DNA from: Arthrobacter bambusae
GTDB taxonomy: Bacteria; Actinomycetota; Actinomycetes; Actinomycetales; Micrococcaceae
Length of the DNA stretch: 64,000 nucleotides
NCBI RefSeq assembly: GCF_030812595.1
Contig: NZ_JAUSSZ010000008.1
Span: forward strand, 1-64,000
Reading direction: 5' to 3'
The notes below the pieces were generated by a model. It ran no database searches and was not told the origin of the DNA. It saw nothing but the letters and a program-made list of their open reading frames with translations. Made by a program: the position numbers and the translations under genes. The first letter of the stretch is position 1. Every line of letters begins with the position of its first letter. Below, in pieces: positions 1 to 64,000 of the stretch.

Positions 1-2
1 AA

Positions 3-30
3 CGCTCGGCTGGAAAACTCCAGCCGAGCG
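3..30. terminator. Perfect hairpin, terminator-like
   Basis: CGCTCGGCTGGA at 3-14 pairs perfectly with its complement at 19-30 around an AAAC loop. There is no clear T-tract on either side. It probably ends transcription of the gene beyond the left edge, but the direction cannot be decided from this window. Confidence 0.5.
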
Positions 31-191
31 CCTACGTGATTTACTACTAACCACCTAACCAACAGGTGTTGCAACGACCCCTAGAAACCGCCCACTCGGG
101 TGCCCGTCCACCGATCCCCATATGAGGCATCAAGGAGCTCCGGGCAGTTCCGAGAGACGTAAAGCTGGTACTGACGCACACGGATGAAAAG

Positions 192-229
192 CGATAGCCG
201 CCAAGAACACATGTTCTTGGCGGCTATCG
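192..229 (-). terminator. Rho-independent terminator of ychF
   Basis: A 17-bp perfect stem (192-208 with 213-229) closes on a 4-nt loop. On the minus strand it is followed by CTTTTC. It lies 25 bp past the ychF stop codon, so it is a well-placed terminator for that gene. Confidence 0.85.
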
Positions 230-253
230 GAAGGGCCTCAGGGAGATCAATAA

Positions 254-1339
254 CTACACGTTGAAGCGGAACTCCACTACGTCGCCGTCGGCCATGACGT
301 ATTCCTTGCCTTCAATACGGACCTTGCCGCGGGACTTGGCCTCGGCCATGGATCCGGCGTCGATCAGGTCATCGTAGGAGACAACTTCCGCCTTGATGAA
401 TCCGCGCTGGAAATCGGTGTGGATGACTCCTGCGGCCTGCGGCGCGGTATCGCCCTGGTGGATCGTCCAGGCGCGTGCTTCTTTCGGACCGGCCGTCAGG
501 TAGGTCTGCAGTCCCAGTGTGTGGAACCCGACGCGCGCCAGTTGGTCAAGGCCGGATTCCTCCTGGCCGTTCATCTCGAGCATCTCGCGGGCTTCTTCTT
601 CGTCGAGTTCGACGAGATCGGATTCCAACTTGGCGTCGAGGAAAATGCAGTCAGCCGGCGCCACCATGGCGCGGAGCTCCTCTTGCTTTTCCGGGCTGCC
701 CAGGATTCCTTCGTCCGAGTTGAAGACGTAGATGAAGGGCTTGGCCGTGAGGAGGCTGAGTTCCTTGAGGTGCTCCATCTCGAGTTTGTCACTCTTCACG
801 GAGGAGAAGATGGTGTCGCCACGCTCCAGAACGGCCTGGGCTGCCAGGATTGCCGCGAGTTCCGCGGCCTCCCGCTTCTTGATCTTGACTTCTTTTTCGA
901 TCCGGGGAATGGCCTTTTCGATCGTCTGGAGATCGGCCAGGATCAGTTCGGTGTTGATCGTCTCAATGTCGGAGCGCGGATCGACTTTGCCGTCGACGTG
1001 GACAACGTCGGGGTCATCGAAGACGCGGATGACTTGGGCGATGGCTTCTGCTTCGCGGATGTTCGCGAGGAACTTGTTGCCCAGGCCTTCACCTTCGGAG
1101 GCGCCCTTGACGATTCCTGCAATGTCAACGAAGGAGACGACGGCGGGCAGCAGCCGCTGCGATCCGAAGACCTCCGCCAACTTCTGCAGGCGCGGGTCCG
1201 GCAGGTTGACCACGCCGACGTTTGGCTCGATGGTGGCGAACGGGTAGTTCGCGGCCAGCACCTGGTTGCGGGTCAGTGCGTTGAAAAGAGTTGATTTGCC
1301 GACGTTGGGCAGTCCGACGATGCCAATAGTAAGAGCCAC
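254..1339 (-). CDS. ychF: Redox-regulated ATPase YchF (Obg-family)
   Basis: A translation-factor-class P-loop ATPase that associates with ribosomes; the family is implicated in stress and redox responses. The 361-residue product has G1 GLPNVGKST at residues 9-17, G3 DIAG at about 72-75, and an FNSDE motif where classical GTPases have NKxD. That NxxE-type change is the YchF hallmark for ATP preference. The C-terminal TGS-like domain (YLTAGPKEARAW, HTDFQRGFIKAEV) is complete. The frame stays open far upstream. I chose the GTG at 1339 because it gives the conserved ALTIGIVGLPN start; an in-frame ATG two codons earlier is the alternative. It appears monocistronic and diverges from rmuC. Confidence 0.95.
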   Translation of the reverse strand: MALTIGIVGLPNVGKSTLFNALTRNQVLAANYPFATIEPNVGVVNLPDPRLQKLAEVFGSQRLLPAVVSFVDIAGIVKGASEGEGLGNKFLANIREAEAIAQVIRVFDDPDVVHVDGKVDPRSDIETINTELILADLQTIEKAIPRIEKEVKIKKREAAELAAILAAQAVLERGDTIFSSVKSDKLEMEHLKELSLLTAKPFIYVFNSDEGILGSPEKQEELRAMVAPADCIFLDAKLESDLVELDEEEAREMLEMNGQEESGLDQLARVGFHTLGLQTYLTAGPKEARAWTIHQGDTAPQAAGVIHTDFQRGFIKAEVVSYDDLIDAGSMAEAKSRGKVRIEGKEYVMADGDVVEFRFNV

Positions 1340-1460
1340 GAGCATTGATTCTACCCGTTGAGTGCCCTTGTCCGCTTTGCGGTGGGAACCCCGCACCCAC
1401 GCCGGGGCGCTGCGACCCTGCTTCGCTATATTGTCGTGCCCCTGTGCCAAGGTTGGTGGC

Positions 1461-2678
1461 ATGGATGGTTTCGCAGTAATTCTCGCTTTGTTCATGCTTC
1501 TTCTCGGAGCGGCCGCCGGTCTGGTGACCGGGTTCGTCCTGTTCCGGCGTCGCAATGCCGCGCTTGAAGAAGATTTCGACGGCGTCTCTGCGCGGCTTGC
1601 CTCGGTGAACGCCCAGTTTGCAGCGGCCGACGCCGAGCGGCGCCTTTTGCTGTCACAGAACCGTGAACTGAACGAGTCCAGGAACCAGGACGGCAACGTA
1701 TTGCGTGCTCTCGCCCCCGTTGCCGAGAAGCTGACGGCCGTCCAGCAACAGGTCTCCCTTCTGGAGCGTGATCGGTTGGAGCAGTACGGCCACCTCGCCC
1801 AGCAGCTCCAGGAAGCCCGGCTGTCCGATGAGCAATTGCTGCGCTCTACGCATGCCTTGGCCTCCGCCCTCCGGTCCAACAGCGCCCGGGGCCAGTGGGG
1901 TGAAGTCCAGCTGCGCCGGGTAGTGGAAGCCGCTGGCATGCTGCGTCACGTCGATTTTCAGGAGCAGGTGCATTCCGCTTCCGCCGAAAGCACCATCCGG
2001 CCTGATCTTGTGGTCCAGTTACCGGGTGGGAAGCAGCTGGTGGTGGACGCAAAGGTTCCGCTGGCGTCCTACCTCGCCGCCCAGGAACAGGGCAACACCA
2101 GGCATCCGGCAGAGAGCGGCACCCAGCCGGTGGGCAATGGAACGGATGCTTTGCTGCTCGCGCATGCGAAGGCCCTCAAATCCCACGTGGATGCGCTGGG
2201 GTCCAAGAAGTACTGGGACATCCCGGGCAACTCCCCTGAGCTTGTGATCTGCTTCCTGCCGGCGGAATCCATCCTGGCCGCCGCACTCGAGGCGGACCCG
2301 GCGCTTTTGGATCACGCGTTGTCCCGGAACGTGGTGCTTGCGTCTCCCGGCACTTTGTTGGCAGTTCTTAAGTCGGTTGCCTTCACGTGGCGCCAGGACG
2401 TCCTGACGGACAACGCCCGGGAACTCTTCGAACTCGCCCGGCAGCTGTACGAACGCATGGGAACCCTCGGAGACAACGTAGGCAAACTGGGTTCGTCGTT
2501 GAAGACTTCGGTGGATCGCTACAACGCACTCGTCGGAACGCTCGAAGCGCGCGTCTTGCCGACAGCGCGGAAACTCAACTCCATGGACACGGACGGCCTG
2601 GTGTCACCGTCAGCTGTGGAAGCAGTGCCGCGGACCCTTGCCGCGCCCGAACTCATTGAAGGAGAATCCGCCGCCTAG
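1461..2678 (+). CDS. rmuC: DNA recombination protein RmuC
   Basis: RmuC-family protein, a membrane-anchored nuclease-like protein thought to limit inversions and recombination at repeats. The 405-residue product starts with a hydrophobic helix (about residues 4-25, ending in FRRRN). A coiled-coil stretch of about 100 residues follows, then the RmuC core with RGQWGEVQLRRVVEAAGM, VVDAKVPL and the SPGTLLAVLKSVAFTWRQ block. The ATG at 1461 places the membrane segment at the N-terminus; an open frame extends 33 codons further upstream but reads as non-conserved sequence. It diverges from ychF and converges on ispH. Confidence 0.92.
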   Translation: MDGFAVILALFMLLLGAAAGLVTGFVLFRRRNAALEEDFDGVSARLASVNAQFAAADAERRLLLSQNRELNESRNQDGNVLRALAPVAEKLTAVQQQVSLLERDRLEQYGHLAQQLQEARLSDEQLLRSTHALASALRSNSARGQWGEVQLRRVVEAAGMLRHVDFQEQVHSASAESTIRPDLVVQLPGGKQLVVDAKVPLASYLAAQEQGNTRHPAESGTQPVGNGTDALLLAHAKALKSHVDALGSKKYWDIPGNSPELVICFLPAESILAAALEADPALLDHALSRNVVLASPGTLLAVLKSVAFTWRQDVLTDNARELFELARQLYERMGTLGDNVGKLGSSLKTSVDRYNALVGTLEARVLPTARKLNSMDTDGLVSPSAVEAVPRTLAAPELIEGESAA

Positions 2679-2713
2679 GACCACAGAGACAGGTCCCGTA
2701 GTGGCTCGGGCCG

Positions 2714-2755
2714 GGACCGGACTACGAAGCGTACCGGGTCCGGACCGGACTACGA
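2714..2755. repeat. 14-bp direct repeat overlapping the ispH 3' end
   Basis: GGACCGGACTACGA occurs at 2714-2727 and again at 2742-2755, 28 bp apart. The second copy contains the ispH stop codon, so the first looks like a small duplication of the gene's end. Confidence 0.6.
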
Positions 2756-3835
2756 GCTGGGGCGGTTCCCACGTCCGCCCAGGGCGCGGGAGACGTCTCC
2801 GGCTTCTTTGAGGGTGGCGCGCAGTTCCTTCGGCAGGGAGAACAGCAGGTCTTCCTCCGCCGTCACCACCTCTTCAACCGCACCGTAGCCATAGTCCGCA
2901 AGCAAGCGCAGAACGTCCTGAACCAGGACCTCGGGGACGGAAGCGCCGGAGGTGACGCCCACTGTGGCAACGCCCTCGAACCAGCTCTCGTCGACCTCGT
3001 TCGCGAAATCGACACGGTAGGAGGCCTTGGCACCATACTCGAGCGCCACTTCGACGAGCCGCACGGAGTTGGATGAATTCGCCGATCCCACCACGATCAC
3101 CAAGTCAGCCTGAGGGGCAATCTTCTTGATGGCCACTTGGCGGTTGGTGGTGGCATAGCAAATGTCGTCACTGGGCGGATCCTGAAGCGTAGGGAACCGC
3201 TCCTTGAGCATCCGTACGGTCTCCATGGTCTCGTCGACGCTGAGGGTGGTCTGCGAAAGCCAGATGGTCTTCTCCGGATTGCGCACGCTGACCTTGTCCA
3301 CTTCGTGCGGGCCGTTGATGATCTGGATGTGCTCCGGCGCTTCTCCGGCCGTTCCTTCTACTTCCTCATGACCATCGTGGCCGATGAGGAGAATATCGTA
3401 GTCTTCCTTGGCGAAGCGAACGGCTTCGCGGTGCACCTTCGTGACGAGGGGGCAGGTGGCATCGATGGTGCGCAGGCCGCGGTCTTCGGCCGACTGCACC
3501 ACAGCCGGGGACACGCCATGGGCGGAGAAGATCACCAAGGCGCCTTCGGGCACCTCGTCCGTCTCTTCGACGAAGATGGCACCCTGCTCCTCCAGCGAGG
3601 AGACTACGTGCACGTTATGCACGATCTGCTTACGCACGTATACGGGCGGCCCATAGTGTTCCAGTGCCTTCTCCACTGCGATGACTGCGCGGTCGACGCC
3701 TGCGCAATATCCGCGGGGCGCCGCCAGCAAGACCCGTTTGGAACCGGAGACCGGAGCGGCGGCCAGCACCTCTTCCGGCGTCCGACGCCTACGCGGGACA
3801 GAGGGCATCGGGATGGAAACTGCTGAGCTGGTCAT
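2750..3835 (-). CDS. ispH: 4-hydroxy-3-methylbut-2-enyl diphosphate reductase
   Basis: Last enzyme of the MEP isoprenoid pathway. It is a [4Fe-4S] enzyme that reduces HMBPP to IPP and DMAPP. All three cluster cysteines are visible, in [20 protein letters not shown] and [10 protein letters not shown]. The conserved [11 protein letters not shown] and [12 protein letters not shown] substrate motifs are also present. At 361 residues it has a Ser/Pro/Arg-rich N-terminal extension of about 30 residues, common in actinobacteria. Its start overlaps the stop of the upstream membrane-protein gene by 4 bp (3832-3835), implying translational coupling. It converges on rmuC. Confidence 0.96.
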
Positions 3836-4722
3836 CCCTCCATGCTACCGGCAGCATTCGCCCGTCCGCTCGGCCTGGTCCTGCGTGAGAAAATCACACC
3901 GAGCAGGCCCAGAACCGCAAGCACTCCTGCGGCAATCCAAGCGACGGTTATCCAGCCGTTGAAATTGTCGACTGACGCTGCCACCAACTCCCGTGCGAAA
4001 AGGCCGCCTGTGGCGGTTCCGCCCAGGCCAGCATCGCCAGCGCCCTTCAGCACCGTCGTGGCCGCTTGCCATACCGCGGCGACTGCGGCCAATCCCAGTC
4101 CAGTGAACAAGAGGAGCGGGCCTTTGCGCTTCGCGGCAAGCAACCCCAGGGCAAACAGCAACATGGCGCCGAGGGCGGGAATCCACCACATCGGCGCGTA
4201 CGCGGAGATCGCGTCTACCTGCTGGCGTTGCGCGGGACCCCCGATGTTGATCAAGGTGGAATCCGGCGTCGGAATGGGAAGGCCGGTTGCCGTATGCAGC
4301 CGGTCCGCCGCGAGCTTGGCCAAGGGCCCGACGTCGAGCACCAATGACGTCCCGGAAGTCGAGTTCCCGGAGCCGGCGTCGCCTGCGAAATTCAGTTGGT
4401 GGCTCCGGCGTAGCGTTTCATTCCACGCTTGTGGGTATTCGGGCCAGGTGGACATTGCGGTGGCCGCGTCCTTGAGGAACGAAGCGCCAAGTTGTTCCAC
4501 TGGCGCCGGAAGGTTGATTTTGGATTCAAGGCTAGCCACGGCGGTCGCCGCGAGGCGTGCCTGGAACGCTTGGTCCTTTCCGATCGACGAGGTGAGCGCT
4601 ACAAACCCGTCTTCCCGGACGATATTGGCGTCCGTCCATGCCATCGGGACGGCGATTGCTGTGAGCAGAAGGGCAAAGATCACTGCGATTGCAGAGACGA
4701 ACGTGCGCAATGGATTCCTCAA
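3832..4722 (-). CDS. Membrane protein of unknown function
   Basis: A 296-residue protein with an N-terminal membrane helix (about residues 8-29). An extracytoplasmic region of about 150 residues follows, then three hydrophobic helices ([50 protein letters not shown]) and a basic tail. I recognise no catalytic motif. It overlaps ispH by 4 bp and is transcribed with it, and it diverges from xseA, so a house-keeping envelope role is plausible but inferred. Confidence 0.8.
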
Positions 4723-4904
4723 GTTCGGAGTGCAGCAGTTCCAGGCGGGGCTACGACGAGTAAATGTCAGTCATGCATGCTACAAGGTATGGATAGAGTT
4801 GGAAGCCTGCCGCCGGCTTTTCACCAGCAGTGCTACCGGCACCCCTTAGCAAAGTACCAGCGAGGACGGAACCATGCACCAGCCACCAACAGGAGGCTAC
4901 ACGC

Positions 4905-6395
4905 GTGTCCTATGATGCCGTGCCCGGCGGGACGCCGCGTGCGTTGCCGATTTCCGGATTCCCGAACCCGGGATCCTCGGAAGCAGAGTCCGCCGGGGTT
5001 GAATCCACAAAGACCGAGTCAACCCTGCCTGCGACAGCGTCGGAGACAAGTCCCGACAATCCCTGGCCGCTGCAGCTGCTCTCCCGCAAGCTGAAGACCC
5101 ACATAGAACGTGCCCCGGCCGCGTGGATCGAAGGCCAGGTCATCGAACTCAATCGCCGGGGCGGCAGCGCTTTCGTGACGCTGCGGGACACCGACGCTGA
5201 AATCTCCTTGCCCGGGTCGCTGTGGTCCAACGTCATGGACCGCCAGAAGGTGCCGCTGGAGCGTGGCTCACGCGTAGTGGCTTTGGTGAAACCGGAATTC
5301 TGGCTCAAGACCGGTCGGCTTAATATGTCGATCAAGGACATCCGTCCGGTCGGCCTTGGCGATCTCCTCGCGAGGATCGAGCGCTTGCGCCAGGCCCTTG
5401 GCGCTGAAGGGTTGTTTTCCGAGGCGAGGAAGAAGCGCCTCCCCCTGCTACCCCACCGGATCGGACTCATCACCGGCCGCGATTCGGACGCAAAGAAAGA
5501 CGTACTTCGCAATGCGGCACTTCGCTGGCCCGCCGTCGAATTCGCCGTCCGCGAGGTCGCGGTCCAGGGCGTCACCGCGGTCAGCCAGATCCTGGCTGCG
5601 CTCAAGGAACTCGACGCCGATCCGCGCGTTGATGTGATCGTGATCGCCCGTGGCGGCGGAGCCCTGGAAGATCTGCTTCCGTTCAGCAACGAAGAACTGG
5701 TCCGGGCGGTATCCAGTGCGACTACTCCGGTGGTCAGTGCGATTGGCCATGAGGCCGACCACCCCATCCTGGACGACGTGGCAGACCTTCGTGCATCTAC
5801 TCCCACCGATGCCGCAAAAAGGATCGTTCCTGACGTCGCCGAGGAACTGGCGAGTGTGCGGCAGGCCCGCGAGCAGCTACGCCGCGGCGTGGGACGCCTG
5901 GTGGATCGCGAAACGGACCGGCTCCACGCGCTCAGGTCCCGCCCGGTGTTGGCCTCCCCCGAGAGAATGGTCACGGTACGGGAAGAGGACGTCGAACGGC
6001 TCCGGAAGCATGCCCACACGGCGGTAAGTTCCGCAGTGATCCGCGCACTTGACCAAGTGCACCACCTCCGCGCCCAAGTGAGGGCGTTGTCTCCCCAAAA
6101 GACGCTCGACCGCGGGTACGCCGTCGTCCAGCTTGCAGGCGCGGACGGCGCGGGCCACGGAGTCGTCCGGAGCCCGGACCAGGCCCCTGACGGCACTGGA
6201 CTGACGCTCCGGTTGGCGGAAGGCCGCCTTGCTGCGGTATCGTCCGGACCCGCCGAATCGTCCGGAGCTGCCGTATCGTCCGGACCCGCCGAATCGTCCG
6301 GAGCTGCCGTATCGTCCGGAGCTGCCTATCGTCCGGAGCTGCAGGCACCCCAGCAAACACCAACAAGCATCCGCAAAACGAGGACTGAGAAATGA
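4905..6395 (+). CDS. xseA: Exodeoxyribonuclease VII large subunit
   Basis: Large subunit of exonuclease VII, which degrades single-stranded DNA together with XseB. The 496-residue product has an N-terminal OB-fold (WIEGQVIELNRRGGSAFVTLRD), then the nuclease core (RIGLITGRDSDAKKDVL, DVIVIARGGGALEDLLPFSNEELVRA, SAIGHEADHPILDDVADLRASTPTDAA), a coiled-coil and the DRGYAVVQ end. I chose the GTG at 4905 because AGGAGG lies 9 nt upstream; the open frame before it is not conserved. The last 45 residues are a Ser/Gly/Ala hexapeptide repeat not normal for the family. It overlaps xseB by 4 bp. Confidence 0.95.
   Translation: MSYDAVPGGTPRALPISGFPNPGSSEAESAGVESTKTESTLPATASETSPDNPWPLQLLSRKLKTHIERAPAAWIEGQVIELNRRGGSAFVTLRDTDAEISLPGSLWSNVMDRQKVPLERGSRVVALVKPEFWLKTGRLNMSIKDIRPVGLGDLLARIERLRQALGAEGLFSEARKKRLPLLPHRIGLITGRDSDAKKDVLRNAALRWPAVEFAVREVAVQGVTAVSQILAALKELDADPRVDVIVIARGGGALEDLLPFSNEELVRAVSSATTPVVSAIGHEADHPILDDVADLRASTPTDAAKRIVPDVAEELASVRQAREQLRRGVGRLVDRETDRLHALRSRPVLASPERMVTVREEDVERLRKHAHTAVSSAVIRALDQVHHLRAQVRALSPQKTLDRGYAVVQLAGADGAGHGVVRSPDQAPDGTGLTLRLAEGRLAAVSSGPAESSGAAVSSGPAESSGAAVSSGAAYRPELQAPQQTPTSIRKTRTEK
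6240..6337 (+). repeat. 18-bp tandem repeats encoding SSG hexapeptides in XseA tail
   Basis: TCGTCCGGA recurs at 6240, 6258, 6276, 6294, 6312 and 6329. The spacing is exactly 18 bp four times and 17 bp for the last step, where one G is missing. In frame this encodes alternating AVSSGP/AESSGA hexapeptides; the 1-nt loss switches frame so the protein ends AYRPELQAP. Confidence 0.9.
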
Positions 6396-6646
6396 CTACA
6401 GAACACACGCCCGCGGCGCAGGCTTCCGCCGAGAACCTGGACGCTCTCAACTATGAGGAAGCCCGCGAGCAGCTAATGGCCGTGGTTGGCCGCCTGGAAG
6501 CCGGCGGAGCAAGCCTTGAGGAATCACTCGCCCTCTGGGAACGCGGCGAGGCTTTGGCACAGCGCTGCGAAGAGTGGCTCGAGGGTGCCCGCAGAAGGCT
6601 GGCCGCGGCCCGGAACAACAGCGAGGACGTACCGCCGGCCCCTTAG
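6392..6646 (+). CDS. xseB: Exodeoxyribonuclease VII small subunit
   Basis: Small subunit of exonuclease VII, 84 residues, the normal size. The family core is clear: LNYEEAREQLMAVVGRLEAGG then LEESLALWERGEALAQRCEEWLEGAR. It follows xseA with an ATGA overlap (6392-6395), so the two subunits are translationally coupled. Its TAG stop (6644-6646) interlocks with the TAA stop of the convergent ppk2 gene in the tetranucleotide TTAG. Confidence 0.95.
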   Translation: MTTEHTPAAQASAENLDALNYEEAREQLMAVVGRLEAGGASLEESLALWERGEALAQRCEEWLEGARRRLAAARNNSEDVPPAP

Positions 6647-7497
6647 GATTCGACGGCCAAGGCCCGTTCGGCCGCTACGTCAAACTCGGCTTTCGGCCAT
6701 CTCAGGTCCAGCTTCCCGAGGGCTTCGAGCAGAAGCTCCTGGACAGCGATCCTCGCAAACCATTTCTTGTTCGCCGGAACCACATACCAGGGCGCCACAT
6801 CGGTTGAAGTTTTCTCGAACACCAGCTGGTAGGCCTCCATGTAGGAATCCCAAAGGGCGCGTTCCTTCAGATCGCTCGTGTTGTACTTCCAGTGCTTGGA
6901 CGGGTCATCCAATCGCGCCAGCAGGCGCGTTTTTTGTTCGTCACGGCTGATGTTGAGCATGACCTTGACGATCGTCGTGCCTTGTTCGGCAAGGCGCGCC
7001 TCGAACTCGTTGATGGCTGCATAGCGCCGTTCCAGTTCAGCTTCATTGGCCCAACCGTGCACGCGGTGTATCAGCACGTCCTCGTAGTGGGAGCGGTCAA
7101 AAACCCCGACGATCCCAGGGCCGGGCAGTGCCCTTTCGACGCGCCACAGGAAATCGTGCACCTTCTCCTCATCAGTCGGAGCCTTGAACGGAACAACCTT
7201 GACTCCCTGGGGGTCCATCGATCCCACGACGTGCTCAACGATCCCGCCTTTGCCTGCGGTGTCCATAGCCTGCAGGATCAACAGCACCCGTTTGGAGCTG
7301 CCGAATTTTCCCTCGGCGAAGAGCATCTCCTGCAGGACATCCAAACGGCCGTCCTGCGCTTCCAGCAAAGCGACGCCGTCAGGCTTCTTCCCCTTGTACC
7401 CGGGCGTCGATTCGGGGTCTACGGCCTCCAACGAGAAACCGGGACCGGCCTTCAAGATCGCGGATACCTGCCTAGTGAACTCCTTGATGCCGGCCAT
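6643..7497 (-). CDS. ppk2: Polyphosphate:nucleotide phosphotransferase, PPK2 family
   Basis: Transfers phosphate between polyphosphate and a nucleoside mono- or diphosphate. The 284-residue single-domain protein has Walker A AMDTAGKGG, Walker B VFDRSHYEDVL, the lid NISRDEQKTRLLARLDDPSKHWKY and the PWYVVPANKKWFAR block, all typical of PPK2. Single-domain forms are usually class I or class III; the subclass cannot be fixed by eye. It is convergent with xseB and downstream of alaA on the same strand with a 50-bp gap. Confidence 0.93.
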   Translation of the reverse strand: MAGIKEFTRQVSAILKAGPGFSLEAVDPESTPGYKGKKPDGVALLEAQDGRLDVLQEMLFAEGKFGSSKRVLLILQAMDTAGKGGIVEHVVGSMDPQGVKVVPFKAPTDEEKVHDFLWRVERALPGPGIVGVFDRSHYEDVLIHRVHGWANEAELERRYAAINEFEARLAEQGTTIVKVMLNISRDEQKTRLLARLDDPSKHWKYNTSDLKERALWDSYMEAYQLVFEKTSTDVAPWYVVPANKKWFARIAVQELLLEALGKLDLRWPKAEFDVAAERALAVES

Positions 7498-7547
7498 GTC
7501 GATGTCCCCTTTGGTCAGGCTGCATTCCTCGCGGCTTGCACAACAGG

Positions 7548-8768
7548 CTAGTTGCCTTGGTACCGCCCGAGGAAGTCCGCCATGCGGCCGATCGCTTCTT
7601 CAATATCCTTGACGTTCGGCAGCGTCACCATGCGGAAGTGGTCAGGACGAACCCAGTTGAACGCCCGGCCGTGCGAGACGAGGATCTTTTGTTCCCTGAG
7701 TAGGTCGAGGACGAACTTCTCATCGTCGCGGATGCTGTACACCTCGGGGTCGAGCTTCGGGAACAGGTAGAGGGCTCCCCTGGCCTGTTGTGTGCTCACG
7801 CCCGGGATGGCATTAAGCAGGTCGTAGGCCTTGTTCCGCTGTTCGAGGAGCCTGCCGCCGGGCAGGATGAGATCGTTGATGCTTTGGTGGCCGCCGAGGG
7901 CCGTCTGGATGGCATGCTGTGCCGGCACGTTGGCGCACAGGCGCATGTTGGCCAGCAGGTTGATGCCCTCGAGGTAGTCCGCGGCGTCTTTCTTGGGACC
8001 GGAGATTGCCATCCAACCGGCACGGTAGCCACACACCCGGTAGGCCTTGGACAATCCGCTGAACGTCAGGCAAAGGACGTCGTCGCCGGTGAGCCCGGCA
8101 AGATTCACGTGGACAGCGTCTTCGTAGAGGATCTTCTCGTAGATCTCATCGGCAAACACCACAAGGCCGTGCTTTTCAGCCAGGGCAACGATCTTCTTGA
8201 GGGTCTCCTCCGGGTACACGGCACCCGTAGGGTTGTTGGGGTTGATGACCACGATGCCCTTGGTTCGAGGCGTGATCTTGGATTCCATGTCCCCAAGGTC
8301 CGGCTGCCACCCCGATTCTTCGTCGCACAAATAGTGGACAGGACGCCCGCCGGCCAGTGCCACCGAGGCGGTCCAGAGCGGGTAATCGGGGGTAGGAACG
8401 AGAATCTCATCTCCCGCTTCCAGCAAAGCCATGAGCGACATGGTGATGAGTTCGCTCACCCCGTTGCCGAGGTAAATGTCGTCAACGTGGATGTTTTGGA
8501 TGCCCCGGGTCTGGTAGTACTGGGAGACAGCGGTGCGGGCCGAGAAAATTCCCCGGGAATCGCTATACCCCTGGGCGTGGGGCAGGTGGCGGATCATGTC
8601 CACCAAAATCGCGTCCGGCGCTTCAAATCCGAACGGAGCCGGGTTTCCGATATTCAGTTTGAGGATGCGGTGACCCTCTGCCTCCATCTGCTGGGCGGCC
8701 TGAAGAATCGGTCCACGGATGTCGTAAAGGACATTATGAAGCTTGGTGGACTGCTTGAATTCTGCCAT
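7548..8768 (-). CDS. alaA: Alanine transaminase-type PLP aminotransferase
   Basis: Class I aminotransferase of 406 residues, co-linear with E. coli AlaA (glutamate-pyruvate transaminase). Shared stretches include LKLNIGNPAPFGFEAPDAIL, the YLGNGVSELI cofactor region, NPNNPTGAVYPEE, FADEIYEKILYED and LCANVPAQHAIQTALGG. The PLP lysine lies in SGLSKAYRVCGYR. It likely makes alanine from pyruvate in the cytoplasm. It may be co-transcribed with ppk2. Confidence 0.92.
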   Translation of the reverse strand: MAEFKQSTKLHNVLYDIRGPILQAAQQMEAEGHRILKLNIGNPAPFGFEAPDAILVDMIRHLPHAQGYSDSRGIFSARTAVSQYYQTRGIQNIHVDDIYLGNGVSELITMSLMALLEAGDEILVPTPDYPLWTASVALAGGRPVHYLCDEESGWQPDLGDMESKITPRTKGIVVINPNNPTGAVYPEETLKKIVALAEKHGLVVFADEIYEKILYEDAVHVNLAGLTGDDVLCLTFSGLSKAYRVCGYRAGWMAISGPKKDAADYLEGINLLANMRLCANVPAQHAIQTALGGHQSINDLILPGGRLLEQRNKAYDLLNAIPGVSTQQARGALYLFPKLDPEVYSIRDDEKFVLDLLREQKILVSHGRAFNWVRPDHFRMVTLPNVKDIEEAIGRMADFLGRYQGN

Positions 8769-8848
8769 TCATCAAATATGCCATACAGGGGATGTACTTC
8801 AGTTGAGACATCACTCACACTCACTGCGGCGGCGGCGAAGCCCCAACG

Positions 8849-8889
8849 ACGACGGCGGCAAGGCACCAAAGGTTCCTCGCCGCCGTCGT
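8849..8889 (-). terminator. Hairpin after the osmoprotectant ABC operon
   Basis: ACGACGGCGGC at 8849-8859 pairs with 8879-8889, extended inward by an AGG/CCT step after one mismatch. It lies 15 bp past the stop of the substrate-binding protein gene. There is no strong T-tract. Confidence 0.6.
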
Positions 8890-8903
8890 TCGTAACAGGG
8901 GAC

Positions 8904-9848
8904 TTACTTCACAATCCCTTTGTCCTTGAGCCAGGCGGCTGCGGCGTCCTTGGGGTTCTGCTTCTGGTTGCCGCTGACCGAGCGGTTGAGGTTGATGAGG
9001 TCATCCGTGGTCAGGAGCTTGGATACATTGTTGAGGGCTGACTTCGCCTTGTCGGTCATCTTGGCCATGTTGTACAGCGGGAGGACCTGCTGGGCCTTGA
9101 AGTTGTTCTTGGGGTCATCCAAGACCACCAGGGCGTTGTCCTGGATGGACGGAGTCGTGGTGTAGATGTCGGCAACCTGGACGTCATTCGACAAGAGGGC
9201 CTGCAGCGTGAGGTTCCCGCCGCCGTCGCTGAACGGCTTCAGGCCCTTGAGCACGCAGTTGTAGTTGGCCTTGAGGCCCGGGAGCCCGTAGGCACGGGTC
9301 TCAAAGGTTGCCGGTGCTGCGATCGTGAAGTCGCCACAGACCTTGGCGAGGTCCACGATCGACTTGAGGTTGTACTTCTCCGCCGTGGCCTTCGTGACAA
9401 CCATGGCGTCCTTGTCTTCAGCCTTTGCGGGATCGAGCACTCCCAGGCCCTGTGGAAGCTTCCCGGGCAATGCCTTGTAGACGTCGTCGGCCGAAACCTG
9501 CGGGGCGTTGGTGTCCAGGTAGGACAGCAGGTTGCCGGAATAGTCGGGGGCGAGATCGATTGAACCGTCCTGGACGGCCTTGAAGTAGATTTCGCGGGAT
9601 CCGATATTGGGCTTGGTCGTGGCGGTGACGCCGGCGGCGTTCAATGCTCCGGCATAGATTTCGGCAATAACCTGGCTCTCGGGGAAATCTGCCGAGCCCA
9701 CGGTGAGCGAGCCGCCGGCGCCCGAGGCGGCGTTGGTGGACGGGCTGGACAGCGGGCTGCCGCCACATGCGCTCAGGGCAAGCGCGACGCCGACCCCGGC
9801 CGCTAGGCCGCCGAGCCCGCGGCGGGTCAGGGTGACAGTTTGTTTCAT
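8904..9848 (-). CDS. Glycine betaine/osmoprotectant ABC transporter substrate-binding lipoprotein
   Basis: OpuAC/ProX-family binding protein, 314 residues, secreted and lipid-anchored. The signal peptide ends in the lipobox LALSACGG with Cys at about residue 28. The mature part carries LTVGSADFPESQVIAEIYAGAL and the DLAPDYSGNLLSYLD region typical of the OpuCC/OsmF type. It is the last gene of a four-gene operon and its ATG overlaps the preceding permease by 4 bp, with GGAGG as ribosome site. The ligand (betaine, choline, carnitine or another compound) cannot be read from sequence. Confidence 0.9.
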   Translation of the reverse strand: MKQTVTLTRRGLGGLAAGVGVALALSACGGSPLSSPSTNAASGAGGSLTVGSADFPESQVIAEIYAGALNAAGVTATTKPNIGSREIYFKAVQDGSIDLAPDYSGNLLSYLDTNAPQVSADDVYKALPGKLPQGLGVLDPAKAEDKDAMVVTKATAEKYNLKSIVDLAKVCGDFTIAAPATFETRAYGLPGLKANYNCVLKGLKPFSDGGGNLTLQALLSNDVQVADIYTTTPSIQDNALVVLDDPKNNFKAQQVLPLYNMAKMTDKAKSALNNVSKLLTTDDLINLNRSVSGNQKQNPKDAAAAWLKDKGIVK

Positions 9849-10591
9849 GCGGTACCTCCTTGAACGGCAGCCCCCGCCGGTGCGGCGGCTGCGAGATCTC
9901 CGGCGGCCTTGTGGCCGCCGTGGGAATCGATGGAAAGTCCGGGCGGGAGGAGGACCCTCTGCACCATGGCCAGAATGAGGTCGACGACGATTGCCAGCGC
10001 CGCGATGAGCAGTGACCCGCCGAGCATGCGGGGGAAGTCCTGGAGGACCAATCCGTCAAAAAGATAACGTCCCAAACCTCCCAGCGGAAGGTATGCCACC
10101 ACGGAGACCGTTGCGATGACCTGGAGGACCGCCGTGCGGATGCCGCCGAACATGACCTGAAGCCCGTTGGGCAGTTCCACGCGGAACAAGATCTGAAGTT
10201 CTGTCATGCCCATGGCCCGGGCTCCGTCCACCACCGTTGGCTCCACGCTGGAAATCCCGGCGTAGGTACCGGCCAGGAGGGGCGGCACCGTCAGGATGAC
10301 CAGAGCCCAGACGGGAGGCATGAGTCCGCTTCCAGCCAACAGGGCAAAGAGGACAAGGAGGCCAAGCGTGGGGAGGGCCCGCAGCGCGCCGGCGAACGCG
10401 ACAGCAACGACGCGCCCGTGTCCGGTGTGGCCGATGAAGAGCCCCAACGGCACGGCAATAGCCGCGGCAATCACCAGGACCAGCCCGGAATACTGCAGGT
10501 GTTCCAGGAGCCTCGTGGCGATTCCGTCGCTTCCGGACCAGTGCTCGGGATCCGTGAGCCACGCTAACGTGTCAACGAAAATGTTGCTCAT
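9845..10591 (-). CDS. Osmoprotectant ABC transporter permease (second)
   Basis: BPD-type inner-membrane permease of 248 residues with about five or six helices and an EAA-type loop (VVDGARAMGMTELQILFRVELPNGL). The frame is open well upstream in a non-coding register. The ATG at 10591 is correct because it gives a clean N-terminus (MSNIFVDTLAWL) and overlaps the upstream permease stop by 4 bp. It pairs with the other permease to form the channel of an OpuC-like importer. Confidence 0.92.
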   Translation of the reverse strand: MSNIFVDTLAWLTDPEHWSGSDGIATRLLEHLQYSGLVLVIAAAIAVPLGLFIGHTGHGRVVAVAFAGALRALPTLGLLVLFALLAGSGLMPPVWALVILTVPPLLAGTYAGISSVEPTVVDGARAMGMTELQILFRVELPNGLQVMFGGIRTAVLQVIATVSVVAYLPLGGLGRYLFDGLVLQDFPRMLGGSLLIAALAIVVDLILAMVQRVLLPPGLSIDSHGGHKAAGDLAAAAPAGAAVQGGTA

Positions 10592-11298
10592 CGGCCTGCC
10601 TCCGCATGGACCCTGGCATCGGCGATGAACTGCGCTGCCTTGGCATCTTGCTTGGCGTGGACCGCACCAGCGCGGGTCCAAGGTGTCAGCAGCTTCTCGA
10701 GCAGAACCAGGACTGTGTCCATAATGAGGGCCAGCAGAAGAATGGCGATGATGCCTACCACCACTTCGGTGACGAAGGCCCGCTGCAGACCGTCGGTGAA
10801 CAAGATTCCCAGGTTTCCGACCCCCAAGAGCGCGGCGACGCTGACGAGGGAGATATTGCTGACGGACACCACACGCAGGCCCGCAAAAAGCACGGGCAAG
10901 GAAAGCGGAAGGTCGATCTGCAGGAAGCGTGCGGTCGGCTTGAATCCCATGGATACCGCTGCCATGCGGAGATCGTCGTCCACGGAATCGAAGGCGTCCA
11001 TGGCTGCGCGCACCAGCAGGGCGACGGCATAGAGGGTGAGGGCAACCACCACATTGAGCGGATCCAGGATCCGGGTTCCAAGGATCGGCGGCAGAATGAT
11101 GAAAAGAGCCAGGGAAGGAATGGTGTACAGCAGGGAACTCCCCGTGGTGACAACGGCCCTGAGGGTGCGGTTGCGCCGGGCAAGTTGCCCCAAAGGCACC
11201 GCAATGAGCAGGCCCAGCACCATCGGAATCAAAGCCAGGACCAGGTGCTCGCCTGCCCGTTCGAAGACCGTGCTGCTGTTCGCCAGGAACCATTCCAT
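10588..11298 (-). CDS. Osmoprotectant ABC transporter permease (first)
   Basis: Membrane permease of 236 residues of the same BPD family. The EAA loop reads DDDLRMAAVSMGFKPTARFLQIDLPLSLP, and helices LIPMVLGLLIAVPLG and LLYTIPSLALFIILPPILG are obvious. It begins one base before the ATPase gene ends (shared position 11298), so it is tightly coupled to it. Two separate permeases plus ATPase plus lipoprotein is the usual OpuC/OpuB arrangement. Confidence 0.92.
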   Translation of the reverse strand: MEWFLANSSTVFERAGEHLVLALIPMVLGLLIAVPLGQLARRNRTLRAVVTTGSSLLYTIPSLALFIILPPILGTRILDPLNVVVALTLYAVALLVRAAMDAFDSVDDDLRMAAVSMGFKPTARFLQIDLPLSLPVLFAGLRVVSVSNISLVSVAALLGVGNLGILFTDGLQRAFVTEVVVGIIAILLLALIMDTVLVLLEKLLTPWTRAGAVHAKQDAKAAQFIADARVHAEAGR

Positions 11299-12383
11299 CA
11301 GGGGGCGTCCTCCCGGTTGTGCCGGGTCTCTTCTATGAGCGCCAGCACTTCATCGGCTTTGAGCACGCCGGCGAGCCTGCCATTGTCGTCCACGACCACG
11401 CCAAGGCCCGAAGGCGAGGACAAAGCAGCGTCCAGCGCCCGGCGGAGCGTATCCCCGCGCCGGAACAGGGAGCCTCCCGGAATCAGCCCGGCGCCGTCGC
11501 GCGGCGAGGCCCATCCCAGGGGCCGGGAGTCACCGTCGAGCACTACAGCCCATTCGCTGCTGCCCTCGGGAACTTGCGGGGCCTCCACCGTCTTGACCGA
11601 ATGCACGGGAACACCATCCGCGCCGTTGAAGGCAAGGTGCCGGAATCCCCTGTCACGGCCCACGAACGAGGCTACAAAGTCATTGGCGGGCGCCCGGAGG
11701 ATCTCTTCGGGTGCCGCGTATTGCGCGAGCTTGCCTCCGACGGCGAAGACAGCCACTTTGTCGCCGAGGACTGTGGCCTCATCGATATCGTGGGTGACGA
11801 AGACAATTGTCTTGGCCAGTTCGCGCTGGAGCCGGAGGAGTTCCTGCTGGAGTTCGTCGCGGACCACGGGGTCCACGGCGCTGAAGGGCTCATCCATGAG
11901 CAGTACGGGCGGGTCGGCCGCGAGGGCACGCGCAACACCGACGCGCTGCTGCTGGCCGCCGGACAGTTGGGAAGGGTACCGTTTGCCGAGCGCCGAAGCC
12001 AGCCCGACGACGTCGAGCAGCTCTTCCGCGCGTTTGCGGGCTGCCGCCCGGGAAACGCCGTTGAGCCGCGGCACAGTGGCAATGTTGTCCAGCACCGAAC
12101 GGTGCGGCATGAGCCCCGAGGACTGCATGACGTAACCCATCGAGCGACGCAACTGGGCAGCCGGTTCGTGGGAAACATCCTTGCCGGCAACGGTGATGGT
12201 GCCCGAGGTCGGTTCCACCATCCGGTTGATCATCCGCAGGGAAGTGGTCTTTCCGCAGCCCGAGGGTCCGACGAATACGGTGATGGCGCCCTTGTCGATG
12301 GACATGCTCAATCCATCAACAGCGGGTTGTCCGCCCTGATACTGCTTGGTGACGCTCTGGAACTCAATCATGGCTTCAGCCAT
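11298..12383 (-). CDS. Osmoprotectant ABC transporter ATP-binding protein with CBS region
   Basis: ATPase of 361 residues energising the importer. Walker A is GPSGCGKTTS, the signature is LSGGQQQRVG, and Walker B is VLLMDEPFSAVD. After about residue 240 comes a regulatory tail with a CBS-like C-terminal half (LIPGGSLFRRGDTLRRALDAAL, GVVVDDNGRLAGVLKADEV). In OpuA-type systems such domains sense ionic strength; that role here is inference. The ATG at 12383 is used, and a second in-frame ATG four codons later is equally plausible. It is the first gene of the operon. Confidence 0.92.
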   Translation of the reverse strand: MAEAMIEFQSVTKQYQGGQPAVDGLSMSIDKGAITVFVGPSGCGKTTSLRMINRMVEPTSGTITVAGKDVSHEPAAQLRRSMGYVMQSSGLMPHRSVLDNIATVPRLNGVSRAAARKRAEELLDVVGLASALGKRYPSQLSGGQQQRVGVARALAADPPVLLMDEPFSAVDPVVRDELQQELLRLQRELAKTIVFVTHDIDEATVLGDKVAVFAVGGKLAQYAAPEEILRAPANDFVASFVGRDRGFRHLAFNGADGVPVHSVKTVEAPQVPEGSSEWAVVLDGDSRPLGWASPRDGAGLIPGGSLFRRGDTLRRALDAALSSPSGLGVVVDDNGRLAGVLKADEVLALIEETRHNREDAP

Positions 12384-12519
12384 TCCGGGGCTTACCTAAC
12401 TTTTGGGCCGCAAATATCAACGATGTAAGTCAAACAACAGCGAACTGATGTTCTACAGCCTAACCAGCACCACCGACGATGTCAGCGCAGGCGCGAAGAC
12501 CGTAATGAATCGGCAATGC

Positions 12520-12978
12520 TCACGGCGTCCGCAATTTGCCGTTGAGGGGCCGCTCACTGTGCAGGCGGAGGCCGATGTCCACCAAGGACACCCGTTTCAG
12601 TCCGGGAACCTTGGCCAGCGGGACCCACGCGGCGTGGGTAGTGCTGCCATCTATCTCGTGGGTCAACTCGCCGCCGGTGATGCTTGCCTCGTATACCAAC
12701 CGGATTGCCTGGAAATCGCGGTCGGACCCGTCCAGCCGCTCCTCGCCCGGCCAGTGACCGACGTCGATGCCCAGCATCGCTCCGATGTCGGCGTCGTACC
12801 CGGTTTCCTCCTGGATCTCGCGGCGGCAACCGTCGACGGGATGTTCCCCCAGGTCCAGGCCTCCCCCGGGAAGGGTCCAGCCTTCTCTGCCGTCTTGCTT
12901 CCAATAGGCCAGAAGGATTGCGCTGTCGCGGATGACCACTCCGTACGCGGCCGGTCGGGTGTCGAACTGGATGCTCAT
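12520..12978 (-). CDS. NUDIX hydrolase
   Basis: A 152-residue Nudix-fold pyrophosphohydrolase. The complete Nudix box G-x5-E-x7-REIQEETGY follows TLPGGGLDLGEHP, so the catalytic metal-binding glutamates are present. The substrate is unknown. It diverges from the pirin gene across a 55-bp gap, which must contain both promoters. Confidence 0.9.
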   Translation of the reverse strand: MSIQFDTRPAAYGVVIRDSAILLAYWKQDGREGWTLPGGGLDLGEHPVDGCRREIQEETGYDADIGAMLGIDVGHWPGEERLDGSDRDFQAIRLVYEASITGGELTHEIDGSTTHAAWVPLAKVPGLKRVSLVDIGLRLHSERPLNGKLRTP

Positions 12979-13033
12979 GGAGCCAGCCTAGGCCTAAGCT
13001 GGGAGGAACATTGTTCAGCACATGGAGTGTATT

Positions 13034-14077
13034 GTGACCAACTTGGAAACGGCCCCGGCGCAGGAAGTCTGCCCGGCCGGACATCCCGGGCAAGGACCAT
13101 TTGTGCAGCTCTGGCCGGCCCGCGAGGTTCCCCTGGGCGGCGTGCGGGCCATGAACGTCTCCCGCACACTCCCCCAGCGCGGAATGCCCACGGTAGGAGC
13201 GTGGTGCTTCCTGGACAGCTTTGGCCCGGACCGCGTCGTGATGAGCGTCCTTCCGCACCCGCACATGGGCCTGCAGACGGTCACATGGCCTCTCCTGGGC
13301 GAGGTGCGGCACCGCGACAGCGTCGGCAGCGACGTGGTGGTCCGTCCCGGGCAGTTGAACATCATGACGGCCGGCCGCGGAATTTCGCATTCCGAGTTCG
13401 GCGTCCTGCCAGCAGGGCTTCGCGCGGACGCGCCGGACGACTCAGCACTCCTTCCGCCGTCCCGGGGCCTCCAGTTGTGGGTTGCTTTGCCCGACGCCGT
13501 AAGGCACCAGGCGCCGTCGTTCCAACAGGTCGTCGACCTGCCGGTTGTTGTCGGTCACGACTTCACGGCAACGGTGCTGGTGGGCGAGTTCGCCGGGCAA
13601 CGCTCCCCTGCGGTCATGTACAGCCCGATCGTCGGCGTCGAGGTCTCAGCATCCGGTGCAGTCGACCTTCCGCTGGACCCGGCCTTTGAGCATGCGGTCC
13701 TCGTTCTCGACGGCTCGGTGGTGATCGACGGCCAGATCATCGAACCGGGACCGCTGGCATTCCTTGGCACGGGGCGTAAAACGCTGGAACTCGATGCTTC
13801 GCCTGGAACCCGCTTCATGCTTCTGGGGGGCGAACCCTTCGAAGAGGACATCCTGATGTGGTGGAACTTCGTCGGCCGGACGCACGAGGAAGTGGAGCAG
13901 GCCCGCGAGGATTGGGAAGCCCAGTCGCTCCTCAGCGACGAGGAGGCCCGCACCGCGCGATTCGGCTGGATCCACGGCCACGGGCCCGACGCCGGAGCTG
14001 AAGCCGGACGCATCCCTGCACCGCCGATGCCGGGGGTCCAGCTCAAGCCGAGGTCCCGGAACAGGGCTAGCGGCTAA
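13034..14077 (+). CDS. Pirin family protein
   Basis: Bicupin metalloprotein of about 347 residues. The N-terminal cupin has the iron-ligand pattern HPHMGLQTVTW and ISHSEFG, and the C-terminal pirin domain carries FLGTGRKTLELDA and LGGEPFEEDI. Pirins act as quercetinase-like oxygenases or redox-dependent regulators; which applies here is unknown. I prefer the GTG at 13034 (MTNLETAPAQEV) because GGAG lies 6 nt upstream. The ATG at 13022 would add four residues but is about 15 nt from its nearest purine-rich box. Confidence 0.88.
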   Translation: MTNLETAPAQEVCPAGHPGQGPFVQLWPAREVPLGGVRAMNVSRTLPQRGMPTVGAWCFLDSFGPDRVVMSVLPHPHMGLQTVTWPLLGEVRHRDSVGSDVVVRPGQLNIMTAGRGISHSEFGVLPAGLRADAPDDSALLPPSRGLQLWVALPDAVRHQAPSFQQVVDLPVVVGHDFTATVLVGEFAGQRSPAVMYSPIVGVEVSASGAVDLPLDPAFEHAVLVLDGSVVIDGQIIEPGPLAFLGTGRKTLELDASPGTRFMLLGGEPFEEDILMWWNFVGRTHEEVEQAREDWEAQSLLSDEEARTARFGWIHGHGPDAGAEAGRIPAPPMPGVQLKPRSRNRASG

Positions 14078-14208
14078 GAACTAAGGATCCACGACACCCA
14101 AAAGGATCGGCGACACATAGAAGGTGGTGCGACACCAGTATCCGCGTGTCGCCGGTCTGTCTCTATGTCCGCCGTCCGTTTGCGCGTCGCCTATGAGCCA
14201 GTGATCGG

Positions 14209-15192
14209 CTACGGCAGCTCCGAGAGAATCCGCAGCACACCAAAGACCGGCTCCTGGTCCAGGACCCGCACATCGGTGATCCCGTGTGCGGCCAGTCCCG
14301 TCCGGAAAGCCGACTGCAAGGGCTCCACGTTCATCCCGAGCCCGCCCCCCAGGATTACCGGTCCGGGGAGGCCCAGTTGGCGAACGGCCTGTGCCGCCAG
14401 TTCCGCGAGGTCCCGTCCTGCTTGGTCCAGCAGTTGGCGGCTGATCTCGAGCCCTTCCCGCGCAGTCTCGATCACGGCGCTTGCGCGCTGGGCCCAGTAC
14501 CGCCGGTCGGTGTCCTCCGAGTGGAACAGTGCGATGAGTTTGTTGGGGTCGTCCACCCCGCAGGATTCCAAGAGTGCCGCTGTGAGGCCATCGGGATCCA
14601 GCCCTTTGTTCATCCGGCGGAGGCTGTGACGCACTGCTTCGCGTCCCAGCCAGTAACCGCTGCCTTCATCGCCGAGGAGAAAGCCCCAGCCGCCGGCACG
14701 GGCTTCTTCGCCTTGGGCATTCTTTCCCCAGGCCGCGGATCCCGTCCCGGCGATGACAGCCACGCCCGTGCTGGCCCCGCCTGCCGCCAGCAGGAGCCGG
14801 GAATCGTGGACCACCGTGACCTGTGCGCCCGGAACATGGGGTTCGATCAGCTCGGCGAGGGCCCGGGCATCGGCGTCGGTGTCGATTCCACCGGCTCCGG
14901 CAAGCACGCGGTCCACGTCGCCGCCACCGATCATGGCGAAGAGCTCGGCGAGATTCCTGGCCGCAGTTTCCCGGCTCACGTTCTGGACATTGGAGCTGCC
15001 GGTGCTTTCGTCGCGGACCGGTTTGCCGTCCTCGAAGCGGACGCCGCGGGTCTTGCTGCCACCGATGTCGAGCCCGATGACCGTCACCGGGACGGCGCCG
15101 CGAGCGCGCAGTTGTTCCCGGGGAGCGGCCACGGCGCCGTCCGCGGCCGATCCGTCGTCGGGTCCGGGGTTCGTGTTCTCTGCAGTCTCCAC
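14209..15192 (-). CDS. N-acetylglucosamine kinase-like BadF/BadG-type ATPase
   Basis: Sugar kinase of the BcrAD/BadFG fold, 327 residues from the GTG at 15192. It has phosphate-1 motif VIGLDIGGSKTRG, the VIAGTGSAAWG adenosine region, LLGDEGSGYWLGR and the closing VILGGGLGMN motif, as in N-acetylglucosamine/muramate kinases. The frame stays open about 50 residues upstream into the LysR gene end, so the longer start is unlikely. It lies 34 bp downstream of the LysR gene on the same strand and may share its transcript. It converges on pirin. Confidence 0.82.
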   Translation of the reverse strand: METAENTNPGPDDGSAADGAVAAPREQLRARGAVPVTVIGLDIGGSKTRGVRFEDGKPVRDESTGSSNVQNVSRETAARNLAELFAMIGGGDVDRVLAGAGGIDTDADARALAELIEPHVPGAQVTVVHDSRLLLAAGGASTGVAVIAGTGSAAWGKNAQGEEARAGGWGFLLGDEGSGYWLGREAVRHSLRRMNKGLDPDGLTAALLESCGVDDPNKLIALFHSEDTDRRYWAQRASAVIETAREGLEISRQLLDQAGRDLAELAAQAVRQLGLPGPVILGGGLGMNVEPLQSAFRTGLAAHGITDVRVLDQEPVFGVLRILSELP

Positions 15193-15226
15193 GTCCAAAA
15201 GCCTAGCGCGGGGGTACCGGGTGCTT

Positions 15227-16201
15227 CTATTGGGTTCCGGATCGCGCTCTGACAAGGCCAGCGAGAAGTCCGGGCCCTTCGGAAAGCACCAGTTCGCGGA
15301 AAAGCCTGACGGGGTCGGGTTCCTTGCGCCCTTCACGCCAGGCAATCCCTATCTCCCGGTACGCGAGTTCCGAGTCGAGGGATACCTCCACCCACCCCAA
15401 GTCCGTGGAATCCAGGACCCCTTGCGGCCCGGGCCCCAGTCCCCCTGGCGGCAGGATGCTGTAGCCCAATCCCGCGGACACGAGCCCGCGAATGGTGTGC
15501 GAATCCTGGCTCTCGAAGGCGATCCTCGGGCGAAAACCCGCATCCCGGAAGATCGCGTCGGTAAGCGAGCGTAAGCCGAAACCCGGTCCCATCGAGACGA
15601 ACGGCTCGTGCTTGAGCTCGACGAGCCGAACGCTGGGCCGTCCGGCCATCGGATGGCGGTGATGGAGCACCAGCCGCAACGGCTCGCGATACAGCGCCGC
15701 TGAGCCGAGGTTCCTGCCCGGAGCTGCCACAGGTGCCGTCAAGGCGAAGTCCGCGTCACCGGCAATGAGCAATTCGAGGCAGGCAGCACGCGCTCCTTGG
15801 CTGAGCTCGAATGCCGTGGAGGGATGACGGCTCCGGAACGCACTCATGAGCAGGGGCAACGTGGCCTCGCCGAAAGTGTGTTGGAAGGTCACTGCGATGC
15901 GGCCGCGGACAACCTCGGATTCGTGGCGGACCACGTCCAGTCCCGCCTGGAATTCCGCGAGCGCCGCTTCGATGTAGGGAAGCAGCGTCTTCGCTGCGGG
16001 GGTGAGGCGGACGCCTCGGCCTTCACGGATAACGAGCTCGGTCCCGACGACGGCGCTCGCCCGGGCCAGGGCCCGGCTCACCGTCGATTGGGGCACTCCA
16101 AGCAGCTCTGCCGTCTCGGTGACATGCTCTGTCCGGCCAAGCCCGGCAAGCAGTGGCAGCAACGGGAGCAGTTGGACCAGTTGTTTGTGTTCGATGTCCA
16201 T
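15227..16201 (-). CDS. LysR family transcriptional regulator
   Basis: A 324-residue LysR-type regulator. The N-terminal winged helix contains HVTETAELLGVPQSTVSRALARA and the wing VRLTPAAKTLLPYIEAAL; the rest is the periplasmic-binding-protein-like effector domain. It diverges from an MFS exporter gene 130 bp away. That is the same arrangement as the E. coli ynfL/ynfM pair, so it probably controls the exporter. Confidence 0.9.
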   Translation of the reverse strand: MDIEHKQLVQLLPLLPLLAGLGRTEHVTETAELLGVPQSTVSRALARASAVVGTELVIREGRGVRLTPAAKTLLPYIEAALAEFQAGLDVVRHESEVVRGRIAVTFQHTFGEATLPLLMSAFRSRHPSTAFELSQGARAACLELLIAGDADFALTAPVAAPGRNLGSAALYREPLRLVLHHRHPMAGRPSVRLVELKHEPFVSMGPGFGLRSLTDAIFRDAGFRPRIAFESQDSHTIRGLVSAGLGYSILPPGGLGPGPQGVLDSTDLGWVEVSLDSELAYREIGIAWREGRKEPDPVRLFRELVLSEGPGLLAGLVRARSGTQ

Positions 16202-16275
16202 GCTCGTCCACCCTTGCCTAAACCGTTGCCTAAATCCGTGCCTAAACCCTCAATAACCATCCAAATCCGCTATTA

Positions 16276-16288
16276 ATTCTAAGTGAAT
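16276..16288. promoter_or_regulatory. Candidate LysR box
   Basis: ATTC-TAAGT-GAAT, a short dyad of the type LysR regulators bind, sits in the 130-bp space between the divergent LysR and MFS genes. Assignment rests on position and symmetry only. Confidence 0.3.
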
Positions 16289-16331
16289 CATGCATTGGAA
16301 TCATCACTTCCACCCGGCCTACTGTTGAAAG

Positions 16332-17588
16332 GTGAGTACAAGCGCAGTATCCCAGAGCCCCGCCGAGTCCAATTGGGAGGGCCATTTGAAAGGCTCCGCC
16401 GCGTACCGGCGGATCCTCGCAGGGCTGGCCCTCGCTGGCGTGGCCACCTTCGCCCAGTTGTACTCCACACAAGCCGTCCTGCCACTCATGGCAAACGAGC
16501 TGCACATCACCGCGGCAGAGGCGGCACTCACCATTTCCTTGGCCACGGTGGGCCTCGCGGCAACGGTGTTGCCTTGGTCCTTCGTTGCCGACAAGATCGG
16601 CCGCGTGCGCGCGATGACAATCGGGATAGCGGCGGCCACCGTCCTGGGCCTGCTCGTCCCCCTGGCCCCGGCCTTTCCCCTTGTCCTCGCGTTCAGGGCG
16701 CTGGAGGGCATGGCCCTCGGCGGTATCCCGGCGATCGCCATCGCGTACTTGAATGAAGAAGTGAATAAGGTGCACGCTGCGCTGGCCGCCGGCAGCTACG
16801 TAGCCGGCACGACGCTCGGCGGACTCGCCGGCCGCTTGCTCGCGGGACCCGTCGGTGAATTATGGGGTTGGCGGGCCGCGGCCCTCGCAGTCTCCCTCCT
16901 CGCGACAGCGTCGGCCGTCCTGTTCCTGCTGCTGGTCCCGAAACCGCGCCGCTTCGCTCCAAGTTCCGCCGGAGGTTTCCGTGGGGCCATGAAGACGTTG
17001 GCGGGCCATTCTTCCAATCCACGGCTTGTGGCCCTCTACGTCCAAGCGTTCCTCTTGATGGGCGGTTTCGTGGCCGTCTACAACTACCTCGGATTCCGCC
17101 TCCATGCAGCACCCTTCGGGCTCCCCGCCGCAGTGGTCAGCCTGATTTTCCTGGCCTATTTGTCCGGGACCGTGAGCTCCCGCTGGGGAGCCGGCTTGTC
17201 CATGCGCTTCGGCCGCCGGAACGTCATGCTCGCCGGGATAGCGACCATGACGGCCGGCCTTGGACTCACACTGTGGGACAACATCGCCGCGGTTCTGGCG
17301 GGCCTGGTGGTCTTCACCGGCGGCTTCTTCGCCGCACACAGCATCGGAGCAGGCTGGACGGGGACCATCGCGACGAGCGGCCGCGCGCAAGCAGCGTCGT
17401 TGTACAACCTCTCCTACTACCTCGGTTCCAGCATTATCGGCTGGGCCGGAGGACTCGCCTTCCAGGCTTTCGGCTGGAGCGCACTGGCCTGGACGGTCAT
17501 CGCCCTAGGGTGCACGACGGCGGTGATCACCGCCGTCGTGCACCGATCCCCGGCGCGCGGGGTCGCCGTCGTCAGCTCCTCCGCGTGA
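16332..17588 (+). CDS. MFS transporter, YnfM-like
   Basis: Twelve-helix major facilitator of 418 residues starting at GTG 16332. Typical elements are TFAQLYSTQAVLPLMANEL in the first helix region, the loop VADKIGRVRAMTIG and AFRALEGMALGGIPAIAIAY. These match the YnfM/arabinose-efflux branch, which exports small compounds. The divergent LysR gene is its likely regulator. The cargo is unknown. Confidence 0.88.
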   Translation: MSTSAVSQSPAESNWEGHLKGSAAYRRILAGLALAGVATFAQLYSTQAVLPLMANELHITAAEAALTISLATVGLAATVLPWSFVADKIGRVRAMTIGIAAATVLGLLVPLAPAFPLVLAFRALEGMALGGIPAIAIAYLNEEVNKVHAALAAGSYVAGTTLGGLAGRLLAGPVGELWGWRAAALAVSLLATASAVLFLLLVPKPRRFAPSSAGGFRGAMKTLAGHSSNPRLVALYVQAFLLMGGFVAVYNYLGFRLHAAPFGLPAAVVSLIFLAYLSGTVSSRWGAGLSMRFGRRNVMLAGIATMTAGLGLTLWDNIAAVLAGLVVFTGGFFAAHSIGAGWTGTIATSGRAQAASLYNLSYYLGSSIIGWAGGLAFQAFGWSALAWTVIALGCTTAVITAVVHRSPARGVAVVSSSA

Positions 17589-17639
17589 CCGTTCGTGCAC
17601 CGCACGGCACGGCGGATCAGCCCCGGGATTGAGCTACCC

Positions 17640-18611
17640 CTAGGCCGCTTGCTTCGGTTCGGACGCCCGAGGGATGTCCGCGCCGGTCCGTCCCGGAAGC
17701 GTGGGTTCCGCCAGCAGGGTGCGCGCATGGAGCACATCCCCGATAAACCAGTCGTAGATCAGCACACCGATCACTCCACCGACGAGGGGGCCGACGATCG
17801 GGATCCAGAAATACCAACTGAACGACCCGTCGACAGTGCCCGGCATCGCCGTCTGGCCCCATCCGGCGAGCCACGCGAACAACCGCGGTCCGAAGTCACG
17901 GGCAGGGTTGATCGCGTAACCGGCGTTCGCGCCCACGGACATGCCGATGGCCGCCACGGCCAGCCCGACCATGAACGGACCCAGGTTCGCCTGTACGGCG
18001 GTATTGCGCATGTCGATGATCGCCACGACGAACAAAACGAGGAAAGCCGTGCCAACAACCTGATCCACCAGCGGCCCCACGGGATTCCCATTGAAGTACG
18101 GTGCCGGGAACGTGGCGAAAATGGAGTAGGTGGCCAGGCCCTTTGGATCCCCGCGCCCGGTGCCGACAGCCTTGTTATAGGCGTCGATGGCATCGTGGTA
18201 GAGCAGGTACACCAGCGCAGCACCGGCGAACGCGCCGACAACCTGGGCAAGGATGTAGGGCCCTACTTTTTTCCACGGAAACTTCCGCCGCACCGCGAAA
18301 GCGAGCGTCACGGCCGGATTGATGTGGGCCCCGCTGACCCCGCCGGCGACGTAGATTGCCATCGTTACGGCGATGGCCCATCCCCACGTGATCAACAACC
18401 AGTCGCCGGCGGCCATGAAGATCGTGGTCGACGTCGCGGCCCGCCCCGAGCCGGGCAAGGCGGCAACCGCCATGGCCACGACGCCGTCGCCGAAAGCGAT
18501 CAGGACAAACGTGCCGAGGAACTCGGCGAGGAGTTCACCCCAAGTACCACCCAGTTGCTTTAGGCCACTTCCCTTGCGGACTGCATTCCTTAGTGGACTG
18601 ACATCACTCAT
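17640..18611 (-). CDS. MIP family aquaglyceroporin
   Basis: Membrane channel of 323 residues, longer than GlpF because of a C-terminal extension. Both half-helices carry NPA boxes: AHINPAVTLAFAVRR and YAINPARDFGPRL. The Asp after the second NPAR is the mark of glycerol-conducting members, so glycerol or another small polyol is more likely than water alone. GGAGG lies 8 nt before the ATG. No glycerol kinase gene is adjacent. Confidence 0.9.
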   Translation of the reverse strand: MSDVSPLRNAVRKGSGLKQLGGTWGELLAEFLGTFVLIAFGDGVVAMAVAALPGSGRAATSTTIFMAAGDWLLITWGWAIAVTMAIYVAGGVSGAHINPAVTLAFAVRRKFPWKKVGPYILAQVVGAFAGAALVYLLYHDAIDAYNKAVGTGRGDPKGLATYSIFATFPAPYFNGNPVGPLVDQVVGTAFLVLFVVAIIDMRNTAVQANLGPFMVGLAVAAIGMSVGANAGYAINPARDFGPRLFAWLAGWGQTAMPGTVDGSFSWYFWIPIVGPLVGGVIGVLIYDWFIGDVLHARTLLAEPTLPGRTGADIPRASEPKQAA

Positions 18612-18746
18612 TCCGAGTGCCTCCTTGAGTCATCCGATTCACCTTTGGAAATTGACAACCCCAGCAATTTCATGGTAGTGCGGACGACGCAAGGTAACCA
18701 GCCGATTGCCTTAGGTAACCAAGGCTCAAGGCAGCTCCGGGACTCG

Positions 18747-19910
18747 CTAACGGGTGGATTCGATGGCCTGGACCAGGTCATCGATGATGTCAGCCGGATC
18801 TTCCAAGCCGATGGAAAGCCTGAGCATGCGCGCCTGGGGCTTGGCCTCCGGGGCCACCGGGCGGTGGGTCAACCCGGCGGGGTGCTGGATGAGCGTGTCG
18901 ATGCCACCCAGCGACACTGCGTGCGTGATGAGCCGGACCGCCCCCGGAATTCGCTCCGCATGCTCGGCCGATTCGAGGTCGAAAGCGATCAACGAGCCCG
19001 GACCGCTCATTTGTGTACCCACCAAGTGCAGCGGATCGCACTCGGGAAGCCCCGGGTAGTACACCTTGGCGATGAGTTCGTGGCCTGCGAGCGCTGCCGC
19101 GATCTTGTGGGCGTGGTCCTGCTGGGCCCGCACCCGGATCGGAAGGGTCGCAAGGCCCCGGTGCAAGAGGTAGGCGGGCCACGGTGTCAGGATGCCGCCG
19201 GTCACGGCACGCACCCGGCGCAGCCGAGTGGCCCACTCCACGCTTGTTGCCACCACGCCGCCCATCGCATCGCCGTGGCCCCCCAGGAACTTCGTGGCAC
19301 TGTGGAGCACCATAGCGGCGCCCTGCTTGAGCGGTTGCTGGAGGATTGGCGTGGCAAAAGTATTGTCCACGAGGACCGGAACACCTCCGGCGTCGGACAC
19401 CAGGCGAGTGAGGTCCACGAGGTCCAGGCTCGGGTTCGCGGGGGTTTCCACCACCACCAGGCACGTATCCGGGCGAACGGCACCCTGCACGCCGTCGGCC
19501 TTGACGAAGGTGACCTGATTGCCAAGCAGGCCACTGGCCAGGACGTGGTCGGTACCGCCGTAGAGGGGCCGCACTGCAACCACGTGCGCTTTGCCTTCCG
19601 ATTGGGCGGCAAGCAGCACCGCGCTGAAGGCAGCCATCCCTGACGCAAAACCCACCGATTCGGCCGCCCCTTCGAGTGCCGCTACGCCCTCTTCGAACCT
19701 GGCTACCGTAGGATTCCAGAGACGCTGGTAGACCGTACTCTGGCCTTCGAGGGGCACGCCGCCCGTGGCCATCTGCTCGTAGGCGAGGCCGCCGTCGTTG
19801 ACAGAGGGCAAAGGCGCCGTAGTCGAAAGGTCGATGGGAACGGCGTGCACTCCCTGCTCCGTGAGCCCTGTCCGGCCCGCGTGGACTGCGAGTGTGTCGA
19901 TGGTTGCCAC
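18747..19910 (-). CDS. Cys/Met metabolism PLP-dependent enzyme (cystathionine gamma-synthase/lyase family)
   Basis: PLP enzyme of 387 residues in the trans-sulfuration family. PLP contacts are visible as FASGMAAFSAVLLAA, and the Schiff-base lysine is in LHSATKFLGGHGDAMGG. The sequence also holds YPGLPECDPL and the ISLEDPxDLIDDL-type end. Whether it is a synthase, a gamma-lyase or a methionine gamma-lyase cannot be decided by eye. It diverges from an Lrp/AsnC gene over 131 bp, suggesting amino-acid-responsive control. Confidence 0.88.
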   Translation of the reverse strand: MATIDTLAVHAGRTGLTEQGVHAVPIDLSTTAPLPSVNDGGLAYEQMATGGVPLEGQSTVYQRLWNPTVARFEEGVAALEGAAESVGFASGMAAFSAVLLAAQSEGKAHVVAVRPLYGGTDHVLASGLLGNQVTFVKADGVQGAVRPDTCLVVVETPANPSLDLVDLTRLVSDAGGVPVLVDNTFATPILQQPLKQGAAMVLHSATKFLGGHGDAMGGVVATSVEWATRLRRVRAVTGGILTPWPAYLLHRGLATLPIRVRAQQDHAHKIAAALAGHELIAKVYYPGLPECDPLHLVGTQMSGPGSLIAFDLESAEHAERIPGAVRLITHAVSLGGIDTLIQHPAGLTHRPVAPEAKPQARMLRLSIGLEDPADIIDDLVQAIESTR

Positions 19911-19920
19911 TGCTCTCCTT

Positions 19921-19963
19921 GAATTATTCGCCGTTGAATTCGGTCAGTATCTTGCAATAATTC
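19921..19963. promoter_or_regulatory. Inverted repeat, candidate Lrp site
   Basis: GAATTATT at 19921-19928 is mirrored by AATAATTC at 19956-19963 in the AT-rich gap between the PLP-enzyme and Lrp genes. The position suits a shared Lrp operator; binding is inferred. Confidence 0.35.
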
Positions 19964-20041
19964 GGAGAATTACAGTCCAAATGAATGGATTGAGTGGAAA
20001 CCGGCATCTATGATGAACAGACAGCACTTTCAGGAGGATTC

Positions 20042-20545
20042 GTGACCACCACCCCGAAGAACGTTCGGCCCGTCGGCACCAGCGAGCCATTGGATGCGAT
20101 CGACGAACGCATCCTCGCCGCATTGGTTGAGGATGCCCGGATCTCCAATAAGCAGCTGGCCGAGCTGGTCGGCATCGCCCCGTCGACGGCGCTCATGCGC
20201 ACCCGTTCACTGTCAGAACGCGGCATTATCGAGGGTTTCGAAGCTGTCCTCAGCCTTCCGGCAATCGGCCGATCGGTCCAGGCCCTGATCGCAGTGCGCC
20301 TTCGCGCCCACGACCGCGACCAGATTGACCGCTTCACGGCCCGGGTTCCCGCCCTCCCTGCGGTCATCTCAACGTTCCACACTTCGGGCTCCGTGGACTA
20401 CCTGCTGCATATAGCGGTTGCCAACACCGACGACCTCCGCGACTGGGTCCTGGACAACCTCGCGACGGACCCCGTGGTGGGCCATACCGAGACCACTCTG
20501 GTCTTTGCCCACATCCAGGGCAACCACGGGCCGCTGCCGGAGTAG
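20042..20545 (+). CDS. Lrp/AsnC family transcriptional regulator
   Basis: A 167-residue Lrp-type regulator: N-terminal helix-turn-helix (LDAIDERILAALVEDARIS, ELVGIAPSTALMRTRSL) and a C-terminal RAM effector domain. The GTG at 20042 is chosen because AGGAGG lies 5 nt upstream; the 16 codons before it are not family-like. It is transcribed away from the Cys/Met PLP gene, which it probably regulates. Confidence 0.9.
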   Translation: MTTTPKNVRPVGTSEPLDAIDERILAALVEDARISNKQLAELVGIAPSTALMRTRSLSERGIIEGFEAVLSLPAIGRSVQALIAVRLRAHDRDQIDRFTARVPALPAVISTFHTSGSVDYLLHIAVANTDDLRDWVLDNLATDPVVGHTETTLVFAHIQGNHGPLPE

Positions 20546-20583
20546 CGGGCCGGCACCCGCTTCGCCCATGCCCCCAACTTGGC

Positions 20584-20811
20584 TCAGTGACGCGGCTCGA
20601 GGCCTGAGTGTGCGGCCCCGATGGCGTCTTGGCGGAGGCCACCTAGTTCCTGCCGGCGGGTGAGCGCCGCTCGCTGCATGGCCAGATCGGCCGGAGGCAT
20701 GTAGCGCCTGCGCTCGGCCCACGAAACGAGGCTGCTTCCGATTCCGGCGGCTGCCGACTCCAGCATGGAGGGCCTGCGGTAGGTGCCGCATGTCGCGGTG
20801 GCGGTACTCAT
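20584..20811 (-). CDS. Small protein of unknown function coupled to ArsR-like regulator
   Basis: A 75-residue, Arg- and Ala-rich protein (starts MSTATATCGTYRRPSM) with one Cys and no signal peptide. I do not recognise the family. Its ATG overlaps the stop of the upstream regulator gene (20808-20811) and AGGGAAAG lies upstream, so it is translationally coupled and probably real. It may modulate the regulator or belong to the same response. Confidence 0.65.
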   Translation of the reverse strand: MSTATATCGTYRRPSMLESAAAGIGSSLVSWAERRRYMPPADLAMQRAALTRRQELGGLRQDAIGAAHSGLEPRH

Positions 20812-21473
20812 GACTCTTTCCCTTCGGTGGCTGCTGTGTGCGACTTCGCGTCGCGGGATTTCTTGTCGCCGGCCGAAGCCGGGACGCCCAGGATCGGGAA
20901 GGCGTTGAAATGGATTTGCACGGGGCGGGCATCCTCCGCTTCGGGTTCGCTCCGGATTTCCTCCAGAAGGTTGCGGGCGAAGGCTTCCATGGAACGGGCG
21001 TAGCGGCCGAGTTGCTCGGCTGACATCCGGGCGTTGGCGGTGTTGACGATGGCGGCGTCGAGCCAAACTTCGTCCAGGGAATCCATGCCGTGTGCCATGA
21101 AGTCGGCGAGGACAGCCTGCCTGCTGCGTTCGAACTCGCGGGTTACAAGCCGGGATGCCTCTTGTGTTGCCGGCGAATGCGTCAGCTCGGGCGAGGTGAT
21201 CTGGATGGCTCCCCTGGGCCGCTCCCACCACCGTTCCCGCGCCGTCCCCTTGCCTTGGACCTCGTGGACGAAGTCGAACTTGGCAAGTTGCCGCAGGTGG
21301 TAGCTGGTGGCACCGCTGGATTCATCGAGGAGTTCGGCCAAGCTGCAGGCGGTTTGTGGCCCATAGCGGGACAGCATCTCGAGGATTTGAACGCGGAGGG
21401 GGTGCGCAAGCGCCTTGAGCGATGCCGTATCGACCTTGCGGACGGGGAATTCCGGTTCTTGAACCTTCTCCAT
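20808..21473 (-). CDS. ArsR-like winged-helix transcriptional regulator
   Basis: A 221-residue regulator. The N-terminal winged helix reads LKALAHPLRVQILEML then TACSLAELLDESSGATSYHLRQL and a basic wing. The longer C-terminal region resembles ligand-binding or dimerisation segments of HTH_20-type regulators. I start at ATG 21473 (MEKVQEPEFPV); 12 extra codons upstream would run into the operator-like repeats. The MFS gene lies immediately upstream on the same strand and the 75-residue gene overlaps downstream, giving a pump-regulator-small-protein unit. Confidence 0.85.
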   Translation of the reverse strand: MEKVQEPEFPVRKVDTASLKALAHPLRVQILEMLSRYGPQTACSLAELLDESSGATSYHLRQLAKFDFVHEVQGKGTARERWWERPRGAIQITSPELTHSPATQEASRLVTREFERSRQAVLADFMAHGMDSLDEVWLDAAIVNTANARMSAEQLGRYARSMEAFARNLLEEIRSEPEAEDARPVQIHFNAFPILGVPASAGDKKSRDAKSHTAATEGKES

Positions 21474-21489
21474 GCCGGAAACGCTACTC

Positions 21490-21537
21490 TTGCAAAGAAA
21501 CCTTTGCAAGCATTTATTTGCAAATCAATCTTTGCAA
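21490..21537. promoter_or_regulatory. Four TTGCAA boxes at exact 14-bp spacing
   Basis: The palindromic hexamer TTGCAA occurs at 21490, 21504, 21518 and 21532, each 14 bp apart. The first two form TTGCAAAG-N4-CTTTGCAA. The array fills the gap between the MFS stop and the regulator start, the right place for an autoregulatory operator. Confidence 0.7.
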
Positions 21538-21564
21538 GCGCCTCCTTGCGAGATGGACCGCCCG

Positions 21565-22803
21565 TCAGCCCTTCCGAAGGACCCTGCGAAGGGACAGGAC
21601 AGCGAGTACCGCTGATGCCACACCGCACACCACGGTGAAATAGCTGGCAGCGGCGCCCAGCCCGATCACCGATGCGGCCAGTCCCAGCCCGATGACCGGC
21701 ACAGCACTGCCAAGGTAGGTAATGACGTAGACGGTGCTGATGATCTGGGCATGCCGGGACGCTTCCACCTTGCTGGCAACGTCATTGAACACCAGCCGGA
21801 AAGCGATCCCCTGGCCGACCCCGGCTGACAGGCTCGCTGCCACCAGCAACACCGGACTGGACAAGGATGCCGCCGCGCCGACCAGCACGATGGAGACTCC
21901 CAGGATGCCCAGGCCCACCGGCACGGCAAACCGTCCGCGGATGGTGAGCAATTGGCTGAGCGCGGACGCTCCGAGCGTCAGCCCGGCGAGCAGCCCGGTC
22001 ATGGGGCGGGAATCGGCATGCATGACGACGGCGAAGTAGCCGGGCGCGAGCGAAAGGCAGAATCCGAAAACGGCAAAGCTGAGAAACCCCACGCTTGAGG
22101 CCAGCCAGAACGCTCCCTTGGCGTCGCGAGACACGGAGGGCCGCCGCGGGGCAAGCACCGTGTAAGGACGCGGGCCCTCGGCAGGCCGAATCGCCGGGCG
22201 CGCCTTGAGGAACCACAGCGGGAGGAGCAAAAGGAGCAGGACGGCCGCGTGGATGAAGAACGGAGTCGAGGTGGCCCCCGGGAGCAGCGACAGGAGTCCG
22301 CCGATCGCGGGACCGGCAGCCACCCCTCCGGAGGAAGAGAGCAAAGTGAAGCGGGACGCCCACTCGGGCCGGGAGGGAAGCAATTCACGCAAAGCCGCCG
22401 AGCTCGCTCCGGTCGCAAGGCCGACGGCGACGCCCTGGAGCATCCGCCCGGCAGAGAGCATCAGGAGGTTGTCCGCGTTGGCAAAGACCAAGCCACCCGT
22501 CAAGCCCACGAGTACGGCCAGCACTAGCGCCGCGCGCCTGCCGATATGGTCCGACCAGTGCCCGGCGAGCATCAGCACAGCCACCAGGGCCAGGACGTAG
22601 CTCGCAAAGGCGATTGTCACACCCAAGGAGGTAATTCCCAGTTCCGCCTGGAGCAGCGGATACAGCGGACTCGCCAAGTTGGCACCGACCAGCAGAGTGA
22701 ACATGACGGCGCCCGCCAGAACCAGCCGTGCCGTGGTGGAAGCATCCCAGCCCCAGCGCCCGGCGGTGGCCTGGCGCATGCGGAGTTCACTAAAGACAGT
22801 CAT
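21565..22803 (-). CDS. MFS transporter
   Basis: Twelve-helix major facilitator of 412 residues. It has LASPLYPLLQAELGIT in the first loop and the motif A-like loop LAGHWSDHIGRRAALVLAVL, followed by AGRMLQGVAVGLATGASSAALREL. These fit drug/sugar efflux permeases. The regulator gene follows 91 bp downstream on the same strand, and an Lrp gene diverges 167 bp upstream, so either could control it. Confidence 0.87.
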   Translation of the reverse strand: MTVFSELRMRQATAGRWGWDASTTARLVLAGAVMFTLLVGANLASPLYPLLQAELGITSLGVTIAFASYVLALVAVLMLAGHWSDHIGRRAALVLAVLVGLTGGLVFANADNLLMLSAGRMLQGVAVGLATGASSAALRELLPSRPEWASRFTLLSSSGGVAAGPAIGGLLSLLPGATSTPFFIHAAVLLLLLLPLWFLKARPAIRPAEGPRPYTVLAPRRPSVSRDAKGAFWLASSVGFLSFAVFGFCLSLAPGYFAVVMHADSRPMTGLLAGLTLGASALSQLLTIRGRFAVPVGLGILGVSIVLVGAAASLSSPVLLVAASLSAGVGQGIAFRLVFNDVASKVEASRHAQIISTVYVITYLGSAVPVIGLGLAASVIGLGAAASYFTVVCGVASAVLAVLSLRRVLRKG

Positions 22804-22970
22804 TTCCGTGCCTTTGCCTCAGCGGCCATCACGAACCCGGCTTTGTGGGCCGGGACTGTGCCGCCCAAAATATTGATGGCAATAGGATGCAGCAAGGTTG
22901 CTGGATAGATCAGATGTCCATGAAAGAATTGATCAGAACAGTCAAAATCGATGCCTGCCAATGACCTCAA

Positions 22971-23531
22971 ATGAGCCGGAGTGATGATTTGAACACCCTC
23001 GATCCCACGGATCTGAAGATCCTGCTGGAGCTGATCCGTGATCCCAGGGTTCAGATCGGCGAACTCAGCGAGTCCCTGGGGATCGCTCGTAATACCGCCC
23101 AATCGAGGATGCGCCGCCTGGTCCGCTCGGGCGTACTGAACGACGGCGGCCGCGAGGTCGACCTCGAAAAGGTCGGGTACGACGTCGTCGGCTTCGTGAC
23201 GCTGGAGGTGACCCACCGCGAACTCGACGGCGTGATCGGAGCACTGCGCCGCATCCCCCAGGTCCTCGAAGTGCATGAAATTTCCGGAAGGGGAGATCTC
23301 CTGTGCCGGGTGGTGGCCACCGACACGCACAACCTGCAAACAGCGCTTCGCTCCATCCTCAGGACCAAAGGCGTCATCCGCACCGAGACGGTCCTCGCCC
23401 TGCACACCCATATCCCCTACCGGACAGAGCCGCTCATCGGCAGGATCGCGGACGCCGCCGCGACGGCCGGCGGAACGAAACGGGTCAAAGCGCAGGTAGC
23501 CACCGATCCGCCGGTCATCGAAGCCGACTAG
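22971..23531 (+). CDS. Lrp/AsnC family transcriptional regulator
   Basis: A 186-residue Lrp-family regulator. The HTH is LDPTDLKILLELIRDPRVQ with GIARNTAQSRMRRLVRSG; the RAM domain follows, ending in a short tail. It diverges from the MFS gene. The 167-bp intergenic region contains GATCAGA twice (near 22905 and 22930), which could be operator sequence. Confidence 0.88.
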   Translation: MSRSDDLNTLDPTDLKILLELIRDPRVQIGELSESLGIARNTAQSRMRRLVRSGVLNDGGREVDLEKVGYDVVGFVTLEVTHRELDGVIGALRRIPQVLEVHEISGRGDLLCRVVATDTHNLQTALRSILRTKGVIRTETVLALHTHIPYRTEPLIGRIADAAATAGGTKRVKAQVATDPPVIEAD

Positions 23532-23540
23532 GATTCCAGA

Positions 23541-23966
23541 ATGGATTGGCTCACTTCCCTCCCGCACCTGAACTGGTTGGCCGTACTCCTGGCGTTCGTA
23601 TCGAGCATGGTCATCGGCTTTGTCTGGTACATGCCCGCGGTCCTCGGCAGACGATGGATGGAAGCCATTGGCAAGACCGAGGAAGACCTCAAGAAGATCG
23701 ACGGCGGCGCAGGAATCTGGATCCCCATGCTGGTTGCCGCAGCACTCACGAGCATCCTGTTAGCCGTCCTTATCGGCAAGCTGGGCGTGCACGGAAGCCT
23801 GGCCTGCGGCTTTTTTGCACTAGTGATCTCAGTCGTCTTCCGCGTCGGCGGCCACGTCATCCACAACGGTTTCGCGGGCAGGCCGTCCGCCGTGACGCTC
23901 ATCGACTCCGGCCACGACATCGTGGCCATGACAGTCGCCGGAGCAATCATCGGGGCATGGCAATAA
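23541..23966 (+). CDS. DUF1761 family membrane protein
   Basis: A 141-residue protein with four predicted helices. It shows the DUF1761 pattern: NWLAVLLAFVSSMVIGFVWY near the start, GRRWMEAIGKTEED in the first loop and a final helix IVAMTVAGAIIGAW. Function of the family is unknown. It begins 9 bp after the Lrp gene and precedes corA by 18 bp, so the three may form one transcript. Confidence 0.85.
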   Translation: MDWLTSLPHLNWLAVLLAFVSSMVIGFVWYMPAVLGRRWMEAIGKTEEDLKKIDGGAGIWIPMLVAAALTSILLAVLIGKLGVHGSLACGFFALVISVVFRVGGHVIHNGFAGRPSAVTLIDSGHDIVAMTVAGAIIGAWQ

Positions 23967-23984
23967 CGGAAGGAGAATAGCCTC

Positions 23985-24980
23985 GTGACCATCATTGACA
24001 ACGCCGTCTACGTCAACGGCATCCGGACCGCTACGCCGGGAAGCATCGAGCAAAGCGTCGAAACGCTGGCCGCCCATGGCGGAATGGTGTGGATTGGACT
24101 GTACCGGCCGGACGAGACAGAAATGGCTGCGGTGGCGGCCGAGTTCGGCCTTCACCTACTGGCGGTTGAAGACGCCGTCAATGCGCACCAGCGGCCCAAG
24201 CTGGAACGCTACGACAACAACCTCTTCACAGTCCTCCGGCCAGCACGCTACGTGGACGCCACGGAGACCGTGGAATTCGGGGAGCTTCACGTCTTCACTG
24301 GGAAGAACTTCGTGGTCACGGTCCGCCACGCGGAGACACCCGGGGTGGCCCAGGTCCGTCGCAACCTGGAACAGCAACCGGAACTGCTGCGCCATGGTCC
24401 CGAAGCCGTACTGTACGCATTGTTGGACCAAGTGGTGGACGACTACGGCCCAGTGATCTCAGGGCTGGAAAACGACATCGACGAGATCGAGGACCAGCTC
24501 TTCGGAGGAGATCCGTTGGTCTCGCGGCGCATCTATGAGCTCGCCCGCGAGGTCATCCAGTTCCAGCGCGCAATCAACCCACTCCCGGACATGATGGCCG
24601 CCTTGAAGCGCGGGTTCGTGAAATACGGCGTCGACATCGAGCTGCAACGCAAACTCCGCGATGTGGAGGACCATGTCGAACAAGTCATTTCCCGGGCCAA
24701 CGGGTTCCGTGACCTGCTCCAAAACGCCCTGACCCTCGACGGGACCCTGACCGCGAACCGGCAAAACGAGGCGAGCGCGGCACAAAACGAACAAACCAAG
24801 AAGATCTCCTCGTGGGCAGCGATCTTCTTTGCCCCGGCGTTCGTTACCGGCCTCTACGGCATGAACTTCGACATCATGCCGGAACTCCATTGGCCCTTCG
24901 GCTATCCCATGGCGCTCGGAATGATGGTTTTAGCGGGCTTCATCATGTGGGTGATCTTCAAGCGGAAGAACTGGCTCTAG
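23985..24980 (+). CDS. corA: CorA family magnesium/cobalt transporter
   Basis: Pentameric divalent-cation channel of the inner membrane, 331 residues. The soluble alpha/beta N-terminal domain is followed by long stalk helices (HVEQVISRANGFRDLLQNAL) and two C-terminal helices. The signature YGMNF selectivity motif is intact (FVTGLYGMNFDIMPELHWP), and the protein ends in basic KRKNWL. GTG start with AAGGAG 10 nt upstream. Confidence 0.94.
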   Translation: MTIIDNAVYVNGIRTATPGSIEQSVETLAAHGGMVWIGLYRPDETEMAAVAAEFGLHLLAVEDAVNAHQRPKLERYDNNLFTVLRPARYVDATETVEFGELHVFTGKNFVVTVRHAETPGVAQVRRNLEQQPELLRHGPEAVLYALLDQVVDDYGPVISGLENDIDEIEDQLFGGDPLVSRRIYELAREVIQFQRAINPLPDMMAALKRGFVKYGVDIELQRKLRDVEDHVEQVISRANGFRDLLQNALTLDGTLTANRQNEASAAQNEQTKKISSWAAIFFAPAFVTGLYGMNFDIMPELHWPFGYPMALGMMVLAGFIMWVIFKRKNWL

Positions 24981-25047
24981 CGACTCCCGGGGGTGAACGC
25001 CTTGCCTCGGGGGATTTCCAACCGGACGTCTGTGAGAAGCTAAGCGA

Positions 25048-25338
25048 ATGATCCTGGAGCACGCGATCCTCCCCGTCCGTCCCGGCAGCGAGTCCGATTT
25101 CGAAGAGGCATTCAGCAGGGCGCGACCTCTGATCAGCCAGCAGCCCGGGTTCCGCAGTCTTTCGATTTCACGCTCGATCGAGTCCCCGCACCTATACCTT
25201 CTCCTTGTTGAGTGGGATTCGTTGGAAGCTCACACGGAAGGCTTCCGTGGGTCCGCCGACTATGAGCGGTGGAAGGATCTGCTGCACCACTTCTACGACC
25301 CGTTCCCGGTGGTTGAGCACTTCACGACGGTGCGATAG
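25048..25338 (+). CDS. Antibiotic biosynthesis monooxygenase (ABM) domain protein
   Basis: A 96-residue ferredoxin-like-fold protein: MILEHAILPVRPGSESDFEEAF, then FRSLSISRSIESPHLYLLLVEWDSLEAH and a final HHFYDPFPVVEHF. This is the YgiN/ABM layout; members are quinol monooxygenases or heme-degrading enzymes, and the substrate here is unknown. It converges on crcB. Confidence 0.85.
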   Translation: MILEHAILPVRPGSESDFEEAFSRARPLISQQPGFRSLSISRSIESPHLYLLLVEWDSLEAHTEGFRGSADYERWKDLLHHFYDPFPVVEHFTTVR

Positions 25339-25342
25339 CCGG

Positions 25343-25711
25343 TCAGAGCAGGAGGGCCAGCCCGACGCCGGCTGCCGCCGCTCCGACACACCCCGCCATT
25401 GTGCCCACTCCATTGAGGAGGGCAAGGCCGGTCCGTCCGCTCTGGACCAGCCTGATGGTCTCCAAGCTTGCCGTACTGAAGGTCGTGTATCCGCCAAGGA
25501 ACCCCGTGCCGAGAATCAGCTGAAGGGATTCGGGCGCGTGATGCGCCATGACCAGTCCCGCCAGTAAGCCCATGAGCAGCGAGCCGGAGAGATTGATGAA
25601 GATAGTGCCGAGCGGGAGCGCAGTCCGGGCCCAGGAGCGGACCACCCCATCCACGATGAAGCGTGCGGCTGCCCCTGTGCCGCCCGCGAGTGCTATGAGA
25701 AGGGGGATCAT
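25343..25711 (-). CDS. crcB: Fluoride efflux transporter CrcB (second copy)
   Basis: Fluc fluoride channel of 122 residues with four helices. The family motif GFLGGYTTFSTASLET is intact, as are the GxxxR stretch GAAARFIVDGVVR and the conserved Asn in FINLSGSLLMG. Actinobacteria often carry two adjacent crcB genes whose products form a heterodimer. It overlaps the first copy by 4 bp. Confidence 0.92.
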   Translation of the reverse strand: MIPLLIALAGGTGAAARFIVDGVVRSWARTALPLGTIFINLSGSLLMGLLAGLVMAHHAPESLQLILGTGFLGGYTTFSTASLETIRLVQSGRTGLALLNGVGTMAGCVGAAAAGVGLALLL

Positions 25712-26208
25712 GGCTGCCCCTTCGGCTCATGCTGGACGGACCTGTGCCGGAGCGCCCCGAGCCAAATCCCCAGGGTTGTGGCCGCGGCACCGCCCAGCAG
25801 GCTGGCTGCCAGGTACCACATAGCGTCCATTCCGCGTCCCGCTCCGAAGAGGTGCACCGCGTCCAGCGCCAGGGTGCTGTAGGTGGTGTAGGCCCCAAGG
25901 AAACCACTTCCAATGCCCAAGCGGGCAACCCGGCGGAGACCGGCGTCGGGCCCGCTGCGGGCGAGCGCTTCGAGGAGCCAGCCGAGCGCGAGCGCACCGG
26001 ACAGATTGATGAGGAGGGTGGGCAGCGGCCAGGCGTTTGGCGCCGGAACGGCCATGCCAAACACGTAGCGGCTCAGAGCTCCCAGGATTCCGCCGGCAAC
26101 CACAAGCAGAACGAACCGCCCGTGCAGATGGAGCGGGCGGTGCGGGTGCTTCTCCGAGGGTGCCGTCTCGGGTTTGGCTCCCGGCGCGGCGGTGCTGCTT
26201 TCCTTCAT
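25708..26208 (-). CDS. crcB: Fluoride efflux transporter CrcB (first copy)
   Basis: Second Fluc-family subunit, 166 residues. An N-terminal cytoplasmic extension of about 30 residues precedes four helices. It has GGILGALSRYVFG, LLINLSGALALGWL and the pore motif GFLGAYTTYSTLALDAV. It overlaps the universal stress gene by 4 bp upstream and the other crcB by 4 bp downstream, so the three are one transcript. I did not find a fluoride riboswitch upstream. Confidence 0.92.
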   Translation of the reverse strand: MKESSTAAPGAKPETAPSEKHPHRPLHLHGRFVLLVVAGGILGALSRYVFGMAVPAPNAWPLPTLLINLSGALALGWLLEALARSGPDAGLRRVARLGIGSGFLGAYTTYSTLALDAVHLFGAGRGMDAMWYLAASLLGGAAATTLGIWLGALRHRSVQHEPKGQP

Positions 26209-26738
26209 TGATCCCTGCTTGGGTCGTGACGGCCCAAGGGAACCATGAGCACGGGGCAGTTTTGGCGATGTGCCAGATGCAAGGCTACCGATCCGGTGAC
26301 CAGTCCTTCAAACTTCGGGCCGAGGCCATGTTCCTTGGTTCCCACGACGATCATGGAAGCATTGATACTCGCGGCATAGCGGCCTAGCGACCGGGCTGGC
26401 TCGCCGGCCAGCGTCACAAAGGTCCACCGCACGTCCGTTCCATCGAGTTGATCCGCGATTTGCGATCGGAGCGACGCCGAGATGGCCGCGGCATCGTCGT
26501 CGATTCCGTCGGGGTCGATCGGCTGGGCGGCCAAATGCCCGTCCCGGTCCCCCGCCGCCGGGAAACTCGTGACGTCAGCGAAAGCCAGGACCAGTTCCAA
26601 TCCGGCGCTGAGCGCTACGTCCGCGGCTTTCCCAACCACCGTGGCAGGCTGGTTCGGGAGCACCCCTGCCAACACCGGCCCGGTCAATCGGGCGGGTCCC
26701 CGCTTGGCCGGCGCGTCCTCGCGGCGGGGGTTGCTCAT
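26205..26738 (-). CDS. Universal stress protein family
   Basis: UspA-fold protein of 177 residues. The ATP-binding C-terminal pattern is recognisable as MIVVGTKEHG...GSVALHLAHRQNCPVLMVP. An extended N-terminus (MSNPRREDAPAKRG) precedes the domain. It leads the crcB operon through a 4-bp overlap, linking it to halide or general stress. It diverges from the SRAP gene. Confidence 0.87.
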   Translation of the reverse strand: MSNPRREDAPAKRGPARLTGPVLAGVLPNQPATVVGKAADVALSAGLELVLAFADVTSFPAAGDRDGHLAAQPIDPDGIDDDAAAISASLRSQIADQLDGTDVRWTFVTLAGEPARSLGRYAASINASMIVVGTKEHGLGPKFEGLVTGSVALHLAHRQNCPVLMVPLGRHDPSRDQ

Positions 26739-26842
26739 GGGGCCTCCAGATGTCCGGGTTCTCAGGATGCGGTTCTTCCATCTTACTCCAGTATGGGCTT
26801 CCGCGGCTGGCGTTGTCCCAAGTGCTAGGCAAGAATGTCGGT

Positions 26843-27577
26843 ATGTGCGGTCGGTTCAGTGTCGGTTTTGAGGCAGACTATCTTTCGAGGAAGCTCGGTG
26901 CCGCGTTGCGCGGAGATACCGACTATCCCTCTCCGACGCTCCAGATCAACCCGACTGACCCCGTGCTCTTCCTACGGGGACGGGCTGGAGACGGCGCAGT
27001 CGCACGCGAACTCGCGGCCGGGCGGTGGGGCCTGGTTCCAACCTTCTCCAAGTCCTTCGATTCGAAGGTACCCACCTGGAATTCCCGCTCGGAAACCGCC
27101 GGGTCAACCCCGGCATTCAGGGCTTCCCTGCCCAAGTGGCGGGCGGTCGTTCCGGCGTCTGCCTACTACGAATGGAAGAAGTCGGGACCCGGCCGCAAGG
27201 ATCCCAAGCAGCGCTACATCGTCGAACCGCAGGATGAGCTGATCACCTTCGCCGGATTGTTCGCGCCATGGCGCGACGAGAGCATAGAGGACAAGTCCGC
27301 TTCCGGCGCGTGGCGTTTGTCCTGCTCGATCCTGACCATGGATTCCCCGCCGGAAGGCGTTCACGGGAGATTGCACAATTTGCATGACCGGATCCCGGTT
27401 CCAATCTCCGCGGACATGATCGACGATTGGATCGACCCGCAGGAAACCAAGGGCCAAGCCCTGCTGGACGCCGTGCTGGGCGATGCGTACCGCGTGGCGT
27501 CGTCCTGGACGATGAGGCCCGTGGAACTCGTGGACGACAACACCCGGTTGGTGGACGTCGCGAACCCGGCCGCCTGA
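26843..27577 (+). CDS. SRAP/HMCES-type abasic-site processing protein
   Basis: YedK-family protein that crosslinks to abasic sites in single-stranded DNA through its N-terminal cysteine. The 244-residue product begins MCGRFS, so Cys2 is available after Met removal. It also has VPASAYYEWKK and the LHDRIPVPIS end motif with the active-site His. The frame is open 31 codons upstream, but only the ATG at 26843 exposes Cys2. It diverges from the stress-protein operon. Confidence 0.92.
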   Translation: MCGRFSVGFEADYLSRKLGAALRGDTDYPSPTLQINPTDPVLFLRGRAGDGAVARELAAGRWGLVPTFSKSFDSKVPTWNSRSETAGSTPAFRASLPKWRAVVPASAYYEWKKSGPGRKDPKQRYIVEPQDELITFAGLFAPWRDESIEDKSASGAWRLSCSILTMDSPPEGVHGRLHNLHDRIPVPISADMIDDWIDPQETKGQALLDAVLGDAYRVASSWTMRPVELVDDNTRLVDVANPAA

Positions 27578-27594
27578 CTCAACGGCCGCCTGAC

Positions 27595-27864
27595 TCAACG
27601 CTCGTAGCGCAGCTCGGCCCGCACGTCCGTATCCTTTAGCCACGTCAGCCTCGTGGCCGATCCGAAGGGGTTCGGCCACCACTGCACCAGGACTTTGCCC
27701 TCCGACGTCCGGGTGACCATGGCCGGAACATATTGAAGGTACTTCGGCCAAACGAGCTTGGCGATAACGGGCACCCTTGAAACGGTTGACAGCGGCTCCG
27801 TTTGACGCGGAGGCGGGGCACCGACGGAATTCAACGGCGCAGGATATTCGGGCTGGTCAGGCAT
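27595..27864 (-). CDS. Hypothetical protein
   Basis: An 89-residue protein with a Pro-rich start (MPDQPEYPAPLNS) and a compact Trp/Arg-rich second half (KVLVQWWPNPFG, RLTWLKD). No motif or membrane segment is recognised. GC-rich third positions support coding. It converges on the SRAP gene, 17 bp away. Confidence 0.55.
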   Translation of the reverse strand: MPDQPEYPAPLNSVGAPPPRQTEPLSTVSRVPVIAKLVWPKYLQYVPAMVTRTSEGKVLVQWWPNPFGSATRLTWLKDTDVRAELRYER

Positions 27865-28189
27865 GCCCGAATACTACTGCGAGGCATGGACAATATGGAG
27901 GTCGGGGGCCGGCGGCCACTCCCCAAAACGTGCCGGAGCGCCGTGCGTGCGATGGCCACTCCCCACGCCTCTGGGAAATGGCCGGCACAGCCTAAAGCCG
28001 GGTGTCGAAGGAATCGCAGAACACGTTCAGAGCGGTCCAACGGCGACCACTTTCCTAGTCATCATCCTGGCGGCGGTCGGCTTTTGCATCCAGCTGCTTG
28101 GGGCGGTTGAGAAGCGCGAGCAAGCATTATGGTTGAGCAGCTGGCCAGGAGCCGCTCATCCATGCCCTCTTGAGACCAGAACCTACATA
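27865..28189. other. Gene-free stretch with a GH3 relic
   Basis: No intact gene is supported here. It contains the GH3 gene-end copy described separately (27987-28030) and a short hydrophobic reading frame around 28050-28110 that I cannot place in any family. Confidence 0.45.
27987..28030 (-). pseudogene. Relic of a GH3 gene 3' end
   Basis: Positions 27987-28009 are identical over 23 bp to 29416-29438, the very end of the GH3 gene 1.4 kb away. Similarity continues with a few mismatches to about 28027. On the minus strand it encodes NVFCDSFDTRL plus stop, against NVFCDSFDTRL in the GH3 gene. Nothing else of a GH3 gene remains beside it. Confidence 0.7.
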
Positions 28190-28489
28190 TCAGCCGTTCA
28201 TGGGCCCCTCGGCCCGCAGCTTTTCGGCGCCCGGCCCCTCAACATGCACGGTGCAGCGCACTACCAGCTGGCCCGGGGCGTTTTCCAGCTCCACCAAGGA
28301 ATCGTCCGCGCTGAGGACGGTGAACGATTCAGAACCTGCAACGACCTCCACACCCTTGGCCTTCGCCGTTTGCTGCGCATTGCGCAGTGCCTCGCGCTCC
28401 AGTCCGTCAATGTAGCCGCTGTCGCTTTCACGTGCCGGGTCCCCGAAGGCCCAGCCGAACAATGTCCCTGTGTCGCCCATGGCCTCCAT
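28190..28489 (-). CDS. Hypothetical protein
   Basis: About 99 residues from ATG 28489 (96 if the ATG at 28480 is used). The product is acidic and soluble-looking, with FGDPARESDSGYIDGLE and a beta-rich end (GQLVVRCTVHVEGPG). I do not recognise it. No good ribosome site lies before either ATG. It diverges from the membrane-protein gene at 28639 and shares the palindrome at 28531 with it. Confidence 0.55.
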   Translation of the reverse strand: MEAMGDTGTLFGWAFGDPARESDSGYIDGLEREALRNAQQTAKAKGVEVVAGSESFTVLSADDSLVELENAPGQLVVRCTVHVEGPGAEKLRAEGPMNG

Positions 28490-28530
28490 GTTAGGCGGTC
28501 GACCCCGCGGGAAAAGGGCTTTCGTAATAT

Positions 28531-28548
28531 TAGTAAGTGTGCTTACTA
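28531..28548. promoter_or_regulatory. Palindromic operator, copy 1
   Basis: TAGTAAG-TGTG-CTTACTA, 7-bp arms. It lies 90 bp before the membrane-protein gene at 28639 and 42 bp before the divergent small gene. The same arms recur at 44394, and a close variant at 52902. Confidence 0.65.
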
Positions 28549-28638
28549 TGGGCGCGCCATACATCGATGGGAAACGTCAGGTGAAGTCCCAGTACGGCGG
28601 CAACCCGGAAACAGTTCACAACGTTAGGAACGCACATC

Positions 28639-29181
28639 ATGGCAGGAAATCTCGTTGCCCGTTCAGTTCACGACCTAACGGCAGCAGCCTGGTTTGGTGG
28701 ATCTCTGATGGGCGCCATCGGGCTCAACGGTGCGGCAGCCCAGGCCAAGGATCCCTCGGAACGCACCCGGCTTTCGAGCGCGGGCTGGATGAAGTGGGCC
28801 CCCTTCCAGACGGCAGCCTTCGCGTCCCATCTAGTGGCCGACCTCGCCATTGCTTGGGAAAACAAGGGTCGCATCGCCAGGCAGGAGGGCGTGGCCCGCA
28901 ACACCGTCATCAAGACCGCAGTTACGGTCGTGGGAGCCGCGGTAACCCTGTACTCGGGCATCCTGGGCAAGAAGGTAGACAAGCTGGCCGGTGAAGGGGC
29001 CGAGGGCGCAACCGAGCCGCACGCAGGCGCTTCGGACGAACTCAAGGCAGCCCAGCAGCAGCTCAAGCTGCTGCAATGGGCCGTCCCCGGCTTCGCAGCC
29101 CTGGTGATCATCCTCGGTGCCAAGCACGGCGAGATGCAGCGCCCCAAGAACGTCTTCGCAGGCCTGCGCGGCGACAAGTAG
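28639..29181 (+). CDS. Membrane protein of unknown function
   Basis: A 180-residue protein. Hydrophobic segments include DLTAAAWFGGSLMGAIGLNG, TAVTVVGAAVTLYSGILG and WAVPGFAALVIILGA. A helical Gln/Lys stretch (ELKAAQQQLKLL) precedes the last one. No family recognised with certainty. AGGAACGC provides a ribosome site. The upstream palindrome groups it with the envelope/stress loci at 44.4 and 52.9 kb. Confidence 0.75.
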   Translation: MAGNLVARSVHDLTAAAWFGGSLMGAIGLNGAAAQAKDPSERTRLSSAGWMKWAPFQTAAFASHLVADLAIAWENKGRIARQEGVARNTVIKTAVTVVGAAVTLYSGILGKKVDKLAGEGAEGATEPHAGASDELKAAQQQLKLLQWAVPGFAALVIILGAKHGEMQRPKNVFAGLRGDK

Positions 29182-29420
29182 TCCTTTGTTAGGTTGATGG
29201 GGCGTGTTGGCACCGAGTAGCTAGAGCGCGGATCCTTGATCAACAAGGATCCGCGCTGGGACTCGACACCTGTTCACATCTGTGGCCGACCGCGGAGGAC
29301 CGAACCAGGGCTGCCGCCGAGGGCCTGCTGGATGAAGCTCTGCGGACTCCCTGCGGATTGACGCTGTTCAGCCGGCAGGAAGCCCGCTCTAAGAACCCCT
29401 AGCTTCCAAGGAAAAACAGC
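29182..29420. other. Intergenic region
   Basis: No gene is seen. It contains the hairpin at 29225-29257 between convergent genes. The DNA beyond it to the GH3 stop is unremarkable. Confidence 0.5.
29225..29257. terminator. Hairpin between convergent genes
   Basis: AGCGCGGATCCTTG at 29225-29238 pairs perfectly with 29244-29257 around a 5-nt loop. It sits between the convergent membrane-protein gene and the GH3 gene, so it may serve both directions. No T-tract is present. Confidence 0.5.
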
Positions 29421-30230
29421 CTAAAGCCGGGTGTCGAACGAGTCGCAGAAGACGTTCTCGTTGAACGTCCCCTGGAACTCGGACTTGCCCTGGATCTTCT
29501 GGATGGTAGCCCGGATGGCCTCGCGGGTCCCTGCGTGGGCATTGATGGCCGTCTTGACCATCGGCACATCGATCAAGTGGTTCGGCTGGTTCAGTGAGAC
29601 GAACACCGTGGGGACTTCCGTGACATACCACGGGATTTCCGCCGCCATCGGGCTCGACCACTTGATGCGGATCGCCGCCTCTTGCGCAAAGCCCTTGACG
29701 TTGGCGAAGACGAACGCGGCATCATACTTGTCCGCATAATCGCCGGTGGCTTCGTCGGAGATGACGCTCATGAAGTTCACGCCCGTCTCCCCCGCAGCTT
29801 CACGTTGCTCAGCCGTCTTGAAGAGGTGGACCTCGAAACCGGCGGTTTCAAGTTCCTCTTTTACCGTATCCAGGTAGGCCAACGGATCTGCCCGGGTGAA
29901 ATCGGAACCGCCCGAGACGCCGTACAGGCGAATGCGCTTGTGCGTCTCCGGCGTGATGGGCAGGTTGCCGGCGGTGTCCTTGATCAACGTGACGGTTTTG
30001 TCGGCGATTTCGGCGGCTACGGCGTGGTGGGCATCGCTGCCGATCAACCGCAATGCCTCGGACGACGGCGTCAATTCTTCCGGGAGCTTCTTGTGCAGCC
30101 CCAGGCTGGCCTTCAATCCCAGGATCCGGCGCAGCGCGTCATGCAGGCGCTGATCGGAGATCACGCCGGATTTGTATCCGTCCATCATGTACTGGAAGTC
30201 CTCCGCCGGGTTGCGGAAGAACAGGAACAT
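29421..30230 (-). pseudogene. GH3 glycosidase, 3' part displaced by a frameshift
   Basis: This is the C-terminal half of the GH3 enzyme whose N-terminal half is fused to gluconokinase upstream. The frame restarts at [14 protein letters not shown] and runs through the second GH3 domain (TVTLIKDTAGNLPI, FVFANVKGFAQEAAIRI) to the stop at 29421. The upstream frame reads GCCGAAGAAGCGCAAAG near 30266-30282; removing one base there restores a continuous reading frame. A true mutation or a sequence error would look the same here. Confidence 0.75.
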
Positions 30231-31770
30231 GTCGCAGCCGGCGGCGATGGTGGCTGGAACGAGGTCTTTGCGCTTCTTCGGCCTGCGTGAGGCCTACCAT
30301 TTGCGATGCATCCGTAAGTATCAGTCCGTTGAAGCCGAGTTCGCCGCGGAGCAAGTCCTGGAGAAGTTCCGGGGCAAGGGTGGCGGGCAGGATGTCCCTG
30401 TCCTGAGTCCCCGGACGGAAATGCCGCGTGAGCTCGGGTGCCCCGATGTGTCCGACCATGACGGATTGGATCCCGTGGCCGATCATTTCCCGGTACACCT
30501 GCCCGTAGCTGGAATTCCATTCCGTATACCCGAGCGTGTTGTACGAAGTGACTACGTGCTGGTCGCGCTCGTCCACGCCGTCGCCCGGGAAATGCTTGAT
30601 GGCGCAGGCAGTAGGCGATTCGCTGATGCCGTCGAAGTACTCCTTGGCCCGCTCCACCACGATTTCCGGTGTGTTGCCGAACGCGCGGGTGGAGATGACC
30701 GTATTGCGCCAGTTGTAATGGATGTCCACGATCGGCGCGAAAGCCCAGTTGCAGCCCAAAGCGGCGGTCTCCACACCCGCCACCTGGCCCATCTTCCTGG
30801 CGATGGACTTATCCGGATGGGAACCGGCCTGTAGGTGGGTCGACACAAAAGTTCCGTCGTCACAGCTTCCGGCCCCTCCCATCTCGGGGTTGGAGGCCAC
30901 CAGAAGCGGGATGCGCGTGTTGGACTGGGCGTAACGGATGTGCTCCTGGACAGCGGCGGATGGACCCGGCCTGTAACGCATTCCACCGACGTGATAGTTC
31001 TCCAGCACACCGTCGAGGTACTCCGGGGAGTAATCGTCGTTGTGGTTGATGAAGAGCTGCCCGATTTTTTCCTCGAGGCTCATGCCCCGGATCGTGGAGT
31101 CCACCCAGGCAACGGCGTCGTGGTCGAGGTTGAACGGCGCCGACTGAAGGTCGACGTCGAACTGGCGCGCCTGGGTGCCCCCGGCGCGAGCGGCGCTGTT
31201 GCCCACCGGAGCTCTGGAACCCGCGACGGCGGCAATCCCGGCCAGCGCCTCCGCGACTACCTCGCTTACCGGCGCGGCGATATCCACGACGAAACCGAGC
31301 TCGTCGGCGTCGAGCGCTTCCAGGGTGGCGAGCTGGGAATCAAGGAGCGCGGGCGGCATGAAGTGACCGGACCTCCCTTCAGTCCGTTCCCTCAGCACCT
31401 CTTTGCTGCCGTGCAGGTGCAGGAAGACGGTGGTCGGGGCTTTCTCCCGGATGGCGTCCCGGTAGCTCCGCCGGAGGGCGGAACACGCGAGAACCAGCCC
31501 GCCGTCGCCTGCTTTGGCGAGCTCGGTGCCCACCGTCGCGAGCCACGGCCAACGGTCCTCGTCAGTCAGGGGCGTTCCGGCGGCCATCTTGGCAACGTTT
31601 TCCACCGGATGGAGCGAATCGCCGTCGATGAACGGAACTCCCAGCGCACGGGCGACGAGGTCCCCGATGGTGGTCTTGCCGCAACCGGAGACGCCCATCA
31701 CCACGATGCGCCGCGGCTCTTCCGCCGCTGCACTGGGATCGCCGGTTGCGGCCACGCTGCTACCAGTCAT
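30139..31770 (-). CDS. Gluconokinase fused to GH3 glycosidase (5' part, frameshifted in GH3)
   Basis: One open frame holds two enzymes. Residues about 15-180 are a GntK-type gluconokinase with P-loop [26 protein letters not shown] and [11 protein letters not shown]. After an Ala/Gly linker comes a GH3 beta-glycosidase domain with [25 protein letters not shown] (a NagZ-like Asp-x-His dyad) and the nucleophile region [11 protein letters not shown]. About 15 residues later the frame is lost. The ATG at 31770 lies inside the manD gene end, so it is coupled to manD. The kinase half should be intact; the GH3 half is probably inactive unless the frameshift is an artefact. In this operon a uronoside or glucoside substrate is plausible but inferred. 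Confidence 0.75.
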
Positions 31771-32989
31771 GGACGGTGCCGTCCACGAGACGGTTGTAGG
31801 GCAGGTAGGCCTGCTGGTAGGGGAAGGAGTTGGCGGCTTCTTCGTTGAATTCGACGCCGAGGCCGGGCTTGTCACCTGGGTGCAGGTAGCCGTCGGTGAA
31901 GGTCATGGACTGCTCGAAGACCGTGTTGGTCTTGTCCGAGTGCTGCATGTACTCCTGGATGCCGTAGTTGTGGATGGCGAGGCCCACGTGCAGCTGAGCG
32001 GCGAAGCCGACAGGGGAAATATCGGTGGGGCCGTGGAAGCCGGACTTGATCTGGTACTGGGCGGCGAAGTCCATGACCTTCTTCAGCGGGGATATCCCGC
32101 CGAAGTGAGTGGACGCGGCCCGGACGTAGTCGATCAGCTGTTCCTTGATGAGCGTCTGGAAGTCATAGACCGTGTTGAAGATTTCACCGATGGCAAGCGG
32201 CGTCGTGGTGTGCTGGCGGACCAGGCGCAGTCCTTCCTGGTTCTCGGCTGGGGTGCAGTCTTCGAGCCAGAACAGGTCGTACGGTTCCAGGGCCTTGCCA
32301 AGCTTGGCGGCCTGGATGGGAGTCATGCGGTGGTGGCCATCGTGCAGCAGCGGAATTTCCGGGCCGAATTCGTTGCGTACTGCTTCGAAGACGGTGGGCA
32401 GGTGGCGCAGGTAGGCACGGGTGTCCCAGTCTTCTTCCTGCGGGAACGCGCCGCGGCCGGCCGGCTCGTAGTCGTAGCGCTCACCAGAGGCCTGCGCCTG
32501 CGCGGCGACGCCGTACACGGCCTTGATGCCCGGGATGGCGGTCTGGATGCGGATCGACTTGTAGCCCAGTTCGAGGTGCTCGCGGACCGAGTCGAACAAG
32601 GAGGGAATGTCCGCGCCTGAGGCGTGGCCATACGCGCGGAGCCCGTTGCGGGAGGCACCGCCGAGCAGCTGGTACACCGGCAGTCCAGCAACCTTGCCCT
32701 TGATGTCCCAGAGGGCCATGTCGACGGCGGCAATCGCAGCCATGGTGACCGGGCCCCGGCGCCAGTACGCGCTGCGGTACAGGAACTGCCAAGTGTCCTC
32801 GATGCGGTGCGGGTCCTTGCCGATCAGCAGCTGGGCAACGTGTTCCTTCAGGTACGCGGCCACGGCGAGTTCACGGCCGTTGAGCGTCGCGTCGCCGATG
32901 CCGGTCACGCCGTCCTCGGTGGTGATCCGCAAGGTAACGAAGTTCCGGGTGGGGCTGGTCACGAACACTTCAGCGGCAATGATTTTCAC
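31760..32989 (-). CDS. manD: D-mannonate dehydratase, enolase superfamily (ManD)
   Basis: Converts D-mannonate to 2-keto-3-deoxygluconate in hexuronate breakdown. The 409-residue product aligns with ManD/RspA proteins. Metal-site and catalytic regions include [46 protein letters not shown] and [13 protein letters not shown], plus the long loop [10 protein letters not shown]. The start is GTG at 32989 with AAAGGA 8 nt upstream. The fused gluconokinase-GH3 gene starts 11 bp before its stop. A LacI-type palindrome lies about 100 bp upstream. RspA-like members can be nearly inactive, but the neighbours support a pathway role. Confidence 0.92.
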
Positions 32990-33091
32990 AGCTGGTCCTT
33001 TCAGGGTTGCTGATCGAGTGCTGGGATGGCCCGGATGCGACGTGCATCACAGGGCAGGTAAAAACGATCTTAGGATGGATGACAATTATTG

Positions 33092-33103
33092 GCAACCGGT
33101 TGC
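33092..33103. promoter_or_regulatory. LacI-type operator upstream of manD
   Basis: GCAACCGGTTGC, a perfect 12-bp palindrome with the central CG of LacI-family operators, lies 103 bp upstream of manD. The same core occurs upstream of uxaC (36379). Confidence 0.65.
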
Positions 33104-33123
33104 AGTACTATTTCGGAGAAACG

Positions 33124-33499
33124 GACGCCCGGTCACGTATGGCATCTTTCCGAACGACGCCCGGTCACATCCGGCGCCCGGATCCCGGGGAGAACCCCGA
33201 TTACGTGACCGGGCGTCCCGAGAAAACCAGAGTTAGGTGACCGGGCGTCCCGGGAAAACCCTAAATAGGTGACCGGGCGTCCCAGGAAAAACCCCACAAA
33301 GGTGACCGGGCATCCCAGGAAAAAACCCCCAGATCCGACCGGGCGTGCGGGGAAACCGACGCCCGGTCACGTATGACGCCTTTCCAACCGACGCCCGGTC
33401 ACGTATGACGCCTTTCCGACGAACGCCCCTCACGCGTCGGGGCCGTTCCGACCGACGCCCGGTCACGTATGACGCCCTTCCGACGAACGCCCGCTCACG
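33124..33499. repeat. 32-bp-period repeat field in both orientations
   Basis: The 13-mer GACGCCCGGTCAC occurs at 33124, 33156, 33358, 33390 and 33454, with degenerate copies near 33422 and 33486. Its complement GTGACCGGGCGTC occurs at 33205, 33237 and 33269, with imperfect copies at 33302 and 33337. Steps are 32 bp almost throughout. The linkers are themselves similar (GTATGACGCCTTTCC in forward units, CCGGGAAAACC in reverse). It is not a CRISPR array: the conserved part is too short and the linkers are not unique. Confidence 0.85.
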
Positions 33500-33530
33500 T
33501 GCCGGGGCCTGAACGACGGCGCCCGCAGGA

Positions 33531-34943
33531 TTAGCTGAGGTTTCCGGCGGCCGCGAAGGTGTCCAACAAACCCTCAACGAGGTCCACGATGGCTGCGTCG
33601 GCAACCAAGTCCGGATCCACGAGCCGGAGCAGGGCCTCAAGCCGGGCACGGCCTGTGAGGAGGTTCGCTGCGGCGATGTCTTCCGCCAGCGGGTCCTGGA
33701 GGCCGGAAGCCGTGGCAGTGTAGGCAGTCCAGGCTGCGAGCATCCGTGCAGAGGCTCGCCCGCTGCGCCCGGCGGCGCGCTCGGCGCGGAGCACCGGCAA
33801 TGCCCGCATCCGCAGTTTGGTGCTGCCGTCCATGGCTATCTGTGCCAGATGATGGGCGATCCGGGAGTTTCCGAAGCGTTCCAGCAGGGCAGCCCGGTAC
33901 TCAGGGATGCCCAAGTCTCCGCCATGCAGGTTGGCGGCTGCCTCGTCCCAGAACTCCTCCACGGCCCGCCGGCAGAACTCGTCGGCGAGGGCTTCGGCCA
34001 CCGTTTTGTGTCCGCGCAGCTGGCCGGCATAGGCGAGCAACGAGTGGGCGCCGTTGAGGAGCCACAGCTTGCGGTTCTCGTAGGGCTCGATCTCGTCCAC
34101 GAACACAGCGCCCGCATCCTCCCAGCGGGGCCGTCCCGCGGGAAAGTCCCCGCTGAGGACCCAGTTGACGAAGGGCTCGGCTACCACGGGCGATTCGTCG
34201 CGGTATCCGCAGGCTGCGGCGACGGCGTCGATATCGGCGGCCGTCGTGCGCGGGGTGATGCGGTCAACGGAAGTACTGACAAAACTGACGTTGGCCTCGA
34301 TCCAGGCGGCGAGTCCGGCGTCGAACGCCCCGGCCATCCCCGTCACGGCACTTCTGGCAACGGTCCCGTTGTTGGAGAGGTTGTCGCAGCAGACGACGGC
34401 GAGCGGACCGGCGTCGGCGGCGCGGCGCTGGGCGAGGCCCAGAACCAGCCGGCCGAGCGGCGTCGTCGGCTTGCCCGAAGAAGAACCCGCAGCGAGCACG
34501 GCGAGGTCCGCGACGACGTCGGGCGCTTGGCTATCCAGCTTCCCGTCGACCCCGAGCCGGTAGGCGGCTTCGGTGATGGTGAGTGTGATGAGCGACGTCG
34601 ACCGTGCCGAGACGAGCTCGACAAAACGCTCGACGTCGGCACCGTCAACAGCCTCGACGATGCTGCCGATGACTTCGAATGCATCGCCCGCGTCCGAACG
34701 CTCCACCAGGGTGTACAGGCCGTCCTGCGGAGCGAGGACCTCCGCGGCATCCGGGCGGCGACCGGTGAAGGAGGCGATGCCCCACTCTGCCGCGTCGCCT
34801 GCATGCTGGGTGTACCACGCCTGGTGGGATCGGTGGAACGCCCCCATTCCTATGTGCACAATGCGCACCGGGGCTTTGTCGATGGGCCTGATGGAACGGT
34901 TCAAGCCGGGAAGATCCGCCGTTTGATCGGGTTCGTTGGTCAC
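33531..34943 (-). CDS. Fructuronate/tagaturonate reductase-type mannitol dehydrogenase family protein
   Basis: NAD-dependent long-chain polyol dehydrogenase of 470 residues. It has the N-terminal VRIVHIGMGAFHRSHQAWYTQ, the SNNGTVARSAV block, VDRITPR and the LLNGAHSLLAYAGQLRGHKTV active-site region typical of UxuB/UxaB/MtlD enzymes. Because uxaC overlaps it by 4 bp upstream and manD follows, reduction of D-fructuronate to D-mannonate is the likely job. Mannitol dehydrogenase activity is the alternative. The repeat field begins about 30 bp after its stop. Confidence 0.88.
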   Translation of the reverse strand: MTNEPDQTADLPGLNRSIRPIDKAPVRIVHIGMGAFHRSHQAWYTQHAGDAAEWGIASFTGRRPDAAEVLAPQDGLYTLVERSDAGDAFEVIGSIVEAVDGADVERFVELVSARSTSLITLTITEAAYRLGVDGKLDSQAPDVVADLAVLAAGSSSGKPTTPLGRLVLGLAQRRAADAGPLAVVCCDNLSNNGTVARSAVTGMAGAFDAGLAAWIEANVSFVSTSVDRITPRTTAADIDAVAAACGYRDESPVVAEPFVNWVLSGDFPAGRPRWEDAGAVFVDEIEPYENRKLWLLNGAHSLLAYAGQLRGHKTVAEALADEFCRRAVEEFWDEAAANLHGGDLGIPEYRAALLERFGNSRIAHHLAQIAMDGSTKLRMRALPVLRAERAAGRSGRASARMLAAWTAYTATASGLQDPLAEDIAAANLLTGRARLEALLRLVDPDLVADAAIVDLVEGLLDTFAAAGNLS

Positions 34944-36346
34944 AGCTTAAAGACCCTTCGGGGTGAGGAGTCGACGACGTCGACGATGATTTCGTGGGCG
35001 CGGTCTTCGCTGACACGATGCTCCGCGACGAGACGGGCGAGGAAGGACGCCTCGATCCGGCGGGAGGCGTCGTGCCGGGCCGGGATGGAGCAGAACGCGC
35101 GGGTGTCGTCGATGAAGCCCGAGGACCGTGAGAAGCCGGTGGTCTCGGTGACGGCGGAACGGAAGCGGAGCATGGCGTCCGGCGCATCGAGGAACCACCA
35201 GGGAGCGCCTAGGTAGACGGAAGGATAGAACCCTGCCAACGGTGCCAGCTCACGGGAAAACACCGTCTCGTCAAGGGTGAACAGCACCAAATGGAAGTCC
35301 TTGGCAGTGCCGAAGTCCTGCAGCAGGGGCCTGATCGCCTCGGTGTAGTTCACGGCGAAGGGGATGTCGTGTCCCGTGTCGGCGCCGAAGGCTTCGAAGG
35401 TGGGCTGGTGGTGGTTACGGAAGGAACCGGGGTGGATGGTCATGACGAGTCCGTCTTCCACCGACATCCTGGCCATCTGGTACATCATGTGGGCTTCGAA
35501 CGTATCGCGGTCCTCGGCCGAGGCCTTGCCGGCCCGCGCCAACTCGAAGATCCGTTCGGCTTCGGCCTGTTCCAGTTTGAGCGTTGCCGGGGTGCGGACA
35601 CCGTGGTCTGCGGACACCGCGCCATGCTCCACGAAATAACGACGGCGGTTTTCCAGGGCTTTGATGTAGCCGGTGTAGCCGGTAGCGCCGTCGCCTGCGG
35701 TCTCGATGAGCCGCTCGACGTTGGCACTCCACGCCGGGTGGGCGATGTTCAGGTAGGCATCCGGACGGAAGGTCGGCACCACTCGGCCGTTGAAGGACGG
35801 GTCCTCAGCGATTGCCTTGTGGCTGGCCAGGCTGTCGAGGGGATCGTCCGTGGTGGCAAGGACTTCGATGTTGAAGTCCTTGAAGAGCTGACGGGGACGG
35901 AAGTCCGGCTCGACGAGCTTGGCGGCAATGGCGTCGTAGCTGGCGTCGGCAGACATCTCGCCAAGGTCCGCGCCCAGCTGGAACACGGTTTCGAACTGCG
36001 TGCGCAGCCAGTACCCGGAGGCAGTGCCATCGAAAAGTGGCCAGGCCTGGACGAAAGCCCGCCAGATCTCCCGAGATTCGGAGGGGTTGGCGCCTCCCGA
36101 GAGCAGCTTGCCCATGGGGACTCCGCTGGCGTGGATCAGCCGGGTGACGTAGTGGTCCGGGCTGACCAGAAGCGCGGCCGGATCCGGGAACGGGGTGTTG
36201 TGCTCGATGACGGCGGCGTCAACGTGGCCGTGCGGAGAGATGATGGGCAGGTCCTGGACGCGCTCCAGCAGGGAGCGCGCGATGCTGCGCGTCCCGGGAT
36301 CAGCGGGCAGGAGCCGGTCAGGATTGGCTGCAATCGACTGTGACAT
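34940..36346 (-). CDS. uxaC: Glucuronate isomerase
   Basis: First enzyme of hexuronate catabolism: isomerises D-glucuronate to D-fructuronate and D-galacturonate to D-tagaturonate. The 468-residue protein has PIISPHGHVDAAVI near residue 35-48, LATTDDPLDSLASHKAIAED, RPDAYLNI, MTIHPGSFRNHH and the ARRDASRRIEASFLARLV-type C-terminus. It starts the uronate operon. A CAACCGGTTG operator lies 33 bp upstream of the ATG. Confidence 0.94.
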   Translation of the reverse strand: MSQSIAANPDRLLPADPGTRSIARSLLERVQDLPIISPHGHVDAAVIEHNTPFPDPAALLVSPDHYVTRLIHASGVPMGKLLSGGANPSESREIWRAFVQAWPLFDGTASGYWLRTQFETVFQLGADLGEMSADASYDAIAAKLVEPDFRPRQLFKDFNIEVLATTDDPLDSLASHKAIAEDPSFNGRVVPTFRPDAYLNIAHPAWSANVERLIETAGDGATGYTGYIKALENRRRYFVEHGAVSADHGVRTPATLKLEQAEAERIFELARAGKASAEDRDTFEAHMMYQMARMSVEDGLVMTIHPGSFRNHHQPTFEAFGADTGHDIPFAVNYTEAIRPLLQDFGTAKDFHLVLFTLDETVFSRELAPLAGFYPSVYLGAPWWFLDAPDAMLRFRSAVTETTGFSRSSGFIDDTRAFCSIPARHDASRRIEASFLARLVAEHRVSEDRAHEIIVDVVDSSPRRVFKL

Positions 36347-36378
36347 AGGTCAATTTTCGGTCTGGGGAATCAATCTGT

Positions 36379-36388
36379 CAACCGGTTG
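36379..36388. promoter_or_regulatory. LacI-type operator upstream of uxaC
   Basis: TGTCAACCGGTTGCCA, symmetric about CAACCGGTTG at 36379-36388, lies between uxaC and the LacI gene, in the promoter region of uxaC. Confidence 0.65.
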
Positions 36389-36435
36389 CCACGGATTGCC
36401 ATCTCGTTGCAACTCCCTCCGGGGATCGCTTTACG

Positions 36436-37503
36436 CTAAGCGATCAGACGTCCGCTGGAGCCGCGCACCACGAGCTCCGTGTCTACGCGAACCGCCTCCA
36501 CGGGTCCTTCCTGGCCGAGCAACATGTCCAGCAGGAGGGCGGCAGCACGGGAACCGCACTCCCCCAACGGCGACCGCACGGTGGTGAGCGCCGGGGTGGT
36601 GAAGTCTGCCCCGAAGATGTCGTCGAAGCCCACAATGCTGATCTGGTCCGGAACCTGCACGCCGGCGGCCTGAAGCTCCTGCATGAGGCCTATGGCGAGG
36701 AGATCGTTGTAGGTGATCACCGCCGTCGCGCCGCTCGCCAGCACGTCCCGCGCTACCTGGCGGCCGCCGTCGACGGTTGGCTTTGACGATTCCAGGCGGA
36801 CCGCCCCCAACTTGTACCAATCGCACGCGGCTTGGACGCCTTCCCAGCGGCGGCCGGACATCCAGGACTGCGGCGGCCCGGCAACATAGGCGAGCTGTTG
36901 GTGGCCGTTGGCCGCGAGGCTCCGCACGGCCTGGCTAATCCCCTTGTTGACGTCGGGGACCACGCACGGCACTCCCACTATTTCGCGGTTGATCACAACC
37001 ACCGGCTTGTCCGCGGCCAGGGCCCGGATCCGTTCGTCGTCCATCCGGGGACTCGCCAAAATGAGGCCGTCCACCGTACTCAGCATCCTGCGGGCAGCAA
37101 TCAATTCAGTTTCAGGCGACTCCGCAGACTCGGCCAGCACCAGGGTGTAGTTCCGGTCGGACCCCGTGGTTTCCGCGCCACGGATGATGTCGAAGAAGGT
37201 CGGATTAGTGATGTCCGCGACGATCAATCCGATGGTCTGGGTACGGCCGGTGGGAAGGGCACGGGCGAAGGGGTTCACCTGATAGTTCAGCTGCTCGGCG
37301 GCATCCTCGATGATCTTCTGGGTCTTGGCGCTGACCCTGCCCGGTTTGCTGAGCGCCCTCGAAACCGTGGATGGGTTGACACCCGCAAGCCTCGCGATGT
37401 CGTAGATAGTGGGCGAGGACTTCTCCCCGCGTCCACGCTTGGCGGGGGAAGTTGCTGCTCCGGAATTGGTCGCTTCAGTCACGGCTCCATCGTAATCTGG
37501 CAT
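36436..37503 (-). CDS. LacI family transcriptional regulator
   Basis: A 355-residue repressor. HTH and hinge read TIYDIARLAGVNPSTVSRAL and TQKIIEDAAEQLNYQVNPFAR; the sugar-binding core contains IGLIVADITNPTFFDIIRGAE and SIVGFDDIFGADFTTPALTTV. The ATG at 37503 is used; a GTG nine codons downstream (VTEATNSG) is possible. Its own upstream region has the half-site GGTTGCCA (37522-37529), and full palindromes flank uxaC and manD. It is thus the likely hexuronate-pathway repressor; the inducer is unknown. Confidence 0.9.
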   Translation of the reverse strand: MPDYDGAVTEATNSGAATSPAKRGRGEKSSPTIYDIARLAGVNPSTVSRALSKPGRVSAKTQKIIEDAAEQLNYQVNPFARALPTGRTQTIGLIVADITNPTFFDIIRGAETTGSDRNYTLVLAESAESPETELIAARRMLSTVDGLILASPRMDDERIRALAADKPVVVINREIVGVPCVVPDVNKGISQAVRSLAANGHQQLAYVAGPPQSWMSGRRWEGVQAACDWYKLGAVRLESSKPTVDGGRQVARDVLASGATAVITYNDLLAIGLMQELQAAGVQVPDQISIVGFDDIFGADFTTPALTTVRSPLGECGSRAAALLLDMLLGQEGPVEAVRVDTELVVRGSSGRLIA

Positions 37504-37537
37504 GGCAACAAAAAGCAGGACGGTTGCCAAAACAGCC

Positions 37538-37567
37538 GCCGGGCGCCGCCCTGCTGGAGCGCCCGGC
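37538..37567 (-). terminator. Terminator of the Gfo/Idh/MocA gene
   Basis: GCCGGGCGC at 37538-37546 pairs with 37559-37567 across a 12-nt loop. On the minus strand it is followed by GGCTGTTTTGG. It lies 18 bp past the stop of the dehydrogenase gene. Confidence 0.65.
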
Positions 37568-37584
37568 TTGAGTGCCCCCGCCAG

Positions 37585-38751
37585 CTAGGCGCGTTCGGGG
37601 AACTTGCCTTCTTCGCTGATGCGCTTGTTGAGCTCGCGCATGTACTCATCCTCGTCAAAGTCCAGGGAGACTTCCCTCCCGGTCCAACTCGACAGGTGGA
37701 TGGCGTTGGCCAGGCGGACGCCTTGGATCCCGTCCGAACCGGGCGCCAACAATGGAGTGCCGTCCAGGATGTTGGCCGCGAAGTTCTCCAGCACGCCTGC
37801 GTGCTGTCCGCCCCAGGCCGACTCGAACTCGATCACCTCGGTGGTGTAGTAGTCCTGCGCCTTCAACTCGCCCATGAAGAGCTTGCGGACATCCTCCATG
37901 TCCATGCCGTCACTGAGTTCGCGCTCGGGCTTGACCAGGCGAGTGACCGTTGCCGTCTTGCTGTTTTCCACCACGATCTTGCCCTGATCGCCCAGGATCT
38001 CGAAGCGGTCCGTGCCTACGAGGTCGTGGGTGGCCGTGACGAAGACGCCGGTGGCGCCGTCGCCGTAGTCCACGACGGCGGTGACCTCGTCTTCGACGGC
38101 GATGTCACGGCGGAAACCGTACGCCACCTTGGAGTAGACGGACTTCGGCACGCCGCAGATCCACTGCCACAGGTCGAGCTGGTGGGGTGCCTGGTTGACC
38201 AGGACGCCGCCGCCTTCCCCGCCCCACGTGGCACGCCATTCGCTGGAGTTGTAGTAGCCCTGCGGACGCCACCAGTTGGTGATGATCCAGTTGGTGCGGC
38301 GGATGGCCCCGATCTCGCCGTTGTCGACGATCTCCTTGAGCTTCTTGTACAGCGGATTGTTGCGCTGGTTGAACATGATGCCGAAGGACAGCTCCGGCTT
38401 GGACGCCGCGAACTCGTTCAGCTCCTTGACCTGCTTGGTGTACACCCCTGCAGGCTTCTCCACGAGGGCGTGGATGTTGCGCTTGAGCGATTCGATACCC
38501 ATTTCCGGATGCAGGTAGTGCGGCACGCAGGTCACGATCGCGTCGACGTCGCCGCTGTCAAGCATGGCGAGGTAGTCGTCATAGAAAGGCGCATCGGGGT
38601 ACAGGGAAGCTGCCAATTCCTTCTTTGCAGGATCGGTGTCGCAGATAGCGCCGATCACCATGTTCGGGACCATGCCTTCAGTGATGAACTTGGCGTACGT
38701 GCCGCCCTGTTGGCCCAGGCCGATGATGCCAAGGCGTACTTTCTTGCTCAT
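37585..38751 (-). CDS. Gfo/Idh/MocA family oxidoreductase
   Basis: NAD(P)-dependent sugar or sugar-acid dehydrogenase of 388 residues. The Rossmann part opens RLGIIGLGQQGGTYAKF, and the EKP motif is in IHALVEKPAGVYTKQ. The central domain has GGEGGGVLVNQAPHQLDLWQW with the catalytic-type His-x3-Asp spacing. The substrate is not readable from sequence. It lies between a second family member and the LacI gene on the same strand and has its own terminator. Confidence 0.9.
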   Translation of the reverse strand: MSKKVRLGIIGLGQQGGTYAKFITEGMVPNMVIGAICDTDPAKKELAASLYPDAPFYDDYLAMLDSGDVDAIVTCVPHYLHPEMGIESLKRNIHALVEKPAGVYTKQVKELNEFAASKPELSFGIMFNQRNNPLYKKLKEIVDNGEIGAIRRTNWIITNWWRPQGYYNSSEWRATWGGEGGGVLVNQAPHQLDLWQWICGVPKSVYSKVAYGFRRDIAVEDEVTAVVDYGDGATGVFVTATHDLVGTDRFEILGDQGKIVVENSKTATVTRLVKPERELSDGMDMEDVRKLFMGELKAQDYYTTEVIEFESAWGGQHAGVLENFAANILDGTPLLAPGSDGIQGVRLANAIHLSSWTGREVSLDFDEDEYMRELNKRISEEGKFPERA

Positions 38752-38824
38752 GAGTGGAACTTTCGTTGTGAATGGAATTAGTAGAGGTCTGCGTGGTTCT
38801 TCAACTCAGCCATGAAGCCCATGG

Positions 38825-39832
38825 TTAGCCCACCTGCCCGGAAATCTCCGGGTAGCTCTGGGCATAGATCTCCTTGACGATCCTGAGCGACTTTTCGGCT
38901 TCGGCAGGGCTGATCCAGAACGGATCGGGATCCCCGAGCTTGGCGTAGAAGTCCTTGATGAGGAGTTCGTGGGATACACCCCAGTACGCCCGGCCGCCCG
39001 ATTCCAAGGCACGTTCCGGGACAGTTTCCACAGTGCCGTCGGCGTAGCTGACAACAAGGTCGCCCCGGAGGCTGAGGGTGGCGTTTTCGGTGACGATGTC
39101 CAGCGTCACCGGTGCGTTGGTTGCGTTGGCGAGGGTGGCATAGAAGACGCTGGTGGCACCATTGGCGTGCCCGGCAATGAATTCCGCCGTGTCCTCCACC
39201 TCGATCACGCCGCCCAGCGAGCGCGTGGCAGCGTGGCCTTCCACTTTGGTCACGTCACCTACCAGCCACTGGAGCAGGTCCACCGTGTGGATGGCCTGGT
39301 TCATCATGAGGCCGCCGCCACCTTCAGCCCAGGTTCCGCGCCACGGCCTGTCCTGGTAGTACTCGGCCGTCCGGTGCCACATCACGGTTGCCGAGGCGCC
39401 CAGAACCTGACCCAGCCCGCCGTCGTCGAGCAGTCTCCGCATGGCTTGGGACGTCGCGTTGTAGCGGTTCTGGAAACATACGGCGATCTTCGCCGCGCTC
39501 CGTTCGGCCGCCTCGACCAGCCGGCGACCCTCTTCGAGGGTGTGGGCGAGCGGCTTCTCGACAATCACGCTGACGCCGCGCTCGAGGCAGTCCGCGGCCA
39601 GGGAAGCATGCAGGTGGTGCGGAGTGCAGATATGCACGACGTCGGGCCTCACCGCGGCGAGCATCTCCAAGTAGTCCTCGTACCCCGCCACGCCGTGTGC
39701 TGCCGTTGCCGCCTGGAGGCGTCCGGCGTCGGTGTCGCAAACTCCTACGAGTTCAACATCGTCCGTCTTGGCGATTGCGCCGAAGTGCACGCTGGATACA
39801 TCGCCGCAACCAATGACTGCCGCTGTAGGCAT
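38825..39832 (-). CDS. Gfo/Idh/MocA family oxidoreductase
   Basis: A second family member, 335 residues. It begins AAVIGCGDVSSVHFGAI, has VSVIVEKPLAHTLEEG and the GGGLMMNQAIHTVDLLQWL substrate-site block. GGAGCAGGA precedes the ATG. It is 73 bp upstream of the other dehydrogenase and likely co-transcribed. A large LacI-type inverted repeat lies 174 bp upstream, placing both genes in the same putative regulon. Confidence 0.9.
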   Translation of the reverse strand: MPTAAVIGCGDVSSVHFGAIAKTDDVELVGVCDTDAGRLQAATAAHGVAGYEDYLEMLAAVRPDVVHICTPHHLHASLAADCLERGVSVIVEKPLAHTLEEGRRLVEAAERSAAKIAVCFQNRYNATSQAMRRLLDDGGLGQVLGASATVMWHRTAEYYQDRPWRGTWAEGGGGLMMNQAIHTVDLLQWLVGDVTKVEGHAATRSLGGVIEVEDTAEFIAGHANGATSVFYATLANATNAPVTLDIVTENATLSLRGDLVVSYADGTVETVPERALESGGRAYWGVSHELLIKDFYAKLGDPDPFWISPAEAEKSLRIVKEIYAQSYPEISGQVG

Positions 39833-40005
39833 TCCTGCTCCCTCGAAAGATGTTTTTCTTTGAACCTACAAGCCCTCAGGCGAGGGCAACACCGTTCTTG
39901 GTTGCCCGTACCGCAAAGCCGCGCGCCGCAGAGCTGAGTTCGCTCCGCCATTGTTCACGGACATCCGTTCGCCTTGAGTCTAAGCCAGTCGCGATCCTGC
40001 TGACA

Positions 40006-40032
40006 ACCGATTGCCAAATATTGGCAATCGGT
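40006..40032. promoter_or_regulatory. Extended LacI-type inverted repeat
   Basis: ACCGATTGCCAA at 40006-40017 is mirrored perfectly at 40021-40032 with a 3-bp spacer. Each arm resembles half of the CAACCGGTTGCC operators near uxaC and manD. It lies upstream of the dehydrogenase pair. Confidence 0.55.
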
Positions 40033-40099
40033 AAGGGCGCGCCAGTCAAGCAAAGGAGCCGAAATGCGAAGCGCCTGGATCGCGCCGGCTCGGCCCCCG

Positions 40100-41563
40100 T
40101 CAGGCCCGCACTTCCTCCGCCTGGGCGGTAATCGGGGCCGCTACGTCTTCGAGCGACCGTCCTGCGGCCTCGACTCCGAACACGATCTCGACGATCCCGG
40201 CAGCAATCATCAGCACGGCGCCGATGACATAGCCGAAGGCCACAGCCCCGATTCCTTGTTCAACGAATCGGCCGAACAGTATGGGGCCGATGATGCCGCC
40301 CAACCCAGTGCCCACGGCATAGAAGAAGGCAATGGCCATAGCCCTCGTCTCCATGGGGAAGATTTCGCTCACCGTCAGATAGGCGGAACTGGCGCCTGCG
40401 GAAGCGAAGAAGAAGATGACCATCCAGCAGGCGGTGAGCCAGAAAGCATCAAGCGCTCCGCTGGAGAAGGCGAATGCCGTGAGGGCCAGCAGGACGCCGG
40501 ACGCGATGTAGGTGCCGGCGATCATGGTGCGGCGCCCGACGCTGTCGAAGAAGCGGCCCAGGACAAGCGGGCCCAGGAAATTCCCGACGGCGATCGGAAC
40601 CAGCGTCCATGGGGCGACGTCGCTGGAAACGTTCAGCAGCTTTGTCAGCACGAGCGCGTAGGTGAAGAAGACCGCGTTATAGAGGAACGCCTGGCCAACG
40701 AACAGTGACAGGCCCAGTACGACCCGCTTCGGATAGCGCTGGAGCGCTGTCTTGATGATGACGCCGAAGCCGATCGACTTGCGCTGCCGCACCTTGAGCG
40801 TCTCGTGGACCTCGGACAGCTTCTCACCCGTGGCCTCCTCCACGTCGTCCTCGATGCCGCGGACAAGCTGATCCGCCTCTTCGTCCCGGCCGTGGATGAA
40901 CATCCAGCGGGGAGATTCAGGCACGTTTCGCCGCACAAGCAGGATCAGCAGGCCAAGAAACGCCCCCAGGCCGAACGCGAGGCGCCACCCGATGCCGGGT
41001 GCGAAGAAGCTGGGATTGAGCAGCAGCACGGAGAGCGACGCGCCGAATGCGGTTCCTAGCCAGAACGAGCCATTGATGGCCAAATCCACGAGGCCACGAC
41101 GTGCGGCCGGGATGAGCTCGTCTATTGCGGAATTGATCGCCGCATATTCCCCGCCAATACCCGCGCCGGTGAAGAACCGGCAAATGAAGAACCACATCGG
41201 ATTGAGGGAGAACGCAGTGGCCACGGTGGCAAGCAGATACAGGCCGAGGGTGAGCAAAAAGAGCTTCTTCCGCCCGAACCTATCCGTGAGATGGCCGAAA
41301 ACGAGTGCCCCAACGCAAGCGCCGGCTACATAGACAGCGGCCGCCAATCCAATGTCCGCCGTGGACATGCCGAGACCGCCGTTCGGCTGGGTGAGGCTGT
41401 CGCCAATCGCCCCGACGATCGTGACTTCCAGTCCGTCCAGGATCCAGACGGTACCGAGACCGATGACGACCATCCAATGCCATCTGGACCACGGTAGGCG
41501 ATCCATGCGGCCGGGGATGTTGGTTTCGATGATGTCGCTTCTTGCGTCTGAAGTTGCTGACAT
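40100..41563 (-). CDS. MFS transporter, metabolite/sugar porter type
   Basis: Twelve-helix symporter of 487 residues. It has GTVWILDGLEVTIVG in helix 1, GHLTDRFGRKKLFLLTLGLY, GIGGEYAAINSAIDELIPAARRG and the second-half FDSVGRRTMIAGTYIASG loop, typical of the sugar/aromatic-acid porter clade. GGAGGG lies 4 nt before the ATG at 41563; the open frame upstream is not membrane-like. With uronate enzymes downstream, a hexuronate or related acid is a reasonable cargo, by inference. It diverges from gntK. Confidence 0.87.
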   Translation of the reverse strand: MSATSDARSDIIETNIPGRMDRLPWSRWHWMVVIGLGTVWILDGLEVTIVGAIGDSLTQPNGGLGMSTADIGLAAAVYVAGACVGALVFGHLTDRFGRKKLFLLTLGLYLLATVATAFSLNPMWFFICRFFTGAGIGGEYAAINSAIDELIPAARRGLVDLAINGSFWLGTAFGASLSVLLLNPSFFAPGIGWRLAFGLGAFLGLLILLVRRNVPESPRWMFIHGRDEEADQLVRGIEDDVEEATGEKLSEVHETLKVRQRKSIGFGVIIKTALQRYPKRVVLGLSLFVGQAFLYNAVFFTYALVLTKLLNVSSDVAPWTLVPIAVGNFLGPLVLGRFFDSVGRRTMIAGTYIASGVLLALTAFAFSSGALDAFWLTACWMVIFFFASAGASSAYLTVSEIFPMETRAMAIAFFYAVGTGLGGIIGPILFGRFVEQGIGAVAFGYVIGAVLMIAAGIVEIVFGVEAAGRSLEDVAAPITAQAEEVRA

Positions 41564-41755
41564 GACCCTCCTCGTTGAATAGATCATCAGTATGCTTCCC
41601 ATCTGCGGGTGAAGGAAGCATTTCCAGCCTTGGCCTGCGGTTTCCTCGCGGTACTCCGTGCTCGTCGGCTGGTGGCGACGGCACTGCAGCGAGACAAGTT
41701 CCCCCGGGAAATCTGCCGCCATTCGCTCTGGCACTGAAGCTCAGGTGCTGCCAAG

Positions 41756-42322
41756 ATGGGCACCATGGACCCACTTGACAAGACGACGTCAGTCCTGCCG
41801 GAACCGGTTGTGCTTGTTGTCATGGGCGTTTCCGGCTCCGGCAAGTCCACGGTGGGCGCCCTCCTTGCGGGGCGGCTTGGCTGGGCATTCGAAGAGGGCG
41901 ATGCCTTGCATCCCCAATCAAACATCGACAAGATGGCAGCGGGACATCCACTCACGGACGAGGACAGATATCCCTGGTTGGAGAAGGTTGCCGAATGGGT
42001 CGAGCAGACGCTGGATCATGGCGAAAACGGCGTCATTACGTGTTCGGCGCTCAAACGGTCTTACCGAAACATCATTAGTCGCCGGGGTTCGGGTGTCGTC
42101 TTCGTTTTTCTCTCGGGGACCCCGGAGACCATCAGCGCACGGCTGGCCGAACGCCACGGCCATTTCATGCCCGCCAGCATGTTGGGGAGTCAGTTCGCGG
42201 ACCTTGAGGAACTGTCCCCGGATGAGCCCGGAATCCGTCTCGACGTTGGTCCGGCTCCAAGCGTGATTGCCCAACAAATCATGGACAAGTTCGGCCTGCG
42301 GCCGAGCGGAACAGGACGATAA
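41756..42322 (+). CDS. gntK: Gluconokinase
   Basis: Phosphorylates D-gluconate to 6-phosphogluconate. The 188-residue protein shows P-loop VVMGVSGSGKSTVGALLA, the gluconate loop EEGDALHPQSNIDKMAAGHPLTD (in two parts), TCSALKRSYRNII and GHFMPASMLGSQFADLE. The ATG at 41756 is used; another ATG three codons later is possible. gntP follows after 2 bp, so kinase and permease form an operon. Confidence 0.93.
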   Translation: MGTMDPLDKTTSVLPEPVVLVVMGVSGSGKSTVGALLAGRLGWAFEEGDALHPQSNIDKMAAGHPLTDEDRYPWLEKVAEWVEQTLDHGENGVITCSALKRSYRNIISRRGSGVVFVFLSGTPETISARLAERHGHFMPASMLGSQFADLEELSPDEPGIRLDVGPAPSVIAQQIMDKFGLRPSGTGR

Positions 42323-42324
42323 CC

Positions 42325-43836
42325 ATGAACGGAATCTCCATCCTCGGCAGGCCCCTCGCCCGGCTCGCCACCGACGCAACCACGGACGCGATGCATCAAC
42401 CGTGGACCGGCCACGACACCCAAGTGCTTGTAGTGGCAGCCATCGGCATCGCGATAGTCGTCCTGCTGATCGTCTGGGCAAAGATGCACGCTTTCCTGGC
42501 CCTGAGCATCGGCGCCCTTTTCGTGGGCATCGCCTCGGGCATCGCCCTGGACAAAGTGACCACGTCCTACGAGACCGGCGTCGGCGGCGTATTGGGCTAT
42601 GTCGGCGTGCTGATTGCGTTGGGAGCCATGCTGGGCAAGCTGTTGGCTGATTCCGGCGGTGCGGACAAGATCGTGGACACTCTTCTGCATGGCCGGCCCG
42701 CAACGCTGCCGTGGAAGATGGCGCTCATCGCCGGCATCATCGGCATCCCCATGTTTTTCGAGATCGGGCTCGTACTCCTGATACCCGTCGTGATGCTGGC
42801 CGTACACCGTTCCAAGGGCCCGGCGATGCGCCTTGGCATTCCGGCCCTGGCCGGCTTGTCGGTGCTCCACGGTTTCATCCCGCCGCACCCAGGCCCACTG
42901 GCCGCGATCGGGATCCTGCACGCCAATGTTGGTGTGACTCTCGCCTTTGGCCTGCTTATCGCCATTCCAACGGTCATCATCGCCGGTCCCCTCTTTGGCC
43001 GTCTCGCTGCACGCATGGTGCCGATCGGGGCCGCGGGCGCCGGTTTGGCCGTCACCGTCGGAGCCGGCGAGAATGTCGAGGCGGCCAGGTCGCAAGGCCC
43101 CGGCGCAAAAGCCGCGAGTTCCAGGGGCGATGCGCCAGCAGCCAGGGCACAGGATCCGCAAGCCACGCGCAGCCCGTCCTTTGCCTGGACCTTGGTGACC
43201 CTGCTGTCGCCGTTGGTGCTCATGCTGATAAAAGCCGCGGCAGACATTTGGATGGACAAGAGTGCCCCGCTGCGGCCCTTGCTGGACTACATCGGTGATC
43301 CGGTCTTTGCGCTGCTTGTGGCCGTGCTTCTGGCTATGGTGACCTTCGGTACACGGGTGGGCTTCTCCGCATCCACCCTGACGAAGAAGATCGGCGAGAG
43401 CCTGTTGCCGATTGTCGGGGTCATGCTCATCGTCGGGGCGGGTGGCGGCTTCAAGCAGGTGCTCGTCGACGGCGGTACCGGAAACGCGATCGCCAAGATC
43501 GCTGTAGCTGCCAGCCTGTCGGCCCTGGTACTGGGGTGGATCATCGCAGTCCTGATCCGGCTCGCCACCGGCTCGGCGACCGTTGCCACGGTAACGGCCG
43601 CCGGAATCATCGCGCCCTTGGCTACCGGCCTGTCGCCGGCCCAGGTAGCGCTGGTTGTCCTCGCCATCGGTGCCGGCTCGCTGTTCTTCTCCCATGTCAA
43701 TGATGCCGGCTTCTGGCTGGTCAAAGAATATTTCGGGCTGACAGTGGGGCAAACCATCAAAACCTGGTCCGTCATGGAGACCGTAATTTCCCTCGTGGGA
43801 TTTGGATTCACGCTGCTGCTCTCCGTTTTCGTCTGA
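42325..43836 (+). CDS. gntP: Gluconate:H+ symporter, GntP family
   Basis: Inner-membrane gluconate permease of 503 residues with about 12-14 helices. GntP-type stretches are SIGALFVGIASGI, GGADKIVDTLLHGRPATLPWKM, HGFIPPHPGPLAAIG and the closing HVNDAGFWLVKEYFGLTVGQT. An Ala/Gly/Arg-rich cytoplasmic loop (about residues 245-290) is longer than usual. Coupled to gntK. Confidence 0.94.
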   Translation: MNGISILGRPLARLATDATTDAMHQPWTGHDTQVLVVAAIGIAIVVLLIVWAKMHAFLALSIGALFVGIASGIALDKVTTSYETGVGGVLGYVGVLIALGAMLGKLLADSGGADKIVDTLLHGRPATLPWKMALIAGIIGIPMFFEIGLVLLIPVVMLAVHRSKGPAMRLGIPALAGLSVLHGFIPPHPGPLAAIGILHANVGVTLAFGLLIAIPTVIIAGPLFGRLAARMVPIGAAGAGLAVTVGAGENVEAARSQGPGAKAASSRGDAPAARAQDPQATRSPSFAWTLVTLLSPLVLMLIKAAADIWMDKSAPLRPLLDYIGDPVFALLVAVLLAMVTFGTRVGFSASTLTKKIGESLLPIVGVMLIVGAGGGFKQVLVDGGTGNAIAKIAVAASLSALVLGWIIAVLIRLATGSATVATVTAAGIIAPLATGLSPAQVALVVLAIGAGSLFFSHVNDAGFWLVKEYFGLTVGQTIKTWSVMETVISLVGFGFTLLLSVFV

Positions 43837-43859
43837 GCAGATGCCTGCAAGGTTCGGGC

Positions 43860-44270
43860 ATGGCGTCCGGCGGTCCGGGCCGGGCGCTGCTGATCGGTTT
43901 CGGGAACGAAATCCTCCTTTCCGTCCGGGTGGGCGAGCTCACCACAGGTCCGGGGGAATTCCTGTTGGGCTTTACGGCTGGCGACATCTTGACGATCGGA
44001 ACCATACGCTGCCTGGGCATCCGGTTCCGTGGTGGAAGGGTGACGGGATCGTTCGACGCGCTCCATGCATCCCCTTCCGGGTTGTTCAGCGCGTCGAACG
44101 GGCGTACGGACGGTTCGCCGGATGCAACCTTCGTGCTCGGTGAAGCCGTTTCGGCGTTCTTCCCGCTCCCAGGACCCACGGAATCGGATGTAGATCGGCT
44201 ATATCCGTTCACGGTACGTGACGGCAGGCTGGCGGGCCGAAGCCCTGCGTTCGCCCGCCTGGGGGTCTGA
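43860..44270 (+). CDS. Hypothetical protein
   Basis: A 136-residue reading frame with GC-rich third positions. It has a hydrophobic start (GRALLIGFGNEILLSVRVG) and a beta-like, Gly-rich rest (FTAGDILTIGTIRCLGIRFRGG). I do not recognise it. It starts 23 bp after gntP. A reading frame on the other strand covers the same DNA but is Arg/Ser/Pro-rich and looks like a shadow. Confidence 0.45.
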   Translation: MASGGPGRALLIGFGNEILLSVRVGELTTGPGEFLLGFTAGDILTIGTIRCLGIRFRGGRVTGSFDALHASPSGLFSASNGRTDGSPDATFVLGEAVSAFFPLPGPTESDVDRLYPFTVRDGRLAGRSPAFARLGV

Positions 44271-44393
44271 GGATCCGCCATGACTTGAGTTGTGAACTGG
44301 ACTCCCTCACGCGGCGGACGATGGGAGCCACGCCATTGTCGCGACAGTTCGCGAACTTCTCCGGCCATTTCGCGGGAGGGGGTTACGCTCAGC

Positions 44394-44411
44394 TAGTAAG
44401 CATGCTTACTA
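44394..44411. promoter_or_regulatory. Palindromic operator, copy 2
   Basis: TAGTAAGCATGCTTACTA is a perfect 18-bp palindrome, 61 bp upstream of the ATG of the envelope-stress cluster at 44473. Its right end reads TTACTAT, which could overlap a -10 element. Confidence 0.7.
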
Positions 44412-44472
44412 TCTTAACTGCCAGTATTTCTGGTTCTTGATCCGCAGCCGACCTTCTTGAAAGAGAGCGAAG

Positions 44473-45420
44473 ATGACAGAGAACCAATGGGACGGGAACT
44501 ACACGCCCCCGCCGGCCACCGAGCAACTAGCGGACACGCAAGTTCCCCCGCCGCCCCCTCACAACAGCGGCATGCCGACGACGGAAACCATCAAGGACGA
44601 GGCAGGGAACGTGGCCGAGCAGGCCGGGGACTCCGCGAAGAACGTCGTCGAAACCGCGAAATCCGAAGTCGCGAACGTCGCGGCCGAAGCGAAATCGAGC
44701 GCTAGGGATCTGCTGGACCAGGCCAGGCTTGACCTCACGGACCAGGCCGGAAGGCAGCAGCAAAAAGTAGCCGCCGGCCTCCGCTCCATTTCGGAGGAAC
44801 TGCAATCCATGGCTACGGCGTCGGAGCAACCCGGCGTGGCAACGGATTTGGTGCGTCAGGCCGCCGAACGGTCGTCCTCCGTGGCGACTTGGCTGGAGGA
44901 CCGGGACCCGGGCTCCCTCCTGCACGAAGTGAAGACCTTCGCGCGGAAGCGTCCCGGCACGTTCCTCCTCTTGGCCGCCGGAGCAGGCGTCCTGGCCGGC
45001 CGCCTGAGCCGCGGACTGAGCGCAGGCACGGACGGCTCCTCACGAGGAACTGCCACCGGGACTGCCCCCGTCCAGCCCGCCCGCGACCAGGCCCAGCCTT
45101 TCGTTCCCGGGCCCGGAAGGACGGTGCCCCCGCCTGCAGTCGAGCTGCCTGGCCCAACCACCACGACTGCTGGATATTCGAACCCAGGCGCCCTCTCGGG
45201 CGACGGGCACGTTGCAGCCGCCGGCGCGCCGGGCACTCCTCAATCCGCGCCGGTCACCGAGCCGGAAGCTGATCCCTGGCCTGACGGGGGCGCGGCCGAG
45301 GATCCATTCACGCGTGACCGTTCGCATCGTCTTGGTTCTCCTGCCCCCATGACAGGAAACGAGGCAGCCGACGCCGGGCGCGGCCTTGACGGCGACCCCA
45401 CCAGCGGTGAGTCGCGATGA
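44473..45420 (+). CDS. Ala-rich helical membrane protein of unknown function
   Basis: A 315-residue protein. A Pro-rich N-terminus (to residue 35) is followed by about 70 residues of Ala/Glu/Lys/Gln helix resembling apolipoprotein or LEA-type repeats (ETIKDEAGNVAEQAGDSAK). One hydrophobic helix (GTFLLLAAGAGVLAGRL, about 162-178) and a long Pro/Gly/Ala-rich tail complete it. This type usually precedes holin-like and DUF3618 proteins in actinobacteria, as here. It overlaps the next gene by 4 bp. Confidence 0.75.
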   Translation: MTENQWDGNYTPPPATEQLADTQVPPPPPHNSGMPTTETIKDEAGNVAEQAGDSAKNVVETAKSEVANVAAEAKSSARDLLDQARLDLTDQAGRQQQKVAAGLRSISEELQSMATASEQPGVATDLVRQAAERSSSVATWLEDRDPGSLLHEVKTFARKRPGTFLLLAAGAGVLAGRLSRGLSAGTDGSSRGTATGTAPVQPARDQAQPFVPGPGRTVPPPAVELPGPTTTTAGYSNPGALSGDGHVAAAGAPGTPQSAPVTEPEADPWPDGGAAEDPFTRDRSHRLGSPAPMTGNEAADAGRGLDGDPTSGESR

Positions 45421-45842
45421 CCGAGAGCCAAATCCCGCCGACGCCCGCGCATGCCAAGGCGGAATCGACATCGCTGGGAGACCTTCTGGGCGACGTCACG
45501 CGGGACATTTCCACGCTGATGCGCCAGGAAGTGGAGCTAGCCAAGGCTGAACTGAAGCAATCCACGACGCGGGCAGGCAAGGGCGCCGGGATGCTGGCTG
45601 GCGCCGGCGTTGCGGGGCATTTTGTCCTCCTTTTCCTCTCCATCGCCCTTTGGTACGCCCTGGGCGAGCTGATGGGACTGGGCTGGTCCGCCGTCGTCGT
45701 GGCTGTCCTCTGGGCGATCGTGGCTGCCGTGTTGGCATCGATAGGCCGCAAGGAACTCAAAGCCGTCAAAGGCCTGCCCCAGACGGCCGAAACAATCCAG
45801 GAAATTCCAGAAACACTCAAACCACGCGAGGAGCAACGATGA
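45417..45842 (+). CDS. Phage holin family-like membrane protein (Actinobacterial Holin-X type)
   Basis: A 141-residue protein with an amphipathic N-terminus (LGDLLGDVTRDISTLMRQEVELAKAELKQ) and two helices (LAGAGVAGHFVLLFLSIAL and VVVAVLWAIVAAVLASIG). This is the layout of the putative Actinobacterial Holin-X (Phage_holin_3_6) family. Despite the name it is chromosomal and not in phage context. ATGA overlaps link it to both neighbours. Confidence 0.82.
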   Translation: MTESQIPPTPAHAKAESTSLGDLLGDVTRDISTLMRQEVELAKAELKQSTTRAGKGAGMLAGAGVAGHFVLLFLSIALWYALGELMGLGWSAVVVAVLWAIVAAVLASIGRKELKAVKGLPQTAETIQEIPETLKPREEQR

Positions 45843-46414
45843 GTGAAAATCCGGATGACATCCGTTCCGAGATAGAGCAGACCCGCCGACGCCTTGGCAC
45901 CAACGTTGACGCGGTGGCGGATAAGGTGACGCCGTCGCACGTGGTCCGGCGCCAAACGGAGAAAGTCAGGGACGCCGTCTTCGGCGTGAAGGAGAACGTG
46001 ATGGGCGCGGCTGATGATCTGGTGGACAGCGGACGATCAGCGATCGACGACGCAGGTGCGGCAATCGGCGATGTGCCCCACCGCGTGGCCAGCAAGGCGC
46101 AAGGCAACCCTTTGGCTGCCGGCCTGATCGCCTTCGGGGCCGGGCTGCTGGTCGCCTCCCTGATCCCGGCAAGTGAGAAGGAGAAGGAGGCGGCCGCAGC
46201 CCTGAAGGACGCGGCTGAACCCCTGACCGCCGAGCTGTCCGCGGCCGCCCAGGACGTGGCCCAGGATCTGCAGGGGCCAGCCCAGGAAGCACTGGAGAAC
46301 GTGAAGGCTGCAGCCTCGGACGCAGTCGAAAACGTCAAAGAAGAATCCCAGACCGCCGTCTCCGACGTAACGGACAGCACCACAGCAGCAAGAGACAGGA
46401 TCAAGCCGGTCTGA
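45839..46414 (+). CDS. DUF3618 domain membrane protein
   Basis: A 191-residue protein opening with the DUF3618 pattern NPDDIRSEIEQTRRRLGTNVDAV. It has one membrane helix near PLAAGLIAFGAGLLVASLIP and a long C-terminal Ala/Glu/Val helix region. Function unknown; usually in envelope-stress clusters. The ATG at 45839 overlaps the holin stop by 4 bp and has GAGGAG upstream; the frame is open further but only as overlap with the holin gene. Confidence 0.85.
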   Translation: MSENPDDIRSEIEQTRRRLGTNVDAVADKVTPSHVVRRQTEKVRDAVFGVKENVMGAADDLVDSGRSAIDDAGAAIGDVPHRVASKAQGNPLAAGLIAFGAGLLVASLIPASEKEKEAAAALKDAAEPLTAELSAAAQDVAQDLQGPAQEALENVKAAASDAVENVKEESQTAVSDVTDSTTAARDRIKPV

Positions 46415-46421
46415 TCCGGAG

Positions 46422-46468
46422 GGAGGCGTGCTGTCCGGCCAATACTGCGCAAAGGACAGCACGCCTCC
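46422..46468. terminator. 15-bp perfect hairpin between DUF3618 and YihY genes
   Basis: GGAGGCGTGCTGTCC at 46422-46436 pairs perfectly with 46454-46468 across a 17-nt loop, 8 bp past the DUF3618 stop and 27 bp before the YihY start. Without a T-tract it may be a weak terminator or an mRNA-processing stem. Confidence 0.55.
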
Positions 46469-46494
46469 ATCACGCCGTGGAACGAGGGACATCC

Positions 46495-47577
46495 ATGACA
46501 AGCAAAAATACCGCCGAAAACAGCAAGGCCAAGGCAGAAATGGCCCCGGAGTCGGACGATGCCCGGAAACCGGACAGACCCACCGAGATCGCCAAGCCAA
46601 CCTGGACCTACATAGTCAAGAGGACCTTTCGAGAGTTCGGCAAGGATCAGTGCCCGGACGCCGCTGCGGGACTTACCTATTACGCGGTGCTTTCCTTTTT
46701 CCCTGCCCTGCTTGCGCTCGTCTCCCTGCTGGGTATTTTCGGGCAGGCAGGAAAGAGCACCTCAGCCCTCCTGGACGTCCTCCAGGGCATCGCCCCGGGA
46801 TCCACCATCGAGACCCTCCGCCAGCCCATTGAAGAACTTACTACCTCGACGTCGGCCGGTTTCGCCTTGGTGATCGGTATCCTCGCTGCCTTGTGGTCCG
46901 CGTCCGGATACGTGGGAGCCTTCAGCAGGGCCATGAACCGCGTATACGAAGTGGACGAAGGTCGCGGGTTCGTCAGACTGCGGGCAACCATGCTCGGAGT
47001 CACTGTGTTCGCCGTGGTAGTCGTGGCCCTGATCGCCGGCATGCTCGTGCTCAGCGGACCTGTGGCCGACGCCGCAGGCAGGGCCGCCAACCTTGGCGGA
47101 GACCTGCTGGCCGTGTGGAGTGTCGCAAAATGGCCAGTCGTCATCGCCCTGGTGATCCTGATCATCGCGGTCCTGTATTACGCCACCCCTAACGTAAAGC
47201 AGCCGCGGTTCCGGTGGATGAGTATCGGTTCCTTTATCGCTCTGCTGGCATTCGTCCTCGCCTCGCTGGGCTTTGGCTTCTACGTAGCCAACTTCAGCAA
47301 CTACAACAAGACCTACGGGACAATCGGCGGCGTCATCGTGATGCTGCTGTGGCTATGGATATTGAACATGTCGCTCCTGTTCGGTGCAGAGTTCGATGCC
47401 GAGATGGAACGCGGGCGGGAACTCCAGGCAGGAATCACCGCCGAAGAGGCCATCCAGCTTCCACCTCGCGGAACCAGGCGCAGCGAAAAACTCGAGAAAC
47501 GCGAAGAGGAAGAGATCGTCGACGGAGCGAGGCTAGGCGGGCAGCGCAAGCGGGACGCGGACTCATCCGGACCGTAA
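46495..47577 (+). CDS. YihY/virulence factor BrkB family membrane protein
   Basis: A 360-residue protein with the YihY/BrkB core. It has TFREFGKDQCPDAAAGLTYY, FFPALLALVSLLGIFG, ALWSASGYVGAFSRAMNRVY and LLWLWILNMSLLFGAEFDAEMERGREL, with six predicted helices. A charged cytoplasmic tail ends it. The family has no established activity. The ATG at 46495 follows an AGGGA box. It is likely part of the envelope-stress cluster. Confidence 0.88.
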   Translation: MTSKNTAENSKAKAEMAPESDDARKPDRPTEIAKPTWTYIVKRTFREFGKDQCPDAAAGLTYYAVLSFFPALLALVSLLGIFGQAGKSTSALLDVLQGIAPGSTIETLRQPIEELTTSTSAGFALVIGILAALWSASGYVGAFSRAMNRVYEVDEGRGFVRLRATMLGVTVFAVVVVALIAGMLVLSGPVADAAGRAANLGGDLLAVWSVAKWPVVIALVILIIAVLYYATPNVKQPRFRWMSIGSFIALLAFVLASLGFGFYVANFSNYNKTYGTIGGVIVMLLWLWILNMSLLFGAEFDAEMERGRELQAGITAEEAIQLPPRGTRRSEKLEKREEEEIVDGARLGGQRKRDADSSGP

Positions 47578-47626
47578 GCGTTCTCGTTGGTGAGGGCTCT
47601 TCAGTGCAGGCACTTCAGTGGGCCTG

Positions 47627-48124
47627 CTATCCCTTGAAGTTTGCAGCGTCGAGTGCCGCCTGCAACGAGCTGAGGTAGCCCTCGCTCGTGTAGGTTGCAC
47701 CTCCAACCGTGTCGACGTGGGCTGATTGGCTCGATAGCACCTCGGACTTGAGCATCGGCACGGCCTGCTGGTCGATCTCGCCGGACAGGGACCCGACGTC
47801 GGTCAGCTGCAGCGGCACGACGTCGGCGATCTTCCCGCCGGAAATCACCGCCTGGACCTGCACCGTGCCATACCGGGTTTGGATCTGGCTACCGTCGAAG
47901 GTTCCGTCCTTGGCTCCCGTGGCGGCAGGGGCCGCCGGCCCGGAGCCGGTGCCGGCCGTCGTCGGACTGTCCGGTCCGGAAAGCGTTCCGGTGCCCGACG
48001 GCGGGTTAGCCGCTTTCGTTGTGGTGCCGCCGGATGCGGAATCAGCCTGGTTTCCGGCATGCCACCCGATGAGGAGGACGGCGGCCGAAGCGAGGCCGGC
48101 CAGAACGGCGCTGCGAGCCCTCAC
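47627..48124 (-). CDS. FMN-binding domain protein, membrane anchored
   Basis: A 165-residue extracytoplasmic flavoprotein. An N-terminal membrane anchor (about 6-21) is followed by a Thr/Gly/Pro linker and an FMN_bind domain (DGSQIQTRYGTVQVQAVISGGKI). The motif GGATYTSEGYLSSLQAAL holds the Thr that ApbE-type transferases modify with FMN in this family. The GTG at 48124 overlaps the stop of the ferric-reductase-like gene, so the two are coupled and probably form an electron-transfer pair. Confidence 0.85.
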   Translation of the reverse strand: MRARSAVLAGLASAAVLLIGWHAGNQADSASGGTTTKAANPPSGTGTLSGPDSPTTAGTGSGPAAPAATGAKDGTFDGSQIQTRYGTVQVQAVISGGKIADVVPLQLTDVGSLSGEIDQQAVPMLKSEVLSSQSAHVDTVGGATYTSEGYLSSLQAALDAANFKG

Positions 48125-49536
48125 CAGCTGAACCTTTCGTAGTGGATCCGGAAGCGAGGTACGCCGGCCCGTTTTGCGTCCTCGACCACCAGGTCGGTCC
48201 AGTCGCGCGGCCCGCACACGAACACGTCGGCATCCCGTACATCGGGGACGATCGTTGACAGGCTCATGCGGTGGCTGGCTTCCCGGGCCGGCAGCCAGCT
48301 GTCATGACCCCTCTTCGGCCGGCGCCCCAGCAAGACGTAGAGCGTTGCAGACTTTTTGATACACAGCTTCTGGAGCTCGCGGTAGAGGTAGAGGCCCTTC
48401 TCGTCCGGCGCCCTGACGATCACCGTCATCTCGCCGGGAGCGAAGTCGCCCTGCTCAAGCAGAGAGATGATGGGCGTAATTCCGATGCCGGCTGCGACGG
48501 CGACCGCACGCCGGGTGGTCCGGGCACGGTCGGTGAAGAGTCCATAGGGCCCTTCGATGCTCACCCTGGTTCCGATCGGGAGTGTGCTCAATTCAGCGGT
48601 CCCGACTCCCAGCTCACGGACTGTGACTTTGAGGCGAAGGATCCCAGGGGCCGCCGAAAGCGAGAACGGGTGGGCATGCCACCACAGCCCGCGCGACCAG
48701 AAGCGCCAGATGAAGAATTGGCCGCCACGGACCCGCAGGTCCGCAAGCGATCGACCGGTCATCTCGATGGAGTACACCCCGGGCGCCTCGGTAACGATAT
48801 TGCTGACCCGAAGGTCGTGGCGAAGGGTCCGCAACACGGGAATGATGAACCGATAGACCAGTAGTGCAGCGGCTACCCCGAAGTACAGCACCAGCCAGTA
48901 GTAGCGCGCCCAGGTTCCATCCGCGAACAACTGCCCTGTGCTGAACTGGTGCGGCAGTGCCGCGAGCACGGCAACATATGCAAGGAAGTGGACAACATGC
49001 CATGCCTCGTATGAGAGCTTCCGCCGGACAAGGACCAGCGAGGTAATCACGACGATCGCCAGCAGCGCGTACCCCAGGTATGCGACTTTCATGTCCGGCA
49101 GTGAGGTGAACATGTCCCATATTTCCGCAAACAGGTTCAATCGCGCCGTCAGCGCATAGCCGATCCAAAGCAGCAGCACATGTAAGGAAATAAGGTAAAA
49201 GACAGGCTTCCCCATCCGCTGATGGACCAGCAAGGCCCGGTCGTGGCCAAACGCCCGGTCAATGACCGGGAGCCGCGCCGCCAGGAGAAGTTGGATCAGC
49301 ATCAGGTCGGCACCCACGAGTCCGGAGATGATGCCGACGGCGGTAAACGCGCCCGGGACGGTTTTGAATTCCACCAGTCCGCTGTCCGCCAGAAACAAGG
49401 CCAGCACGAGCGCCACCGACAACCAGACGAACGTCTCCAAAAGGTCCGCCAGACGGGCCCGTCGGAGGTAACGCGCCCGTTGTGGTGCCCGCCGCTGGCT
49501 TGCCGTCTGGCCCGTTGTTCCGGGCCGGGCCGTCAT
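48121..49536 (-). CDS. Ferric reductase-like transmembrane NAD(P)H/FAD oxidoreductase
   Basis: A 471-residue membrane flavoprotein. The N-terminal half has six helices of ferric-reductase type, with His candidates for heme in LISLHVLLLWIGYAL and WHVVHFLAYVAVLAALPHQF. The C-terminal half has the FAD region RGGQFFIWRFWSRGLWWHAHPFS and the NAD(P) region AVAVAAGIGITPIISLL ending in DVFVCGPRDWTDLV. It would move electrons from cytoplasmic NAD(P)H to the outside, plausibly to the coupled FMN protein. It lies 59 bp downstream of the histidine kinase. Confidence 0.87.
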   Translation of the reverse strand: MTARPGTTGQTASQRRAPQRARYLRRARLADLLETFVWLSVALVLALFLADSGLVEFKTVPGAFTAVGIISGLVGADLMLIQLLLAARLPVIDRAFGHDRALLVHQRMGKPVFYLISLHVLLLWIGYALTARLNLFAEIWDMFTSLPDMKVAYLGYALLAIVVITSLVLVRRKLSYEAWHVVHFLAYVAVLAALPHQFSTGQLFADGTWARYYWLVLYFGVAAALLVYRFIIPVLRTLRHDLRVSNIVTEAPGVYSIEMTGRSLADLRVRGGQFFIWRFWSRGLWWHAHPFSLSAAPGILRLKVTVRELGVGTAELSTLPIGTRVSIEGPYGLFTDRARTTRRAVAVAAGIGITPIISLLEQGDFAPGEMTVIVRAPDEKGLYLYRELQKLCIKKSATLYVLLGRRPKRGHDSWLPAREASHRMSLSTIVPDVRDADVFVCGPRDWTDLVVEDAKRAGVPRFRIHYERFSW

Positions 49537-49595
49537 CTAGTCTCTCCCTCGGCGGCCCATGTTCTGCTCATGAACGCAATGCTAGGTGCGTGTTC

Positions 49596-50891
49596 TTAGA
49601 ACATTCTTCGAAGCCTGGAGACCAAAGAGCGAAACAAGGAACCGGCGGCGGGAGGGTTCCCGGGATTTCGCCGAATGGGCAGATGGACGACGACGGCCGC
49701 CCCGGACGGTTGCGCGCCGATTTCCACCCGGCCGCCGTGCTGCGCGGCCACTTCAGCGACGAGCGCGAGCCCCAGCCCATAGTGCCGCGGCCGCACCGTA
49801 TCCTCCTCCGGTTTGGTGTCGAGCGGCTCGGCGGTTGCAAACCGTTCGAAGGCCCGCATCTTGACGTCGTCGGCAAATCCGGGCCCGTCGTCCCGGACCG
49901 TGATGACAAGTGTCCTCGAATCCCGGGTTAAACCCACGTCCACCCGTCCCTTGGCGAAACGGACGGCGTTGTCCAACAACGCCACGAACAGCCGGCGCAG
50001 CGCCGTCGGAGCGGCAGTAATCCCCATCGGTCCGGCTATTCCACTTCGGACAACCGTGACTCCGCGGCGCGCGGCGGAGGCTGAAAAAGACTGGACGACG
50101 TCCTCTGCCAGCGCCACGACGTCGACGTGCGTGAGCTCAACCCTTCGTGAATCCGCCGAGATCAGGAGGTCTTCAAGCAGTCGAGTCAGCGAGCGCGAAT
50201 CCTCGATCATGGCGTCCAGGTCAGCCTCGATGCTCAACGGCGGCTCTTGTGTTGGAGCGGACGCCACCCGGCGTCGCAGCATTTGGGCACGCATATTCAG
50301 CAGTGTGAGTGGCGTGCGCAGTTCATGGCTTGCATCCGCGACGAACCGCCGTTGCCGGTCCAGCGCCTCGGCCATGGGCCGCATGGCGCGCCGGGCCAAC
50401 CACACCGCCAGAAGGCTCGCCAATACCACCGCTCCGCCACAGGTCAGCAAGAGGGCAAGCCCCAGCCGGTTCAGCTCCTCGAGGTTTTCGTGACGATCGA
50501 ACACCGCTTGGACTACCCGGCTCCCCGAACCTGCGGTGCGGACGGTGTACGAGCGGCCGCCGATCGAAACGTCTTCCTGCGCGGCAACTCCGTTGGCGGC
50601 GACTGCTTCGATAGCCTTCAGGTCCGGCAGCCCGGACGGCATCCCTGGAGACACCGTCAACACGCCCTGGTTGGAGATCGCCAGCCAGGTTCCGGCGGGG
50701 GCGTCAACAATCGAATCTACGTGCTCCGTGGCCGTAGTCAGGAGGCGTTGGGCTGCGGTGGCCTGGCTCGTGCTGACAATCAACAGCACCGATCCTGCAA
50801 TCGCGACCAACAACAGCACCAGCAAAGCGCCGGTCTGCAGGGCCATCCGCCATGAGGACCGTTGCAGCTCATCCTTGGCTTGATCCTTCAT
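49596..50891 (-). CDS. Sensor histidine kinase
   Basis: A 431-residue membrane sensor. TM1 is about 21-40 and TM2 about 143-165, with a roughly 100-residue extracytoplasmic domain between. The phospho-acceptor His is about residue 189 in VADASHELRTPLT. The ATPase part has N box LDNAVRFA, G1 DDGPGF, F box FERF and G2 GLGLALV. The ligand is unknown. Its ATG overlaps the response-regulator stop by 4 bp, and the redox pair lies downstream. Confidence 0.92.
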   Translation of the reverse strand: MKDQAKDELQRSSWRMALQTGALLVLLLVAIAGSVLLIVSTSQATAAQRLLTTATEHVDSIVDAPAGTWLAISNQGVLTVSPGMPSGLPDLKAIEAVAANGVAAQEDVSIGGRSYTVRTAGSGSRVVQAVFDRHENLEELNRLGLALLLTCGGAVVLASLLAVWLARRAMRPMAEALDRQRRFVADASHELRTPLTLLNMRAQMLRRRVASAPTQEPPLSIEADLDAMIEDSRSLTRLLEDLLISADSRRVELTHVDVVALAEDVVQSFSASAARRGVTVVRSGIAGPMGITAAPTALRRLFVALLDNAVRFAKGRVDVGLTRDSRTLVITVRDDGPGFADDVKMRAFERFATAEPLDTKPEEDTVRPRHYGLGLALVAEVAAQHGGRVEIGAQPSGAAVVVHLPIRRNPGNPPAAGSLFRSLVSRLRRMF

Positions 50892-51559
50892 GCGAGCGTG
50901 CCGATCCTGTAGCCGACGCCATGAACCGTGCGCACGCTCCCCCGTCCCAGCTTCCGCCGGAGGTAATGGACATAGGTGTCCACCACCCCTGCCTCTTCGG
51001 CGTTCGGAAAGACGTACTCAAGAATCTCGCCACGCGAGAACACCCGGTTCGGCCACCGTGCCAGTTCCTCCAGCAAGGCACTCTCCCGTTCGGACAAAAC
51101 GACGACGGAACCATCAGTACGGGTCACGCTGCGCGATTCAAGGTCAAAATGACCACCGGTGATCCGCAGGGTCGTCGCGGTGGTGATATGCCGGCGTCGT
51201 AAGGCTCGCAACCGGGCCAGAAGTTCATCGATGTCGAAAGGCTTCGACAGGTAGTCCTCTGCGCCGGCGTCGAGCCCCTCAACCCTGTCCGCAGGGTTGC
51301 CCAATGCGGACAGTATGAGCGCGGCCGTCTCGATGCCCTCCCGGCGGAGTGTGGTCAGCAGGTTCAACCCGTCCATTACCGGAAGGCCCCGGTCCAGGAC
51401 AAAAACGTCAAACTTCCTGGTCAGGGCGAGGTGGAGGCCTTTCTGTCCATCTGACGCGCTGGACACGTCGTAGCCCTCGCCGACCAGCAACTCCTGCAGC
51501 ATCGCCCGAAGCTCCACGTCATCCTCTACTAGGAGAATGCGCGGCTTCATCTCATTCAT
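50888..51559 (-). CDS. OmpR-family response regulator
   Basis: A 223-residue response regulator. The receiver has the acidic pocket LLVEDD (12-14), phospho-acceptor Asp56 in VLDRGLP, and the conserved Lys in DYLSKPFDI. The C-terminal winged helix has LSERESALLEELARWPNRVFSRGEILEYVF and TYVHYLRRKLG. I use the ATG at 51559, and another three codons later is possible; the long upstream open frame is not conserved. First gene of a four-gene unit with kinase, reductase and FMN protein. Confidence 0.92.
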   Translation of the reverse strand: MNEMKPRILLVEDDVELRAMLQELLVGEGYDVSSASDGQKGLHLALTRKFDVFVLDRGLPVMDGLNLLTTLRREGIETAALILSALGNPADRVEGLDAGAEDYLSKPFDIDELLARLRALRRRHITTATTLRITGGHFDLESRSVTRTDGSVVVLSERESALLEELARWPNRVFSRGEILEYVFPNAEEAGVVDTYVHYLRRKLGRGSVRTVHGVGYRIGTLA

Positions 51560-51620
51560 AGTCGGAGTATAGGCGCCGGAGCTTGGGCGGATTCCTGACC
51601 CTGCCCGATGGAACGGATGC

Positions 51621-52775
51621 TCATTCGGATTCCTCAGGCACGTCTGCGGAACGGACGCCGCGCCGGATGATGCCCAACTGCTCGAGCTGGGCCGACATCC
51701 CCGCACCGTCCGGAGAATAGATCCAAGGAATCCCTGGGGTGGGTCGAACTGGGGACTTCGACCGCCCGCCCGCGAGCACCGCCTCACTGGCCGAGAGCTG
51801 ACGGATCGCGATGGCCTTGACGTTCTGCGGGTGGCGTTGGGCGAACTCGGCGTAGATGACCTCGTCGTGCTGTCCGTCATCGCCGACCAGCAGCCATTTG
51901 ATGCCGGGGAACTCCGCTGCGAGACGTTCCAGGGATGCCCGCTTGTGCTCCTGGCCGCTGCGGAACCAGCGGTCGGGGGTGGGACCCCAGTCGGTCAGGA
52001 GCTTGGGTCCGGCGGGATACAAATTGCGGGAGAGGAACCGGGACAGCGTCGGTGCGACGTTCCAGGCTCCGGTCGACAGATACACCACGGGTGCCGAGGG
52101 CACCGTCCTGACGATCCGCTCGTACAGCACAGCCATGCCCGGCGTCGGGGTTCTCGCGTGTTCGTCGAGCACGAAGGTGTTCCAGGCGGCGAGGAACGGA
52201 CGAGGCAGCGCCGTGACCATCACGGTGTCGTCGATATCGGAGACGACACCGAAGTCTGCATCGTCAGGGACGACCTGCACTGGAGCCTCCACGGTCTTGG
52301 AGCTTCCGGATTGCAGGGTGATTGTATGCCAGCCGGCGTCGAGGGTTACCGGGATACACGCGTCCACCACGCCTCCACGGTCCGCTTCGACATCATGGAC
52401 GGTTCCTGCGATGCTCACGCGCACGGCGCCGTGTGCCACGGGCGCACTCGTGAAATTGCGCCAGCCGCGCATTCCGTCCTGCAGCGGTTTGAGCGCACTT
52501 TCCTGGGCACCGGTCCCGGTGTCCCGCGCGTCACTGCGGACAACGCGCGCCAACACCCGGACCCAGGAAGTGGTGCCGTAGCCGGTGTAGGGGATGACGG
52601 TCTCCACCCGACCGCGCCGGATTGCGAGACGCGTCTGGAACCTGAGCCAGGCGTCGTCGAGTCTCACGGCGAGGTGGCGTCGCGCGCGTCGCGACGGCGT
52701 CAGGGCCCCGCTTTCTACGCTGTTGGATTCTGCGTCATCGGATAGAGCGGGCGGCTTCACGGAACGGGGACACAT
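51621..52775 (-). CDS. App1-type phosphatase (DUF2183)
   Basis: A 384-residue member of the App1 family of HAD-like phosphatidate phosphatases. The catalytic motif is GVVSDIDDTVMVTAL, followed by VVYLSTGAWNVAPTLSRFL and WLLVGDDGQHDEVIYAEFA. The N-terminal half carries the family beta-domain (VIPYTGYGTTSWVRVLARV). Bacterial members' substrate is not established. I start at ATG 52775; an upstream ATG at 52853 would add 26 basic residues. Confidence 0.87.
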   Translation of the reverse strand: MCPRSVKPPALSDDAESNSVESGALTPSRRARRHLAVRLDDAWLRFQTRLAIRRGRVETVIPYTGYGTTSWVRVLARVVRSDARDTGTGAQESALKPLQDGMRGWRNFTSAPVAHGAVRVSIAGTVHDVEADRGGVVDACIPVTLDAGWHTITLQSGSSKTVEAPVQVVPDDADFGVVSDIDDTVMVTALPRPFLAAWNTFVLDEHARTPTPGMAVLYERIVRTVPSAPVVYLSTGAWNVAPTLSRFLSRNLYPAGPKLLTDWGPTPDRWFRSGQEHKRASLERLAAEFPGIKWLLVGDDGQHDEVIYAEFAQRHPQNVKAIAIRQLSASEAVLAGGRSKSPVRPTPGIPWIYSPDGAGMSAQLEQLGIIRRGVRSADVPEESE

Positions 52776-52901
52776 GAGTTCAGTCTGACACGGTCCGCCC
52801 TTACGCCCGGTGAGGATCCGCCGTAAAGTCCGCGGTAGGCTCCGTCGCGACATGCCAAGGCAATTTCATTTTATGCATTCCCAATACCACTTTCATCCTG
52901 T

Positions 52902-52923
52902 ACTAATAAGTGGACTTATTAGT
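52902..52923. promoter_or_regulatory. Palindromic operator, copy 3 (variant)
   Basis: ACTAATAAG-TGGA-CTTATTAGT, 9-bp perfect arms, 43 bp before the TTG start of the Pro-rich membrane protein. The inner arm TAATAAG differs by one base from TAGTAAG at 28531 and 44394. Confidence 0.55.
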
Positions 52924-52966
52924 TGCGAGCGGCCTAGCCCGGGCCTCGCATCATTTGGGGGATAAT

Positions 52967-53713
52967 TTGAAAACCATTCAATCTCTAGGCGCCTCGACCA
53001 AAGTGGGCCTGGCCGCTACACTCCTGCTGCTTATTTTGACCTTTACCACAGGCGCCCCCGAAGTGTGGGTCCTGTTCCTTTTCCTTTTCCTCCTCGTCAC
53101 GGCTTTGTACACCATGGTCACCGGACGGCGGTCCTGGGCCTATCTCCCGAGCCGCAAGATAGGCCTCGCGGCATTTGCGGGAAGCTTGGTTATCGGTTTC
53201 GTCGCCATGGGCGGCGCCGTCGCCGCCACCCCCGTTGCGCCGGCTTCGCATGTGCAGCCTCCCAGCTCAAGCCAGGCCTCCACCGCTCCAGCTCCAACAT
53301 CGGCAAGTCCGAGCCCGTCGCCTTCAGATACTCCTACCTCGAGCCGAGCCGCCTCACCCAGCGCGTCCCCCACTCCAACACCGACGCCGTCTCCGAGCCG
53401 GACCGTTTCCTCGGATCCAACTACAGCCGCAGTCGTGCCCGCGGCACCTGCGGCACCGATCGTTCCGCCAGCGCCGCCGGCTCCAGTCCAAGCTCCGGCT
53501 CCAGCTCCGGCTGCCCCGGCTCCCGCTCCGCCAGCTCCCGCTCCGGCTCCGCCGGCTCCCGCTCCGGCGACGAACTTGGTGCAAGGGGTGATCCCGGGTG
53601 CTTTCTGCCCAAACGCAGACGTTGGAATGCAAGGAATTTCCGCCGCAGGCAATATCTACACGTGCGGAGGCAAAGGCGCGGACAAGAACGGCCACTACCA
53701 CTGGAACTCATAG
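52967..53713 (+). CDS. Pro/Ala-rich membrane protein with Cys-containing C-terminal domain
   Basis: A 248-residue protein from a TTG start (52967) preceded by GGGGGAT. Three hydrophobic helices lie in the first 90 residues, then about 110 residues of Ser/Thr/Ala/Pro repeats likely spanning the wall. A compact end domain has two Cys (AFCPNADVGM, IYTCGGKGADKNGHYHW). Similar Cys-Gly-His ends occur on many actinobacterial surface proteins of unknown function. The low-complexity DNA creates long shadow frames on both strands. Confidence 0.75.
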   Translation: MKTIQSLGASTKVGLAATLLLLILTFTTGAPEVWVLFLFLFLLVTALYTMVTGRRSWAYLPSRKIGLAAFAGSLVIGFVAMGGAVAATPVAPASHVQPPSSSQASTAPAPTSASPSPSPSDTPTSSRAASPSASPTPTPTPSPSRTVSSDPTTAAVVPAAPAAPIVPPAPPAPVQAPAPAPAAPAPAPPAPAPAPPAPAPATNLVQGVIPGAFCPNADVGMQGISAAGNIYTCGGKGADKNGHYHWNS

Positions 53714-54272
53714 GAACGCGGTCGGATTCTGCTGGATCATTCCCTTAGCCGACGTTGCCGGTCCCGTGATCCCGCGGGCGCAGAATTTGCCCATTCGAAT
53801 GATTGAGCAGAATCCGACATCCGGGCGAAAACAATTGCCCACGGCCCGGCCGGTGGCCCGAAACTCCTTGCCCCTCAGATACTGCAGTTCGTGAGGGCTT
53901 CCTTGATCTGATCAATGGTCGGTACGCCCGCGAGGCCCCGCGGAGTGCGGTAGAGCCGGCAAGCGAGGTCCTGGGCTGGTGCCCGGTCGGGGAAGATGTC
54001 GGTTCCATCATCGGCGGTGATCGTTGGTGATCCTGCGAACGCGGTCCCGACTGTGTCAGGCGGAGATTTCCTGGCGGAGGGAGCTGAGGAGGGCCTGTTT
54101 ACGGTCACGTTCTTCCGCGAGCATCAGCCGGAACCGCTCAACATTTTCCATGGTCTGCAAGGTTGCCGCGGACCTTCTGGCACTGCCATCGGCGGGCGGA
54201 CCTGAGGGAGGCCAGTGTTCCCGCGCCCCTGCTGGTCTATCAGCTTGAGACCGCTGATGGAATGCTGGAGCC
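53714..54272. other. Intergenic region with doubtful small frames
   Basis: No strongly supported gene. A 77-codon minus frame is listed separately as weak. A helical minus frame encoding MENVERFRLMLAEERDR (54056-54151) overlaps it in another register, so a decayed gene is possible. Confidence 0.4.
53875..54108 (-). CDS. Doubtful small hypothetical protein
   Basis: A 77-residue frame ending in GVPTIDQIKEALTNCSI. No motif is recognised and no good ribosome site precedes the ATG. It may be the end of a decayed gene rather than a functional one. Confidence 0.25.
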   Translation of the reverse strand: MTVNRPSSAPSARKSPPDTVGTAFAGSPTITADDGTDIFPDRAPAQDLACRLYRTPRGLAGVPTIDQIKEALTNCSI

Positions 54273-54836
54273 ATGCGGAAACTGATCTATGGCATGAACC
54301 TGACCCTGGACGGCTACATCGCCGCGGCCGGCGATGACATCGGCTGGAGCGGGCCGAGCGACGAACTCTTCCAATGGTGGCTCGAGCAAGAGCGGGCGAG
54401 CAGTCTGTCGCTGTACGGGCGCAAGCTGTGGGAGACCATGAGCTCCTACTGGCCGACCGGCGACCAGAAACCCAACGCCACCCCCGCGGAGATCGAGTTC
54501 GCGCAGAACTGGCGGGACACGCCGAAGGTGGTGTTTTCCTCCACGATCGACAAGGTCGACTGGAACACCCGCCTGGTCACCGGCGACGCGGTCGGCGAAA
54601 TCACACGGCTCAAGACGGAACCCGGCGGCTCGATGAGCGTCGGCGGCGCAACGCTTGCCGGGGCGGCCATGCGGGCCGGGCTCATCGATGAGTACATCCT
54701 GGTGACCCATCCGGTCCTGTTGGGCGGCGGCACGCCCTTCTTCGCCGCCATGGACAAGTGGGTGAACCTGAACCTGGTGGAGACGCGGACATTTCCCGGT
54801 GGCGTGGTCATGACCAGGTACCGGACGAAGCGCTGA
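54273..54836 (+). CDS. Dihydrofolate reductase family protein (RibD C-terminal-like)
   Basis: A 187-residue protein of the RibD_C/YyaP group, which shares the DHFR fold. It starts KLIYGMNLTLDGYIAA and has DELFQWWLEQE, LYGRKLWETMSSYWP, KVVFSSTIDKVDW, MSVGGATLAGAAMRAGLIDEYIL and HPVLLGGGTPFF. Usually single genes of unknown substrate; probably NADPH-binding. GGAG lies close to the ATG. Confidence 0.9.
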   Translation: MRKLIYGMNLTLDGYIAAAGDDIGWSGPSDELFQWWLEQERASSLSLYGRKLWETMSSYWPTGDQKPNATPAEIEFAQNWRDTPKVVFSSTIDKVDWNTRLVTGDAVGEITRLKTEPGGSMSVGGATLAGAAMRAGLIDEYILVTHPVLLGGGTPFFAAMDKWVNLNLVETRTFPGGVVMTRYRTKR

Positions 54837-54995
54837 GCACCCTCCACCCTGGACCAAATACGGAAAAGACCAGTCGGGAATCATCGACAAACAGCGGGCA
54901 ACCGATGCCGGACGATCATCTCGTCGCAATCACCAAGCAACCTTGCCATCCCATGCTGGAACCGGTACGCATCATGTCTTCAGCAAAGGAACGCA

Positions 54996-55211
54996 ATGGC
55001 TGTCTCCGCCGTCCTAAGCAACCGCCACGTCAGCGACCGGCTCACACCAACGATGCTCGCTGCCCTCGACCCTGCCGGTGACCCGGAACTGTCCGACCTC
55101 CTTATCGCCGCGCCCAAAATGGCGCGGGCGCTGAACCCAGTCCTGAACCTCGACCTGGCGGAAGACGCACGCCGCCTCATCGCGGCGGAAATCCGCGAAG
55201 CCCTCCGCTGA
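54996..55211 (+). CDS. Hypothetical small protein
   Basis: A 71-residue helical protein (MLAALDPAGDPELSDLLIAA, LAEDARRLIAAEIREAL). AAGGA lies 7 nt before the ATG. No family recognised. It converges on the small gene at 55228. Confidence 0.45.
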   Translation: MAVSAVLSNRHVSDRLTPTMLAALDPAGDPELSDLLIAAPKMARALNPVLNLDLAEDARRLIAAEIREALR

Positions 55212-55227
55212 GAGGGGGTTATGCGCT

Positions 55228-55392
55228 TCAGGAGCGCTTGGGCGGTTCGGCATCAATATATGAACCTGCCACCTGCACACGTTGATTTGCACACGTGCAG
55301 GAGGTTTCGATTTCCAGCCGGACTGTTACCGTCTGCTGATTCTCCGGCACATGGATAATGAGGTTCTTTTCGAGCACCGTTGGGCTGTTCAT
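55228..55392 (-). CDS. Small protein (54 aa) after ABC permease relic
   Basis: A 54-residue frame starting MNSPTVLEKNLIIHVPEN, with a CxC pair (ETSCTCANQRVQ). AGGACC sits 5 nt before the ATG, which lies 35 bp after the stop of the truncated ABC permease on the same strand. A beta-rich small soluble protein is likely; function unknown. It may be an accessory gene of the former sugar transporter operon. Confidence 0.55.
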   Translation of the reverse strand: MNSPTVLEKNLIIHVPENQQTVTVRLEIETSCTCANQRVQVAGSYIDAEPPKRS

Positions 55393-55426
55393 TTTGGTCC
55401 TTTAAAGTTAGTTTCATTCTGTTCGG

Positions 55427-55884
55427 TTACTTGATGCCCGTGTTGGCAATGCCGGTGACGATTTGCCGTTGGAAGAACAGGAAGAGAATGATCACGGGCA
55501 GAACCGTCACCACGCTCATGGCGATGATGAGGTTGAAAGGAACGGTTTCCTCGGCTGTGAACCGGGCGAGGGCAACCGGCAGGGTGTAGACAGACTCGCT
55601 TTGGGCGACCACCAGGGGCCACAGGAAATCGTTCCAGCGCCACATGATGGACAGGATGGCGACGACGGCAAGCGCCGGCCGGCACATCGGAAGCACGATC
55701 CGGACAAAGACGCGGAACTCCCCTGCCCCGTCCACCCGTGCTGCTTCTATGAGTTCGTCGGGAATCGAGAGCATGTACTGCCGCAGTATGAATACTCCGG
55801 TTGGCGTGGCTGCTGCGGGGATGATGAGGCCCCAGAGTCTATTGACCAGGCCCAGGGACGCCACAACCTGGTACACAGGGTGGG
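55427..55884 (-). pseudogene. Carbohydrate ABC permease, 5'-truncated
   Basis: Only the C-terminal half (about 150 of the usual 280 residues) of a MalG-type sugar permease remains. It keeps the EAA loop (DELIEAARVDGAGEFRVFVRIVLP) in two parts, NDFLWPLVVAQ and the final helix and tail IVTGIANTGIK. The N-terminal helices are missing. At about 55880 the frame joins a dehydrogenase fragment, so it has no promoter or start of its own. Confidence 0.85.
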
Positions 55885-55962
55885 CCTGCCCATCAGCCAC
55901 AAGGTCAGGTCAATGTGGTGGATGGCATGGTTGAGCGTGCACCCGCCGCCCTCGGATTCCCA
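55882..55962 (-). pseudogene. Gfo/Idh/MocA dehydrogenase internal fragment
   Basis: On the minus strand this 80-bp stretch reads WESEGGG...NHAIHHIDLTLWLMG. That is the substrate-site block conserved in Gfo/Idh/MocA enzymes (compare GGEGGGVLVNQAPHQLDLW in the gene at 37585). Neither end of such a gene is present. It is wedged between an ABC permease fragment and a LacI fragment. Confidence 0.8.
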
Positions 55963-55967
55963 CGTTT

Positions 55968-56456
55968 TTGCGGTTCCTCCATATCACCGGAGCGTTGGAC
56001 TACCGTTCGACCAGGGCGCGCCGGGATGCTTACCTCGTGACCATCGAAAAACTCGGGCTCCAATCCCTGGGTGTCATCGAAGGAGATTGGACAGGAGAGT
56101 CAGGGCTCAACGCAATTCGCAATCTTCCCGAGGGTGCCGCTCCCCTGGCAGTCATAGCGTCCAACGATTTGGTCGCCACCGGGGTCGTTCGTGGCGCGCT
56201 GGAGCGGGGATGGACTGTACCTGGCGATCTTTACGTCACAGGGTGGGACGACTTGGATTCCAGCGCACTCCAAGTGCCGTCAATTACTACTGTCTCCTTG
56301 GACTACCAGAGGCTTGGTTCCCGATCAGTTCAGCGACTAGTTGCCGCCCTGCGGGGTGAGCCCGCACCCGCTCCCGAAGGAGGACTGCAACGCATCATCT
56401 GGCGTGAGTCCACTGGCGACTTCCTTAGTGCTAAGACGCCTCAAGGGAAAGACTGA
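55968..56456 (+). pseudogene. LacI family regulator, N-terminally truncated
   Basis: About 162 residues matching the C-terminal half of a LacI regulator: RFLHITGALDYRSTRARRDAY, IASNDLVATGVVRGALERGW, LYVTGWDDLDSSALQVPSITTVSLD and a normal end. The DNA-binding HTH and hinge are missing, and the frame begins right at the dehydrogenase fragment. It cannot act as a repressor. Confidence 0.85.
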
Positions 56457-56547
56457 CGATTGTCCCAGCCCCGCGGCGAGGCTTCGACGTCTGGAACCGG
56501 GACCGAGAAGGAGACGGGTCACCTGGCAGTTGGGTCAGCCCGGATCC

Positions 56548-57342
56548 TTAGCCAGCCACCTCGGGGAGCTGGGAAGGGTCTGTACACATGGGTGCACTGG
56601 GTGCGGGCCGGTCCAGGAAGTGGAGTGAGTCCATGAAGGCTTTTTGTCCGGCATCAAGGAAGGCGTCAGGGGATGAGCCTGATATGGCGACGGCTTGGAT
56701 GATGGTTGAGCCGTGCATGACGGTAAGGATTTGAACGTTGAGTCTTCGGCCATCGGCGTCGGTGTAGGTGAACTTCCCACGGATCGCAGGAAACGACTCC
56801 AACGTTGTCGGATCACTGCTTTGAACGACCGGTGCGGCGGAGTTGGATCTTCCGTAATTGTTCACGGTTGAATCCATGAAGCCTTGCAGTATCTCAGCTG
56901 TGTGAGCAGGGTTCATGCACGGCAACGGGAGCGCTAAAACGGATTGTCCGTGGTACTGGGCATTGAATACGTCCGCGGTTGCTGTCGTATCGGATGTTAG
57001 GGGAATTGCGACCTTGGTGTGCGTGGGTGGGCTGAGCAATTTCACTGCGAAGCCGTGGGTCGGGTCGGTGTAGTCGGTCAGCCGCAAGATTTGCGTTGGC
57101 TGTGCGGTCGTGGTTGGCGAGGGGGCCTGCGGCGTCGCAAAGGCCACTGCCTGATGTTGGCCCTCCGTCAGCATCTGGGGAATCGTTGCCCAAGCCCCGA
57201 CACCGCAAAGTACGACCAGGGCGGCGACGCCGATGAGGATGTTTCTTCTGCCTGGCTTGTGTGGTTTGGACAGGGATAGGCCGGCGCCGGAGATACTCTC
57301 CTCCGATTGGGCAGGAGTGTGAGCGTCCGTTTCTCGATTCAT
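56548..57342 (-). CDS. Membrane-anchored extracytoplasmic protein of unknown function
   Basis: A 264-residue protein with a cytoplasmic N-terminus of about 30 residues, one helix (NILIGVAALVVLCGVGAWA) and an exported domain. That domain has a PsbP/LpqN-like feel (YTDPTHGFAVKLLSPP, STIIQAVAISGSSPDAFLDA, AFMDSLHFL), but I cannot confirm the family. Two Cys (PLPCMNP, PMCTDP) may pair. It follows the lipoprotein gene by 65 bp on the same strand. Confidence 0.72.
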   Translation of the reverse strand: MNRETDAHTPAQSEESISGAGLSLSKPHKPGRRNILIGVAALVVLCGVGAWATIPQMLTEGQHQAVAFATPQAPSPTTTAQPTQILRLTDYTDPTHGFAVKLLSPPTHTKVAIPLTSDTTATADVFNAQYHGQSVLALPLPCMNPAHTAEILQGFMDSTVNNYGRSNSAAPVVQSSDPTTLESFPAIRGKFTYTDADGRRLNVQILTVMHGSTIIQAVAISGSSPDAFLDAGQKAFMDSLHFLDRPAPSAPMCTDPSQLPEVAG

Positions 57343-57407
57343 ATCGTCCTTGCTTGAAGGTTGGCAGTGGGGGTCAAGGGGAAAGGCGGTGGCATCCTGC
57401 GCAGGAC

Positions 57408-58184
57408 CTATGCGCCGACCCCTGTAGTCGGGGCGGAGGCGGCTGCTTTGCCTGCGCCATCGATGACGGTATTGATATAGCCGCTCAACTCTTTGACTTC
57501 GGCGGCCGTCGGCTGCACGGCGGGGATTTTCTTACTTCCTGTAACAAAAAGGGTTCCGTCCATGGCCACCATGCTCAGCGTGTGATGTGCTCCTGTTTGG
57601 TCGGTGATGGTCTGAACGTTGGCTGTTGACTTCTGTCCGTGCAGGTCTGCAAGGACGGGTGAAAGCTCGTACTGGGCAGTCTGGCCGTCGAGGGTCAGGG
57701 TTGATGGTGAGCAGTGGGTCCGGGCCTTTTCGAGACTGTAGATGCCCTGCCAGAACAGCCCGGAATTATCAGAGGATGCGGTAATTGTTGACTGGCTCGC
57801 GGGCGGGCCGATGAGGGCCGCGGCTGTCTGTATCCGGTCATCGGAGAGGCTTCCGTCGTGCAGCAGGCTCAGGCATTCAGCGGGGTCGGTTCTCAGCCAG
57901 GCTGAACCCAGTGATTGGATGCCTTGGATCTTTTTCAGCTGGGCGTCGTCCATTACCACGGCAGCGGGGCCGTCGACGGCGCGGACGCTTCCGACCATTG
58001 CGCGCAGCTGAGCCATTGAATACATCTGAGCCGGGGCAGCACTCGACGGGGGGCCGGGGCTGATCCTCCAGACATCTGTCGGTGCCGCAGTGGCCGCACT
58101 TGGTATCGAACCGCTCACGCAACCGGATATCGGCAGGATCATCACGCCGGCAAGCAGTGAAAAGAGAATGCGCGGAAACCTCAA
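57408..58184 (-). CDS. Lipoprotein of unknown function
   Basis: A 258-residue exported protein with signal peptide and lipobox LPISGC (Cys at about residue 22). The mature part has DPAECLSLLHDG and KARTHCSPSTLTLDGQ, whose two Cys could form a disulfide. This recalls actinobacterial sensor-type lipoproteins (PknH_C-like), but similarity is too weak to name. It is likely co-transcribed with the membrane-anchored protein downstream. Confidence 0.75.
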   Translation of the reverse strand: MRFPRILFSLLAGVMILPISGCVSGSIPSAATAAPTDVWRISPGPPSSAAPAQMYSMAQLRAMVGSVRAVDGPAAVVMDDAQLKKIQGIQSLGSAWLRTDPAECLSLLHDGSLSDDRIQTAAALIGPPASQSTITASSDNSGLFWQGIYSLEKARTHCSPSTLTLDGQTAQYELSPVLADLHGQKSTANVQTITDQTGAHHTLSMVAMDGTLFVTGSKKIPAVQPTAAEVKELSGYINTVIDGAGKAAASAPTTGVGA

Positions 58185-58678
58185 TGCAACCGACCCCCAA
58201 AATAGATCACCGAGGTGAACGCGAGCCGACGTTGCACGGCATTTGCGGTACCTTCAAGACCCCATGCCTTCAAGCATGACGCTTGGACAAGATTAGCTTC
58301 TCATCTCCATCCCCGAACGCAATTGTGGGCGACATGTCTCGACCATGTCCGCTCAGACCCCGTATCGGGGCCCCGAATGGCACAAGACATCGGGCTGTCA
58401 GCGTCATGGAACCAATGACTCGCGTCACGATTCCGTTTGAAACCACACATTCCAGTATGTAGAGGTATCTGGATGCGGTGGCGCATGTCCTTTCTGTCCG
58501 AAGTCATCGTGTCAAGGGTGGTTGCGGGGCCCGTTTTCCCGGTATCGCCGGCGGAGCTTACAGGCGTTTTCTGAACACCTCGCGCAGTGGAATCATGTGT
58601 GGCCTGGCCGGGACGGTCCCGACATCGAGCCCACTTTATACCTCAAGGAACTGGCTGGCAGGAGCAAGTTCCATGGCT
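58185..58678. other. Gene-free stretch, probably decayed
   Basis: No complete gene. A plus frame around 58590-58700 reads protein-like (DIEPTLYLKELAGRSKFHG), but I cannot place it in a family and it has no start or end. It may be a gene relic beside the altered gntK end. Confidence 0.4.
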
Positions 58679-59314
58679 TCAGCAAAGCGGTTGTGCGCCG
58701 CAGCGCCCCTCACCGGAGGCGGGAAAACAACGATCACCCAATACATCTCCAGCGGCTTTGACTACGTTTACTCCTGCATCTGACGCGTCTCGTGCGGCAG
58801 CGTGCTTCAGCTTCAGTTCGAGCGATTCCACCAGAAGGTCCAGCGGCTGCGTGATGTCGCCCAGCACGTGGGTCTCGTCCGCTTTCAGGTCCTCAAGTGC
58901 GGCGAACTGGGAGTCCAGCAGTGTGCGCGGCATGAACTCGTGGGACCGGGCATCCATCCGGGCGCCGATTGTTGCCGCAGTTCCAGCCAAGTGGACGAAG
59001 ACAATGTCCGGTGCATAACTGCGCAGGAGGTCCCGGTACCGCCGCTTCAGCGCGGAGCAGGCAACAATCGGTGGGACTCCCACGCCGCCGTCGTCCTTTC
59101 CTGCAAGCAGCTCCCCCAGCCGGGCAAGCCACGGCTCCCGGTCACTGTCCGTCAGTGGAACCCCGGCGGTCATCTTTTGCTTGTTGGCTGCTGGATGGAA
59201 ATCATCCCCGTCAAAGAACGGCATGAGGAGCCGCTGCCCCAGGAGGGCGCCGACGGTGGACTTGCCGCAGCCCGAGACTCCCATCACCACCAGCGGAGGC
59301 AGGTGCGCCCTCAC
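58679..59314 (-). CDS. gntK: Gluconokinase with atypical C-terminus
   Basis: GntK-type kinase, 211 residues. It has P-loop [46 protein letters not shown] and HEFMPRTLLDSQFAALEDL. The family sequence ends near TQPLDLLVESLELKL; the last 35 or so residues (after KHAAARDAS) are unlike any gluconokinase and reach into the decayed region. This suggests the normal stop was lost by a rearrangement. It overlaps idnD by 4 bp and should phosphorylate gluconate from the idonate route. Confidence 0.85.
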   Translation of the reverse strand: MRAHLPPLVVMGVSGCGKSTVGALLGQRLLMPFFDGDDFHPAANKQKMTAGVPLTDSDREPWLARLGELLAGKDDGGVGVPPIVACSALKRRYRDLLRSYAPDIVFVHLAGTAATIGARMDARSHEFMPRTLLDSQFAALEDLKADETHVLGDITQPLDLLVESLELKLKHAAARDASDAGVNVVKAAGDVLGDRCFPASGEGRCGAQPLC

Positions 59315-60387
59315 TGGACATGCCCCGCGTCGCGGAAGGAGAGGAGCACCTTGCCGGAGCTGGTGGAGTCCTTGGCCACCTCGAAGGCGCGGAGGGCTTC
59401 GGCCAGCGGGAATTCGTGCGTGATGACGGGCTCGATGTGAAGGGAGCCGTCAGCGAGGGCCGCGATCACGTCGTCGATCTCGTCGTTGAAGCGGAACGAG
59501 CCCAGCAGTTGCAGTTCGCGGGTGATCGCAAGCGCGATGGGCACCGGCTGCATGCCGGTGGGCAGCAGCCCAACCATCACCACGGTGCCGCCGCGCACCG
59601 CGCCGCGGATGGCCGAGGCCAGCCCGTGGTGGTTGCCGGAGGATTCGATCACGACGTCGGCCTCCACGGCGGCGATGGCTTCGGCGTCCGCGGCGTTGAT
59701 CACGTCATCCGCGCCGACGTCCGTGGCGATTTCCAACGGCTTGGGATGGAGGTCGACGGCGGTGATGCGGGCGGCGCCGGCGCGTTTGAGGACGGCGACG
59801 GCGAGGGCGCCGATGGGGCCGGAGCCGATGACCAGCGCGGTCTTCCCGCGGACGTCCCCGGCCCTGGACACGGCATGCCACGCGACGGACGCGGGTTCTA
59901 TCAGTGCCGCGGTGCGCAGGTAGATGCTGTCCGGGAGCGGGCGGAGCATCCGGACGGGCAGCGTGACATAGCGACTGAAGGCACCGTTCGTGTGCGGGTA
60001 GCGGGCGGCGCTGCCCAGATAGGTGCAGCCAGGAGACAAGTTGGGCCGGTCCTCCGGATAGCGCCCGGCGCCGGGGCCCGGGGTGGCGGGGTGGACGGTG
60101 ACGGCAGTTCCGGCCTCCGGTCCGGACCCGTTGGCCGCGGCGAGGACCACCGTGCCGGAGATCTCATGGCCCAGGACCAGCGGGGTCTTCAGGATGGACT
60201 CCCCCGCTGCGCCGTGCAGCCAGTAGTGCAGATCCGAGCCGCAGATGCCGCCGTAGCGGACCTCGATCACTGCTTCGTCGGCTGCGGGCGAGGGCAACGG
60301 GACCTCGTCGATCCGCAGGTCGCCGGCGGCGTGGGCCACCAGCGCAGGACCCGTGGCGGGCAATGCGATATCAAGGGGCGTTGCCAT
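59311..60387 (-). CDS. idnD: L-idonate 5-dehydrogenase-type zinc alcohol dehydrogenase
   Basis: Medium-chain dehydrogenase of 358 residues. It has catalytic-zinc motifs GGICGSDLHYWLHG and LVLGHEISGTV, ALIEPASVAWHAV, and the cofactor fold ALVIGSGPIGALAVAVLKRAGA. The IdnD assignment rests on the HYWLHG sequence and on gntK and an idnO relic in the same operon. It would oxidise L-idonate to 5-keto-D-gluconate. It overlaps both neighbours by 4 bp. Confidence 0.88.
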   Translation of the reverse strand: MATPLDIALPATGPALVAHAAGDLRIDEVPLPSPAADEAVIEVRYGGICGSDLHYWLHGAAGESILKTPLVLGHEISGTVVLAAANGSGPEAGTAVTVHPATPGPGAGRYPEDRPNLSPGCTYLGSAARYPHTNGAFSRYVTLPVRMLRPLPDSIYLRTAALIEPASVAWHAVSRAGDVRGKTALVIGSGPIGALAVAVLKRAGAARITAVDLHPKPLEIATDVGADDVINAADAEAIAAVEADVVIESSGNHHGLASAIRGAVRGGTVVMVGLLPTGMQPVPIALAITRELQLLGSFRFNDEIDDVIAALADGSLHIEPVITHEFPLAEALRAFEVAKDSTSSGKVLLSFRDAGHVQ

Positions 60388-60479
60388 CAGACCACCACCG
60401 CCGTTCCGCCATCGATGAAGATGGTTTGTCCGTTCACGAAGTTGGAAACGCGGCCCGTGAGGTCGAACAACGCGCTCAT
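60387..60479 (-). pseudogene. Internally deleted gluconate 5-dehydrogenase (idnO relic)
   Basis: A 30-codon in-frame relic of a short-chain dehydrogenase. It keeps the first 11 residues (MSALFDLTGRV) joined to the last 19 (SNFVNGQTIFIDGG...), losing about 220 residues with the cofactor and YxxxK sites. Start and stop still overlap the flanking genes by 4 bp, so translation coupling of the operon is preserved. Confidence 0.85.
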
Positions 60480-61417
60480 GCGAAAGGACCCTCCTGGACG
60501 AGGTTGGCCGGGATGTGGCCGGCGGCCAGCGCCTCGAGCTGCTGTTTCAGGAGCTTGAGGATCCGGGGCTCGAAGGCCGAGGCGTTGCCGCCCACGTGTG
60601 GGGTGATCAGCGCGTTCTCCGCGGACCACAGCGGGTGCCCGGCGGGCAGCGGTTCGGGATCGACGACGTCGATGGCGCATTGCAGTCGCCCGGACACCAC
60701 TTCCCGGGTCAGGGCATCGGTGTCCACCACGGCTCCGCGGCCCACGTTCACCACCAGGGCACCGTCGGGCATGGCGGCAAGGACGTCCCGGCCCACCAGG
60801 TGGTGGGTGTCATCATTCAGGGGCAGGACGGAGACCAGGATGTCGTGGCCAGCCGCGAGGGCCACCAGTTCGTCCGGGCCGTGGACCTGCCCGGCCGCGT
60901 CGGTGCGGGCCGTGCTTCCCACCCGTGTGATGGTGACTTCGAACGGTTCCAGGCGGCGGCCGAGTTCCTTGCCGATCCCGCCGATGCCCAGCAGCAGGAC
61001 CTTGCGGTCGGCCAGCGACTGGCGACGCTGCGGCTTCCAGCTTTCAACCTGCTGGTCCTTGACGGCCTGGTCGATGCCGCGCAGCTTGGCGAGGATGAGG
61101 CCAACGGCCAGTTCCGCGGTGGCAGCCGCATGGACTCCCGAGGCGTTTGCTACTGCGGCGCGCGGACCGGCAGCCTCGCGGACGCCGTCGTACCCTGTTG
61201 ACTGCGTCTGAACGAACTTGAGGTCCGGGACCTTGCCCAGAGAACCCAGCACTGTCCCGGCGTCCAGGTACGGGAGGATGACACCGTCGATGCCGCCCAT
61301 ATCCTCCCCCGGCTCCTCCTTCATGTCCCAGACCACCCCGCGCAGGCTGCCGGGAAGCGGCGACAGGTCAGCGAGGAGCTGGGGATCGGGGAAACTGACG
61401 GTTCGTACTAACTGCAT
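60476..61417 (-). CDS. D-2-hydroxyacid dehydrogenase
   Basis: NAD(P)-dependent 2-hydroxyacid dehydrogenase, 313 residues. The Rossmann motif is LLLGIGGIGKELGRRL, followed by NVGRGAVVDTDALTREV, the substrate Arg region, CAIDVVDPEPLP and the catalytic His in ITPHVGGNA. The product may reduce a keto-sugar acid; exact substrate unknown. It overlaps the idnO relic by 4 bp. Confidence 0.9.
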   Translation of the reverse strand: MQLVRTVSFPDPQLLADLSPLPGSLRGVVWDMKEEPGEDMGGIDGVILPYLDAGTVLGSLGKVPDLKFVQTQSTGYDGVREAAGPRAAVANASGVHAAATAELAVGLILAKLRGIDQAVKDQQVESWKPQRRQSLADRKVLLLGIGGIGKELGRRLEPFEVTITRVGSTARTDAAGQVHGPDELVALAAGHDILVSVLPLNDDTHHLVGRDVLAAMPDGALVVNVGRGAVVDTDALTREVVSGRLQCAIDVVDPEPLPAGHPLWSAENALITPHVGGNASAFEPRILKLLKQQLEALAAGHIPANLVQEGPFA

Positions 61418-61481
61418 CTGGAGGGCCTATCGATTGAACGGTGGGAAGGTAGTTCGCCGGGCTTGGGTTTAGCGGTGAGCT

Positions 61482-62243
61482 TTAGTCAGAGTCCCCCCGG
61501 CGGTCGAAGGTCAGGCCGCCGGGGACCTGGAACGTGGGCATGAGTTCCAGCATGCCCACGTTGACGTGCCGCGGGGTTTCGATGGCGTAGTCCAGGGCGT
61601 TAACGATGTCATCGGTGGTCAGCGACTCGTAGCCTTCGTAGTACGTTTGCCAGGCTTCTTCCATGGCTTCCGGGCTGCCGCCCATATTCCGGCCGAAAAT
61701 CTCGGTTTCCACCCGGCCGGGGCAGATTTCGGTGACGCGGATGCGCTTGCCCACGGTGTCGTTGCGCAGTTGGCGGGAGATCTGGTGCACCGCCGCCTTG
61801 GTGGCGTGATAGACAGTGTGGCCGTAGAAGTTGTAGGTGCCTGCGATGGAGCTGATGTTGACCACGTGGCCAAGGTCCCGCTCCACCATGCCGGGCAGGA
61901 CCAGCCGGGTCAGCTGCAGCAACCCGCGGAGGTTCACGTCCACCAGTTCGTCGATGTCTTGCTCGGAGGAGTCCAGGATGTTTCCGGGACGGGACACCCC
62001 GGCACAGTTCACCAGGACGTCCACCTTGAGGTCGCGGACGACGGCGGCCAGGGCGGTGGTGTCAGTCAGGTCCACCACGTGCGGGACTGCTCCCGTACGG
62101 TCCGCCAGTTCAGCGAGACGTTCCTCGTTGCGGGCCACCGCGTGGACGATCAGGCCGCGCTTGGCCAGCCGTTCGGCGATGGCGGCGCCCATGCCGGTGG
62201 ATGCGCCGGTGACGAGGGCGGTGGTGTAGTCGGAAAAAGGCAT
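61482..62243 (-). CDS. SDR family oxidoreductase
   Basis: Classical short-chain dehydrogenase of 253 residues from ATG 62243. It has TGASTGMGAAIAERL, LVNCAGVSRPG, the catalytic Ser in VVNISSIAG and YHATKAAVHQIS (YxxxK). The frame is open upstream but overlaps the pxpC gene there. It lies 64 bp upstream of the 2-hydroxyacid dehydrogenase gene. Substrate unknown. Confidence 0.9.
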   Translation of the reverse strand: MPFSDYTTALVTGASTGMGAAIAERLAKRGLIVHAVARNEERLAELADRTGAVPHVVDLTDTTALAAVVRDLKVDVLVNCAGVSRPGNILDSSEQDIDELVDVNLRGLLQLTRLVLPGMVERDLGHVVNISSIAGTYNFYGHTVYHATKAAVHQISRQLRNDTVGKRIRVTEICPGRVETEIFGRNMGGSPEAMEEAWQTYYEGYESLTTDDIVNALDYAIETPRHVNVGMLELMPTFQVPGGLTFDRRGDSD

Positions 62244-62289
62244 TGGTACTCCAAAAAGTGGGAATGGTGGGCTAAAACATTCATGGTGT

Positions 62290-63303
62290 TCAGGCTCCGG
62301 ACGCTGGGCTGAGTTCGTACCAGCGCTGGCCGGCACCGATCCCGAGGAGACCGAAGACTGTGTTGATGGTGTTCCGTAATCTGTCGAGTTCCAGGCAGGC
62401 TGTGCGGTGCATGGCTGTTGCTTCAGCCACCGTTGTTTTTCTAAAGGTGACGGTGTGTCCGGGCCTGGCTTGTGCCAAGAGGTCAAGGGAACGGCTGGTG
62501 ACCACTGCCAGGACCGGATAGCCCGCCGTAACGCCGCGTCCCCGGTGCAGTACCAGCAGCTCATCCCGGGACGGGACCTCGATGGCCCCGACCGGAACGC
62601 CGCGGGAGAGCACTTCTGACGTGAGCTGACGCTCGGGAAGGGCACCACCGAGGCGCAGTCCGATGTGGTTGCTGCGCGGGCTCACGGTGTACTGCGTGGT
62701 GAACAGCAGCTCGGCCGTGTCCCCGAATTCCGTTACGTCCGGCCCGTCGGTGACATCGATGACCGGGTTAGTGGTGAAGACAGGTTTGGTGATGCCCAGC
62801 CGGAACAGCGGCAAGCCAAAGTGTGGCTGGGTGATGGGCGCGGTGGTCTTCCGTGTTTCCAGGCGGAAGCCCTCCACGAGCTTCAACCCGAAGCCCACAA
62901 CCGTGTCCGGGGCGCAGCTGCCCAGCAGGCTGGGGACCGTGAAGGATCCGTGGACGGCGATGTAGGCCCGCAGTCCGGTCCGGATGCCGCGGACGGCCAC
63001 GACTTCGCCGGCCCGTACGGACACCGGTTCCCATTGCGGGCATTCGCGGCCGCCCACCATGAGGTCCAGGGGTGCACCGGTGACGGCGATCAGCAGGTCG
63101 GTGGTGGCCCGCATCCGGAAGTCCAGCGCAGTGAGTTCGAACAGGGGATCGTTGTCTTCGTTGCCGGCAAGGATGTTGGCCGCCCTGGCTGAATACTGGT
63201 CCAGGGCGCCGTTGACGGGAAGTCCGAATGCAGGGCCCTTCGTCCGGCCGAGGTCGGTGACCACGGAATGGCCCGGCTGCAGGATGACCAAAGAACCGGT
63301 CAT
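62290..63303 (-). CDS. pxpC: 5-oxoprolinase subunit C / biotin-dependent carboxyltransferase family
   Basis: KipA/PxpC-family protein of 337 residues. It has LQPGHSVVTDLGRTKGPAFGLPVNGALD (in parts), the NPLLE-type DPLFELTALDFRMRA, RSNHIGLRLGG and the DELLVLHRGRGVTAGYPVLAVV end. With PxpA and PxpB it cleaves 5-oxoproline; without a visible PxpA the reaction is uncertain. It overlaps pxpB by 4 bp. Confidence 0.9.
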   Translation of the reverse strand: MTGSLVILQPGHSVVTDLGRTKGPAFGLPVNGALDQYSARAANILAGNEDNDPLFELTALDFRMRATTDLLIAVTGAPLDLMVGGRECPQWEPVSVRAGEVVAVRGIRTGLRAYIAVHGSFTVPSLLGSCAPDTVVGFGLKLVEGFRLETRKTTAPITQPHFGLPLFRLGITKPVFTTNPVIDVTDGPDVTEFGDTAELLFTTQYTVSPRSNHIGLRLGGALPERQLTSEVLSRGVPVGAIEVPSRDELLVLHRGRGVTAGYPVLAVVTSRSLDLLAQARPGHTVTFRKTTVAEATAMHRTACLELDRLRNTINTVFGLLGIGAGQRWYELSPASGA

Positions 63304-64000
63304 GGCCGTGCCTCCAGGAACTGTCCTGCGAAGTTTCCGAAGTCATCGGCCGGAATCCGGTAGAAGCGCAGTTCATCGCCGGGGACGTAGGGCACCAGGG
63401 GTTCGCGGGTGGCGTCAAGGACCGTCAGCGGCGTCTGGCCGATGACGCACCAGCCACCTGGTGCCACTGCGGGCGCGATCACGGCCTGGCGTCCGGCCAC
63501 GGATACGGCACCGGCGGGAACTGACAGCCGCGGGTCCTTGAGCCTGGGGACAGGGACGGGGAAGTCCGGTCCGTCCATCATCGGAGAACCTGCCGGCGCA
63601 CCCAGGCAACGGATGACGTAAGTCTTTGCCGTGTGCCGGGCGATGACGTCCTCAACGTCCAGGCCCTGGTGTTCCGCCACGCGGCCGAGGTCTGGCCCGT
63701 AGTCGCCGCCGTACACCACGGGGACTTCGAAGCGGCGCGGCTCCCGCGGGGCCGTGCCAACGTAGTCCAGTTGGCGCATTCCGAGGAGGACGAACGCCCT
63801 GACCTGGCGCGCGGAGGTGAGGTAGGGGTCGAATTCGACCAGGACGGAGTCGTAGGTGGGAACGGCGCCATGGATGCCTTCGACGCCGGCGGCCGCCAGC
63901 CAGCCAGCGAGGGAGTGGACCGTGGCCCAGTTGGTTTCTGCGTCACCGGACCGTGCCACCACGCGCAGGGCAGCGTCGCCCGACTCGTAGATGTCCAGCG
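63300..64000 (-). CDS. pxpB: 5-oxoprolinase subunit B (KipI family), 5' end beyond window
   Basis: KipI/PxpB-family protein. The frame continues through the right edge (ending LDIYESGDAALRVVARSGDAETNW, in parts), so at least the first few residues lie outside. Family blocks are VPTYDSVLVEFDPY, PVVYGGDYGPDLGRVAEHQGL, GAPAGSPMMDGPDFPVPVPRL and PGGWCVIGQTPLTVLD. Paired with pxpC; first visible gene of the idonate-type operon. Confidence 0.9.
   Translation of the reverse strand, partial: LDIYESGDAALRVVARSGDAETNWATVHSLAGWLAAAGVEGIHGAVPTYDSVLVEFDPYLTSARQVRAFVLLGMRQLDYVGTAPREPRRFEVPVVYGGDYGPDLGRVAEHQGLDVEDVIARHTAKTYVIRCLGAPAGSPMMDGPDFPVPVPRLKDPRLSVPAGAVSVAGRQAVIAPAVAPGGWCVIGQTPLTVLDATREPLVPYVPGDELRFYRIPADDFGNFAGQFLEARP

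Follow-up and report, generated by a model that had tools for sequence, protein, structure and literature searches.

The window, a 64,000-nucleotide stretch of Arthrobacter bambusae DNA, carries on its minus strand an idn-type operon in which a short remnant of idnO stands between a hydroxyacid dehydrogenase gene and an idnD-like gene (Table 1). Read from 60479 to 60387, the remnant encodes MSALFDLTGRV then SNFVNGQTIFIDGGTAVVV and ends in a TGA stop. An ATGA overlap at 60476-60479 joins the 2-hydroxyacid dehydrogenase gene to the start of the remnant, while the remnant is joined to idnD by TGATG, a 1-base overlap in which the stop TGA occupies 60389-60387 and the idnD ATG starts at 60387. A preliminary description of this DNA had read both overlaps as ATGA, which is correct for the upstream one and has to be amended for the downstream one. 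The idnD and gntK frames downstream of the remnant are both open and overlap each other by GTGA. Ahead of the idn genes lie PxpABC-like genes of the 5-oxoprolinase type, named by eye except for the CT_A_B match, and an SDR gene, in the same order as in relatives (window 61482-63303; L068:1301-2976); the carboxyltransferase gene of this set is the one that we take to be PxpC-like. The substrates implied for the enzymes of the window idn genes are no more than likely, as the names were given by family at scores below equivalog cut-offs.

Table 1 Features of the idn-type operon in the window and of the second locus in the same genome
Feature	Position	Strand	Remarks
Carboxyltransferase domain A/B gene	62290..63303	minus	Pfam CT_A_B; upstream, gene order common to relatives
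YdfG-like SDR	61482..62243	minus	Best NCBIfam model, below its cut-off; same place in relatives with idnO
D-2-hydroxyacid dehydrogenase family gene	60476..61417	minus	NCBIfam and Pfam scans; ATGA overlap with remnant start
30-codon in-frame idnO remnant	60387..60479	minus	Codons 1-11 plus 238-256 of a 256-codon idnO-type SDR gene
Deletion junction	60446..60448	minus	Best-fitting breakpoint after remnant base 32 or 33; 678 bp gone
idnD-like zinc alcohol dehydrogenase	59311..60387	minus	Top NCBIfam model L-idonate 5-dehydrogenase (228.9 bits; cut-off 469)
Gluconokinase, GntK/IdnK type	58679..59314	minus	175.2 bits, above subfamily cut-off 113.75
Second idn-type locus	G000:C6:218000-235869 (L069:2962-10811)		Intact idnO and idnD-like gene within ~8 kb

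Alignment with a 256-codon idnO gene placed the loss at codons 12-237, that is 226 codons, with the reading frame preserved, and together with the sequence it confirmed the position, strand, 30-codon length and division into 11 plus 19 residues that had been proposed at the outset. Against L085, the syntenic locus of a relative (G035), the two breakpoint choices fit equally well, each leaving 9 mismatches in 93 bases; the same alignment revealed no extra bases inserted between the two ends of the remnant, and no long sequence shared by the two deletion ends was found in L085. Because both ends of the remnant match the ends of an existing gene, one that is intact at the same syntenic place, it is more than a chance open-reading frame. 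The missing codons include both the nucleotide-binding domain with its glycine-rich loop and the catalytic motif YxxxK, without which a product of 30 residues cannot act as an SDR enzyme; alone, it matched no NCBIfam or Pfam model. By comparison, the intact relative L008 matches the IdnO/gluconate 5-dehydrogenase family of SDR proteins (PDB 4ibo, 5u9p) by sequence over nearly its whole length, a family to which the window copy, with 30 of 256 codons, cannot belong as an enzyme.

The proposal that idnO had been cut down to an in-frame remnant was borne out by this alignment and by the full gene in L085, where an intact 256-codon idnO lies between the hydroxyacid dehydrogenase gene and idnD. The window and L085 have in common the gene order RraA, LysR, PxpA, PxpB, PxpC, SDR, dehydrogenase, IdnO, IdnD and GntK (the first five names were assigned by eye, only the PxpC-like gene having been scanned, with CT_A_B), their dehydrogenase and IdnD proteins are 93% and 92% identical, and the overlaps of the remnant with both neighbours are the same as those of the full gene. 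A scan of the named genomes with the dehydrogenase returned 34 loci, of which 26 from Arthrobacter, Pseudarthrobacter and Paenarthrobacter were examined (L033-L058) and eight weaker ones (L059-L066, 31-48% identity) were left out. The next detected gene after the dehydrogenase was idnO in 25 of the 26 loci, the one miss being L057, from a MAG, with a dehydrogenase 65% identical and no idnO hit. In 21 of those 25, idnO aligned as one unbroken piece of essentially full length; it was cut by the contig end in L034 and garbled in L049, L050 and L052. Detection of gntK at 10 of the 26 loci makes the kinase a less constant member of the gene set. In G180, the YdfG-like SDR gene is present in two copies that flank the idn genes (L086:1940-2680, 6770-7516), one of them adjoining an MFS-type transporter gene.

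The junction itself is rare. A 42-base pattern allowing up to 3 mismatches found it in 1 of 206 genomes of the genus, that of the window, in a search covering one genome per species. When 198 genomes were searched with a 501-base query, the window's own genome was the sole one to give an unbroken match among the matches listed. Comparison of the operon with plasmid records by megablast gave just two matches, both in Shinella and 32 bases each, and a literature search at the level of titles and the beginnings of abstracts turned up nothing that concerned this locus or a remnant of idnO, a result that does not prove absence from print.

The remnant tail also differs from its intact counterparts. 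It reads TA where all 39 distinct intact genes read MT, which amounts to two missense changes; these genes were picked from the examined loci, of both locus types, by a length of 256, LFDLTGR at the head and a tail containing FVNGQT. Among the 19-codon tails of the 39 intact genes, the mean was 0.64 missense codons per pair, with two or more in 5.3% of 741 pairs. By a hand count, 35 of the 39 have the TGATG form at the idnD boundary. The two unique missense changes suggest drift following the deletion, over a small number of sites.

These observations bear on whether the strain in fact has a full-length idnO here, with 678 bp dropped by the assembler or through a chimeric read. The assembly is a draft of 39 contigs, and the garbled genes of three relatives, with duplicated pieces and N at two joints, demonstrate that idnO can be mis-assembled. 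However, the junction lies inside a contig of 227,788 bases, the frame is kept exactly, the deletion ends have no long shared sequence in L085, unlike a repeat collapse, and the two tail changes are absent from every one of the 39 intact genes, so that such an artefact is improbable. The three garbled genes, which might have been taken for broken idnO at this place in other species, were themselves set aside, as they consist of head-to-tail duplicated pieces with N at two joints, and they are probably assembly faults. The duplicated pieces are ~93-227 bases long (L049:6942-7937, L050:7088-8267, L052:7045-7919). On the sequence evidence, the deletion is probably real and of an ordinary kind, a redundant copy of a gene having been lost in frame, with an artefact the less likely reading.

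The redundancy comes from contig 6 of the same genome, where an intact 256-aa IdnO-like protein with zero stops is encoded at G000:C6:224462-225229, beside a second IdnD-like gene. Its identity with the intact IdnO of L008, which is of the window type, is 87%, and the adjacent IdnD-like protein is 78% identical to the window IdnD. No other SDR match in the genome exceeds 39% identity, so the contig-6 protein is the one close IdnO of this genome. A 6-phosphogluconate dehydrogenase gene at the same locus scored above its model cut-off, and further neighbours resembling a 2-hydroxy-3-oxopropionate reductase, another hydroxyacid dehydrogenase and a metabolite/H+ symporter scored below theirs. The two intact IdnO proteins that were scanned, from L085 and contig 6, reached 280-293 bits with two gluconate 5-dehydrogenase models whose cut-offs are 369-408, and the best model for both was a general SDR subfamily, also under its cut-off; both match NCBIfam NF005983 and NF005488 over the whole length, under the curated cut-offs.

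With an intact IdnO-like protein encoded on contig 6, the preliminary view that 5-ketogluconate made by IdnD is left with no visible reductase is not supported. Nor is there support for the accompanying idea of a takeover by the SDR at 61482 or by the 2-hydroxyacid dehydrogenase at 60476: both were rejected as replacements because relatives keep both genes, in the same order, beside idnO. The substrates of 2-hydroxyacid dehydrogenases are 2-keto acids, which makes the latter enzyme a poor candidate for a 5-keto reduction. The whole-genome search thus removes the claimed metabolic gap, and shows that a step which looks absent from a pathway within one window may be supplied by genes located outside it.

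The distribution of the two loci was compared across the genus. At E <= 1e-110, with 13 first-look candidates scored per genome so that counts may be low, at least 164 of 206 genomes have one or more such IdnO proteins, and at least 42, by a hand count, have two or more; in G035 a single one passes this threshold, the one at the syntenic place. The 14 genomes nearest to the source are 94-96% identical to it over a 1,848-base rpoB stretch. In 13 of them, the contig-6 stretch of 2,787 bases (reductase-like gene, idnO and idnD) is nearly whole at 86-92% DNA identity, and the fourteenth, G090, matches it at 84% over about half. Among the matches listed, an IdnO protein match at E <= 1e-110 was present in 12 of the 14; G131 appears in the list but lacks one, and G090 does not appear among the matches listed, although both match the contig-6 locus in DNA. 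The DNA matches of G131 to this stretch lie at G131:C1:4275779-4278554 and G131:C1:231174-233910 (91% and 86%), and the missing protein match perhaps reflects frameshifts in that assembly. For the dehydrogenase of the window operon, no homologue above 70% identity was found in the same 14 genomes, two having one at 68-70%, nine at 46-48% and three nothing at E <= 1e-60. In seven other genomes, selected as earlier matches and 93-94% identical in rpoB, the dehydrogenase is 89-93% identical in all seven. This distribution indicates that the window operon is patchy in the group; this second copy was perhaps gained horizontally, a reading that we prefer to repeated loss as the source of the patchiness.

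Taken together, the locus is, with high probability, the product of a 678-bp in-frame deletion of idnO in a second idn-type operon, whose copy would be dispensable given the intact idnO of contig 6. Comparison shows that the window operon once had a full idnO between its hydroxyacid dehydrogenase gene and idnD, and that codons 12-237 were removed in frame by a deletion whose ends carry no long repeat. Because a complete IdnO is still encoded at the contig-6 idnO-idnD locus, the window copy was probably dispensable, and 5-ketogluconate from either IdnD could be reduced by the contig-6 enzyme. What is left is a non-catalytic frame of 30 residues that, judging from ATGA and TGATG, may pass ribosomes coming from the gene upstream on to idnD; with the overlaps kept, translation of idnD could go on unchanged, the geometry being the part of this coupling that is seen. 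Against this explanation stand the draft state of the assembly, the garbled idnO of the three relatives, the coverage of one genome per species, the enzyme names given below cut-off, the small number of missense changes and, among the matches listed, the want of an IdnO protein match for G131 and G090.

A further reading places the remnant itself under selection, as a coupling mini-cistron that would take over ribosomes at the end of the hydroxyacid dehydrogenase gene and bring them to idnD, its tail serving as the translation start region of idnD. In its favour, the remnant is in frame, both overlaps are kept and the downstream idnD and gntK frames are open; however, about one third of random deletions are in frame anyway, the tail carries two missense changes, and the remnant is known from one genome only. 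We consider such selection a shade less probable even than an artefact. The fuller proposal, that the 30-codon frame was selected as a translated coupling element that is no enzyme, delivering ribosomes to idnD and gntK while the operon feeds 5-ketogluconate to the IdnO of the other locus, would likewise have only a small chance of being right. Short in-frame ends are a common design in non-polar laboratory deletions, and the shape of the deletion alone would fit a markerless deletion made in this way, but the absence of inserted bases between the two ends, and two tail substitutions that are unseen in all 39 intact genes and point to an older event, make this very improbable.

The preferred reading, loss of a redundant copy, places the remnant in a known class, as in-frame deletions inside operons leave gene remnants. 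It resembles others of this class in its in-frame joined ends, its open flanking genes and the intact paralogue elsewhere, and nothing essential differs, the window remnant still overlapping its two neighbours at its start and its stop. The L-idonate (GntII) genes of E. coli comprise idnD, idnO and idnK, and the window operon is alike in being of the idnD, idnO and gluconokinase type, whereas it has hydroxyacid dehydrogenase, SDR and carboxyltransferase genes ahead and its idnO is deleted. The deletion would have little importance beyond this genome, where it may serve as a clean example of a redundant gene lost from a tightly overlapped operon with its neighbours staying open.
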